From assembly GCA_016845525.1 (NCBI GenBank), contig JAERSQ010000164.1:1-45745 (forward strand): a DNA stretch of 45,745 nt. The letters are read 5' to 3'. Of the stretch, positions 1 to 45,745 are shown piece by piece. How positions within the stretch are numbered: the first letter of the stretch is position 1; each line of letters begins with the position of its first letter. The position numbers and the translations under genes are program-made. Below the pieces are notes generated by a model that saw only the letters and a program-made list of their open reading frames with translations, made no database searches and was not told the origin of the DNA. Origin of the DNA: Pseudomonadota bacterium. GTDB taxonomy: Bacteria > Pseudomonadota > Gammaproteobacteria > Arenicellales > UBA868.

Positions 1-141
1 GAGAGAGTGATGATGGGTTCGGACTTTCCCTGGTACGACCTCGATCATTCCATCGAACGCGTATTCAGCCTGCCCCTGCTCTCGCAGGAACAAAAAGAGC
101 GCATCATCGGCGCCAACGCAGTTGATATTCTCGGACTATAA
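1..141 (+). CDS. amidohydrolase family 2, C-terminal end (partial)
   Basis: The frame is open from the first base and stops at 139-141, giving the last 46 residues of a protein whose start lies outside the window. The motif MGSDFPW near the beginning is the GSDxP motif of amidohydrolase-related TIM-barrel hydrolases (PF04909), where the Asp is a metal ligand or catalytic base. The tail (KERIIGANAVDILGL) matches the usual family ending, in which an 'I..NA..L.GL' helix closes the barrel. Substrate cannot be told from this piece. It converges on the flavoenzyme gene that follows, with 16 bases between the stops. Confidence 0.8.
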   Translation, partial: ERVMMGSDFPWYDLDHSIERVFSLPLLSQEQKERIIGANAVDILGL

Positions 142-157
142 ACAGCGCCTTAATCCA

Positions 158-1384
158 TCAACGCTCAAGTCCGAAGTGAGCACTCGGCATATCCCGGACC
201 TGCTGGCGTAAAAAACTCTCTTCATTGTGCTCTGGTCCAAACCGTTTGAGACTGTAGCGACTTAGGTCCATGCCGGGATCACCCTCAACAATCCACCGCG
301 CCAGCGCCCCGCCCATGCCACCAGAGCGCGTCACTCCAGAGGAACTTAGTCCGGCCAGCACAAAATAGTTCTTGAGCCCGGGCGCTTCATCGAGATGTGC
401 TTCAGCATCCGGCGTGAATGACTCAGGCCCATTGACCAAAGTCCGGACCCCGCAATCGGCAAGCGCTGGAATCCGGTGAATCGCCTGCTCCATATAAGGC
501 AGGAACTGATCCCAGTTCTCGTTCAGCAGCCCGAATTCAAACGGTGTTGGCAGATCACTCAGGCGCACCGGCAAGGCCTCGCGATCAAAGCAGCCGACGA
601 GCAACCCGCCGACTTCTTCGCGACCATAGATCAGGCCGTCCGGATCCCTGAACGTCGGCATTTGAGGATAGGTGTCATCCAAGGTCTCTGTCAGGGCATA
701 AAAATGTTCTACGGCATAAAGCGGGATGTCGATATGGTTTCTAAGCCCCAAATCGCGCGCCCACATACCTGCACAGTTCACAACGACTTCGCATTTGATC
801 TGCCCCTGATCGGTCTCAACGCCGGAAACCGCGCCTTTTTCAGTCAACGCCTGTTTAACTTCAACGCCCTCAAAAAACCGGGCTCCGTTCTGCTTCGCCT
901 CACGGCAGTACGCGGCGGTCAGTGCAGTAGGGTCAACCCGGCCGTCACCCGGACTCCATAAGGCCCCCACCAGATCGTCGGTATTCATCAGCGGCAGCTT
1001 TGCCTGCACCTCTGCCGGGGAGATCGATTCCACCGGTGTACCTTGCCTCTGCAGGGTCCGGATAATCGTCTCGAATTCCTGAAAACGCTCTTGGGTACGC
1101 GCGAGCATGACCCTGCCGCACGGCCGCCATCCAATGGTATGCCGCTGGTCGAGTTCAGCGACCACACTGGCGCTTTGGGCATAAATCTCCACAGCGACAG
1201 GATCGGTACTCATTCGGACGATATTGCCGGCGGAATGCCAGGTCGTGCCGCAGCCGATCTGGCCCCGTTCCAGCACCACGACGTCCGGACACCCAAGGCG
1301 GGTCAGATGCCAGGCGACGCTGGCGCCGATGACGCCGCCGCCGATCACAACAATACGGGTATTGGTGGGTAAGCCGCCTCTCAT
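158..1384 (-). CDS. FAD-dependent oxidoreductase, dimethylglycine/sarcosine dehydrogenase type
   Basis: The 408-residue product opens with a dinucleotide-binding fold (IVVIGGGVIGASVAWHL, about residues 11-27) followed by an acidic residue ending strand 2 (VVVLERG). The motif GCGTTWHSAGNI at about residues 44-55 corresponds to the region carrying the covalently flavinylated His in dimethylglycine dehydrogenase and sarcosine dehydrogenase. The rest is a DAO-type substrate domain. The C-terminal folate-binding GcvT-like domain of full-length DMGDH is absent, so this is the short form. The likely reaction is oxidative demethylation of an N-methylated amino acid; the exact substrate is inferred only. 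The gene stands alone on the minus strand. The start is the first in-frame ATG and no strong Shine-Dalgarno is visible. Confidence 0.8.
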   Translation of the reverse strand: MRGGLPTNTRIVVIGGGVIGASVAWHLTRLGCPDVVVLERGQIGCGTTWHSAGNIVRMSTDPVAVEIYAQSASVVAELDQRHTIGWRPCGRVMLARTQERFQEFETIIRTLQRQGTPVESISPAEVQAKLPLMNTDDLVGALWSPGDGRVDPTALTAAYCREAKQNGARFFEGVEVKQALTEKGAVSGVETDQGQIKCEVVVNCAGMWARDLGLRNHIDIPLYAVEHFYALTETLDDTYPQMPTFRDPDGLIYGREEVGGLLVGCFDREALPVRLSDLPTPFEFGLLNENWDQFLPYMEQAIHRIPALADCGVRTLVNGPESFTPDAEAHLDEAPGLKNYFVLAGLSSSGVTRSGGMGGALARWIVEGDPGMDLSRYSLKRFGPEHNEESFLRQQVRDMPSAHFGLER

Positions 1385-1469
1385 GTTGGAAAATACATGA
1401 CTAGATGGTTATGGCTCGCGAGGTTTTCATTTTGTCACTGGCCGGTCAAGTTCAGGCCGATGAGCGCCG

Positions 1470-1498
1470 TTGACAGATATCGTTTCATACCTTATATT
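1470..1498 (+). promoter_or_regulatory. sigma70-type promoter of the persulfide operon
   Basis: TTGACA (1470-1475) and TATATT (1493-1498) are separated by exactly 17 bases, with a perfect -35 and five of six bases of the -10. Transcription would start near 1505, about 60 bases before the rhodanese start codon. The stretch is sharply AT-rich compared with its surroundings. This is the strongest-looking promoter in the window by consensus match. Confidence 0.7.
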
Positions 1499-1519
1499 AG
1501 TTTTTAATAATTTACTAAT
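1496..1519 (+). promoter_or_regulatory. AT-rich inverted repeat, candidate BigR/SqrR-type operator
   Basis: ATTAGT (1496-1501) and ACTAAT (1514-1519) form a perfect inverted repeat with a 12-base AT-only spacer. It overlaps the -10 hexamer and the predicted transcription start, where a repressor would block RNA polymerase. Rhodanese/persulfide-dioxygenase operons in several proteobacteria are controlled by the ArsR-family persulfide sensors BigR/SqrR. The identity of the binding protein here is inference; no such regulator gene is in the window. Confidence 0.45.
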
Positions 1520-1565
1520 TAATAATCCCTCATTAGAATTTCAATCGGACTGGAGAAGAAAACAT

Positions 1566-1862
1566 ATGCTTTCAGACACTTACACACCCTGTGTCCAACT
1601 TTCCCGCGCAATCCAGGAAGGCGCACAACTGATTGATGTCCGCAGCGCCGCCGAGTGCGCCCAAGGTATGCTGCCGGGCGCGATTAATCTTCCCCTGGAC
1701 GAAATCGAGACAGCGCTCGAACGGCTGGATTTTGATCGGACCCTGCTCCTGTATTGCCGCAGTGGTCAGCGTAGTGAAATGGCGCGCCAGAAACTCTCGC
1801 AGATGGGTCACCGTGACTGTCGGAACATTGGCGCATACAGCACTTTTGAACGCTGCGCCTAA
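1566..1862 (+). CDS. single-domain rhodanese sulfurtransferase
   Basis: This 98-residue single rhodanese domain has the active-site loop YCRSGQRS with the persulfide-carrying Cys at residue 64, plus the family N-terminal LIDVRS and LPGAINLPL motifs. The ATG at 1566 is chosen because GGAGAAG (1552-1558) sits just upstream; longer in-frame starts would read through the promoter. It should accept or pass on sulfane sulfur in the cytoplasm, feeding the persulfide dioxygenase 48 bases downstream. The C-terminal end (GAYSTFERCA) departs from the usual rhodanese ending, where a GG.WxW-type motif is common, so the last helix may be altered. Confidence 0.85.
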   Translation: MLSDTYTPCVQLSRAIQEGAQLIDVRSAAECAQGMLPGAINLPLDEIETALERLDFDRTLLLYCRSGQRSEMARQKLSQMGHRDCRNIGAYSTFERCA

Positions 1863-1910
1863 ACCCAATTTTTTCGTGCAGCGACCCTTGCGCACCGGAG
1901 TCTTTTTGAG

Positions 1911-2966
1911 ATGATCTTCCGTCAGCTTTTCGACAACGCGTCCTCGACGTACACGTACCTCCTTGCTGATGAGCGTTCGCGCGAGGCCATCATTATCGAT
2001 TCCGTTTTCGAGCAAAGCGCTCGGGATCTCGCTCTCATTCGGGAACTGGACCTCAAGCTTCTGTACGCTATCGATACGCATTGCCACGCGGATCATGTCA
2101 CCGGTGCCTGGCTGATGAAACAAAAGACGGGGTGCACGATCGGTGCGGCCAAAGTGATCGGCGCGGCCAACGTGGATGTTGGACTTGAGCACCGCGATGT
2201 GATTTCATTCGGGCGGCATTCGCTCGAGGTTCGGGCCACGCCGGGACACACAAACGGCTGCCTGACGTACGTGACAGAAGACCAGGCCCGCGCCTTCACC
2301 GGCGACGCGCTGTTGATCCGGGGCTGCGGCCGCGCTGACTTCCAGCAGGGCAATGCCGGCATGCTTTATGACTCCATCAGCGAGCAGATTCTGTCCTTGC
2401 CTGACGCGTGCCTGATTTATCCCGGCCATGACTACAGCGGCCGAACCGTGAGTTCTGTTGCCGAGGAAAAGGCCTTTAATGCCAGAATTGGCGGCGGCGC
2501 CAACAAGGGAGACTTTGTCGGCTATATGGATGCGATGCAACTCCCCCATCCCAAACACATCGATATCGCGTTGCCTGCCAATATGGTCAGCGGCAAGCCT
2601 GAGGACGGCAATCTGCCTGCCGAGCCGGCATGGGCACCGGTGACCCTGACGTTTGCCGGCGTAATGGAAGTCGAGCCTGCCTGGACAGCCGAGCATCTTG
2701 CACAGGTCTATCTGCTGGATGTGCGCGAACCCGAGGAATGCATTCCCGGTGAGACCACGATGGCAGATGCCGGTATTCCCCTGGGCCAACTGCGCGACCG
2801 CCTGACAGAGATCCCGAGAGACAAACCGGTTCTGGCGATCTGCCGCTCCGGCCGACGCTCGGCGATGGCGGCAGGTATCCTGCGCAATGCAGGGTTTGAG
2901 CAAGTCGCCAGTGTCGCCGGCGGGATTCTGCGCTGGAAAGATGAGGGGCTTGCGCTAAAGGCCTAA
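1911..2966 (+). CDS. persulfide dioxygenase fused to rhodanese (ETHE1/Blh/CstB type)
   Basis: The 351-residue protein has an N-terminal metallo-beta-lactamase domain (about 1-235) with the motif THCHADH (H57, H59, D61, H62), then TPGHTNG, the ETHE1 signature FTGDALLIRGCGR and a late YPGHDY. A C-terminal rhodanese domain (about 245-351) carries CRSGRRS with catalytic Cys at 311. ETHE1-type enzymes oxidise glutathione persulfide to sulfite with a mononuclear iron; the fused rhodanese is thought to deliver or remove sulfur. A GGAG sequence lies about 12 bases before the start. It forms an operon with the upstream rhodanese. No sulfide:quinone oxidoreductase or sulfite exporter is adjacent. Confidence 0.92.
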   Translation: MIFRQLFDNASSTYTYLLADERSREAIIIDSVFEQSARDLALIRELDLKLLYAIDTHCHADHVTGAWLMKQKTGCTIGAAKVIGAANVDVGLEHRDVISFGRHSLEVRATPGHTNGCLTYVTEDQARAFTGDALLIRGCGRADFQQGNAGMLYDSISEQILSLPDACLIYPGHDYSGRTVSSVAEEKAFNARIGGGANKGDFVGYMDAMQLPHPKHIDIALPANMVSGKPEDGNLPAEPAWAPVTLTFAGVMEVEPAWTAEHLAQVYLLDVREPEECIPGETTMADAGIPLGQLRDRLTEIPRDKPVLAICRSGRRSAMAAGILRNAGFEQVASVAGGILRWKDEGLALKA

Positions 2967-2992
2967 GGGTTACACACCTGGCCTGATACTGA

Positions 2993-4531
2993 TTACAACC
3001 CTTCCGGTGTAAGCAGGAGGCTGGAAATCATCCGCTCAACCGGCACGAAATCATCTGTAAAGATCGGCAATTCATCCATCGGGGTGCCAACTGACATCAG
3101 CGGCACATTGATCCGGTACCAGCGCCGCTCAAACCCCCGGCGCGCATCCAGCACATCATCCCGGATCTCCCTGCTGCTGGCCGAGACGACATAGGTCATC
3201 CGCCGGGGGCGCTGCGGGATATCGTCCACCCAGATGTCCACATGATCAAACTCCGCCTTCAGCGTCTTGGTCAGGCTTTTGACCATCTTCGGATCGGGAA
3301 ATGCGTCCACCACGTTTGTGACAAAAAGCCCGCCTGCGGCCATCCTTGACTTGACGAGCTGCGCAAACTCCTGCGTAACCAGATGGTAAGGCACAGCGAT
3401 ATCATGAAAGGCGTCGGTCACGACAACGTCAAAGCGGGCGTCTTTGAGCCGCTCAAGCACGGTACGCGCGTCGTGATGAAAAACGTGCATATCGTCGATC
3501 GAGACGAAAAGCTCATCCACCGCCAACTGTGTTACCGCACTGTCAATCTCGGCTACGGTCACTTTGGCGCCCGGGCTTAACGCTTGAATAGCCCGGGGCT
3601 GGGTATACGCACCGCCCCCGGCAAAAAAGTAATCCAGCTCATTGACCGCATCGGCACCAAAGTGATCCAGCACCAGTTCATCCATGAGGTGCACATAAGG
3701 CGATAGCAGCATACCGGGCTCGCTTTCATGGTTGATACTGTGCAGCAGGTGGTCGAGTATCAGCGCCTTGGCTTTGCCGAAAGGCGCCTCGTGCGAGGCG
3801 TCCACCACCCGCAAGCAGAAATAATTGCTCTCCCGGTCGCACGGATTCACCCAGCCGCCGCGCGCTTCGATTAACGCGCCAAGCCCCATCGCCATACCCA
3901 GGAGCACCACAACAGGCGTTTTCGGCATCCGCTGAAAAAATGGCGCTGCCAAGACAAAGAGCGCGAGCGCGCACGCCAGGATGATATTTCTGGATCCGAA
4001 GTACTGAATCAGTACATACCCGGTTAGAAAGGTGCCGATAATGCTGCCAAGCGCTGCCAGAGCATGCATCCGGCCGACGATGTGTCCCGCCCGCTCATCC
4101 AGACGCAATGCAAGCGTCGTGAGCAACGGCGTCACGATACCGATCAATACCGAAGGCACAAAAAACATCGACAGCACGTACAGGAAACTGGCGCTCACCA
4201 GATCGAGCCGGCTGTTCTGAAGCAGGGGAGCGACGAGCGAAAGCGCCAAAAGACTGAAGAGACAGAGAATCCCGGCAAGGGCCAGTACGATACCCGCACT
4301 CTTCTCGTTGCCGCCCCGATCGGCCCAGCGTCCGCCGAGCCAGTTGCCCAGCGATAAACCCGCAAGAATCACGCCGATAATGGAAGTCCAGCTGTAAATC
4401 GAAACACCCACATAAGGCGCAATCAGCCGCCCGGCCGTGATCTCGATAACGAGCAGAATTGCGGAACTGAGAAATATGGTCGCGCCGTACCAGGCGACCC
4501 GATAGCGGTGGGCGCTGAATGTCCCAGACAT
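2993..4531 (-). CDS. fused membrane / spermidine synthase-like protein
   Basis: The N-terminal 210 or so residues form about seven hydrophobic segments (for example ATIFLSSAILLVIEITAG), and the C-terminal half (about 260-510) is a spermidine-synthase-like Rossmann domain. It shows FAGGGAYTQPRAI in place of the aminopropyltransferase glycine motif, an acidic VAEID ending strand 2, and VVTDAFHD at the catalytic Asp position. This architecture is common in proteobacteria and usually annotated as fused MFS/spermidine synthase, but its true substrate is unproven. The GGGAYT motif keeps the nucleotide fold. ATG 4531 is preferred because AAGGAA lies just upstream; an ATG at 4543 is also possible. 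It converges on the persulfide operon. The 296 bases upstream (4532-4827) hold nothing I can name. Confidence 0.8.
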   Translation of the reverse strand: MSGTFSAHRYRVAWYGATIFLSSAILLVIEITAGRLIAPYVGVSIYSWTSIIGVILAGLSLGNWLGGRWADRGGNEKSAGIVLALAGILCLFSLLALSLVAPLLQNSRLDLVSASFLYVLSMFFVPSVLIGIVTPLLTTLALRLDERAGHIVGRMHALAALGSIIGTFLTGYVLIQYFGSRNIILACALALFVLAAPFFQRMPKTPVVVLLGMAMGLGALIEARGGWVNPCDRESNYFCLRVVDASHEAPFGKAKALILDHLLHSINHESEPGMLLSPYVHLMDELVLDHFGADAVNELDYFFAGGGAYTQPRAIQALSPGAKVTVAEIDSAVTQLAVDELFVSIDDMHVFHHDARTVLERLKDARFDVVVTDAFHDIAVPYHLVTQEFAQLVKSRMAAGGLFVTNVVDAFPDPKMVKSLTKTLKAEFDHVDIWVDDIPQRPRRMTYVVSASSREIRDDVLDARRGFERRWYRINVPLMSVGTPMDELPIFTDDFVPVERMISSLLLTPEGL

Positions 4532-4827
4532 CTTTTCCTTCATCCGGAGACAATCGATGGTCTACAGATGAGACCGGCCGATTCTGGTCCGCAGGCTCTG
4601 ACAGTGCGGATGGTTCGGGAAGACCTGGCAATCGTCATATCTGTAGAAACGTTTTTTTATCGGCACTAACGCAACTCGCATCCATACAGTCAATGCCGTC
4701 ATTAGCATTAATGATCCGCCGGCTAAAGCAAGGATGCTATCGTCATTTTCTTACCCGCCGCAAGTGACCCACTTGATTCACTTTTGCATTTTGTAATGCG
4801 GCATCAAATGCAGTCACGGAGAGAGAA

Positions 4828-5346
4828 ATGAAACAGCCCTTCTTTTCCCTGAGTTATGTTGTCGTCATATTCCTGGCGCTTGTCCCAGTCTCACGTGCCG
4901 ACACGGCACTGATGTCGGCCGATTGGGGTAAGGCTGCCTGCGATGCCTGGAATGCCGACTCCGTATTGACAGACGGGCTGGCGACTTCAGGCTGGGTCGC
5001 CAACAACGATGGACGCGGTCACAAACTGCTGCACGTCTACCGCTCTGACTGCGCTGACAGCCCCAGCGTGGAACTTCGGATTGCTGACGAAGGTGCTAAA
5101 GCGCATTGCGTATATGGCGGTGCGGTGCAGAACGCCCTCGATCTGGATGTTGATTACCTGATGCATGCCAAGACCGGCCATTGGATCGAGATGGGAAACG
5201 GTGACTACGGCCCAATGTGGGCCATGATGAGCTTTAAGCTCAAATTCAAAGGCCCCAAAATGGAGGCCATGAACAACATGGAGCCTTTCGAGGCATTTCT
5301 GTTGCTGGTCGGCAAGGTTCCCAGTACCGCGGGGGCCTGCCCTTAA
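4828..5346 (+). CDS. exported SCP2-like (sterol carrier fold) protein
   Basis: The 172-residue product begins with a signal peptide (MKQPFF then a hydrophobic core, likely cleavage after SRA around residue 24), so it should be periplasmic. The second half, TGHWIEMGNGDYGPMWAMM followed by FKLKFKGPKMEAM, resembles the SCP2 domain pattern in which an aspartate-rich turn precedes a strand and a 'G....A' helix. Two Cys pairs may form disulfides. SCP2 proteins bind lipids or acyl-CoA; an exported form suggests lipid handling, which is inference. GGAGAGAGA just before the ATG is a clear ribosome site. The gene is monocistronic. The 277 bases after it (5347-5623) contain a short palindrome with a wobble pair at 5395-5412 but no T-run and no gene. 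Confidence 0.5.
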   Translation: MKQPFFSLSYVVVIFLALVPVSRADTALMSADWGKAACDAWNADSVLTDGLATSGWVANNDGRGHKLLHVYRSDCADSPSVELRIADEGAKAHCVYGGAVQNALDLDVDYLMHAKTGHWIEMGNGDYGPMWAMMSFKLKFKGPKMEAMNNMEPFEAFLLLVGKVPSTAGACP

Positions 5347-5623
5347 GACCCATCGCGGAGCCGGCGTCCCGCGGCGCCAACTCCTTGTTCTTCGGGAGGT
5401 GTTAACGCCTCCGGTGAAAACGCGACCGGTCAGCCTAAGGGCAGGCCGCGCCAAAACCTGTGAAAATTCCTGTCCGACCTGCCCATTTCTACCCTGCAGG
5501 CCGACAGCCGTGTTCCGGGCATCGGCCGGTGTCAGGCAAAGCAGGGTAAACTGACCGCATTCAGAACCCTTCGGGAATTCATGAGGGTCTGTATCTGCAA
5601 AGGATCACGGGCCTCACCGGCAA

Positions 5624-6895
5624 ATGCAACGCCCCGCGCACACTTCTGATCGCAAACCCATCGTCTCCTGGGCCCTGTATGACTGGGCCAACTCGGCCTT
5701 TGCGACCACCGTGATGGCGGGATTTTTCCCGATCTTCTTCAAGCAGTACTGGAGTCAGGACGTCGCCCTCACCCACAGCACCTTCTATCTCGGGGTGGGC
5801 AATTCTGTCGCAAGCCTGATCATTGTCATCCTGGCCCCCATTCTCGGCGCCATGGCCGACACCGGCGGATTGCGAAAACGCATGCTCGCGACCTTTGCCA
5901 GTCTGGGCGTGCTCGCGACAGGCTCTCTTTATCTGGTACAGGCTGGCATGTGGCCGTTTGCGATCCTGCTCTATGCCATCGCGGTGGTCGGTTTTTCGGG
6001 CGCGAACACCTTTTACGATTCCCTGCTCATTATCGTCTCACCCTCGGAGCAGCGTCATCGGGTCTCAGCACTGGGTTTTGCGCTGGGATACCTCGGAGGC
6101 GGTCTGCTCTTTCTCATAAACGTGCTGATGACCTTGAAGCCTGAACTGTTTGGGCTCGCTGATGCAGCCGCTGGTGTGCGCTGGTCGTTCATTACGGTGG
6201 CAGTTTGGTGGACCGTGTTTTCCATACCGCTTTTTCTTAATGTAGAGGAACCTCTGCCCGAAAACGGCCGGCGGGGAGTCGACATCAAAGGCACGTTCGC
6301 AGCTTTGCGTGATACTGCCACTAGCCTTTCGCAGTACCGCGGTGCGTGGATGTTTCTGCTTGCCTACTGGCTGTACATCGACGGTGTCGATACCATCGTA
6401 CGCATGTCGGTCGACTTTGGCCTGTCGATCGGCTTGTCCTCGGACAACCTGATTACGGCTTTGCTCCTGGTGCAGTTCATCGGCTTTCCGGCGGCCTTGG
6501 TATTCGGCCGGATGGGAGAGCGCTATGGTGCAAAACGCGGGATTTGGATCTGCATCTGGGCCTATGTTGGCGTCACGGTGTTTGCCTTTTTCATGGAGAC
6601 TGCACTACAGATGTATATCCTGGCTGCGGTCATCGGTCTCGTGCAGGGCGGGATCCAGGCTCTCAGCCGATCGATGTTCAGCCACCTTATTCCGCAGGAG
6701 AAAAACGCCGAGTTCTTCGGCTTCTACAACGTGGTCGGCAAAGCGGCGGCCGTGTTTGGACCGGTCATGATGGGCACCATCGTTCACCTCACCGGCAGTC
6801 CGCGTCTGGGCATTCTTTCAGTCGCGCTGCTCTTTTTTGCCGGAATGTTCTTCTTCCGGCTGGTGAACGATCCGGCAGATTCCAAATCGCACTGA
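5624..6895 (+). CDS. MFS transporter, UMF1 (Atg22-like) family
   Basis: The 423-residue integral membrane protein has about twelve hydrophobic segments. Its N-terminus, IVSWALYDWANSAFATTV, is the hallmark of the UMF1/Atg22-like branch of the major facilitator superfamily. A loop motif GAMADTGGLRKRML follows helix 2, matching the MFS G-x-x-aD-x-x-g-r-R/K pattern. A second GRMGERYGAKRG motif lies in the second half. In fungi Atg22 exports amino acids from vacuoles; bacterial substrates are not defined. The start codon has no convincing Shine-Dalgarno. It converges on the radical SAM gene. Confidence 0.88.
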   Translation: MQRPAHTSDRKPIVSWALYDWANSAFATTVMAGFFPIFFKQYWSQDVALTHSTFYLGVGNSVASLIIVILAPILGAMADTGGLRKRMLATFASLGVLATGSLYLVQAGMWPFAILLYAIAVVGFSGANTFYDSLLIIVSPSEQRHRVSALGFALGYLGGGLLFLINVLMTLKPELFGLADAAAGVRWSFITVAVWWTVFSIPLFLNVEEPLPENGRRGVDIKGTFAALRDTATSLSQYRGAWMFLLAYWLYIDGVDTIVRMSVDFGLSIGLSSDNLITALLLVQFIGFPAALVFGRMGERYGAKRGIWICIWAYVGVTVFAFFMETALQMYILAAVIGLVQGGIQALSRSMFSHLIPQEKNAEFFGFYNVVGKAAAVFGPVMMGTIVHLTGSPRLGILSVALLFFAGMFFFRLVNDPADSKSH

Positions 6896-6978
6896 GCGGG
6901 CCTTTCCAACAGAGGAGATTTCTCCCTATTCCTGCTTACAGATCTCTGCACCTTCTCAGAGTCTTGAGGTCAATACTG

Positions 6979-8046
6979 CTATACAAAAAACAGGTGCTCA
7001 AGATCTGCGGAGAAATAATCGATGAGCGATTGATTTTTCTTGTTCGCCACACAGTGATGACGACACTCCCGCCGAGGATCGATCCTGAAGAATTTCTCTT
7101 TGTCATTAAACCAGAACTCCGAAAATGACTGATTCTCCAAAGAGCCCAACAATCCCTCCGACGTATACGCTTTGTCCTGGCAGGAATAGACTTTTTGATC
7201 CGCGCCGATAACACAAAGGACTTGCAGATACGGGCACCAGTCGTAGGACTTGTCAAACTTCTCATCCAGTTCATGGTAGGCATCAAAGAGTTCGAAGGAA
7301 TCATCCGTCAATCCCGCTCGGAGTCGTTCCAGTTGGGTACGAACCGCTGAGAAGATGGGCTTGTGATACTGATTACTAATCTTACCGTCATTGCTGGTGA
7401 TGCAGGGCGAAACCTTCACGCTGTTCACGCCAATGTCCTGCAGCTGTTTCACGCTCCTTTCAACGTGTTCCGCGTTATCCCGATCTACGATCAGGCTGAT
7501 GCCTAAATGGCAGTAACCACCGAGGCGTTTAAACGCTCTCAGGTTTTCCATCAGCTTGGTGTGCTCGCCAAGCCTTACGCCCCGATACCGGGAGTAACTG
7601 GCATCATCCCAACCATCAAGGGATACCCTTAACCACGTGCCGTGATGGGCAAAGACCTCAGCAATTTCCCCGAATAGGCGCGCCCCATTGGTCAGACTCG
7701 CAAACCGGATAGGACTGTCTGCCAGCCGCTTTACTGTTTCGAGTAACGGCTTGTAGTAAAACGGGTCTCCACCCCCACTGAACGTAACTGCATGCACGCC
7801 GATAGCCTCCAGGTCGGAGACAATCTCTCTCATCTTCCCAGGAGGAATCTGGTCGCGCTCGACCATATCCGTACCGAGTTCAAGATCCTTTGCCTTGTAA
7901 GCGCAGTACCAGCAGTGGTGTCCACATAAATTCGTCGGCTTGATTCGGATGTGTACGGGCGCGGTTATCGCCGTTCCTTCACGGGGGAGACTCTTAAGTT
8001 TTTCGGGAAAATGAAAAATCTTGTAAGGGGTGTATAAAGTCTTCAT
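6979..8046 (-). CDS. radical SAM protein with SPASM-like C-terminus
   Basis: The 355-residue enzyme carries CGHHCWYC (Cys 41, 45, 48), the CX3CX2C cluster motif, followed by the SAM-binding FSGGGDPF and the barrel strand LRVSLDG. The C-terminal third has further cysteines (CPYLQVLC, YSCQDK, CRHHC) arranged like a SPASM or twitch domain, suggesting auxiliary iron-sulfur clusters. Such proteins modify peptides, proteins or sugars; nothing in the sequence identifies the substrate. It lies 147 bases downstream of ccoI on the same strand, so it may be cotranscribed. No RiPP precursor or transporter is evident beside it. The start is the first in-frame ATG without an obvious ribosome site. Confidence 0.85.
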   Translation of the reverse strand: MKTLYTPYKIFHFPEKLKSLPREGTAITAPVHIRIKPTNLCGHHCWYCAYKAKDLELGTDMVERDQIPPGKMREIVSDLEAIGVHAVTFSGGGDPFYYKPLLETVKRLADSPIRFASLTNGARLFGEIAEVFAHHGTWLRVSLDGWDDASYSRYRGVRLGEHTKLMENLRAFKRLGGYCHLGISLIVDRDNAEHVERSVKQLQDIGVNSVKVSPCITSNDGKISNQYHKPIFSAVRTQLERLRAGLTDDSFELFDAYHELDEKFDKSYDWCPYLQVLCVIGADQKVYSCQDKAYTSEGLLGSLENQSFSEFWFNDKEKFFRIDPRRECRHHCVANKKNQSLIDYFSADLEHLFFV

Positions 8047-8193
8047 CAGGCAGGATCATGCTGAAAGGCTTGCGCGGATCATAGACAGCTTTCAGGAAGT
8101 CGGGATGATCCAGGACATCTTTCGATCGAAAAATCTTCCAGGCGGATGAGACCGCCGAAGAAACAATCAGTGCAGCATCGCTGCTGCGCGCCG

Positions 8194-10653
8194 TTATCTC
8201 AGACGCAGTGCGTTGGCGATCACGATCAGCGAACTGGCTGACATCCCGATGGCTGCCAGCCAGGGCGGTACGAATCCCAGCGCTGCAGCTGGAAGAGCGC
8301 TGAGGTTGTAGGCCAGGGCCCAAGTCAGGTTCTGACGGATCACTCTGAGGGTCCGCCGCCCGGCAAGGATGGCCTGGGCGATCATTCGGGTGTCTTCGTT
8401 CAGGATCACGACATCGGCCGCTGCGGCGGCTAATGGAGATGCCTGCGCAACTGCGATCGAGACATCTGCTCCTGCAAGGACCGGCGCATCATTAACGCCA
8501 TCGCCCACCATCGCCACGCGCTCTCCCTGGACCTGGTCCTGATGGACGGCCCGCAGTTTGTCTCCCGGAGACAGCTGCCAACGGGCAGACTTGATTTCAA
8601 GGGCGTCGGCCACTGCCAATACCGGTCCACGCTGATCGCCGGAAAGGATCGATATCTCTAGCCCGAGCTCTCGCAGCTGCCCGATCAATCGGGGTGCCTC
8701 GTCCCGGATTTCATCTGAAAAAACGAATTCGCCGAGAATCCGGCCAGCATCAGCCAGAAACACCGTGGTGCGTGATCCCGCCTCATCGGAGTTTGCTTCC
8801 AGGCCGGTTTTCTCTGCGATGAAATGCGGCGAGCCGATGTAATAGGGCTTGCCCAGGATGTGGGCACAGATCCCTCCGCCAGGCTCGTTCACAACATTTT
8901 CGACGCGGGGTAAATCAAGATTGACTCCAGCGCGACTGATAGCCCTGCCCACGGGGTGCTCGCTCTGCTGTTCGAGCGCCGCGGCGACCTCAAGGACATC
9001 ATTACGGTGAACGCCCTCGGCGGTTCTGATGGCCGAGCAGCGTAGTTCGCCAAGGGTTAAGGTCCCTGTTTTATCGAAGACGACTTTGCTGATCCGGGCC
9101 AGGGTCTCAAGAGTCCGTGCTCGGGTCAGCAATACCCCTGCTTTCATAAGCCGTCCAACGGTCGCGGTTACCGCTGCAGGGGTCGCAAGCGAGAGAGCAC
9201 ACGGGCAGGACACCACAAGCACCGACACGGTAATCGACAGCCAGTCCGGATTGCCGGCCCGCCACCAGTATCCCGCCACCCCGGCCGCGATTAACAGAAC
9301 CGCCATGACAAAGAACCCGCTTATCCGGTCAGCCAGCTGGGAGACACGGGGTTTGCCGGTCAGCGCCCGATCCAGCAGCTGCTGGATCTGCGACAGCGCG
9401 GAATCGGCGCCGGTCCGCGTGACTTGAACCGTGATCGGACTGTCGATATTGATACTGCCGCCGATCACCTCGTCTGCCTCACGTCTCGGCTGCGGCATGG
9501 CTTCCCCGGTAAGAATGGCTTCATCCACCGTGGATCGGCCGGCAACAACAACCCCGTCAGCGGGAACCACCTCGCCAGGCCGGACAAGCACCCGATCACC
9601 GGGGCTCAACTCAACTGCCGCAATCTGTTCGACATCACCGTCAGCACACAAACGGGCCGCGCCGGCAGGACGGGCCTGGCCAATGACATCGGCAGCATCG
9701 GCCGCACTTTTGCGCGCCCCGAGTTCCAGGGTTCGCGTGCCGAGCACCAGAAAGACAAACATGCAGATCGAATCAAAATAGACTTCGCCCTGTCCAGTTG
9801 CCACTGAGAAAGCACTTGCAGCGAAGGCAAGAGAGATACCTATCGTGACTGGTACATCCATGCCGGCCCGGCGAACGGAAAGATCCCGCCAGGCAGCTAT
9901 GAAGAACGGCTGAGCTGAATAGAAAAGCACCGGCAACGTCATCAGCATGCTCAGTTTCTGGAAGAAATCACGATAGCGCTCTTCCATGCCCGTCCACACT
10001 CCCGCATACATGGCTACCGCCAGAATCATCACCTGCATCCCCAGAGCGCCCGCTACTGCCAGACGTCTCAGCATTTTTCTGCGCTCGACATCCAGCAGTT
10101 GCTGTTGGCGGCCAGGATCATAGGGATGTGCCTCATAGCCGATGGCACGTACCGCCTGCATGATCTCGCTTAACCGGATCCTGTCGTTATCCCAACGGAT
10201 CCGGGCCCGGTGCGTTGCATAGTTAACCTGCACATCCAGCACCCCAGGCAGATTCCGCAGATGGTGTTCGTTGAGCCAGACACAGGCGGCGCAATGGATA
10301 CCCTCAAGAATCAGGGCGGCTTCACGACCTCCGTCGACAACAGCAGTCACGAAATTTTTCTGGACCAGTGGGTTATCAAACACGCCGAATTGGCTGGGCG
10401 ACCCGGGAAAAGCGTCACGCGCCGTCGACGCCGATGCTGTCCGCTCCCGGTAATAACGAGACAAGCCGGCGCTTGAAATAGCCTGTGCGACTGCCGCGCA
10501 GCCTGCACAGCACATGGATCGGGGCTGGCCGTCGATCTTGGCAACGAACGCCGCGTTCCCAGGTGGGACCGGCAGTCCGCAATGAAAACAATCCTCATCC
10601 GGCCGGGAGTCGAACCGGCCCGGATGTTCCGAGACGACAGGGGTGTCAGACAC
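8194..10653 (-). CDS. ccoI: CcoI/FixI, copper-translocating P-type ATPase for cbb3 oxidase assembly
   Basis: This roughly 819-residue ATPase begins with a cysteine-rich region (CFHCGLPVP, MCCAGC), then an HMA copper-binding domain (GIHCAACVW). Next come eight hydrophobic segments with the copper site SCPCALS, the phosphorylation motif DKTGTLT and the hinge MVGDGVNDAP. CcoI supplies copper to CcoN in the membrane. The reading frame can be extended by a TTG at 10665, but GTG 10653 is preferred because the TTG lies 3 bases from an FNR box. Neither start has a good Shine-Dalgarno. It is transcribed away from ccoN, and the position of its own promoter is unclear. Confidence 0.95.
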   Translation of the reverse strand: MSDTPVVSEHPGRFDSRPDEDCFHCGLPVPPGNAAFVAKIDGQPRSMCCAGCAAVAQAISSAGLSRYYRERTASASTARDAFPGSPSQFGVFDNPLVQKNFVTAVVDGGREAALILEGIHCAACVWLNEHHLRNLPGVLDVQVNYATHRARIRWDNDRIRLSEIMQAVRAIGYEAHPYDPGRQQQLLDVERRKMLRRLAVAGALGMQVMILAVAMYAGVWTGMEERYRDFFQKLSMLMTLPVLFYSAQPFFIAAWRDLSVRRAGMDVPVTIGISLAFAASAFSVATGQGEVYFDSICMFVFLVLGTRTLELGARKSAADAADVIGQARPAGAARLCADGDVEQIAAVELSPGDRVLVRPGEVVPADGVVVAGRSTVDEAILTGEAMPQPRREADEVIGGSINIDSPITVQVTRTGADSALSQIQQLLDRALTGKPRVSQLADRISGFFVMAVLLIAAGVAGYWWRAGNPDWLSITVSVLVVSCPCALSLATPAAVTATVGRLMKAGVLLTRARTLETLARISKVVFDKTGTLTLGELRCSAIRTAEGVHRNDVLEVAAALEQQSEHPVGRAISRAGVNLDLPRVENVVNEPGGGICAHILGKPYYIGSPHFIAEKTGLEANSDEAGSRTTVFLADAGRILGEFVFSDEIRDEAPRLIGQLRELGLEISILSGDQRGPVLAVADALEIKSARWQLSPGDKLRAVHQDQVQGERVAMVGDGVNDAPVLAGADVSIAVAQASPLAAAAADVVILNEDTRMIAQAILAGRRTLRVIRQNLTWALAYNLSALPAAALGFVPPWLAAIGMSASSLIVIANALRLR

Positions 10654-10667
10654 TTTTTTAACCAAAG

Positions 10668-10681
10668 TTGATCGAGATCAA
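10668..10681. promoter_or_regulatory. FNR/ANR box upstream of ccoN
   Basis: The site TTGATCGAGATCAA is a perfect match to the FNR consensus TTGAT-N4-ATCAA. Its centre (10674.5) is about 42 bases from a transcription start predicted from the -10 hexamer at 10705-10710, the class II activator position for ccoN. It also lies only 14 bases from the preferred ccoI start, too close to act as a normal activator site in that direction. The fnr gene lies in the same locus. Confidence 0.9.
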
Positions 10682-10704
10682 CAACCGGGGGAGCAGGGTC
10701 ACAC

Positions 10705-10710
10705 TACGAT
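10705..10710 (+). promoter_or_regulatory. -10 element of the FNR-dependent ccoN promoter
   Basis: TACGAT matches four of six consensus bases at the spacing expected when FNR occupies the -41.5 region. No -35 hexamer is needed at class II promoters. The start would be near 10717, leaving a leader of about 198 bases before ccoN. Confidence 0.5.
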
Positions 10711-10842
10711 TCAAACTGACTTGGAGCCCGGCCTGAGAGGCAGACCAATCATAACGCAAGACGATAAGGTCAGGCAGCCCACGCGGGATGCTGAGAATGT
10801 CCGCGTCCCTGTTGGTCGCAAAACCACCCTCACCCTGACAAC

Positions 10843-10860
10843 CAAAGGGACCACCCTTTG
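10843..10860 (+). other. small hairpin in the ccoN leader
   Basis: CAAAGGG and CCCTTTG form a perfect 7-bp stem with a 4-base loop (ACCA), 54 bases before the ccoN start. No U-run follows, so it is not a standard terminator. It lies within the long predicted untranslated leader. Confidence 0.35.
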
Positions 10861-10914
10861 CGCGGCTGGCCATGTCAGCACTAAAGATTGCTAACTTTTC
10901 CCAAGGTATCCTGA

Positions 10915-12330
10915 ATGACCACAGAGCAAACCTACAACTATAAGGTAGTACGCCAGTTCACCATCATGACGGTGGTCTGGGGAATCGTTGGAATGCTCGT
11001 GGGTGTGGTGATCGCGGCCCAGCTTGCGTGGCCCGCACTCAACTTCGATATCGCCTGGCTGAGTTTCGGCCGCCTGAGACCGCTGCACACCAACGCCGTT
11101 ATTTTTGCCTTTGGCGGATCGGCGCTGTTTGCCACCTCCTACTATGTGGTCCAACGGACCTGCCACACGCGCCTCTTCGCCGGACCGCTTGCAGCATTCA
11201 CTTTCTGGGGCTGGCAACTCGTTATTGTGTTGGCGGCAATAAGCCTGCCGCTCGGATACACGGCCTCAAAGGAATACGCGGAACTCGAATGGCCGATAGA
11301 TGTGCTGATCGCTGTCGTATGGGTGGCCTACGCCATTGTCTTTTTCGGGACACTGATGAAGCGAAAAATCCGCCATATCTATGTAGCCAACTGGTTCTTC
11401 GGCGGCTTCATCATCACGATTGCCTTCCTGCACATTGTCAACAGTGCCGCCCTGCCGGTCAGTCTGACAAAGTCGTATTCCGCGTATGCAGGAGTCCAGG
11501 ATGCCATGATCCAGTGGTGGTACGGGCATAACGCGGTGGGCTTTTTCCTGACCGCAGGCTTCCTCGGCATCATGTATTACTTCATGCCGAAACAGGCTGG
11601 CCGACCGGTTTATTCCTATCGTCTTTCAGTGGTGCACTTCTGGGCTCTGGTGTTCACCTACATCTGGGCCGGTCCTCATCATCTGCACTTTACCGCTTTG
11701 CCCGATTGGACCCAGTCTCTGGGCATGGTGTTCTCGATTATTCTGCTGGCACCCAGTTGGGGCGGCATGATCAACGGCATCATGACACTCTCAGGTGCGT
11801 GGGAGAAGTTGCGCACCGATCCGATTCTGAAGTTTCTGGTGGTCTCCATTTCCTTCTACGGGATGTCTACATTTGAAGGGCCGATGATGTCGATCAAGAC
11901 GGTTAACGCTCTTTCTCACTACACTGATTGGACCATCGGGCATGTGCACTCCGGGGCATTGGGCTGGGTCGGCATGATCTCCATAGGGGCCATGTACTTC
12001 CTCATCCCCAGGCTGTTCGGCCGGGAGATATACAGCAAGCGGCTTATTGAAACCCACTTCTGGCTCGCAACGATTGGCATCGTGCTCTATATCGCGGCCA
12101 TGTGGATTTCTGGAGTCATGCAGGGCCTGATGTGGCGCGCCGTCAACCCGGACGGCACGCTGACTTACAGCTTTGTCGAAACTGTCCAGGCGATGCACCC
12201 GTACTACGTGATCCGACTACTCGGCGGAATTCTGTACCTCAGCGGCATGCTGTTGATGGCCTACAACGTCGCTCGAACCATTGCCGGCGCACGCCCCGTA
12301 GAGGCCGTTATTCCGGCCCCGGCACATTAG
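10915..12330 (+). CDS. ccoN: cbb3-type cytochrome c oxidase subunit I (CcoN)
   Basis: The 471-residue catalytic subunit has about twelve transmembrane helices and all six metal-ligand histidines. These are H58 and H345 for low-spin heme b (in HTNAVIF and HVHSG), H343 for high-spin heme b3, and H205, H255 and H256 for CuB (in GHNAVG and GPHHLHF). The cbb3-specific Tyr sits in YIWAGPHH. It reduces oxygen to water with high affinity while pumping protons. The start follows AAGG by 8 bases. It is the first gene of the ccoNOQP operon and is predicted to be FNR-activated. Confidence 0.98.
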
Positions 12331-12343
12331 GGAACATTGCCCC

Positions 12344-12955
12344 ATGTCTTTACAGAAAAAAGCCGAAACCAATATTTTCTGGATGATCGTGCTGACGGTA
12401 CTTGTCATCAGCGTGGGCGCTCTAGTCGAGATCGTGCCTTTGTTTTTTCAGAAATCGACTACGGAACCGGTCGCGGGCCTAAAACCCTACTCGGCACTCG
12501 AACTCGCGGGCCGGGACATTTATCAGCGGGAAGGCTGCATGTCCTGTCATTCCCAGATGATCCGGCCTTTCCGGGCCGAAACCGAACGCTACGGACACTA
12601 TTCCGTGGCGGGAGAATTTGTATACGACCATCCGTTTCAGTGGAGCTCTAAACGGACGGGGCCAGATCTCGCCCGGGTGGGCGGGCGATACAGTGACGAA
12701 TGGCACCGGGTTCATATGATCAACCCGCGCGATGTGGTTCCCGAGTCCATCATGCCGGGCTACCCCTGGCTGGAAGGTGCACCGCTTGATGGAAAGGGAA
12801 TCCAGAAACGGATGCGGGTCCTGCGCGTGCTGGGACTGCCCTACACCGATGAGGAAATCGACCAGGCGCCGGAACAGGTCAAAGACAAAACCGAGATGGA
12901 CGCGATGATTGCGTACCTCCAGGGCCTTGGCATTCATGTCAAGGTGCGGCGCTGA
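12344..12955 (+). CDS. ccoO: cbb3 oxidase subunit II, monoheme cytochrome c (CcoO)
   Basis: The 203-residue subunit has one N-terminal membrane anchor (about 10-33) and one heme c motif CMSCH at Cys65-Cys68-His69, preceded by the conserved [11 protein letters not shown] later Met in ESIMPGYPW is the likely axial ligand. It passes electrons from CcoP to CcoN. The gene starts 13 bases after ccoN and its stop overlaps the ccoQ start by one base (TGATG), indicating coupled translation. Confidence 0.97.
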
Positions 12956-13134
12956 TGATGATGCTGTTCCATAGCATCTGGACGGCGCTCATGTTTGCCC
13001 TGTTTGTCGGTATTGTTGTCTGGGCCTTCAGCCGCAAACAGAAAAGTGATTTTGCCTCCGCGGCAAGCATCCCGTTTGAGGATGAAGTTGACCCCATCCA
13101 CTCAGATCCTGAAGCGGAGAAATCCCATGGCTGA
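12955..13134 (+). CDS. ccoQ: cbb3 oxidase small subunit CcoQ/FixQ
   Basis: This 59-residue protein starts with three consecutive ATG codons, has one hydrophobic helix (SIWTALMFALFVGIVVWAF) and a basic then acidic tail, as in CcoQ, which stabilises the oxidase complex. It begins inside the ccoO stop codon and its last 8 bases overlap the ccoP start. Any of the three ATGs could be used. Confidence 0.9.
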   Translation: MMMLFHSIWTALMFALFVGIVVWAFSRKQKSDFASAASIPFEDEVDPIHSDPEAEKSHG

Positions 13135-14026
13135 CTTTGTAAGCCAGTATTGGAACTGGTTCATCGCCATCCCAACCACACTTGGGATACTGGGCTGCGC
13201 CTGGCTCGTGTTGGGCAACCTGACGGATAAAGGCGGAGGCAGTTCGAGTGAAACCACCGGACACGTCTGGGATACTGATCTGCATGAATACAACAATCCC
13301 CTGCCCGCCTGGTGGCTGAATCTCTTCTTGATCACGATCGTTTGGGGCCTCATTTATCTGGCGCTTTATCCGGGGCTGGGTTCGTTCCCGGGCATACTCG
13401 ATTGGACCTCCAAAGGTCGGTATGAGGCAGAAATGGCGCAGGCAGAGGAAGCCTACGGACCATTGTTTGCCCGCTATGCCGCGACTGATCTGGCGGTGCT
13501 CGCTGACGACAAGGAAGCGATGCGGAGCGCGGAGCGGCTCTACGCCAGTTACTGCTCAACCTGTCACGGTTCTGATGCCCGCGGCGCCGTTGGGTTTCCG
13601 AATCTTAGAGACGGCCTGTGGGCCTGGGGAGGCGAACCGGACACCATCAAGGCTACCATCCTTAACGGGCGCAACGGCGTCATGCCCGCATGGGCGCTGC
13701 CGCTTGGCGGGGACGATGCCGTTGCCGATGTGGCCGAATACGTCATTAGCCTGACGGGGCGAAAAGCGGAAACCGCGAGGCTGAAATCCGGCCAGGAGAA
13801 ATTCCAGACCTTCTGCGTCGCCTGCCATGGTCCCGATGGCACCGGCAATACAGCCTTCGGCGCACCGAATCTCACCGATGCCGTATGGCTGTATGGTGGA
13901 TCCCGCGAAGCCATCCGCGCAAGCATCGCGGACGGACGCCAGGGACAAATGCCCGCCCACGGTGAATTCCTCGGAGAAGACAAGGTCCATTTGCTCGCTG
14001 CCTATGTCTTGAGCCTGAATCCCTAA
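13127..14026 (+). CDS. ccoP: cbb3 oxidase subunit III, diheme cytochrome c (CcoP)
   Basis: The 299-residue subunit has two N-terminal membrane helices flanking the conserved HVWDTDLHEYNNPLP segment, then two cytochrome c domains with CSTCH (Cys143, Cys146, His147) and CVACH (Cys230, Cys233, His234). It receives electrons from soluble cytochrome c. The ATG at 13127 is chosen over the upstream extension because GGAG lies 8 bases before it and the product then begins like other CcoP proteins (MADFVSQYWNWFI). The two-helix anchor is the longer CcoP form. Confidence 0.97.
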   Translation: MADFVSQYWNWFIAIPTTLGILGCAWLVLGNLTDKGGGSSSETTGHVWDTDLHEYNNPLPAWWLNLFLITIVWGLIYLALYPGLGSFPGILDWTSKGRYEAEMAQAEEAYGPLFARYAATDLAVLADDKEAMRSAERLYASYCSTCHGSDARGAVGFPNLRDGLWAWGGEPDTIKATILNGRNGVMPAWALPLGGDDAVADVAEYVISLTGRKAETARLKSGQEKFQTFCVACHGPDGTGNTAFGAPNLTDAVWLYGGSREAIRASIADGRQGQMPAHGEFLGEDKVHLLAAYVLSLNP

Positions 14027-14087
14027 ACACAGAATCCGCGCGCTCTTCCAGGAGTCCGCCCGGGGTACTGCCGCCTGACAGATACTC

Positions 14088-14384
14088 ATGGGACCCGAAC
14101 AGACCAACCGTTCCGAAACAGCAAACTCCATCCCACGCATTCAAAGGGTGATCTCTGTGCTGTGGCCGTCGTTTCTCATGGCGGGCGCTGCCACCATCGT
14201 CTTCTTCGCGATCTTTGATCCTTTTACCCTGATGGCGCCGACATGGTTTCCGGACCTGTCACGTCTGGCCGCCTATGGAGTCGGCTTTTTCATGTTCTGG
14301 GCACTGACGGCGTCCTCGTGTCTGCTGACCTGTTTTTTCCAACGCCCCATCCGCCACTTCAATCAAACCAAGCGCAATCCTTGA
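14088..14384 (+). CDS. small membrane protein of the cco locus
   Basis: The 98-residue product has two hydrophobic segments, VLWPSFLMAGAATIVFFAIF and YGVGFFMFWALTASSCLLTCFF, separated by a short polar loop, and a basic C-terminus. It sits 61 bases after ccoP and 10 bases before ccoG on the same strand, so it probably belongs to the operon. I recall similar short two-helix proteins at this place in other proteobacterial cbb3 loci, but know no assigned function. Assembly or stabilisation of the oxidase is a guess from position. Confidence 0.7.
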   Translation: MGPEQTNRSETANSIPRIQRVISVLWPSFLMAGAATIVFFAIFDPFTLMAPTWFPDLSRLAAYGVGFFMFWALTASSCLLTCFFQRPIRHFNQTKRNP

Positions 14385-14394
14385 GCAGGTGCCG

Positions 14395-15795
14395 ATGAAT
14401 TCAGAGTCGGCGCAAACGCCTACTGGCGGCATTGACCAACATCTTTTCGTCAAGCGGCAGCGTATCTACCCGCGTGAGGTTCATGGACTTTTTGCCTGGC
14501 TGAGAACCGCCGCTGTTCTGGTCCTGCTCGGCGCGTTTTACGGCATTCCCTGGATCCGCTGGGATAACCACCAGGCCATCCTGTTCGACCTGCCTGCACG
14601 CAAATTTCATCTTTTTGCCTTAACCATCTGGCCGCAGGACTTTATCTATCTGGCGGCTCTGTTAATCATTGCAGCGCTCAGTCTGTTTTTCTTTACCGCA
14701 CTCGCCGGCCGATTATGGTGCGGATACGCCTGTCCACAAACTGTCTGGACAGAAGTCTTTATCTGGATCGAAAGACGCATCGAGGGAGGCCGCAACCGGC
14801 AGATCAAACTGGATAAGATGCCCTGGCAAGCTCGCAAAATCGGGCTGAAATCACTCAAACATGCGGTTTGGATTCTCTTCTCACTGTGGACCGGTCTGAC
14901 CTTCGTTGGCTACTTCACGCCCATCCTGGAACTTGCTCCGAAACTTGTGAGCTTGAGCGCTGGGCCCTGGGAAACCTTCTGGGTGTTTTTCTATGGGTTT
15001 GCAACTTATGGCAACGCGGGGTGGATGCGGGAACAGGTGTGCATCTACATGTGTCCCTACGCGCGTTTCCAAAGCGCCATGTTTGACCGAAACACGCTCA
15101 TCATCTCCTATGACGAGGCCCGTGGTGAGCCCCGGGGGGCGCGGAGTCACAACTCGGACCGGTCGAGCGGCGATATCGGGGATTGTGTGGACTGCACTTT
15201 GTGTGTTCAGGCCTGTCCCACGGGAATCGATATTCGGGACGGCTTGCAGTATCAGTGCATCGGCTGTGCCGCCTGTATCGATGCCTGCAATGGTGTCATG
15301 CAGAAAATAGGCTACCCGGAAGGTCTTGTCCGTTACACCACGGAAAACGCCCTTATAGGAGAAAAAACCCGCGTGTTGAGGCCTAGAGTCGTCCTTTACG
15401 CGGGGTTGCTTGCAGTTTTCTCCGCCGCCGTGATCTGGGGTATCGCGACACGCGACCCGATATCACTCGATGTCATCCGGGACCGGAACGCGCTGTATCG
15501 GGAGACGGCAGACGGTTTGATTGAGAATGTATATACCCTGAAGATTTTAAACAAAGGTGGGGGGTATAACCGGTTTTCCGTGTCCCTCCGCGGGCTTGAT
15601 GGTGCCAGCATATTCAGCGACGACCGTGATATCACCGTTACGCCCGGAGAAGTCCGTAACGTCGTAGTCCGAGTCAGGGTTGACCCCGTCCATCTTGCCC
15701 AAAGAAGTTCTGAGTTGACATTTGTCGTCGAAAGTCTTGACCGGCAACTTAATGCCTCTGAGGCGGCGCGCTTTCTCGGACCCGCTACCCCATGA
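14395..15795 (+). CDS. ccoG: CcoG/RdxA/FixG, cbb3 oxidase assembly ferredoxin-like protein
   Basis: The 466-residue membrane protein has several N-terminal helices, a conserved GRLWCGYACPQTVW segment, two 4Fe-4S motifs (CVDCTLCVQACP and CIGCAACIDACN), a further helix and a C-terminal Ig-like domain. CcoG has been described as a cupric reductase helping copper delivery to cbb3 oxidase. ATG 14395 is preferred to the GTG two codons earlier. Its end overlaps ccoH by 4 bases (ATGA). Confidence 0.96.
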   Translation: MNSESAQTPTGGIDQHLFVKRQRIYPREVHGLFAWLRTAAVLVLLGAFYGIPWIRWDNHQAILFDLPARKFHLFALTIWPQDFIYLAALLIIAALSLFFFTALAGRLWCGYACPQTVWTEVFIWIERRIEGGRNRQIKLDKMPWQARKIGLKSLKHAVWILFSLWTGLTFVGYFTPILELAPKLVSLSAGPWETFWVFFYGFATYGNAGWMREQVCIYMCPYARFQSAMFDRNTLIISYDEARGEPRGARSHNSDRSSGDIGDCVDCTLCVQACPTGIDIRDGLQYQCIGCAACIDACNGVMQKIGYPEGLVRYTTENALIGEKTRVLRPRVVLYAGLLAVFSAAVIWGIATRDPISLDVIRDRNALYRETADGLIENVYTLKILNKGGGYNRFSVSLRGLDGASIFSDDRDITVTPGEVRNVVVRVRVDPVHLAQRSSELTFVVESLDRQLNASEAARFLGPATP

Positions 15796-16319
15796 CGATG
15801 AACCAGTTCGACCCCAAGCCTCCGGAACCATGGTATCGAGTCCCTTTTGTATGGCTCCTGATTGGCATCCCGGCAACCTCCGTGATTCTCGGCGTTGCTT
15901 TGCTTATTCTTGCAGTGCAATCTGATGACGGACTGGTTGTTGATGACTATTATCAGCAGGGAAAGCACATTAACCAGACCCTCGCCCGGGACGACAAAGC
16001 CCGCGATTATCGTCTGTATGCACGGCTCGTGTTTGACAGATCCACCGGCGTCCTGAGCGCAGATCTGTCCGGAGAAAAGATTGACGGCATCGAAGAGTTG
16101 ACGTGCTCCCTGATCCATCCCACCCGCTCCGGCTATGATCAGACGCTTAAACTGAAACGGGGTCCCGACGGACGCCTGCACGGCGACTTTGCACCGTTAC
16201 GTCAGGAACGTTGGATCGTTCAACTGGAAACATCAGACTGGCGGCTTGTTGGCAACCTCAACCTCGATACATCGTCTACCCTGGAGTTGCTGCCGCACGC
16301 GTCAGGCCCGGACTCTTGA
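15792..16319 (+). CDS. ccoH: CcoH/FixH family assembly protein
   Basis: This 175-residue protein has one membrane helix (about 20-42, VWLLIGIPATSVILGVALLIL) followed by the FixH signature DDYYQQGKHINQ and a periplasmic beta-rich domain. FixH/CcoH is required for cbb3 maturation and associates with the complex. Translation is coupled on both sides: ATGA overlap with ccoG and TTGA overlap with the next gene. Confidence 0.94.
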   Translation: MTMNQFDPKPPEPWYRVPFVWLLIGIPATSVILGVALLILAVQSDDGLVVDDYYQQGKHINQTLARDDKARDYRLYARLVFDRSTGVLSADLSGEKIDGIEELTCSLIHPTRSGYDQTLKLKRGPDGRLHGDFAPLRQERWIVQLETSDWRLVGNLNLDTSSTLELLPHASGPDS

Positions 16320-17053
16320 ATACCACTCTGACGGTTCTCAGCGCCGGTCTCGTTGGCCTGCTTGGATCGGTCCATTGTGTCGGAATGTGTGGCGGCATCG
16401 CCGGATCCTTTAGCGGCCTGATGGCCACTTCGGCGAAAATACCGCCCTGGCAGATGATCCTGGCTTATAACGTTGGCCGCGTAAGCAGTTATATGGTAGC
16501 GGGCGCACTGGCGGGGTGGTTGGGCAACACCGCTCTCGCTGTCTTTTCTCCAGATCATGTTGCCGCCGTAGGGCTCACGCTGTCTGGGCTCTTCATGCTG
16601 GCGCTTGGCTTATACCTGTCAGGCTGGTGGCAGGCGCTTGCGGCAGTCGAGAGGATCGGCCTTGCCGTCTGGCAGCGGATCGGACCATGGGGCAGGCGTC
16701 TGCTTCCTGTACACCATACCGGCCAGGCCCTGGCCCTAGGAGCCGTGTGGGGATGGCTTCCCTGCGGGCTCGTCTATGCAACGCTGATCTGGTCACTCGC
16801 TAACGCGGATCCGATACGAGGCGCGGCCATGATGGGGGCTTTTGGCATCGGTACGCTGCCATTGCTGATCGCGATTGGATCCTCAACTTACGCGCTCGCC
16901 AATGTCGCCAGAGACAAACGGGTACGGCAGTTCGCCGGCGCCCTCGTTCTTCTTTTCGGCCTGTTGACCCTTTTCGGCGTTGTCCGACCTGTACATCTCG
17001 GCGCTCACCCGGTCGAGGAAACGTTCTGTGGGCCGGATTTCCTTCCATCTTGA
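16316..17053 (+). CDS. SafE/DsbD-like membrane protein linked to cbb3 assembly
   Basis: The 245-residue product has about six hydrophobic helices and the N-terminal signature GSVHCVGMCGGIAG, typical of the urease-accessory UreH/SafE branch (DsbD_2, PF13386). A second motif, GWLPCGLVYATL, mirrors it in the second half, giving paired Cys in helices as in CcdA-type thiol or metal transporters. The start is TTG at 16316 overlapping the ccoH stop; an upstream frame extension would run inside ccoH. Position in the cco operon suggests a role in copper or redox delivery to the oxidase, which is inference. Confidence 0.82.
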   Translation: MNTTLTVLSAGLVGLLGSVHCVGMCGGIAGSFSGLMATSAKIPPWQMILAYNVGRVSSYMVAGALAGWLGNTALAVFSPDHVAAVGLTLSGLFMLALGLYLSGWWQALAAVERIGLAVWQRIGPWGRRLLPVHHTGQALALGAVWGWLPCGLVYATLIWSLANADPIRGAAMMGAFGIGTLPLLIAIGSSTYALANVARDKRVRQFAGALVLLFGLLTLFGVVRPVHLGAHPVEETFCGPDFLPS

Positions 17054-17070
17054 ACTCATGCTTATGGCGG

Positions 17071-17092
17071 CGTGCTCAATCCGTTGAGCACG
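17071..17092. terminator. perfect stem-loop after the cco operon
   Basis: CGTGCTCAA and TTGAGCACG form a perfect 9-bp stem with a TCCG loop, 18 bases after the previous stop. No T-run follows directly, so it may be a weak terminator, an mRNA 3' stabiliser, or an operator for fnr, whose start is 72 bases further on. Confidence 0.45.
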
Positions 17093-17163
17093 AGCTAGCC
17101 ATCGACAAATTTTGCCTAAATAACGTATTATCATTATTGCATCTCATTTAATTGATATCTTTT

Positions 17164-17916
17164 ATGGCAATATCGACGGCAACGATAGTAGCTGACCTTG
17201 CCAACGGGAAGCTTTCATGCCGTGACTGCAGCCTTGCGGAACTTTGCCTTCCGAGGGGTCTCGACATCAAAGACATGGAACGATTTGAGTCCATCGTTGG
17301 CCAACGGGCCCCCTATAAGCGCGGAGAGAACATCTACCGGGCCGGGGACAATTTTCATGCACTCTATGCAGTCAAGTCGGGCTCGCTCAAGACCGTGGTC
17401 TCGCCGCCTGACGGCAACGAACAGATCATCGGGTTTTCGATGCCGGGAGAACTCTTCGGATTTGACGGAATCGATGACGGACATACCTGTACTGCGGTAG
17501 CGCTGGAAAGGACCACGCTCTGTGAACTCCCGCTGGATGCCGTTGCCGAGGTATCACAAGCAGTCCCCGGCCTGCATCGCGAACTGTACCGGGTGATGGC
17601 GCGCGAGATCAGTGTCGATCAGTCAATGCTGCTGCTTCTGGCAAGACGTACGGCAGAAGACCGTCTGGTGGCATTCCTGTTGAGCCTGTCCAAGCGCTTT
17701 GCCGACCGGGGGTTTTCCCAGACTGACTTCAGTCTGTCGATGTCCCGTCACGATATCGCGAACTATCTCGGCCTTGCAGCCGAAACGGTCAGCCGGCTTT
17801 TCGGACGCCTGTCAGAGGCGGGTTTGCTGACCGTGCACGGACGGAAGATCCACATACAGGACCTTGATGGACTCCGTGGCCGGGTGGATGGGTGCAACAC
17901 GGCACAAGCCTCCTAG
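17164..17916 (+). CDS. fnr: FNR/ANR-family oxygen-sensing regulator
   Basis: The 250-residue Crp-family activator keeps the iron-sulfur ligands of FNR: CRDCSLAELC gives Cys19, Cys22 and Cys28, and TTLCELP gives Cys120. A cNMP-binding-fold core follows, then a winged helix with recognition segment SRHDIANYLGLAAETVSRL, very close to FNR, where E, S and R read TTGAT. It is therefore a 4Fe-4S oxygen sensor active at low oxygen. ATG 17164 gives the usual length; an upstream TTG (17152) is less likely. The upstream 110 bases are AT-rich. Likely targets in this window are the ccoN and TerB-gene boxes. Confidence 0.96.
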   Translation: MAISTATIVADLANGKLSCRDCSLAELCLPRGLDIKDMERFESIVGQRAPYKRGENIYRAGDNFHALYAVKSGSLKTVVSPPDGNEQIIGFSMPGELFGFDGIDDGHTCTAVALERTTLCELPLDAVAEVSQAVPGLHRELYRVMAREISVDQSMLLLLARRTAEDRLVAFLLSLSKRFADRGFSQTDFSLSMSRHDIANYLGLAAETVSRLFGRLSEAGLLTVHGRKIHIQDLDGLRGRVDGCNTAQAS

Positions 17917-17963
17917 GCTCCGGGAGACTCGGCACTCGCTATCGTTCTACATCAGCCGCTGGC

Positions 17964-19400
17964 TTAAATGACCCGGGAGTGCCTTGGGATATCAGCAGTC
18001 GGCTCGATATAGCGATCAAAAATCATGCAGATGTTGCGCAAGAGGAACCGCCCTTTTGCTGTCACCCGAATTATCCGGGCAGAGGGAAACGTAATGAGGT
18101 CGTCCCGCAGCAGCGTCTGCAGGCGCTCAAGGTCATCCCGGAAGTAGTCTTCAGGCACCGGGCGGTGCTCGGCAGAAACTTCATCTAGATCAACCTCTCC
18201 GGCACACATCAAGCGCTCGATCACGCTTTGACGTATTTTGTCATCTCGGCTTAACGCCAGCCCGCGATCGATCGGGAACTCTCCGGCGTCGATGCCGTCC
18301 TGGTATTCGGAGAGTAATTTGGTGTTCTGGCTGTAACTATCTCCGATGTGGCTGATAGCGCTAACCCCGAGCCCGATCAGGTCGCATTCTGCGTGAGTCG
18401 AGTATCCCTGGAAATTTCTGTGCAGTGTTCCGTCATGAAACGCGCTGACCAGCGGATCGTCCGGGCGCGCAAAATGATCCATACCGATATGAATGTATCC
18501 GGCCTCGGCGAGCCGTTCGATTGCCGCTCCCAGGATATTCAGCTTCTCCTCGCTGCTTGGAAGTTGCGACTCAAGAATACGGCGTTGCGGAAAAAAGAGG
18601 TGCGGCAGGTGGGCGTAGTGGAATATGCTGAGGCGGTCCGGACTCACCTCCAGCAAACGGTCCAGCGTGGCGGTGAAACTGCTGGCGGTCTGCAACGGCA
18701 GTCCATAGATCAGGTCAACGTTGGTGGACCCAAACCCCTGCGTCCGGGCATGGCGGACAAGCGAAAGTGTCTTTTCACATGACTGCTCCCGATGGACGGC
18801 TTTTTGCACCACCGGATCGAAATCCTGAACGCCCATACTGACCCGGTTAAAGCCGATCTCTCGAAGCCGGTCGAGCGTCTCCTCAGATACGGTGCGCGGG
18901 TCTATCTCGATTGAATAATCCCGGGACACATCGTCCGTTACCGGAAAATGCTCCCCGATACAGTCAAGTAAATCCCTGATCTGGGCAGTCTCCAGAAACG
19001 TCGGCGTTCCGCCGCCCAGGTGCAATTGGGTCAGTTCCCGATCGTCATCAAAGAGACCGCCATACAAGGCCACTTCCCGATGCAGTCGCTCAAGGTAATC
19101 TGCCGCGGTTCTGGCGTTACGGGTGACGATCTTGTTACAGGCGCAGTAAAAACACAGTGTCGCACAAAAAGGGATATGCACATAAAGCGACAAGTCCCTT
19201 GGCAGCAGCTCTTCGTTGCTTGACTGTGCGAATGTTTTCAGCTGCCCTGCGTCAAAAGCCTTTGTAAACTGCAGCGCAGTCGGATAAGAGGTATAGCGCG
19301 GACCGGCGCCTGCATAGCGCCGGACAAGATCCGGATCGAACTGAGGTGCCGGATGCTCGTTAAGACTTCCAGGGTGATGCAAGGATGCTGACAATACCAC
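17964..19400 (-). CDS. hemN: oxygen-independent coproporphyrinogen III oxidase (HemN)
   Basis: The 478-residue radical SAM enzyme has CATLCFYC (Cys79, Cys83, Cys86), preceded by the family-specific GPRYTSYP and YVHIPFC, and followed by LHLGGGTPT and the MGVQDFD strand. It converts coproporphyrinogen III to protoporphyrinogen IX without oxygen, providing heme for cbb3 under low oxygen. The listed start is GTG; in-frame TTG codons a few residues on are alternatives and no Shine-Dalgarno decides. It converges on fnr with 47 bases between. FNR often controls hemN; only a degenerate box is seen upstream. Confidence 0.96.
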   Translation of the reverse strand: MVLSASLHHPGSLNEHPAPQFDPDLVRRYAGAGPRYTSYPTALQFTKAFDAGQLKTFAQSSNEELLPRDLSLYVHIPFCATLCFYCACNKIVTRNARTAADYLERLHREVALYGGLFDDDRELTQLHLGGGTPTFLETAQIRDLLDCIGEHFPVTDDVSRDYSIEIDPRTVSEETLDRLREIGFNRVSMGVQDFDPVVQKAVHREQSCEKTLSLVRHARTQGFGSTNVDLIYGLPLQTASSFTATLDRLLEVSPDRLSIFHYAHLPHLFFPQRRILESQLPSSEEKLNILGAAIERLAEAGYIHIGMDHFARPDDPLVSAFHDGTLHRNFQGYSTHAECDLIGLGVSAISHIGDSYSQNTKLLSEYQDGIDAGEFPIDRGLALSRDDKIRQSVIERLMCAGEVDLDEVSAEHRPVPEDYFRDDLERLQTLLRDDLITFPSARIIRVTAKGRFLLRNICMIFDRYIEPTADIPRHSRVI

Positions 19401-19522
19401 GCGCCAAGTGAACCAACACTCAGCCTAATCTAGCCACCTCCGATAGATGCTTTAATGATGTAAGTCAGTTTCACCGTATTTGCCCTCCGCAAGGGCATAT
19501 GGTCATTGGGTCCGCTGGGAGT

Positions 19523-19536
19523 TTGACCTGTGTCAG
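19523..19536. promoter_or_regulatory. degenerate FNR-like box between hemN and ccoS
   Basis: TTGACCTGTGTCAG matches seven of ten conserved positions of the FNR site and keeps the palindromic layout TTGAC-N4-GTCAg. It is about 123 bases before hemN and 175 before ccoS. Weak evidence on its own, supported mainly by the locus. Confidence 0.3.
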
Positions 19537-19615
19537 GGAATCTATGGTTCCTGAACGCTATGATGTGGCCATCACCCTCATGATGATGCACTGATCAAGA
19601 CCCATTACACAGTTT

Positions 19616-19696
19616 GACCCTGCAAGGTGGGCCGGGGCGCCTACTCAAACTCCTCAGGCCCTGCGTAACTAGGCGCCTGACCCCCTTGCCAGGGTC
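19616..19696 (+). other. large stem-loop immediately upstream of ccoS
   Basis: Outer arms GACCCTGCAAGG (19616-19627) and CCTTGCCAGGGTC (19684-19696) pair with one bulge. Inside them GGCGCCTA (19636-19643) pairs perfectly with TAGGCGCC (19670-19677), and GGG/CCC can stack between. The apical loop is 26 bases. The 3' arm ends 13 bases before the ccoS ATG and contains AGGG, the only Shine-Dalgarno-like bases present, so folding would hide the ribosome site. Confidence 0.55.
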
Positions 19697-19709
19697 ATCA
19701 TGATCCGTC

Positions 19710-19916
19710 ATGGATATCGTATTTCTGCTTGTCCCCCTCGCACTGCTGCTGGTTGCCATTGCAATCGGGGGATTCTTCTGGGCGGTCAGCAAGGACCAGT
19801 TTGATGATCTGCAAGGCCCAGGGCATGCCATCCTGCTTGACGAGGACGAAACAATAGACGCCTCTTACAAGACTGACCCTGCTCGCAGTAAACAAGCGAA
19901 ACGGTCCCGAACCTGA
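19710..19916 (+). CDS. ccoS: CcoS/FixS, cbb3 oxidase maturation protein
   Basis: The 68-residue protein has one N-terminal hydrophobic helix and the CcoS signature GGFFWAVSKDQFDDLQGP followed by an acidic stretch (LDEDE). CcoS is needed for heme and copper insertion into CcoN. It is separated from ccoI by about 9 kb, unlike the common ccoI-ccoS order, and has its own structured leader. It converges with the next gene. Confidence 0.95.
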   Translation: MDIVFLLVPLALLLVAIAIGGFFWAVSKDQFDDLQGPGHAILLDEDETIDASYKTDPARSKQAKRSRT

Positions 19917-19934
19917 CCTGGCGCGCTTGTCACT

Positions 19935-20687
19935 CTACGCCCACTGACCGCGCTTCAGTAACAGTTCTTTTAAAAGCGCCGGACGGTCGGTCATCAGGCC
20001 GTCTATGCCAAGATCCAGCAGTCGCTCCATTTCTTTGGGCTCGTTAACCGTCCAGACATGAACCTGCAGACTCCGTGACTTCATCGCGGTCACAAAACGC
20101 TTATCTATCACCCTGATCCCGTTCCATACGACGGGGACCTGAGCACAGGCTGCCTGCAGCCGCCCGACGGGCAAACCAATACTCGAAAGACGCGCCCGGG
20201 TCGTCTCAAGCGTCGCCATGGAAGTGCAGACCCCGGGCAGCGCATTACGGATATGCTGAAGTCTCTTGTCGGAGAAAGAGCCAATACAAACGCGCTCTTG
20301 TGCCCGGGTGCGCCTGATCACCTCGATCAGCGGGCCGACTGCGGCGTCCGATTTAGGATCAATATTGAAGCGAATCTGCGGGAAATTCCCAAGAAGATCC
20401 TCCATCAAGGGAATCGGCTCACGTCCCGAGACGCGGGCACCTGCCACGTCCTTGTAGTCTAGCCGGGCAATGCTACCCCTCTGGTCGGTGACGCGATCAA
20501 GCCGGTCATCGTGAAAAGCAATCAGCACGCCGTCGCGGGTGCAGTGTACGTCTGTCTCAAGATAACGAAAGCCCAGCCCTACCGCACTCTCGAAGGCAGC
20601 TGCTGTGTTTTCCGGCGCGGCTTCGCCATCACCTCGATGCGCAAAAGCCAATATCCCATCATGCTCAAGAAACGCGTGGCTCGGCAT
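19935..20687 (-). CDS. glycerophosphodiester phosphodiesterase
   Basis: The 250-residue TIM-barrel enzyme shows AHRGDGEAAPENT (catalytic His and the R/PENT motif), ETDVHCTRDGVLIAFHDD (metal-binding Glu and Asp, second His) and the late VHVWTVNEP. No signal peptide is visible, so it resembles cytoplasmic UgpQ rather than periplasmic GlpQ. It hydrolyses glycerophosphodiesters to glycerol-3-phosphate and an alcohol. The gene is monocistronic. Confidence 0.93.
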   Translation of the reverse strand: MPSHAFLEHDGILAFAHRGDGEAAPENTAAAFESAVGLGFRYLETDVHCTRDGVLIAFHDDRLDRVTDQRGSIARLDYKDVAGARVSGREPIPLMEDLLGNFPQIRFNIDPKSDAAVGPLIEVIRRTRAQERVCIGSFSDKRLQHIRNALPGVCTSMATLETTRARLSSIGLPVGRLQAACAQVPVVWNGIRVIDKRFVTAMKSRSLQVHVWTVNEPKEMERLLDLGIDGLMTDRPALLKELLLKRGQWA

Positions 20688-20805
20688 TTATCGGGATCGG
20701 CTCATGAAGGTTGACTGATTCACACTCATCAGCATTCGAGGGGTTGTATGCGCAGGTTAAGATTAGCATCATCCAGAGCCGCTTCTGCCACCTGACCCGA
20801 TCCGT

Positions 20806-21510
20806 ATGCCGTCACCGCTTGTCCTCATCCCCACCTACAACGAAAAGGGCAATCTGCCGCCTTTTATTGAGGTTGTGCGGAGCAGCCTGCCGCAGGCCGA
20901 CATACTCGTTATCGACGACAACTCGCCAGACGGCACGGGTGCATTGGCCGATGAAATCGCTGCAAAGGACGCTCATGTTCACGTGCTTCACCGTACTCAC
21001 AAAGCGGGGCTGGGCCGCGCCTACCTGGCCGGCTTCACGTGGGCACTTGAACACGACTACAGCCATGTCTTTGAAATCGATGCCGACTTCAGTCATAACC
21101 CAAAGGATCTGCCGCGGCTGCTCGCAGCAACCGACGATGCCGATATCTCCCTCGGCTGCCGCTGGATGCCGGGCGGGGGTATCTCAGGATGGCCTTGGTC
21201 GCGTCTCGCCTTGTCCCGTTTCGGCAACCTTTATGCCCGTCTCATTCTCGGCGTGCCCTACCGCGATCTAACGGGAGGCTTTAAATGTTTCCGCCGCGAA
21301 GCGCTGCAGACCCTCGGCCTTGAAAAAATCCGGTCGGTGGGATACGGCTTTCAGATCGAGACCACGTGGCGCGCACTGAAAAGCGGGCTGAGCGTGACCG
21401 AAGTTCCCATCCACTTTACCGACCGCACCGTCGGCGTATCCAAAATGTCGGGGCAGACGTTCAGGGAAGCATTGGTGCTGGTGTGGCGCCTCAGATTCGG
21501 CCGACTATGA
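20806..21510 (+). CDS. polyprenyl-phosphate mannosyltransferase (DPM1-like, GT2)
   Basis: The 234-residue GT-A enzyme has VLIPTYNEKGN at the N-terminus, DDNSPDGT, the metal-binding EIDADFSHNP (DAD), and DLTGGFKCFRR, all characteristic of the dolichol-phosphate-mannose synthase branch. It lacks C-terminal membrane helices, as in soluble Dpm1 enzymes. It would transfer a sugar from a nucleotide donor to a polyprenyl phosphate. Its stop overlaps by 6 bases the stop of the convergent membrane glycosyltransferase, a plausible user of the product. Confidence 0.9.
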   Translation: MPSPLVLIPTYNEKGNLPPFIEVVRSSLPQADILVIDDNSPDGTGALADEIAAKDAHVHVLHRTHKAGLGRAYLAGFTWALEHDYSHVFEIDADFSHNPKDLPRLLAATDDADISLGCRWMPGGGISGWPWSRLALSRFGNLYARLILGVPYRDLTGGFKCFRREALQTLGLEKIRSVGYGFQIETTWRALKSGLSVTEVPIHFTDRTVGVSKMSGQTFREALVLVWRLRFGRL

Positions 21511-22767
21511 TCTTCGCTCTCCTGAAACAAGAAGCAGCAGATAACTGTACAGCCAGATCGCAAGCCCCGCGAGGCCAACGATGTCGCGCGCCAGTTCCCC
21601 CTGGGGGATCAGAAGCGCTGCCGCTTTGATCCCGAGCAGACTGGAGAGCACTCCCAACACAGCAATCTTCCACCAGGACTGCTTTGCCAACGCATCCTGC
21701 CAGCAAAACAGGAGCAGTCCGAAGAAAGCGATAAAGTGCGGCTTGGAGGACTGCGGCCCGATCAGCACAAAAGCGGTATAGAACAGCAAGCCCAGCACAA
21801 ACACGGCGTCTTTACGTACCCGGCTCGCGAGCAGCAGCAGCAGCGCAAATCCCGAACACAAGCCCAGCAGCACGATATTGGATGGCACGGCGTGCCCGAG
21901 CCGGGTCGCAGCGATCCGGTACAGAGACTGGTTACCGGCGCTGCCCCGATCCTGCCACCAGCGAACCTCGTCAGGCGACACGGACAGCGTCATTTCGTAA
22001 TGCTCGCGCAGATAACTCCACATACCGCCGGCAATGGCTTCCGCCTTGAACTGTCCCTGCGGTACCGTGTCCCGTTTGGGCAGTACGGAGCCCGGAACCG
22101 TGAAACTCGAATCCCGCCAACTATCGCTCACTGCAAATTTCGCGACATCCGGTGCCGCGATGAGCGCCACGGTGAGGCCCACAAAAACACCTACTGCGGC
22201 CCAGCGTTTCTTGTAGATCGGCAGCAACACCATAAAAAGAGGATTTGCCTTGAGGCCGGCCGCTATCGCCATCAGGGTCGATGCCAACACGGGCACACGA
22301 GCAAAAGCCGCAAGTCCGAATATGACCAACCCGAAGATCAGGATATCGGTCTGCTGGTTGTTGAAGACAGCCAGAATCGACCGGAAAGAAAACAGCAGAG
22401 CAATGACCAGCGTTGCGGCCCGCGCCGCACTGCCGTAAAGCACCTCGCGCTGGCAGACATACACCGCGCCTACAAGAAAAAAGATGTTAGCGGCGAAGAA
22501 CAGGATTTTTCCGACCGTGTAACCCAGGGGATATACCGGCAGCAGCATGAACGAAGCAAAGGTCGGATAGGTAAAGACATTCTGTTCGTAGATGTGAATC
22601 TTGAGCCCATGCACATAACGAAAGGTGGCGGCCCAGTACACATCGAAGTCGCCATCGTGTACGAGATAGCGATAGAACAGCACCCCGATCGCAAGCAGTC
22701 CCAATCCCGCCCACAACCATCGGGCTTTGGCACTGCCGAACCATTGCAGAAAACGCGGCGTTGTCAT
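21505..22767 (-). CDS. GT87-type polyprenyl-phosphate-sugar-dependent membrane glycosyltransferase
   Basis: The 420-residue protein has about ten hydrophobic helices. Near the N-terminus the first periplasmic loop reads HDGDFDVYWAATFRYVHG, then IYEQNVFTYPTF, the DxD-like loop and tyrosine pattern of the GT-C DUF2029/GT87 family. A later LKANPLFMVLLPIYKKR also fits. GT87 enzymes use polyprenyl-phosphate mannose in the periplasm; the acceptor is unknown. The neighbouring DPM1-like gene supports donor supply. Confidence 0.8.
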   Translation of the reverse strand: MTTPRFLQWFGSAKARWLWAGLGLLAIGVLFYRYLVHDGDFDVYWAATFRYVHGLKIHIYEQNVFTYPTFASFMLLPVYPLGYTVGKILFFAANIFFLVGAVYVCQREVLYGSAARAATLVIALLFSFRSILAVFNNQQTDILIFGLVIFGLAAFARVPVLASTLMAIAAGLKANPLFMVLLPIYKKRWAAVGVFVGLTVALIAAPDVAKFAVSDSWRDSSFTVPGSVLPKRDTVPQGQFKAEAIAGGMWSYLREHYEMTLSVSPDEVRWWQDRGSAGNQSLYRIAATRLGHAVPSNIVLLGLCSGFALLLLLASRVRKDAVFVLGLLFYTAFVLIGPQSSKPHFIAFFGLLLFCWQDALAKQSWWKIAVLGVLSSLLGIKAAALLIPQGELARDIVGLAGLAIWLYSYLLLLVSGERRS

Positions 22768-22995
22768 GGGCCTATTTTACGAAAGCAGGCCGCCGCACGG
22801 GCTCATCTCCCTCTGAATCATCGCCCGGCAGGTTGCGGCGGGAAAAATCATGCCCGATGAGGGGAACACCGATAAATGCTCCAGATGCGGATCCTTGAAA
22901 GCCACTGCCACCGGTCGACCTGCAGAAGCCACTGCGGCATTGAAATGGATGCAAAGAACACCACATTAAGAGTAGGTACTTATGAGGAAAGATCG

Positions 22996-23181
22996 ATGTT
23001 AACCGGAATCGTATTGCTGCTGGCGGGGATTTTGATTGCTCTGTATCCCCCGCTTCTGTCCATTATTGTCGCGAGCGTACTGATCGCGCTGGGATTGCTT
23101 CTGGCTGTGAGTGCCTGGTATCACCGCAGGCGCCGTCGCGGGGGCGACAATCCGATTATCGAACTGATCCTGCGTTATTGA
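22996..23181 (+). CDS. DUF3096-like small membrane protein
   Basis: The 61-residue protein has two hydrophobic helices (GIVLLLAGILIALYPPLL and IIVASVLIALGLLLAVSAWY) joined by a Pro-rich turn, then a run of arginines. The 'LLAGIL....P.LL..IVA..LI..GLL' pattern matches DUF3096. The start is placed at 22996 because GAGG lies 8 bases upstream; an upstream extension of 40 codons is Cys/His-rich and implausible. Function unknown. The 228 bases before it hold no other recognisable feature. Confidence 0.65.
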   Translation: MLTGIVLLLAGILIALYPPLLSIIVASVLIALGLLLAVSAWYHRRRRRGGDNPIIELILRY

Positions 23182-23190
23182 GCACAATGC

Positions 23191-23640
23191 TCACTCGGGC
23201 TTGTGGCGCAATTTGGCGCTCACAAAGTCTTTCTGGGGGATGTGCAGCAAACGCTGTATCTTGCGCATGAGATGAAGTTCATGATCATCGAGCCGTCCAT
23301 CGGCATAAACCACACGCCACATCTGCTCAACCAGATTAAGGCGGTGGTGCTCGCTCCAATGCTGGTTAATCAGTGACGTGAAGCCGTGCAGCCCGGTGGA
23401 CTCGCGGACCCGCTCCTGCGCCAAGGTCGCCAACGCACTCGCCTCCTCATCGCTCAAATCAAACTGCTGGCGGACCAACTGCTGGATCATGGAGCGCTCT
23501 TCGTCGCCCAGATCGTAATCTGACATGGCGGCCTCGAAAAGGAGCGCTGCCGCAGCCAGGCGGGCTGCGTCTTCGGCGTCATGGCCATCATCCGACACCT
23601 GAAGCCTGTCCCGGAAAAAATCACCAATCTTGTCCAGCAC
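23191..23640 (-). CDS. TerB-family (DjlA-like) protein
   Basis: The 149-residue all-alpha cytoplasmic protein shows the TerB repeat pattern: AAALLFEAAMSDYDLGDEE in the first half and MWRVVYADGRLDDHEL in the second, each with acidic residues suggesting metal binding. TerB domains occur in tellurite-resistance and J-domain proteins; the role of stand-alone versions is unclear. The start is GTG at 23640, the only initiation codon in the open frame before a stop, and it gives the usual MLDKI beginning. A perfect FNR box lies 136 bases upstream. Confidence 0.8.
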   Translation of the reverse strand: MLDKIGDFFRDRLQVSDDGHDAEDAARLAAAALLFEAAMSDYDLGDEERSMIQQLVRQQFDLSDEEASALATLAQERVRESTGLHGFTSLINQHWSEHHRLNLVEQMWRVVYADGRLDDHELHLMRKIQRLLHIPQKDFVSAKLRHKPE

Positions 23641-23747
23641 GGCTCTATCGGGCTCGATGGTGGCTGAGCCGGCAAAAAAAGAGGCGACACCCTTGCGGAT
23701 GCCGCCTTGAGTTCCCCGTTTTATCGGTGGAGGAAGTATGCAGGTGC

Positions 23748-23753
23748 ATTACG
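23748..23753 (-). promoter_or_regulatory. candidate -10 of the FNR-dependent TerB-gene promoter
   Basis: On the minus strand this reads CGTAAT, four of six consensus bases. A start at about 23741 puts the FNR box centre exactly at -41.5. The leader would be about 100 bases. Confidence 0.35.
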
Positions 23754-23775
23754 CCATGCCTCCTCAAACGCCGTC

Positions 23776-23789
23776 TTGATCTGGATCAA
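23776..23789. promoter_or_regulatory. second perfect FNR/ANR box, upstream of the TerB-like gene
   Basis: TTGATCTGGATCAA matches TTGAT-N4-ATCAA at all ten positions. It lies between two minus-strand genes, upstream of the TerB-like gene and 45 bases past the end of the small exported protein gene, so the TerB-like gene is the natural target. Confidence 0.75.
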
Positions 23790-23833
23790 TTTTATGGCAC
23801 ACCGCGCTCGATACTCCCAAACTAGACTTGCGA

Positions 23834-24139
23834 CTACTCGCACTTTTCTTCCTGGGTATCCTGCTGGCTGTCGTAAGACATCCGGCAAATCATGGTTTGG
23901 CCGTCTTTTTCAAGATGATACTCAGTGATAGATACCACCCGCTGAAGGTGGGCATAGGGTGAAACCCCAGAGCGGACCTCCTGCTTTTCTACCTGCTTGA
24001 TAATGGTCCAGCCTGCCTGCGTCAGACCGTGCACGCCCGCCGATTGTCCCATCGCCCAGTTCGGCAAGAGCACCGCGGTGAGGATGACTACGGTCGCTAA
24101 CCCCTTGGTGCGCCGAAAGGTCATCACAAAACCGGTCAT
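23834..24139 (-). CDS. small exported protein of unknown function
   Basis: The roughly 101-residue product has a basic N-terminus, a hydrophobic core (LATVVILTAVLLPNW) and AMGQ, a plausible signal-peptide cleavage site near residue 32. The mature part is short and polar, with two Cys (MICRMSY and the C-terminal KCE) that could form a disulfide. I do not recognise the family. ATG 24139 follows AGGGG closely; an ATG at 24124 is possible. It follows upp on the same strand by 18 bases, so the two may be cotranscribed. Confidence 0.6.
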   Translation of the reverse strand: MTGFVMTFRRTKGLATVVILTAVLLPNWAMGQSAGVHGLTQAGWTIIKQVEKQEVRSGVSPYAHLQRVVSITEYHLEKDGQTMICRMSYDSQQDTQEEKCE

Positions 24140-24157
24140 CACCCCTGGGATGCGACG

Positions 24158-24790
24158 CTAGCGCGTACCGTATATCCGGTCGCCCGCGTCCCCAAGACCG
24201 GGCAGGATGTACCCATGATCATTCAGCTCGCGGTCAAGTGCCGCGGTATAGACCGGCACGTCCGGGTGTGCCTCCCCGAAGGCGGCCACGCCCTCAGGAG
24301 CCGCGAGGAGGCAGACCACCTTGATCTTGACCGGCCGATCCTGCTTGAGTCTTGTGATCGCAGCACTCAGCGAGTTTGCGGTTGCGAGCATCGGATCGAC
24401 AACGATGGCCTGGCGCTCACTGATGTCTTCCGGCACCTTGTAGTAGTACTCAACTGCCTGCAGCGTATCCGGGTCGCGATACAGCCCGATGTGACCTACC
24501 CGGGCCGAAGGGATCAAATCCAGCATGCCTTCCAACAGGCCGTTGCCCGCACGCAGTACCGAGATAAAACACAATTTTTTTCCCGCGAGGATCGGCGCCT
24601 GCATGGTTTCCAGCGGGGTCTGAACCTCGGTCTGGGTCAGGGGCAGGTCACGAGTGACTTCATATGCCAGCAGCAATGCGATTTCCCGGATCAACTGGCG
24701 AAAATGAGCGGTTGGGCAGTCCTTGTCACGCATCAGCGTAAGCTTGTGCTGAACCAAAGGATGATCAACTAATGAAAATGTTTCTTGCAT
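24158..24790 (-). CDS. upp: uracil phosphoribosyltransferase
   Basis: The 210-residue enzyme matches Upp throughout: [14 protein letters not shown] near the start, [14 protein letters not shown], the PRPP-binding loop [12 protein letters not shown] and the uracil-binding C-terminal [16 protein letters not shown]. It converts uracil and PRPP to UMP. The second Gly of the usual LRAGLG loop is replaced by Asn (LRAGNG). It is divergent from the NadR-like kinase gene, with 86 bases between. Confidence 0.97.
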
Positions 24791-24876
24791 CGGATCGCAG
24801 TTGTGTTCTAGGTTGTCCCGGCAGATTTACTGATTTGAAAAGTATTTTTCTGCTTCGATTCTAGGACAAACCGACA

Positions 24877-25413
24877 ATGAAGCATACCTCTCCTTCACGC
24901 CGAGTGGTCGTAACGGGCAGTGAATGTACCGGCAAGACGGCTCTCACCGAGAGATTGGCGGAATATTTCGACTGCCCTTCCTCACCGGAAGGGGCCCGAC
25001 TGTATGTTGAACAGCATAATCGGCCGCTGACGGTTGATGACGTCCACCCGATTGCCTCTTTGCAGGCAGAACTGGAAGACGCCGCCATTCGCAAAGCACG
25101 CGGCCTCGTTATTCACGACACCGATCTTGTGTCGACACTCGTCTATGCGCGCCACTATTACGGGACATCACCCGCATGGATCGTCCGCGCGGCCTCAGAA
25201 CGCGCGGCAGACCTGTATCTTTTGTGTGATATCGACCTGCCCTGGGTGTCGGACGGCTTCCAGCGCGACAGCGGCGCGGCTGAACAACGCCGGGAGATCC
25301 ACGAAAAATTTGTCGAGGCCATGACCGGTTCCGGTCTCCACTGGACGCTGATCCAAGGCTCGGGTGACAAACGCCTTGAGCAAGCCGTTCGGATAATTGA
25401 AGCGGTCGCCTGA
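24877..25413 (+). CDS. NadR-like P-loop kinase (AAA_28 family)
   Basis: The 178-residue protein has a Walker A motif GSECTGKT (about residues 14-21) and a downstream IHDTDLVST, laid out like the ribosylnicotinamide kinase domain of NadR. The NMN adenylyltransferase and DNA-binding domains of NadR are absent. It could phosphorylate nicotinamide riboside or another nucleoside; this is inference. It lies just upstream of the thiamine operon promoter but ends before it, so it is probably a separate unit. Confidence 0.75.
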   Translation: MKHTSPSRRVVVTGSECTGKTALTERLAEYFDCPSSPEGARLYVEQHNRPLTVDDVHPIASLQAELEDAAIRKARGLVIHDTDLVSTLVYARHYYGTSPAWIVRAASERAADLYLLCDIDLPWVSDGFQRDSGAAEQRREIHEKFVEAMTGSGLHWTLIQGSGDKRLEQAVRIIEAVA

Positions 25414-25448
25414 CCCCTTAAGCCAAACGGTGTCTGCCGCCGGTCATG

Positions 25449-25477
25449 TTGACACTGCATCGGCCGTTGTCTAGATT
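25449..25477 (+). promoter_or_regulatory. promoter of the thiBPQ operon
   Basis: TTGACA (25449-25454) and TAGATT (25472-25477) are 17 bases apart. The predicted start near 25484 falls just before the first base of the riboswitch P1 stem, which supports the assignment. Confidence 0.75.
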
Positions 25478-25485
25478 GGCCTTGC

Positions 25486-25570
25486 TATCCAACGGGGTGT
25501 CCGGCACGGGCCGGGCTGAGAATCACCCGCTGAACCTGAACCGGATCATACCGGCGGAGGAATCTGGATA
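25486..25570 (+). promoter_or_regulatory. TPP riboswitch (THI element)
   Basis: The closing stem pairs TATCC (25486-25490) with GGATA (25566-25570). Inside are the conserved THI-box elements: ACGGGGTGTC, GGGCTGAGA, and the ACCTGAACCGGAT stretch, then GGCGGAGGAA. The order and spacing match thiamine pyrophosphate aptamers, and the downstream genes are thiamine transport genes. Binding of TPP should reduce their expression. Confidence 0.96.
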
Positions 25571-25590
25571 GTGGCCATGTTGGCCCCTCC

Positions 25591-25611
25591 GCTCTTCGAT
25601 CCCGAAGGAGC
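25591..25611 (+). promoter_or_regulatory. Shine-Dalgarno-sequestering hairpin of the TPP riboswitch
   Basis: GCTCTTCG (25591-25598) pairs with CGAAGGAGC (25603-25611) across a four-base loop with one bulged G. The 3' arm contains the thiB Shine-Dalgarno AAGGAG (25605-25610), 7 bases before the ATG. No U-run follows, so control is probably at translation initiation rather than termination. Confidence 0.65.
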
Positions 25612-25617
25612 GTCTTC

Positions 25618-26628
25618 ATGACAACTTTTCGCCTGCTTGCCGCTATCGGTGCGGTTCTGCTCAGCTTTTTTGGACTTCCGGCAAACGCGGCAAAGCCGAG
25701 TCTCACCGTCTATACCTACGCTTCGTTCGTGTCAGACTGGGGACCCGGCCCCTTGATCGAACCTGCGTTTGAGGCGCATTGCCAATGTGACCTTGAGTTT
25801 GTCGGCGTCGAAGACGGCGCCGCACTACTGGGGCGGCTGAAACTCGAAGGTACCCGTTCTTCGGCAGATGTCATTGTCGGTCTTGACACCAGTCTTGTGG
25901 CTGAAGCCCGGCAAACCGGTCTTCTCGACACGCATGGTCTCGATCTCGGCGGCATTGATTTCGCGCTCCCCTGGTCGGACCCGGTCTTCATTCCCTACGA
26001 CTTTGGATATTTCGGATTCGTTTATGACAGTGAACAACTTGCAGACCCGCCCAAGACGCTTCGGGCACTGGTGAATGATCCCGAGGGACCAAGAATCATT
26101 ATCCAGGATCCGCGAACCAGTACACCGGGATTGGGTTTACTGCTCTGGGTGCGCAAAATCTTTGGCGAGGAAGATACAGCAGCATGGCGTGTGCTCTCTC
26201 CGAGAATCGTGACCGTCACCAAAGGCTGGTCGGAGGCCTACGGCTTGTTTCTTGAAGGTGAAGCACCGATGGTCCTGAGCTACACGACCTCACCTGCCTA
26301 TCATCGGCATGTTGAGAAGACCGATCGGTACCGAGTCGCGATGTTTGAAGAGGGTCATTACCAACAGGTCGAAGTCGCAGCACGGCTCGCGCATTCCAAG
26401 CAACCCGAACTCGCCGATGATTTCCTGCGCTTTATGCTCTCCGATGAAGTCCAAGCGATTCTCCCCACGAGCAACTGGATGCTGCCAACAGTCAGGACAG
26501 GACAAGCGCTACCCCCGGCGTTCCATGAAGACGAGATCCCAAACGCCACCTTGAGCTTTCAGCCGACAGAGGTCAGCGCACAAAGGAAGCACTGGATAAA
26601 GCGCTGGCTGACTGCCCTCGCCCAGTGA
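25618..26628 (+). CDS. thiB: thiamine ABC transporter, substrate-binding protein
   Basis: The 336-residue protein has a signal peptide ending near ANA (residue 24) and a periplasmic binding fold beginning LTVYTYASF, with ADVIVGLD and VFIPYDFGYFGFVYD typical of TbpA/ThiB. It binds thiamine or its phosphates and hands them to ThiP. It is the first gene after the TPP riboswitch and overlaps thiP by 4 bases (GTGA). Confidence 0.94.
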   Translation: MTTFRLLAAIGAVLLSFFGLPANAAKPSLTVYTYASFVSDWGPGPLIEPAFEAHCQCDLEFVGVEDGAALLGRLKLEGTRSSADVIVGLDTSLVAEARQTGLLDTHGLDLGGIDFALPWSDPVFIPYDFGYFGFVYDSEQLADPPKTLRALVNDPEGPRIIIQDPRTSTPGLGLLLWVRKIFGEEDTAAWRVLSPRIVTVTKGWSEAYGLFLEGEAPMVLSYTTSPAYHRHVEKTDRYRVAMFEEGHYQQVEVAARLAHSKQPELADDFLRFMLSDEVQAILPTSNWMLPTVRTGQALPPAFHEDEIPNATLSFQPTEVSAQRKHWIKRWLTALAQ

Positions 26629-28232
26629 ACCGCACCTTGAACGCGCACTGGCGGCTTGGGCTCTGGCCAGGGGCCATGGCGCTGTTCCTGCTGACCGCTG
26701 TTATCGCGGGCTCGCTCACGGCAGTGAGCGCCTTATCGGACACAGCTTCCATCATCGCCACACTGCGTGATCCTTATTTTTTTCAAGTGGTGCGCTTCAC
26801 ACTCTGGCAGGCAACCCTGTCGACACTCATCAGTATCATCCTCGCGGTTCCCGTGGCGCGCGCATACGCCAGGCGCCCGGCGTTTACCGGACGAAAAATC
26901 CTGATAACCCTAATGGGGCTGCCCGTGGTGATGCCGGTGATTGTTGCGGTATTCGGGATTGTGGCGGTATACGGCCGATCAGGGATGCTGAACTTTCTGC
27001 TTCAACCCACCGGCGCCAGCGTACCGTTTGAGCTGTATGGCCTGACCGGCATTTTGTTGGCACACACTTTCTTCAACCTGCCGTTGGCGGTACGGCTGCT
27101 GTTGCCCGCCTGGGATCAGATCACAGATGAAAACTGGCGTACCGCCAGCACGCTCGGGATGTCGAGCACCCAGCTCTTCCGGTTTATCGAATGGCCTACC
27201 CTCAGCGCTTTTCTGCCAGGCGTCACCATCGTTGTCTTTTTGCTCTGCTTCACGAGTTTTGCGGTCGTCCTCACTCTCGGCGGCGGTCCGGCAGCCACCA
27301 CCATCGAAGTCGCGATCTACCAGGCGCTGCGCTTTGAATTCGACCCTGCTCAGGCTGCTGTGCTGGCGCTTGCACAGTTACTGTTATGCGCTGGTACCGC
27401 TTTATTGCTGATGCGCTGGATGCGGGCACTCACACAGACTCCGGGACGCAAGAGCGATTCCAGGGCACGGCCGGATACAGGCACTGGCGTGGGTAAGATT
27501 TTTGATTTTGGCGTCATTGGGCTATGTGGACTTTTTGTTTTCACCCCGGTCGCGGCGCTGGTCACCGCCGGACTGCAGGGACCGGTTGCCGCAGTCCTGC
27601 TCGATACTGATCTGTGGCAAGCCGCCGCTCGGAGTCTGGGCATTGCGCTCACGGCAGCCAGCCTGGCCGGTATCATGGCTCTGGGTATCGCAACCACCGC
27701 CCGTTTTCTGGCGCTTGAAAGACGCCGAAATAAAGCCAAGGACGGGATGCTTCTCGCGGGATCTCTCACCCTGGCGTTTCCGCCGATGGTGATTGGAACA
27801 GGGTTATTCCTGATCGCCCTGCGTATAAACGCTGTCGACAGCATCACACTCCTGATGATTGCTGTCGTCAACGCGGTGATGATCCTGCCTTACATTCTGC
27901 GCAGTATCGCCCCGGTACTGATCGATTCAGGCCAACAGTACCGGAAGTTGTGTGCACAGCTGGGCCTAAGCGGCTGGCACCGCTTTTGCCGGGTGGACTG
28001 GCCCATGATCCGAAAGCCTGCGGCATTTTCGCTTGCCCTGGGGGGAGCGCTGTCTTTCGGCGACATGGGTGTTGCCGCCCTGTTCGATACCACAGGTCAC
28101 ATTACTTTGCCGGTGATGCTCTATCAACGTATGAGTGCCTACCGCTTCGACGAGGCGGCCGTTACCGCCCTGTTTCTTGTGCTGATGTGTGTGGCACTTT
28201 TCTGGATTATGGACCGCAGCCTGTCGCGATGA
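26625..28232 (+). CDS. thiP: thiamine ABC transporter, permease
   Basis: The 535-residue permease has about twelve transmembrane helices in two homologous halves. Each half carries an EAA-type loop (ENWRTASTLGMSS in the first, YRKLCAQLGLSGWHR in the second) that contacts the ATPase. The start is GTG at 26625, overlapping the thiB stop; its end overlaps thiQ by ATGA. The tandem-duplicated permease is the normal ThiP arrangement. Confidence 0.95.
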   Translation: MNRTLNAHWRLGLWPGAMALFLLTAVIAGSLTAVSALSDTASIIATLRDPYFFQVVRFTLWQATLSTLISIILAVPVARAYARRPAFTGRKILITLMGLPVVMPVIVAVFGIVAVYGRSGMLNFLLQPTGASVPFELYGLTGILLAHTFFNLPLAVRLLLPAWDQITDENWRTASTLGMSSTQLFRFIEWPTLSAFLPGVTIVVFLLCFTSFAVVLTLGGGPAATTIEVAIYQALRFEFDPAQAAVLALAQLLLCAGTALLLMRWMRALTQTPGRKSDSRARPDTGTGVGKIFDFGVIGLCGLFVFTPVAALVTAGLQGPVAAVLLDTDLWQAAARSLGIALTAASLAGIMALGIATTARFLALERRRNKAKDGMLLAGSLTLAFPPMVIGTGLFLIALRINAVDSITLLMIAVVNAVMILPYILRSIAPVLIDSGQQYRKLCAQLGLSGWHRFCRVDWPMIRKPAAFSLALGGALSFGDMGVAALFDTTGHITLPVMLYQRMSAYRFDEAAVTALFLVLMCVALFWIMDRSLSR

Positions 28233-28945
28233 ACTTTCTCAATATTGACGGGGTTCGCTTTCGCCAGGGTGACTGGCAGCTTGAAGTCGATCTTGAGGCA
28301 AAGCGTGGCGAGTGTATCGCCCTTATTGGGCCAAGCGGTGCGGGCAAATCTACCCTGCTGTCACTGATTGCGGGATTTGAGCAGCCGGATCAGGGAACGA
28401 TCTTTGTCGGCGAAGAGCGGATAGACACGAAAGTCCCAGCACGTCGGCCCGTCACAATGATGTTCCAGGAGAACAACCTCTTTAATCACCTTACGCTGTA
28501 TCAGAACATTGCCCTGGGATGCCATCCCGGCCTGAAACCGACCGACGAGGACCGCGAGCTGATCGAAGCGGCAATGGCGGCAACCCGGCTGGGTGCGCTG
28601 CAATCGAGAAAGCCTGCGGATGTCTCAGGAGGCGAGCGCCAACGGGCCGCCCTCGCGCGCTGCCTGTGTCAAAGGCGTCCCCTGCTGCTGCTTGACGAAC
28701 CTTTCACCGGACTCGACCCTCAACTGCGGGTAGAAATGCATGAGTTGGTGGATGAACTCCGAAAGACACACGCCCTGACGGTGATCGTCGTCAGTCACCT
28801 GCCCCATGAAGTTGCCAGGATTGCGGACTCACTCGCATTCATGCTGGGAGGCAAAATCCACGAGTCAGGCCCGACCGACACGATACTGTCCCAACCTGAA
28901 AACCCGGAACTTTCCCAATACCTGCAGTTCACAGCAACAGGTTAA
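28229..28945 (+). CDS. thiQ: thiamine ABC transporter, ATP-binding protein
   Basis: The 238-residue ATPase shows Walker A GPSGAGKST, Q-loop MFQENNLFNHLT (the ThiQ-typical form), signature VSGGERQRAAL, Walker B LLLLDEPFTGLD and a switch His in VVSHLPHE. ATG 28229 overlapping the thiP stop gives the right length; the open frame upstream lies within thiP. Confidence 0.96.
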   Translation: MNFLNIDGVRFRQGDWQLEVDLEAKRGECIALIGPSGAGKSTLLSLIAGFEQPDQGTIFVGEERIDTKVPARRPVTMMFQENNLFNHLTLYQNIALGCHPGLKPTDEDRELIEAAMAATRLGALQSRKPADVSGGERQRAALARCLCQRRPLLLLDEPFTGLDPQLRVEMHELVDELRKTHALTVIVVSHLPHEVARIADSLAFMLGGKIHESGPTDTILSQPENPELSQYLQFTATG

Positions 28946-28976
28946 GATTTGCGAGTGATATACAGCGGATTTAATC

Positions 28977-29522
28977 ATGCATCTTCGTACCCTATTTCTT
29001 GCGGTCTTCGTGTTGGTCGGACTGCCTGTTCACGCAGATAATGCGAACTGTCCGATGAACCTGGATTTCACCAAGCGATACCTTGCGAGTGACGAGTCGG
29101 TGCGGCTTTGTGACGCCTACGCGGATCAGGTGCTGCTTGTGGTGAATACAGCCAGTTACTGCGGCTTCACCTCGCAGTTCGCGGGACTGGAGGCGCTGCA
29201 GGAAAAATACGGCGACCGTGGATTTTCCGTGCTGGGCTTTCCGTCGAACGACTTCTTTCAGGACCCTCGGTCTGAAGAGAAGATCCGCGAGTTTTGCGAT
29301 CTGACCTACGAGGTCAAATTTCCGATGTTTGAAAAATCCCGGGTTGCCAAGCGCAGCGCTGAGCCTCTGTATCAGGCGCTTGCCGCTGAGGCCGGCCAAT
29401 TCCCCCGGTGGAACTTCCATAAATATCTTCTCAACCGTCAGGGCGAGGTGGTTGGCAGTTTTGGCTCATCAATTACCCCAAACAACGCAGACCTCGTCAG
29501 CCAGATAGAGGCCCTGCTCTAA
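28977..29522 (+). CDS. exported glutathione peroxidase-family protein
   Basis: The 181-residue thioredoxin-fold protein has a signal peptide (cleavage near VHA, residue 20), so acts in the periplasm. The catalytic Cys62 sits in NTASYCGFTSQ, with FPSNDF and WNFHKYLLNRQG completing the family motifs. The usual FPCNQF reads FPSNDF, so the resolving Cys and the Gln of the tetrad are substituted. It likely reduces peroxides with thioredoxin-like donors. It starts 31 bases after thiQ and may be partly cotranscribed. Confidence 0.88.
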   Translation: MHLRTLFLAVFVLVGLPVHADNANCPMNLDFTKRYLASDESVRLCDAYADQVLLVVNTASYCGFTSQFAGLEALQEKYGDRGFSVLGFPSNDFFQDPRSEEKIREFCDLTYEVKFPMFEKSRVAKRSAEPLYQALAAEAGQFPRWNFHKYLLNRQGEVVGSFGSSITPNNADLVSQIEALL

Positions 29523-29566
29523 CCGAAAGGTGAAGCCAAATCGGTTTGGGTGTATACCTTGACTGC

Positions 29567-30415
29567 ATGGATTCACCGGAACACCAGCGCAGGGCGGTCT
29601 TTACTGATCTGGACGGCACCCTCCTGGGGCCGGACCAGAAACTCTGTGCCCGCAACCGGACCACCCTGGAACATCTCGCCGCTCGTGGGATCGTTCGAGT
29701 CGTCGTGACCGGTCGGTCCCTTTTTTCCTGCGATCGCGTGCTTGATGACACCTTTCCGATCGATATCCTGGTGACCTCATCGGGCGCGGGCATATTTTCC
29801 TGCAGGCCAAGAACGCTGATTCGCCAGTTTGCGCTGGGCGACGCCGCAATGGCTCATGCCGTCGATGTTCTCGAGACAATGCAACTCGACTTCATGGTGC
29901 ACGACCCGGTGCCGGACAATCACCGATTCCAGTGGCGGCGCTTTGGCCGGCCCAACGCCGACTTTGACCGACGTCTTGCTCTTTATGCGGGACATCATCA
30001 GATGCTGGATAGCGAGTCAGGCCTCGTCAGCAATGCAACGCAACTGTTGGCGATTGCACCACTGGACAAACCGGAAACCCTGCATCGCGAACTGTCCGAT
30101 CGACTGCCTGATCTCAATGTGGTCAGAACCACCTCACCGCTCGACCATTGTTCGGTCTGGTATGAAATCTTTCCGAAATCCGTCGGCAAATCACACGCCG
30201 CCCAATGGATCTGTGATCACCTCAATCTTGATTCAGCGACCACCCTTGCCGTGGGAAACGATTTCAATGACGTTGACATGCTGCGCTGGGCGAATCGTGC
30301 GCGGGTCGTCGCAAACGCGCCGGAACCCCTTCGCAGGGAGTTTCGATCAGTCGCAGATCACGGCGAGTCCGGTTTCAGCGATGCAGTCAAGGAGTGGCTG
30401 GCGGACTCCCCCTAA
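29567..30415 (+). CDS. HAD-IIB (Cof/MPGP-like) phosphatase
   Basis: The roughly 282-residue protein has HAD motif I FTDLDGTLLGP, motif II VVTGRS, a conserved Lys in FPKSVGKSHA and motif IV VGNDFNDVDML. A C2b cap lies between motifs II and III. The layout fits Cof-type phosphatases including mannosyl-3-phosphoglycerate phosphatase (YedP-like); I cannot choose the substrate. ATG 29567 is preferred over an upstream TTG (29546), though neither has a strong ribosome site. Confidence 0.82.
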   Translation: MDSPEHQRRAVFTDLDGTLLGPDQKLCARNRTTLEHLAARGIVRVVVTGRSLFSCDRVLDDTFPIDILVTSSGAGIFSCRPRTLIRQFALGDAAMAHAVDVLETMQLDFMVHDPVPDNHRFQWRRFGRPNADFDRRLALYAGHHQMLDSESGLVSNATQLLAIAPLDKPETLHRELSDRLPDLNVVRTTSPLDHCSVWYEIFPKSVGKSHAAQWICDHLNLDSATTLAVGNDFNDVDMLRWANRARVVANAPEPLRREFRSVADHGESGFSDAVKEWLADSP

Positions 30416-30424
30416 CCACGATCC

Positions 30425-31171
30425 CTACCAGAGCAGGCGGCCCTCTACAAAAGCGCCGGTCAGTTCAGATTCGGGTGCATCAAGAAATGACTGGGCGGCG
30501 GTATGCTCGATGAGACGTCCGTTATGCAGAAAAAGCACATCGTGAGCAATGCGGCGGACCTGTCCAAGATCATGGGAGACCATCAGGATCCGGACCCCTT
30601 CGCTGTCGATGTCATTAATGATTCCCTCGACCGAAGCCGTCGCTGCGGGATCAAGATGGGCCGTGGGCTCGTCCAAGAACAGCATCCGGGGCCTTAGCGC
30701 CCACGCCCGGGCCAGGGCGAGGCGCTGCTGCTCACCGCCGGACAATACCCGTGCGTCGCGCTCGGCGAGATCTGAGAGTCCAGTTTTTTCAAGCACCGAC
30801 TCCGTGCGCTCTGTGCGCTCGGAACGGGAAAGCTGTCTCGTGGACAGGGCATGCTCTATGTTGGCTCTCACCGATCGGCGCAGCAGTACCGGCCGCTGAA
30901 ACACCATGGCCTGTGCCCGGCGTTGCTGCTCAACCGCCCCGCCCGCCCACCGAATCGATCCGCCCGAGGGTGTCAACAAACCATGACACAATCGCAGCAG
31001 CAGGCTCTTCCCAGCGCCGTTGGGGCCCACGACACAAGTTGGCCTGCCTGCGTCCAACAAAAAACTGACGTTGTTCAACAAAGGCTTACCCGCCGCCTCA
31101 AACCGCAGCGAGGTCACCTGCAAAGGCAACAACTTTAAAGTAGAAGCACTGGAGATGTTAGGCGATATCAT
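30425..31171 (-). CDS. orphan ABC transporter ATP-binding protein (tungstate/phosphate-like)
   Basis: The 248-residue ATPase has Walker A GPNGAGKS, Q-loop MVFQRPVLLRRSV, signature LSGGEQQRLALARAWALRP, Walker B MLFLDEPTAHLD and switch VSHDLGQ. The Q-loop and signature context resemble TupC/WtpC-type tungstate and PstB-type ATPases. No permease or binding-protein gene is adjacent in the window; the next upstream region on this strand is the AT-rich insert. A partner elsewhere or loss by insertion is possible. Confidence 0.85.
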   Translation of the reverse strand: MISPNISSASTLKLLPLQVTSLRFEAAGKPLLNNVSFLLDAGRPTCVVGPNGAGKSLLLRLCHGLLTPSGGSIRWAGGAVEQQRRAQAMVFQRPVLLRRSVRANIEHALSTRQLSRSERTERTESVLEKTGLSDLAERDARVLSGGEQQRLALARAWALRPRMLFLDEPTAHLDPAATASVEGIINDIDSEGVRILMVSHDLGQVRRIAHDVLFLHNGRLIEHTAAQSFLDAPESELTGAFVEGRLLW

Positions 31172-31378
31172 TTTCGAGAGGCCCTGCGTGGTTAATCGCT
31201 ATGCAACTCAAGGTTTTCACTAGATCAGGTTACCGAATAGACTCTCAAGCTCAACGACGATACTTTAACCCTAACCCCGCCAAACCACACGGACAAAAGA
31301 TATCCAACTCCAATTAGCCGCGCCTATTTACGAATCCAATCTCTGCTCTCTGATTTCTCTATCCACTTTTATTACCCA

Positions 31379-32917
31379 ATGACTACCCGCACCAGACTTG
31401 TCGTTGTCTCAGGAATGCATCGCAGTGGAACGTCTTTCCTAAGCCAAATAATTTCCCGCTTGGGAGCATTCTTTCCGGGACCTCTGATCGACGCTGACGA
31501 ATTCAATCCCAACGGGTATCTTGAAAATACCCTGATAACCTCTATCCATGATCAACTCCTGGTTGATCTTGGGCGCACATGGTCAGGTCGCAATGGTCAC
31601 CAGCCTTTGCCAAAAGCGTGGATGTCTCATCCATCTACTCTTAGCGCATCAAGGAAGGTAAAAGCGCTCCTTAATGGCTATCTTTCTAAAGACCACTCGT
31701 GTATTGCGATTAAGGATCCGAGAATCTCTCTCCTATTACCATTTTGGCATGATATCTGTCGCGCAATTGATGCAGAGACCGTGTTTGTGTTTGCGTTAAG
31801 GCATCCTGCGGACGTCGCAAAATCCCTTGTTCGTAGAGACCAATTTACGGTTGGGATGAATTCATGGCGAAGTCAACTTCTGTGGAAAAGGTACAACTCG
31901 GCGATCGTTGAAGAGTCCGGCGATACTAGGCCAGTATTTTTCGAACACACATCTTGGAAAACAGCGCCAGAAAAGCAGATGCAACGACTTTGCTCGTGCA
32001 CGGGTCTTAGAACTGAGGTCTCTGGGGATGAGCTAGGGCGATTGGTTGGATTCGATCCTTCCGTACACACTTCGTCACGCTTGACTTCTCAAGAAGCCAT
32101 CCACCCGGATGTAATTAATTTTTATCAACAACTTGTTAGATATTCTGACAACGGTCTACCCAAGGATCACCTGAAGCAGTTCAACCAACAGAATCCGATG
32201 CCGGAGTTTCCATCACATCGCGCATCCAATACGGTCCACCGTATGGATCGCCTGAGGGTGTTTACAAGCAATTTCATAGCATCCGGCCTTACTCACTTTC
32301 CGAGAAATCTGACTCAAAGGTGGCAAGCGGCTGCCGATCACGCAAAAAACTGGCCTTTTGGAATTATTTCGCTACCGTTTTTTCTGCCGGAATGGATATA
32401 TGAGCAACTACCGAAACTCAGACACTACGAGCGTGATCCTGTGGCTTGGTACTTAAGATCAGGTAAGAAGCGTGGAATTACGCCGCATCCTCTAATTAGT
32501 CGCTGGTATTACGAACGTCAGTGCAAGGAACAAAGCGTTGGTGAAATTGTTGGACACTACCTGACGGTGGGATGGCATCAAGGTCTATCCACTCATCCCT
32601 TATTTGATCCAGATTTTTATGTTGACCAATGCCAAAAAAATGGAATCTCGGTCGATGGTCCCCCGTTGAGGCATTTTTTGCTTGAAGGAATCAAGCGGGA
32701 TATCCCTTCAAGCCCTTATTTTGATCCCGTCCAATATCGATCACAAAATCCAGACGTTGCCGGCTCGATGTTCTACCCCATCATTCATTACCTTATGTAT
32801 GGCTGGAAAGATGGACGGAGTCCCGATGGCTGGTTTAGTCCGGCCGTGTTCCTTAAAACCGCAGATTACGACGCAGACTTGGATCCTTTTAGTTACAGCC
32901 TGCAGGAAAACAATTGA
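31379..32917 (+). CDS. sulfotransferase fused to tandem C-terminal repeats
   Basis: The 512-residue product starts with a PAPS-binding sulfotransferase domain (about 5-250): GMHRSGTSFL is the 5'-phosphosulfate loop, IKDPR follows, and ALRHPADVAKSLVRRDQF fits the 3'-phosphate motif. After a linker, residues about 350-505 hold four repeats (listed separately). No signal peptide or membrane helix is clear. The gene and its leader are distinctly more AT-rich than the neighbours, with A/T-ending codons frequent, suggesting transfer. No Shine-Dalgarno precedes the ATG (ACCCA just before it). It likely sulfates a polysaccharide or other surface glycan; that is inference. Confidence 0.75.
   Translation: MTTRTRLVVVSGMHRSGTSFLSQIISRLGAFFPGPLIDADEFNPNGYLENTLITSIHDQLLVDLGRTWSGRNGHQPLPKAWMSHPSTLSASRKVKALLNGYLSKDHSCIAIKDPRISLLLPFWHDICRAIDAETVFVFALRHPADVAKSLVRRDQFTVGMNSWRSQLLWKRYNSAIVEESGDTRPVFFEHTSWKTAPEKQMQRLCSCTGLRTEVSGDELGRLVGFDPSVHTSSRLTSQEAIHPDVINFYQQLVRYSDNGLPKDHLKQFNQQNPMPEFPSHRASNTVHRMDRLRVFTSNFIASGLTHFPRNLTQRWQAAADHAKNWPFGIISLPFFLPEWIYEQLPKLRHYERDPVAWYLRSGKKRGITPHPLISRWYYERQCKEQSVGEIVGHYLTVGWHQGLSTHPLFDPDFYVDQCQKNGISVDGPPLRHFLLEGIKRDIPSSPYFDPVQYRSQNPDVAGSMFYPIIHYLMYGWKDGRSPDGWFSPAVFLKTADYDADLDPFSYSLQENN
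32434..32880 (+). repeat. four tandem ~39-residue 'HYL..G' protein repeats
   Basis: Within the sulfotransferase gene the units are marked by WYLRSGKKRG, HYLTVGWHQG, HFLLEGIKRD and HYLMYGWKDG at roughly 37-40 residue spacing, each followed by P.PLF-D-FY-type text (HPLISRWYYERQ, HPLFDPDFYVDQ, SPYFDPVQYRSQ, DGWFSPAVFLKT). Similar repeats accompany some rhamnan-synthesis and glycosyltransferase proteins; no catalytic residues are evident, so a binding or scaffolding role is plausible. Confidence 0.7.
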
Positions 32918-32977
32918 TAGGCCCAGTCTCACCGTGGTAACTTGCTTCGCGCTATTCGGATAGCAACACACGTCCCT

Positions 32978-34405
32978 ATGCAGAAAACCACCAATGACCT
33001 GTTCCGATGCACCGCCACTGAACTCGCCCGGCGGCTGCGCTGTGGTGAGATTGCGCCGGTCGATGTCATCGAATCCATCGCCTCGCGGATCGAGGATGTC
33101 AACCCGACGATAAACGCTCTGCCCCTGCTCTGTCTCGACAAGGCCCGGGAACAGGCGCAGCAGATGACGGATCACAATCCGCCTTCAAGCGAAAAAGGTC
33201 CTCTGTGGGGACTGCCTTTCGCTGTCAAGGACTACAATGATCTTGCAGGCGTTGGGACGACTTACGGATCCCCGCTCTTTGCCAATAACATCGCCACAGA
33301 GTCCGATGCCACCGTCAGGCGCCTGCAGAACAGCGGCGCGATCGCCATCGGGAAATCCAATGTGCCCGAATGGGCGGGGGCTCACACTTTCAACCCGGTA
33401 TTCGGACACACCCTCAATCCCTGGAACCTGAAGATGAGTGCCGGAGGCTCTTCAGGAGGCTCAGGTGCTGCGCTGGCCGCCGGAATGGTTCCGCTGGCCA
33501 CCGGCAACGATCTCGGCGGCAGTTTGCGGGTACCGGCCAGTTTTAACAGCGTGGTCGGCCTGCGGCCGAGTCCCGGACGGGTTCCAAGAGGGTCCCGCCT
33601 GCCGGCATTTGACAGCCTGTGGGTTGAGGGCCCGATGGGGCGCTGTGTCGCGGACGTCGCGCTGATGCTGGATGGGGGTGCCGGTTTTGATCCGGGGGAT
33701 CCGCTTTCGTTTTCTCACCAAGGCGAATCCTTTGTTGAGGCACTTTCGGGCCCGTCGTTGCCCAAACGTGTGGCATTCAGCCCGGACCTCGGTATCGTTC
33801 CCATGGAAACCGAGATCGCAGAGATCTGCAGCGCAGCAGCTGAGCGCTTCCGGGACATCGGTGCCGACGTCAGCCATGTCTGTCCCGATTTTTCCGGCGC
33901 GGTTGAATCATTCCAAACGCTGCGCGGTGTCCTCATCGCGCAGATGATGGAGTCCCTGCTGGCACAACACCGGGATGAGATTGCTCCGGAGATTGTCTGG
34001 AATATTGAAAAAGGCCTTGCCGTCACAAACCCCGAACTGCTGGCCGCCGAACGGGTGCGGACGCAGCTGTACCATGAAATGGAGATTTTCTTCGAGCAAT
34101 ATGACCTGCTGCTCTGCCCTGCGGTCTCGGTCCCGCCCTTTCCGAAATCGCAAAGGTATGTGGAGACCATCAATGATTCACCGACGAAAACCTACATCGA
34201 CTGGATTGCCATCACCTTCGCCATCACAATGACATCGTGCCCTGCCTTAAGTCTGCCTGTCGGCTTCACGCAGAACAGATTGCCCGTTGGACTGCAGGTC
34301 ATCGGCCCGCCTCGGGGGGAAGCCTCGCTGCTGCGCGCCTGTCACCGCATGGAATCGGTTTTTGATCTTGCGACGGCCTTGCCTATCGACCCGCGCTCGG
34401 CGTAG
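32978..34405 (+). CDS. amidase signature family protein
   Basis: The 475-residue enzyme has the Ser-cisSer-Lys triad: Lys84 in FAVKDYND, Ser158 in GGSSGGSG and nucleophile Ser182 in GNDLGGSLR. Spacings of 24 and 98 residues match fatty acid amide hydrolase and relatives. It cleaves a C-N amide bond; the substrate is not predictable. ATG 32978 is chosen; a TTG at 32942 would add 12 residues. No signal peptide is seen. It converges on argB. Confidence 0.9.
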   Translation: MQKTTNDLFRCTATELARRLRCGEIAPVDVIESIASRIEDVNPTINALPLLCLDKAREQAQQMTDHNPPSSEKGPLWGLPFAVKDYNDLAGVGTTYGSPLFANNIATESDATVRRLQNSGAIAIGKSNVPEWAGAHTFNPVFGHTLNPWNLKMSAGGSSGGSGAALAAGMVPLATGNDLGGSLRVPASFNSVVGLRPSPGRVPRGSRLPAFDSLWVEGPMGRCVADVALMLDGGAGFDPGDPLSFSHQGESFVEALSGPSLPKRVAFSPDLGIVPMETEIAEICSAAAERFRDIGADVSHVCPDFSGAVESFQTLRGVLIAQMMESLLAQHRDEIAPEIVWNIEKGLAVTNPELLAAERVRTQLYHEMEIFFEQYDLLLCPAVSVPPFPKSQRYVETINDSPTKTYIDWIAITFAITMTSCPALSLPVGFTQNRLPVGLQVIGPPRGEASLLRACHRMESVFDLATALPIDPRSA

Positions 34406-34421
34406 CCCCGCGCCCTGATCA

Positions 34422-35339
<918 letters not shown>

Positions 35340-35445
35340 TTACAGATTCAGGTCACTTCCGGGATCAGAGTATAACTGCCCGGATACCCTTTCCCTGGCG
35401 AATCCGTACATTCATCGAGAAGACGGGTGTTGGCACCGTAGAGCC

Positions 35446-35477
35446 AAAAAAAAGGGGTCACTCTCGTGACCCCTTTT
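35446..35477 (-). terminator. intrinsic terminator of hsp20
   Basis: GGGGTCAC (35454-35461) and GTGACCCC (35466-35473) form a perfect 8-bp GC-rich stem with a TCTC loop. Read on the minus strand it is followed by eight T residues, and the flanking A/T runs extend the stem. It lies 19 bases past the hsp20 stop and may also act in the other direction. Confidence 0.92.
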
Positions 35478-35496
35478 GATGCGTGTCAGATTTCAA

Positions 35497-35946
35497 TCAA
35501 CCAATCTTGACATCCACCTTGCGCGGTTTGACCTCAGCCGTCTTGGGCAAGGACAGTTTCAGCACGCCATCTTCATACTGTGCCTCGATCCTGCCTTCAT
35601 CAATATCCGATCCCAGACGAAGTGACCGAACGAATTTCCCGTAATAACGCTCCTGGCGGATCACGCGGTCATCTTTCTCGTCTTTCTTTTCTTCTTTGCG
35701 CTCGGCGTTAATGGTCAACACACCATCATTGATGGTGACATCGAGATTTTCGCGAGCCACACCCGGCAGTTCCGCCCTGACGAGATAAGCTCCTTCTTTC
35801 TCGCTCACATCAATCGCGGGCATCCTCGCGGTCTCATCGCGCCGCAGCACCGCGGGGGAGCGAAACCAACCGCCCATCAGGTCATCAAAATCACCGAAAA
35901 CATCCCAGCCTCGAGCTCTCTCGGCAGGTCTTACCAGATTGTTCAT
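35497..35946 (-). CDS. Hsp20 / alpha-crystallin small heat-shock protein
   Basis: The 149-residue chaperone has a short N-terminal region and an alpha-crystallin domain (about 40-140) with AELPGVARENLDV, GVLTINAERKEE, YGKFVRSLRL and the hallmark EDGVLKLSLPK near the end. It holds unfolding proteins. ATG 35946 is preferred to the upstream ATG 35967 because AGGAG lies 8 bases before it. A candidate sigma32 promoter and its own terminator mark a single-gene unit. Confidence 0.95.
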   Translation of the reverse strand: MNNLVRPAERARGWDVFGDFDDLMGGWFRSPAVLRRDETARMPAIDVSEKEGAYLVRAELPGVARENLDVTINDGVLTINAERKEEKKDEKDDRVIRQERYYGKFVRSLRLGSDIDEGRIEAQYEDGVLKLSLPKTAEVKPRKVDVKIG

Positions 35947-36009
35947 GAAGTACTCTCCTAGTTTCAAACTAAACCACCCGGCGGATGATTTACCGTATTT
36001 ACCTGCTCA

Positions 36010-36039
36010 ATAGGTGGTGTCATTCTGGAAAATTTCAAG
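36010..36039 (-). promoter_or_regulatory. candidate sigma32 (heat-shock) promoter of hsp20
   Basis: On the minus strand CTTGAAA (36039-36033) is followed after 15 bases by CCACCTAT (36017-36010). The sigma32 consensus is CTTGAAA and CCCCATNT; the -35 part is perfect and the -10 part matches five of seven fixed positions. The start would be near 36003, about 57 bases before the gene. Confidence 0.5.
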
Positions 36040-36150
36040 GCCTTTTTCATCAGGGTGCCTTAGCCGCTTTCTTCAATTTAGAATGAGGCGCCTTGACTGA
36101 AGATCATCTGATCTGCTATCCCCTTTCCATTCACCTCTCTTGGACCCGCA

Positions 36151-37452
36151 ATGACAGAACGATTTGATGCCGTCGTGATCGGTGCTGGAATCATTGGCAC
36201 CTCGATTGCATTTTCGATGAGTAAAGCAGGCTGGCAGGTGCTCGTGGTGGATCCACTTGCCGGCTCCGGTCAGGGTGCGACGAGCAGTTCCGTTGCGATG
36301 GTGCGCACGCAGTACTCCACCCTGGAAGGGTCGGCGCTGGCCTGGGAGGGATTTCACTGCTGGCAGGACTGGACCGGATTTCTCAATCTTGAGTCTGATG
36401 AGCCCATCGCACCGTTTCATCTTGCAGGTGTCCTGACTTTCAAGACCGCGAATAACGGCTTTTTGGAACGCCAGCTGGAATTCTCGCGCCAGTTGGGCAT
36501 TCCTTTTGAGTTCTGGTCTATCTCCAGACTGCAAAGCCTTTTTCCCAGCTGGGATCTCTCCAGTTTCGGACCGCCTGTCATTTCGGACGATGCCGGGTTC
36601 GGTGTCCGCTCAGATGCGGAGCTTGAGAGTGTCTTTTTCCCCAAGGGGGGCTATTGTCCCGATCCGCAGCTCGCGGCGCACAACCTGCAGCGCGCTGCTG
36701 AACAACACGGTGCACAGTTTCGTTTTGGCGAATCGGTAACCGGTATCGATACGAGCGATCACCATGTGAGCGCCGTGACGCTGTCAGGGGGTGAGCGCAT
36801 TTCCTGCCGGGTCGCCGTCAACGCAGCCGGACCGCATGGGCAAAACATTAACGCCCTTGCCGATCCGAACGGTCAACACCGCATCCGGACACGGGTCGCT
36901 CGGCACGAAGTGACCCACCTTCGCTGTGCGGACGCCGCGACGAGTGATGCGTCCCGCATCATGCTGTACGACACCGACATCGGGGGTTACATCCGGGCAG
37001 ACACCGGCGACAACATCCTTGCAGGAAGCCTGGGCGCGCGGGGAGAAGTTGAGTTGGCGGCCGATCCGGATGACTTTGACCGAAATCTCTCCCCGCAGAG
37101 CATCGAGCCCTTGTATCGCCTTGCGCAACGGATCCCGACCCTCGGTATTCCCAATACGCTCTCCGGCGTGGCAGACCTTTGGGATGTCAGTGATGACTGG
37201 ATTCCCATCTATGACTGTACCGACGTGGCCGGCTTTTACATGGCGATCGGCACCAGCGGCAACCAATTCAAAACGGCGCCGGCGGTGGGTGAACTGATGA
37301 CGGCTCTAATCAGCGCCTGTGAGCAGGGAACCGATCACGACCATGATCCGGTCTCGTTCCGGCTTCACCGCACCGGCCACGAGATCAATCTCGGGTTCTT
37401 CTCGCGCAACCGCGAACCCAACCCTGCCAGCAGCCTGTCAGTGCTCGGCTGA
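36151..37452 (+). CDS. FAD-dependent oxidoreductase (DAO family)
   Basis: The 433-residue flavoenzyme begins AVVIGAGIIGTSIAFSMSK with an acid ending strand 2 (VVDPLAG) and a conserved GATSSSVAMVRTQY loop. VNAAGPHG and the late FYMAIGTSGNQFKTAP complete the DAO pattern. It resembles sarcosine-oxidase-beta or glycine-oxidase-like enzymes. It lacks the His-containing TTWHSAG motif of the flavoenzyme at 158-1384, so the flavin is probably non-covalent. The substrate is likely an N-substituted amino acid (inference). Confidence 0.82.
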   Translation: MTERFDAVVIGAGIIGTSIAFSMSKAGWQVLVVDPLAGSGQGATSSSVAMVRTQYSTLEGSALAWEGFHCWQDWTGFLNLESDEPIAPFHLAGVLTFKTANNGFLERQLEFSRQLGIPFEFWSISRLQSLFPSWDLSSFGPPVISDDAGFGVRSDAELESVFFPKGGYCPDPQLAAHNLQRAAEQHGAQFRFGESVTGIDTSDHHVSAVTLSGGERISCRVAVNAAGPHGQNINALADPNGQHRIRTRVARHEVTHLRCADAATSDASRIMLYDTDIGGYIRADTGDNILAGSLGARGEVELAADPDDFDRNLSPQSIEPLYRLAQRIPTLGIPNTLSGVADLWDVSDDWIPIYDCTDVAGFYMAIGTSGNQFKTAPAVGELMTALISACEQGTDHDHDPVSFRLHRTGHEINLGFFSRNREPNPASSLSVLG

Positions 37453-37481
37453 ATCAGATCAGCGGGTCTTGGCGTGCTGTG

Positions 37482-38849
37482 CTACCCAAATAAGGTATCC
37501 ACGGAGTCCATCTCGGCGAACGAGGTGAGCCGCTCATGCAGCCCAAGGGCCGCGTCGCCCAGAACCGGCTCGGCAAGAGACAGGAATTTACTCTGGTGCA
37601 GATCAGCACTGGGGAAATTTTCAGGCTCCCCACGAGGAATCTCCACGCAGCGGCTCTGACTCGTTCCGTCGCGAAAACGTATGGTCACCTTGCCGCCCAT
37701 CCGTTCAGGATAGATCGCATCCATCTGTGCATCCTCACTGACGTCGATGCGTTCAGCGAGTGACAGCGTTGTTGCGTCTTCGAGATACTTCGCATAATCA
37801 TCCCAGGTCAGATTGCCTGTCTGTGCTGAAACCGCTGCAGTGAAATGCATGGAAAACTGGCCGCCCACTACGCCTTTGGGCTTGCGGCGGAAATCCTGCG
37901 GCAGGGCCGTGAGATCCATACCCTTGCGGGGCAGACCAATGGCGATGTCGGCAATATCGGATTCATGCGCACCGGTTCCGACGATATCCACAATACCGTC
38001 TATGGCCGCATGACTGAACCGGCACGAGGGGTAAGGCTTGACGCCAATCTGGAGTGTTTCCCAATCATCGCCGAGTCCCTTGACGGCTAACTGCGGATCA
38101 GGGTCGGGGGCATAGCTTTTCAGAAAACCCGCATCACCTTCGACCGCATCAGCCGCACCGACAAAGCCCTCTGAAGCAAGCGACGCTGCAATGACTCCGA
38201 CCATGGCGGCATTGCCGACCTGGAAGCGTTTGGTCCAGGCACTGTTGACGAGAAACTGCATGGAGCCGGCCGATTGGCTGAGGCAGATCCCCATCGCCAT
38301 CTCGAGTTGTTGGGCAGAAAGTCCCAACGCGCGCCCGGCAGCAACGGTGGCCCCAAAGGCGCCGGTGGTTGCAGTGGGATGAAAGCCCCGATCATAGTGA
38401 TCCGCGGGTTTGAGCGCCCTGCCGAGTCGGCACATCACCTCATATCCCGCAATCACCCCGGCGAGAACGTTGGCACCGCTCGCGCCCGCCATTTGTCCGG
38501 CAGCCAGGGCTGCCGCCAGTACCGGTGCACTCGGGTGCACGGTTGCCGCAATATGGGTGTCATCAAAATCCAGACTGTGAATCAAAGAGCCGTTGATCAG
38601 CGCCGCGGCAGGAAAAGCATATCCCTTATCGTCGGCAAAAACCGTCCCCCGTCCCGCATCCATACCCATGCGGGCAACGGCAGCCAGCAAGGCCGGGGTC
38701 GACTCGGCCTCTTTTCTTGCCCGAATGGCGACGCCGATACTGTCCGTGACCAGCAAGGCGGCCCGGTCGACGACCTCACGCGGCAGGGCTTGTGTATTTA
38801 CCTCGCTCGCGAATCCACAAAGGGTTGCGGTGACACTCTTATCTTGCAC
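37482..38849 (-). CDS. MmgE/PrpD family protein
   Basis: The 455-residue protein has an N-terminal helical domain with RAALLVTDSIGVAIRA, NGSLIHSLDFDDTH and the HPSAPVLAAALA segment, followed by a smaller C-terminal domain including KPYPSCRFSHAAID. These mark the PrpD/MmgE (2-methylcitrate dehydratase-like) superfamily. Many members are not methylcitrate dehydratases and no prpB/prpC is near. The start is GTG, supported by AAGGAG 7 bases upstream. It probably forms an operon with the enoyl-CoA hydratase gene 48 bases upstream. Confidence 0.9.
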   Translation of the reverse strand: MQDKSVTATLCGFASEVNTQALPREVVDRAALLVTDSIGVAIRARKEAESTPALLAAVARMGMDAGRGTVFADDKGYAFPAAALINGSLIHSLDFDDTHIAATVHPSAPVLAAALAAGQMAGASGANVLAGVIAGYEVMCRLGRALKPADHYDRGFHPTATTGAFGATVAAGRALGLSAQQLEMAMGICLSQSAGSMQFLVNSAWTKRFQVGNAAMVGVIAASLASEGFVGAADAVEGDAGFLKSYAPDPDPQLAVKGLGDDWETLQIGVKPYPSCRFSHAAIDGIVDIVGTGAHESDIADIAIGLPRKGMDLTALPQDFRRKPKGVVGGQFSMHFTAAVSAQTGNLTWDDYAKYLEDATTLSLAERIDVSEDAQMDAIYPERMGGKVTIRFRDGTSQSRCVEIPRGEPENFPSADLHQSKFLSLAEPVLGDAALGLHERLTSFAEMDSVDTLFG

Positions 38850-38897
38850 GAAAGCTCCTTACGGTTTTAGGGATTCCAGGAGTCCCTGCCTGCGGAA

Positions 38898-39689
38898 TTA
38901 CTCTCCCGTGAACTGGGCTTTGCGTTTCTCATTGAACGCGGCGATACCTTCGCGGCGATCCTTCGTGGGAACCGTCTTGTTGTACGAAGCAAGCTCAACC
39001 TCGTAATCCTGCTTAAGTGAGGCAAAACCCGCATTGTTGATCGCCTTCAGCGCGCCCTGAATCGCGATCGGGCCGTTATCTGCGATGCGCTGTGCCGTTG
39101 CCCTTACCGACTCCAGCAGGGCTTCCGGCTCACAAAGCTCATTGACCAGTCCCCATTCAAGCGCCTGCTCGGCACTGAAAGGTCTGCCGGTGAGGATGAT
39201 TTCCTTGGCCCTGCGGATACCGACCGCCCGGGGAAGATACTGGGTGCCTGCCATGCCGGGCATGATCCCAAGGGTGGTCTCCGTCAGGGCGAAACGGGCA
39301 TGTTTCGCCGCGTAAGCAAAATCACACGCCAGTGTCAGCTCCGTCCCGCCGCCATAAGCCGCACCGTTAATTGCCCCCAGGATCGGCACCGGGCAGTCCA
39401 TCAGCGCCCGTGCCAGGTCTTCGAATACCACGTGCTGCGCATACCACTCTTCATCGGTCATCCCATGTCGCTGCTTGAGGTCACCGCCTGCACAAAATGC
39501 GCGCTCTCCCGTGCCGGTCAGGATGACACAACGCGTGGTTCTCACACCCGAAACCAATTCGCTGAAAACCGCTAACAACTCCTCAGCCATCCGGGTGTTG
39601 AAGGCATTGGCCACCTCTGGACGGTTCAGTGTGATCCAGGTGAGGTCTCCCTCTTGATCAACAATGATGGTGTCGAAGTTTTCCTTCAT
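38898..39689 (-). CDS. enoyl-CoA hydratase/isomerase
   Basis: The 263-residue crotonase-fold protein has the oxyanion-hole segments AFCAGGDLKQRHG and GAAYGGGTELTLACDFAYA, and the acidic residue region FALTETTLGIMPGMAGTQYLPRAVG typical of hydratases. NRPEVANAFNTRM opens the domain. The sequence is closest in feel to AU-binding/methylglutaconyl-CoA hydratases, but substrate is uncertain. It is first in a probable two-gene operon with MmgE/PrpD. Confidence 0.92.
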   Translation of the reverse strand: MKENFDTIIVDQEGDLTWITLNRPEVANAFNTRMAEELLAVFSELVSGVRTTRCVILTGTGERAFCAGGDLKQRHGMTDEEWYAQHVVFEDLARALMDCPVPILGAINGAAYGGGTELTLACDFAYAAKHARFALTETTLGIMPGMAGTQYLPRAVGIRRAKEIILTGRPFSAEQALEWGLVNELCEPEALLESVRATAQRIADNGPIAIQGALKAINNAGFASLKQDYEVELASYNKTVPTKDRREGIAAFNEKRKAQFTGE

Positions 39690-39770
39690 GACGTGGTACC
39701 ACTTTTTTCAGGTTTCGGTAAATGACAGGGGCATCGCAGACTCCAGACCGACACGCTCACAGACACCTAA

Positions 39771-40154
39771 TCAGGATTGTGCGTCCAGTTCTGCGAAAAC
39801 TTTCTTGGCGATTCGGTGGCATTCCACGGCTACCGGCACGCCACAGTAGATGGCGATCTGGTTAAGGATGGCTTTCAACTCATCCCGACTGACGCCGTTC
39901 ACGAGCGCGCCCCTGAAATGCAGTTCCCACTCATGCATACGGTTAAGCGCCGCGATCATTGAGACATTGAGCATGCTGCGGGTTTTTCGATCCAGCGTCT
40001 CATCCCCCCAGACCGCGCCCCAGCAATACTCCGTCAGCAGTTCCTGAAAATCCCGGGCAAACTCGCTGGCGTTAGCCAACGCGTTATCGACATACTCCGC
40101 ACCGAGCACGTCCCGGCGTGTCGCCAGACCCTTGTCAAAACGTTCCTGGTCCAT
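39771..40154 (-). CDS. carboxymuconolactone decarboxylase-like protein (AhpD fold)
   Basis: The 127-residue protein starts MDQERFDKGLATRRDVLG and shows the CMD pattern: DRKTRSMLNVSMIAALNRMHEWELHFRGALVNGVSRDELKAI, then IAIYCGVPVAVECHRIAKK (written here in parts). No CxxC peroxidase motif is present, favouring the decarboxylase-like branch. ATG 40154 follows GGGAG by 7 bases. PcaC-type enzymes act on gamma-carboxymuconolactone, but no pca genes are here. Confidence 0.85.
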   Translation of the reverse strand: MDQERFDKGLATRRDVLGAEYVDNALANASEFARDFQELLTEYCWGAVWGDETLDRKTRSMLNVSMIAALNRMHEWELHFRGALVNGVSRDELKAILNQIAIYCGVPVAVECHRIAKKVFAELDAQS

Positions 40155-40256
40155 AGAAATCTCCCAATAAAAAGAAGTGTGATTATGCCCTGTCGCGCAC
40201 CCGAATGAGACCCGCTTGGGCAAAGGCGGCCTACCCTTATCTGATTCGCTGATACC

Positions 40257-41069
40257 CTAGTGGTTCGCCTTAAGAAACCCGGACAGAATACTGTTCACCG
40301 TTTCGGGCGCCTCCCAGGAGGCCAGGTGATGCAGACCCGGTAAGATCGCAAGTTCAGCATGTTCAAGATCATCTGCCATCCGTCTTGCGATAGCCGGCGT
40401 GGACCCTGGATCGTTCTCTCCCGCGAGCACGAGAGCCGGACACCTTACCTGCTTGAGCGCATCCTGTACGATCACATCGGCCTCAACGAGCGCCGCATAG
40501 GCGTCGGTATAAGCCTTCAGATTATTCGCCAGCAATTTTCTGCGGATCACTTCGACCCGATCGGGAAACTGTTCTTTAAACGGCGCATCGAACCATCTGT
40601 CCATGGCGGCTTGCGCAATCGGAGCAAGACCTTCTTCGCGCGTCAGCTGCAGTCGATGACGCATGCCGGTCAGTTCTTCCTCAGTCCGGCGGTAAACAGT
40701 ATTCATCAGCACCAGTGTCTTCAGGCGGGACGGTGCACCGCCCGCAAAGGCCTGACTGATCACACCTCCCATTGACAGTCCCACCAGGTGCATTTGTGTA
40801 ATGCCCAGGTACGAAAGCAGATCTTCCAGTTGCCGAACAAAGGTTGTGATGTCTTTGACCGGGCGGACCTCAGACCGTCCGTGGCCCAGCATGTCGTAGC
40901 GCAGTACGCAGAACGCTTCTTCCAGCGCAGGCATCTGCGGCTCCCACATGGTGTGATCCAGACCGACGCCATGAATCATGACCACGGGGACCTCGGGAGA
41001 TCCACCGCCCCGTAGGTCATACCAGGTTCCCTCGGGACTAAGTCCGCTCTGGGCGATGTCTTCTCTCAT
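40257..41069 (-). CDS. alpha/beta hydrolase (PcaD/RutD-like)
   Basis: The 270-residue hydrolase has the oxyanion motif VVMIHGVGLDHTMW, YDMLGHGRS, nucleophile Ser99 in GLSMGG, an acid in GENDPGS and catalytic His in GLHHLASWEAP. It resembles 3-oxoadipate enol-lactonase PcaD and RutD. The start ATG 41069 is preferred to a TTG two codons earlier. It is divergent from RidA (83 bases) and in line with the CMD gene 102 bases downstream. Confidence 0.9.
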   Translation of the reverse strand: MREDIAQSGLSPEGTWYDLRGGGSPEVPVVMIHGVGLDHTMWEPQMPALEEAFCVLRYDMLGHGRSEVRPVKDITTFVRQLEDLLSYLGITQMHLVGLSMGGVISQAFAGGAPSRLKTLVLMNTVYRRTEEELTGMRHRLQLTREEGLAPIAQAAMDRWFDAPFKEQFPDRVEVIRRKLLANNLKAYTDAYAALVEADVIVQDALKQVRCPALVLAGENDPGSTPAIARRMADDLEHAELAILPGLHHLASWEAPETVNSILSGFLKANH

Positions 41070-41151
41070 GGGCAAGATTGAACTGGATGTCAGCCGCTTG
41101 AAACAGGTATAACTATGTTACTTTATCCTCGACCCAAGACTGACCGAGCCC

Positions 41152-41547
41152 ATGCCGCAATCCCAAAAAACCATCATCGGCGAACCGCTGGTGATCAATG
41201 GAAGACAACTATCGCTTTCCCGGGCGGTCCGGGCTGGTGATTTCATTTTTCTCACTGGGCAAGTGCCCATGCAGGACGGCCAGGTCATGACATCAGGCAG
41301 CATCGAGGAGCAGACTCGGGCCTGTCTGACCAGCATTCGCGAGACACTGGCCGATGCGGGATGCGGCCTCGAGCATATTGTGAAATCGATGGTATGGCTG
41401 AAATCACGGGAGGACTTTCCCGGTTTCGATTCAGTCTACGCAGAATATTTCCCCAAAGGCCCGCCCGCCCGTTCGGCGCTCGTCAGTGACTTTCTCGTCG
41501 ATATCCGCGTGGAAATCGAGTGCGTGGCCTACGATCCGCAGAGTTAG
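41152..41547 (+). CDS. RidA/YjgF family imine/enamine deaminase
   Basis: The 131-residue protein has FIFLTGQVPMQDGQ, EEQTRACLTSIRETL and PPARSALV with Arg107, the residue that binds the substrate carboxylate in active RidA deaminases. RidA relatives hydrolyse imines, enamines or, in aminophenol pathways, 2-aminomuconate. It starts the plus-strand RidA-ALDH-LLM set. Confidence 0.92.
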   Translation: MPQSQKTIIGEPLVINGRQLSLSRAVRAGDFIFLTGQVPMQDGQVMTSGSIEEQTRACLTSIRETLADAGCGLEHIVKSMVWLKSREDFPGFDSVYAEYFPKGPPARSALVSDFLVDIRVEIECVAYDPQS

Positions 41548-41606
41548 GCAAGCGACGTCCCAGGCGGTCTTTACAATAATTTCAAGGAAAAGAGAGGCAT
41601 AAGCCG

Positions 41607-43091
41607 ATGACTGAATTAACGCGATATCAGATGTACATCAACGGCGAATGGGTAGATGCTGAAAACGGGGCAACGTTTACCAGCGTAAACCCTGCAACGG
41701 GGCAAACCTGGGCGGAAGTCCCCGAGGCCTCAGAAGCGGATATCAACCGCGCGGTGGAAGCCGCACATCATGCGTTTAGCGAAGGTGCCTGGGCCACCAT
41801 GACGCCTACGGCCCGAGGCAAGATGCTGCGCCGTCTTGCTGAGGTGCTGGCTGAACATTCAGAACCACTCGGCCGCTGCGAAACAGTCGATACGGGCAAG
41901 CTCTTTAAGGAAACGCGCTGGCAAGCGAATTACATTTCAGATTTCTTTCAATACTATGCCGGTCTGGCCGACAAGGTCACTGGGGAAACCCTGCCGATCG
42001 ACAAGCCGGACATGATGACGATGACCGTCCGTGAGCCGCTCGGCGTGGTGGCTGCTGTGGTGCCCTGGAATTCCCAATTGTTTCTCGTTGCCGTGAAAAT
42101 CGGCCCCGCACTTGCCGCAGGCAATACAGTGGTGCTGAAAGCCTCTGAACATGCCTCAGCCCCCATGCTTGAATTCGCCAAGGTCTTTGAGGAGGCTGGC
42201 TTCCCGCCGGGGGTTTTCAATGTGGTAACCGGGCACGGTGAGCCCTGCGGCCGCGCACTGACCAGTCACCCGCTGGTGGACCGGGTCAGCTTTACTGGGG
42301 GACCCGAGACCGCCCGGCATGTCATCCGCAACAGTGCTGAAAACTTTGCCGAGGTCTCACTGGAGTTGGGCGGCAAGTCACCGGTCATGGTGTTTGAGGA
42401 TGCTGATCTTGAAAGCGCCGTCAACGGCGTCCTTCTCAGCATCTTCAGCGCGAGCGGACAAAGCTGCGTGGCCGGTTCACGACTGCTGCTGCAGGAATCG
42501 ATCCGCGAAGAGGTCCTGTCCCGGGTTGTCGAAAAGGCGGCCCAGATCAGGATCGGCGACCCGCTGGATGACAACAGTCAGATGGGTCCGTTGGCGACTG
42601 AGGCGCAACTGAGAAATATCCAATCCACGCTGACCGATGCGACAGCAAACGGAGCGGATCTTCGTTACGGCGGAAATACACCGCCGGGGCTGGAAACCGG
42701 CTGGTATATAGAGCCAACGATTGTGGACTGTCCGCACCAGGATATCAGTATCGTCCGAAACGAGCTGTTTGGTCCGGTAGTCAGCGCACTCGGGTTTAAA
42801 GATGAGACCGAAGCTCTTATGCTCGCCAACGATACGAATTTCGGACTGGCGAGCGGCGTCTTCACCCGGGACGTTGGTCGCGCGCTTCGTGTCAGCAAGG
42901 CGATTCGCGCCGGTATCGTCTGGGTCAACACCTATCGGGTGGTGTCGCCCATCGCGCCTTTTGGGGGCTACAAGGACAGCGGCTATGGCCGCGAGTCCGG
43001 CATGGAGGCGATCTATGACTACACGCGTCCCAAGACGGTATGGCTGAATACCTCGTCGGAACCCATCGCGGACCCCTTCGTCATGCGCTGA
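41607..43091 (+). CDS. NAD(P)-dependent aldehyde dehydrogenase
   Basis: The 494-residue enzyme shows VPWNSQLFL (catalytic-site Asn region), the base Glu253 in LELGGKSP, nucleophile Cys287 in GQSCVAG and NELFGPVV. It is a class with a broad range that includes 2-aminomuconate-semialdehyde and betaine-aldehyde dehydrogenases. GAGAGG lies before the ATG. It follows the RidA gene by 59 bases and precedes the LLM gene by 71. Confidence 0.95.
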   Translation: MTELTRYQMYINGEWVDAENGATFTSVNPATGQTWAEVPEASEADINRAVEAAHHAFSEGAWATMTPTARGKMLRRLAEVLAEHSEPLGRCETVDTGKLFKETRWQANYISDFFQYYAGLADKVTGETLPIDKPDMMTMTVREPLGVVAAVVPWNSQLFLVAVKIGPALAAGNTVVLKASEHASAPMLEFAKVFEEAGFPPGVFNVVTGHGEPCGRALTSHPLVDRVSFTGGPETARHVIRNSAENFAEVSLELGGKSPVMVFEDADLESAVNGVLLSIFSASGQSCVAGSRLLLQESIREEVLSRVVEKAAQIRIGDPLDDNSQMGPLATEAQLRNIQSTLTDATANGADLRYGGNTPPGLETGWYIEPTIVDCPHQDISIVRNELFGPVVSALGFKDETEALMLANDTNFGLASGVFTRDVGRALRVSKAIRAGIVWVNTYRVVSPIAPFGGYKDSGYGRESGMEAIYDYTRPKTVWLNTSSEPIADPFVMR

Positions 43092-43162
43092 TCCAGGTCA
43101 GCGACATTCACTGGCGTGGTGATAGACTCGGCTCGCGTAAATCGTTCATTTAAGGGAACCCC

Positions 43163-44206
43163 ATGAAATTTCAGTTAGCCATCAATATGGAGCGTATCGC
43201 CCCGGATACCGATATGGCCGATGTTGAGCGGCATACGCTGGAGATGGTGCAAATGGCCGATGCCGGAGGGTTCCACATTGTCTGGGCTGCGGAACACCAT
43301 GCCCTTGAAATGACGATTGCGCCCAATCCCTTTCAGATTCTGACCTGGTGGGCGGCGCACACTGACCGCATCCGTCTTGGCACAGCAGTGGTCGTAGCAC
43401 CCTACTGGCATCCAATTAATGTTGCGGGCGAAGCCGCGCTGCTGGACTTGTATAGCAATGGCCGGCTGGAGTTCGGAATCGGCTCGGGCGCCTATCAGCG
43501 GGAGTTCGACAGAATGCACGCCGGACTCAAGCAGACCGACGCATGGCGCTACATGCAGGAGATGCTGCCGGCTGTCAAAGCGCTCTGGCAGGGTGACTAC
43601 GCTCATGAGGGTGACTATTGGACCTTTCCGGAAGCCACCTCCGTGCCTAAGCCTTTGCAAAAACCGCATCCTCCGATATGGGTGGCAGCTCGTGCCCCGA
43701 TCACCTACGACTATGCGGTAAAGAACCAGTGCAACATCATGTCATGGCCGCTGACTCGGCCAATGAGTGAGGTCGAGACCTACCTCGGAAGACTGCAGAC
43801 GGCTCTCGATGAAAACCCGGGCCACGCCAGACCGATCTTCTCCGCCATGCGGCATACCTGTGTTTACGACAACAAAGACGACTGGATGGTGCCGATTGAA
43901 GCAGCGCGCCGTCAGTTAGCCCAGTTTGAAAACCTCTTTAAGAATGCTGGGGGTGTCGAAAATGGATTTCCCGCGATGATTGATTTATCTACGCTGGAAA
44001 ACCGGGATGAATATGATCCCAACATGCTGCAGGAGAATCTGATGTTCGGCACGTCTGAAGAAGTCATCAGCAAGCTGGCGCTTTACGACGACCTCGGCGT
44101 CGATCAATTTACCTACTACGCCAGTCTTGGCCTCGGCATGAAAGAGCAAAAACGCTCTTTGGAACTCTTCATCAACGAAGTCATGCCTGAATTCGCAGAG
44201 AACTAG
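43163..44206 (+). CDS. LLM-class flavin-dependent oxidoreductase
   Basis: The 347-residue luciferase-like barrel has DAGGFHIVWAAEHHALEM, the RIRLGTAVVVAPYWHPI strand, and GRLEFGIGSGAYQREFDRM, the FMN/F420-binding family layout. It probably oxygenates a substrate using reduced FMN; no flavin reductase gene is in the window. AAGGGAA precedes the ATG. RutA and related ring- or chain-cleaving monooxygenases are from the same superfamily. Confidence 0.92.
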   Translation: MKFQLAINMERIAPDTDMADVERHTLEMVQMADAGGFHIVWAAEHHALEMTIAPNPFQILTWWAAHTDRIRLGTAVVVAPYWHPINVAGEAALLDLYSNGRLEFGIGSGAYQREFDRMHAGLKQTDAWRYMQEMLPAVKALWQGDYAHEGDYWTFPEATSVPKPLQKPHPPIWVAARAPITYDYAVKNQCNIMSWPLTRPMSEVETYLGRLQTALDENPGHARPIFSAMRHTCVYDNKDDWMVPIEAARRQLAQFENLFKNAGGVENGFPAMIDLSTLENRDEYDPNMLQENLMFGTSEEVISKLALYDDLGVDQFTYYASLGLGMKEQKRSLELFINEVMPEFAEN

Positions 44207-44214
44207 GAGCGCTC

Positions 44215-44248
44215 CTGCGCCGGACCCTGGTTACCGCTCCCGGCGCAG
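44215..44248. terminator. stem-loop between convergent genes
   Basis: CTGCGCCGG (44215-44223) and CCGGCGCAG (44240-44248) pair perfectly over 9 GC-rich bases with a 16-base loop, 9 bases after the LLM stop and 24 before the BKACE stop. No T-run is present, so termination is likely but unproven. Confidence 0.5.
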
Positions 44249-44271
44249 TCTCACTTAAGAGAATCAGGTTT

Positions 44272-45156
44272 TCAGGCGATACCCAATCTCTCCCGGGCCT
44301 GGTCCGCATCGCAAATCTGTCCTCCCAGATCACGGATGATGCGGACGGCCTTCTCGACGAGTTGTGCGTTGCTTGCGGGCACCCCTTTTTCAAGATACAG
44401 GTTGTCTTCAAGACCCACCCGAACGTTCCCACCGAGCAACATGGCCTGCGCCGCCATTGGCATCTGCGTCCGGCTGATGCCGAATCCTGACCAGAACGCG
44501 TCCCGCGGCAACTGACCCACCATCGCCGTCATTGTTGCGGAATCCGCACCGGCGCCCCACGGAATACCCAGGCATACCTGGTACATCGGCCTTCCCTTGA
44601 TCAACCCTTCCGACACCATCTGGTTGGCAAACCGCAAGTGACCCAAATCAAAGACTTCCATCTCGGGCTTGACGCCGATTTCCGCATAGCGCGCAGCCAT
44701 GGCCCGCAGCATATTGGGGGTTTGGATGTAGACGTAGTTGGCGTTGTCGAAGTTGATTGTGCCGCAATCCAGCGTCGCGATATCCGGGCGCAATAACTCC
44801 ACATGCGCCATGCGCTCTTCGGCACTGATGAGATCCGTTCCCTCTGCCGGGACCTCCGGATTCTCGTCATCAACGACCAAGTCCCCACCCATGCCCGCGG
44901 TCAGGTTAATCAGCACATTTCGGCCGCTGTTCCTGACAAGCTCCACAGTCTCTTTAAAAAGATTGATATCACGACTGCCTTTGCCGGTCTCGGGGTCACG
45001 AACATGCAGATGGACAATCGCTGCCCCGGCATCTGCCGCCTCAATTGCTGAGTTGGCGATCTGTTCGGGGGTAACCGGGATCGCCGGATGCTTATCCACC
45101 GTATCTCCCGCGCCCGTTACCGCGCAAGTCACGACTACATCGGTATTCATGGTCAT
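44272..45156 (-). CDS. BKACE family beta-keto acid cleavage enzyme (dehydrocarnitine type)
   Basis: The 294-residue TIM barrel (DUF849) has [20 protein letters not shown] at the start, [14 protein letters not shown] with the zinc-ligand HxH, and GHLRFANQM and GIPWGAG later. BKACE enzymes cleave beta-keto acids with acetyl-CoA. Beside a carnitine dehydrogenase, the likely substrate is 3-dehydrocarnitine, giving acetoacetate and betainyl-CoA, as for CdhC of Pseudomonas. AGGAGG lies 10 bases before the first ATG. Confidence 0.9.
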
Positions 45157-45225
45157 CTCTCGTGTTCCTCCTGAATTTAACTCGGTCTAACTGATTTAGT
45201 GATCAATGGTTTTGTTTTATGTTTG

Positions 45226-45745
45226 TTATCGGTCGGTTGCCATCGGCGGCCAGCCGTCTTCTTCGGGGGGATACCAGTGTTCTTTCAGCACTTTCTGAAT
45301 CTCCGCAAGACAGCGGTCGCGCCGACGCTCCATCTCATCAAAGGCCCGCGCACCGGACTCCACTTCGCAGCCGTCAACGATGCGTTCTTTCAGTTCATCG
45401 GTCAACTCCGGCGCCTTCATATGTGACCAGGGCAATTCCAATGCGGGGCCAAACTGCTCGATGGTATGGCGCATCCCACCCGGACCGCCGCCAAGATGCC
45501 AGGCAAGAAACGTTCCCATGAACGCCCATCGCAAGCCCGGACCCCCGGTGATGGCCGCGTCGATCTCTGCGACCGTAGCAACCCCCTGATCGATAAGATG
45601 CAGAGCTTCACGATAGAGGGATTCCTGCAGGCGGTCTGCGATATAGGCTTCGATCTCCCGACGAACATGCAGCGGCCGCATGCCAAGGGATCGGTAAAAC
45701 GCACCCGCTTGTGCAATAGCAGTCTGTGACGTCTGCTCACTTCCC
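45226..45745 (-). CDS. carnitine 3-dehydrogenase, C-terminal part (partial)
   Basis: The frame is open to the window edge, so the N-terminal NAD-binding domain is missing. The visible 172 residues are the C-terminal 3-hydroxyacyl-CoA dehydrogenase domain: REIEAYIADRLQESLYREAL, IDAAITGGPGLRWAFMG and FLAWHLGGGPGGM, the latter typical of L-carnitine dehydrogenase. It precedes BKACE by 69 bases on the same strand, so the two are probably one operon for carnitine oxidation. Confidence 0.88.
   Translation of the reverse strand, partial: GSEQTSQTAIAQAGAFYRSLGMRPLHVRREIEAYIADRLQESLYREALHLIDQGVATVAEIDAAITGGPGLRWAFMGTFLAWHLGGGPGGMRHTIEQFGPALELPWSHMKAPELTDELKERIVDGCEVESGARAFDEMERRRDRCLAEIQKVLKEHWYPPEEDGWPPMATDR

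Follow-up and report, generated by a model that had tools for sequence, protein, structure and literature searches.

Two questions are raised by the cluster of five catabolic genes at positions 39771–44206 of the window (the whole 45,745-nucleotide stretch of DNA analysed here): which of these genes form a unit, and on what compound that unit acts. A preliminary description had read all five as one candidate undescribed pathway. The MAG of which the window is one contig has a size of 2.6 Mb (completeness 88%, contamination 7.4%), and its nearest relatives carry the names Arenicellales, Acidiferrobacteraceae or Gammaproteobacteria. Its relevant features are as follows.

36151–37452, plus strand: DAO-family FAD amine oxidase, adjoining module
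37482–38849, minus strand: MmgE/PrpD family protein, adjoining module
38898–39689, minus strand: enoyl-CoA hydratase (ECH) family protein, adjoining module
39771–40154, minus strand: CMD (carboxymuconolactone-decarboxylase family), a neighbour outside the four-gene unit
40257–41075, minus strand: alpha/beta hydrolase, PcaD-like, lost together with RidA-ALDH-LLM in locus L156
41076–41151, no strand: divergent control region, 76 bases (82 bases with ATG 41069 as the hydrolase start)
41152–41547, plus strand: RidA-family imine/enamine deaminase, PARS and VEIE motifs intact
41607–43091, plus strand: aldehyde dehydrogenase (ALDH), TgnC-like (56–58% identity)
43163–44206, plus strand: luciferase-like (LLM) flavin monooxygenase, TgnB-like (41% identity), in a clade of its own
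44272–45156, minus strand: BKACE gene, overlooked in the preliminary description
45226–45744, minus strand: C-terminal part of a carnitine-dehydrogenase-like (CDH-like) gene, cut by the window edge and likewise overlooked

All five reading frames of the cluster are intact and lie where they had been placed, with CMD and the hydrolase on the minus strand and RidA, ALDH and LLM on the plus strand. The CMD gene most likely starts at the ATG at 40154, behind GGGAG, rather than at 40223 (open reading frame 39771–40223). Catalytic motifs are kept in the ALDH (Cys287, ELGGK) and in the hydrolase (GLSMGG, D222, His249/250). The divergent arrangement that had been described stands, but the shared region is not 83 bases long: a TTG start of the hydrolase leaves 76 bases and the next in-frame ATG leaves 82. 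A TA.TTTA-like stretch in this region is found again in relatives; the region contains no match to the sigma-70 consensus, and a scan for promoters and terminators gave no signal above chance. With a pLDDT of 83, the predicted model of the LLM protein resembles bacterial luciferase and flavin monooxygenases, and the protein's best NCBIfam LLM model suggests F420 dependence.

An LLM orthologue, complete or truncated by a contig end, was found in 16 of the 20 genus genomes searched, and a RidA orthologue occurs in exactly those 16 and in none of the four others, a match in 20 of 20. Three further cases separate the genes from their neighbours. At locus L156 (genome G015, 95% complete) the hydrolase, RidA and ALDH are gone and only a 73-residue remnant of LLM is left, with CMD-ECH-PrpD-DAO retained on one flank and BKACE-CDH-CaiD on the other. 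At L158 (G021) the DAO-ECH-BKACE-CDH-CaiD genes are clustered and the four-gene unit is absent, and G020 carries the unit (L159) on one contig and the BKACE module (L157) on another. These separable losses indicate that the hydrolase and RidA-ALDH-LLM are self-contained and that CMD belongs elsewhere.

The same gene types are clustered in many alphaproteobacteria. At the 31 alphaproteobacterial loci having at least 6 kb on each side of LLM, an ALDH is present in 28, a hydrolase in 26 and RidA in 21, as against CMD in 3; CMD is absent from most relatives outside the genus. In the Acidimicrobiia the set has mostly shrunk to LLM with or without the hydrolase, and in the Chloroflexota there is no RidA and the cluster of L086 includes a TPP enzyme. 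The hydrolase and the divergent RidA-ALDH-LLM genes are a self-contained, conserved unit, and CMD lies outside it. Of the five-gene conservation that had been proposed as a check across other genomes, the part concerning these four genes, which co-travel, holds, and the part concerning CMD, which was left behind in L156, fails.

Judged from sequence comparisons, the closest known system to the four-gene unit appears to be the trigonelline (Tgn) pathway, rather than the Rut or 2-aminomuconate pathways to which the cluster had been likened. The biochemistry of the Acinetobacter pathway, TgnA to TgnD, is reportedly described by Perchat et al. 2018. In Acinetobacter sp. PK01 the cluster annotated for trigonelline (L110) comprises an AA_synth protein, a hydrolase, the flavin reductase tgnA, the LLM gene tgnB and the ALDH gene tgnC. 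The window ALDH forms a branch neighbouring TgnC in the ALDH tree, is nearer to annotated TgnC than to the ALDHs of other LLM clusters, and outside its own clade its closest relatives on plasmids adjoin Tgn-type LLM genes. The LLM protein aligns with annotated TgnB over its full length, departs from it at many fixed positions and belongs to a separate supported clade, the LLM tree being divided into Tgn (100/100), rhizobial (100/99) and window (100/98) clades. The hydrolase is more distant (about 28–32% identity to TgnD-like proteins) and shares with them the same PcaD-like best models. For TgnC and the window ALDH alike, the best model is betaine-aldehyde dehydrogenase, below cut-off in both, so neither this family name nor that of PcaD tells much about function.

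The remaining Tgn components are distributed unevenly. Rhodobacterales loci with a window-clade LLM include a flavin reductase (37–41% identity to TgnA-like proteins) and AA_synth (61–62%), and a flavin reductase is linked to the unit in alphaproteobacterial relatives. No linked flavin reductase was found in Arenicellales-like loci, although the window genome has one weakly related reductase gene, and a search of five genus genomes gave no match to the Tgn-like reductase. The search for AA_synth in the genus was also without a match, as was its positive control. The earlier statement that rutB and a flavin reductase are missing was borne out among the window genes examined.

By analogy, the unit is probably a Tgn-type pathway for an N-methylated pyridine carboxylate, and we infer the following route. 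The LLM enzyme, with reduced flavin and O2, would cut the ring of the N-methylpyridinium carboxylate at the C5–C6 bond; the product would be an N-formyl-N-methyl enamine aldehyde, which the ALDH would oxidize to the acid. The hydrolase is proposed to have a TgnD-like role, the hydrolysis of the N-formyl enamine acid, in which formate would be removed by deformylation. RidA would then convert the resulting enamine, or 2-imino acid, to a 2-keto acid and methylamine. This route is in agreement with the earlier outline of flavin-dependent oxygenation of an N-containing compound, deamination by RidA, aldehyde oxidation and hydrolysis. It would need no decarboxylation, which agrees with the position of CMD outside the unit. 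What the sequences show is the gene set, its conservation, its relation to the Tgn genes and the preserved catalytic motifs; the substrate and each reaction of the route are inferences.

N-methyl 2-imino acids are the kind of compound hydrolysed by RidA enzymes. RidA would suit homarine (N-methylpicolinate) best because a carboxylate beside the nitrogen should yield a 2-imino acid, here the enamine/imine of 2-oxoglutarate, and 2-oxoglutarate would be the keto acid released. Homarine may thus be put forward, tentatively, as the likeliest substrate. The apparent genome of Ruegeria pomeroyi DSS-3 (G106) has a single TgnB-like LLM, which is in the window's clade, and R. pomeroyi draws down homarine within hours (PMC12817926). 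The homarine route, as outlined in PMC13390433, uses Mgd, which is compatible with the release of methylamine and equally with direct formation of N-methylglutamate. A 2021 claim that R. pomeroyi grows better on trigonelline than on homarine (PMC8269262) was withdrawn in the authors' correction (PMC10134881), and that comparison was discarded as evidence.

Several observations count against this reading: the window genome's lack of a linked flavin reductase and of an AA_synth match, the many fixed differences between LLM and TgnB, the low identity of the hydrolase to TgnD (about 28%) and the fact that Mgd would also suit direct N-methylglutamate formation. In alphaproteobacteria, moreover, the unit shares an operon with CaiD/CDH-like genes and its flavin reductase is often fused to a CoA-transferase, neither of which a plain homarine route would require. 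The CaiD- and CDH-like genes belong to the adjoining module. Beyond the CDH-like gene, relatives and a second contig of the same MAG (C97, 92% identical) carry a CaiD-like hydratase, an acyl-CoA dehydrogenase and an ADP-forming-type CoA ligase. The module's five proteins (BKACE, CDH-like, CaiD-like, acyl-CoA dehydrogenase and ligase) have 44–66% identity between the window's relatives and Parasedimentitalea, and its association with LLM recurs in roseobacters, Aminobacter and Alsobacter (the Alsobacter locus lacking BKACE). In the alphaproteobacteria, a CoA-transferase with a flavin reductase is present at 18 of 19 loci with CaiD and CDH versus 1 of 12 without (Fisher p 1.6e-6, uncorrected for kinship), and at L092, L102 and L105, the loci examined for this, the two are fused into a single protein. 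The recurring link to the module and this fusion are unexplained.

These associations speak for co-regulation or for a pathway in common. In one alternative reading, the unit and the module together break down an aliphatic quaternary amine: LLM, RidA and ALDH would form 4-trimethylaminobutyrate or a homologue, and the ligase, acyl-CoA dehydrogenase, CaiD-like, CDH-like and BKACE proteins would convert it to a betaine-CoA and acetoacetate. The CaiD- and CDH-like genes directly follow LLM in Rhodobacterales and also in Defluviimonas, where no ALDH is nearby, and the window ALDH resembles betaine-aldehyde dehydrogenase (504.6 against a cut-off of 668.6 bits), but annotated TgnC scores just as high in that respect. 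Moreover, the two are separable both ways, the unit occurring without the CoA module in L159 and in Tabrizicola/Rhodobacter loci and the module without the unit in L156 and L158. Separate carnitine-dehydrogenase/BKACE genes lie elsewhere in the genus, as does a canonical carnitine 3-dehydrogenase, above its curated cut-off, in the apparent DSS-3 genome. We consider this reading rather unlikely. A related reading makes the two a single undescribed pathway: a Tgn-type flavin oxygenase would supply an acid for CoA-dependent, carnitine-like chemistry, to which the alphaproteobacterial CoA-transferase–flavin reductase fusion would belong, and the substrate would be a methylated-nitrogen osmolyte not so far recognised as one for bacteria. 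This too is unlikely. The BKACE/CDH/CaiD/acyl-CoA dehydrogenase/ligase genes are a separable carnitine/gamma-butyrobetaine-like module whose coupling to the unit is unproven, and a role of the LLM unit itself in carnitine degradation was rejected, given this separability and the other carnitine-dehydrogenase genes. ECH and PrpD accompany the module in L156, and ECH does so in L158, so the earlier suggestion that these two feed the products into CoA metabolism is likewise unproven.

Trigonelline itself would be the substrate if the window clade were a divergent Tgn branch with the same Tgn-type chemistry, as the homology to TgnB and TgnC and the CMD-family gene beside both one annotated tgn cluster and the window unit might suggest. 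We regard this as improbable, since Ruegeria conchae and R. faecimaris each have a Tgn-clade and a window-clade LLM, so that the substrates of the two probably differ and the window clade is probably not for trigonelline. The fixed differences from the Tgn clade, the failure to find RidA in the Tgn clusters examined and the exclusion of CMD from the unit point the same way. A Rut-like reaction that opens a pyrimidine or another non-methylated N-heterocycle is very improbable: LLM, RidA and an alpha/beta hydrolase do occur together, but the RutC (46.6/169.1 bits) and RutD (75.8/238.5 bits) models fall far short of their cut-offs, the RutA model is absent among the LLM matches listed, and the ALDH is kin to TgnC. 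As to the 2-aminomuconate parallel, RidA matches the 2-aminomuconate deaminase structure 6izh weakly (44 bits), under many other RidA chains. An assignment to the protocatechuate (Pca) branch was rejected, PcaC (143.7/155.7 bits) and PcaD (177.1/255.85 bits) both being below cut-off.

Algae release dissolved organic nitrogen that includes N-methylated osmolytes. As a marker set, RidA-ALDH-LLM with the hydrolase would allow the turnover of such osmolytes to be traced, being widespread in Arenicellales-like MAGs and roseobacters and present in shorter versions in Acidimicrobiia and Chloroflexota, and the added RidA provides a simple test for hydrolysis of a ring-opened imino acid.

Comparison with known systems makes it doubtful that the pathway is undescribed. 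A Tgn pathway already has annotation, and one for homarine appeared in print in 2026 (Ferrer-Gonzalez et al., Nat Microbiol 11:1531, as cited in PMC13390433). To judge from that citation, the homarine work concerns the substrate class expected here; its gene set may be identical to the window unit and it may already describe the four-gene pathway, and if it does, the pathway is already known. Carnitine/gamma-butyrobetaine degradation has homologues of CDH, BKACE and CaiD in the adjoining module, but these belong to the neighbour, and CDH (L025, 397.8/414 bits; L105, 305.5) and CaiD score below curated cut-offs. The Agrobacterium/Rhizobium FR-ALDH-LLM-ABH-CMD clusters (L106–L109) have an LLM 50% identical to the window's and a hydrolase followed by CMD, but differ in having no RidA inside, a more distant ALDH and a betaine/amino-acid ABC transporter. 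With the Tgn pathway the unit shares an LLM oxygenase, an ALDH and an alpha/beta hydrolase of identical families and, in alphaproteobacterial relatives, the flavin reductase and AA_synth. It differs in the clade of its LLM, in its adjoining carnitine-like module, in the absence from the genus of a linked flavin reductase and AA_synth (the latter subject to the positive control above) and in its RidA. On these likenesses, the four-gene unit appears to be a variant of the known Tgn kind to which RidA has been added.

In the Chloroflexota, the Acidimicrobiia and an order-level relative (loci L086, L084 and L136), the hydrolase, aldehyde dehydrogenase (ALDH) and luciferase-like monooxygenase (LLM) are adjoined by a TPP enzyme, and RidA is absent from these three clusters:

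L086 6317-8002, TPP enzyme, sulfoacetaldehyde-acetyltransferase-like
L084 8247-10004, TPP enzyme as judged by the similarity of its first residues
L136 14851-16542, TPP enzyme, likewise by its first residues

An alphaproteobacterial locus encodes a flavin reductase domain and a family III CoA-transferase in one protein:

L105 8028-10151, (-) strand, CoA-transferase/flavin reductase fusion protein, 707 residues

The nearest curated model for its CoA-transferase part, whose occurrence follows that of the CaiD-like hydratase and carnitine-dehydrogenase-like (CDH) genes, is succinyl-CoA:mesaconate CoA-transferase.

A member of the window's genus carries a further cluster, perhaps ordinary carnitine or methylamine genes of the genus:

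L145 561-8494, copper amine oxidase, Rieske oxygenase, homocysteine methyltransferase, BKACE-CDH pair

A second contig of the same MAG (G000:C97), 92% identical to window 41489-45745, probably represents another strain within the bin. Four genus members (L123-L126) have a second LLM (about 59% identity), which is accompanied by a hydrolase and an ALDH of the type in Agrobacterium/Rhizobium clusters; this is a further cluster resembling the trigonelline (Tgn) pathway.
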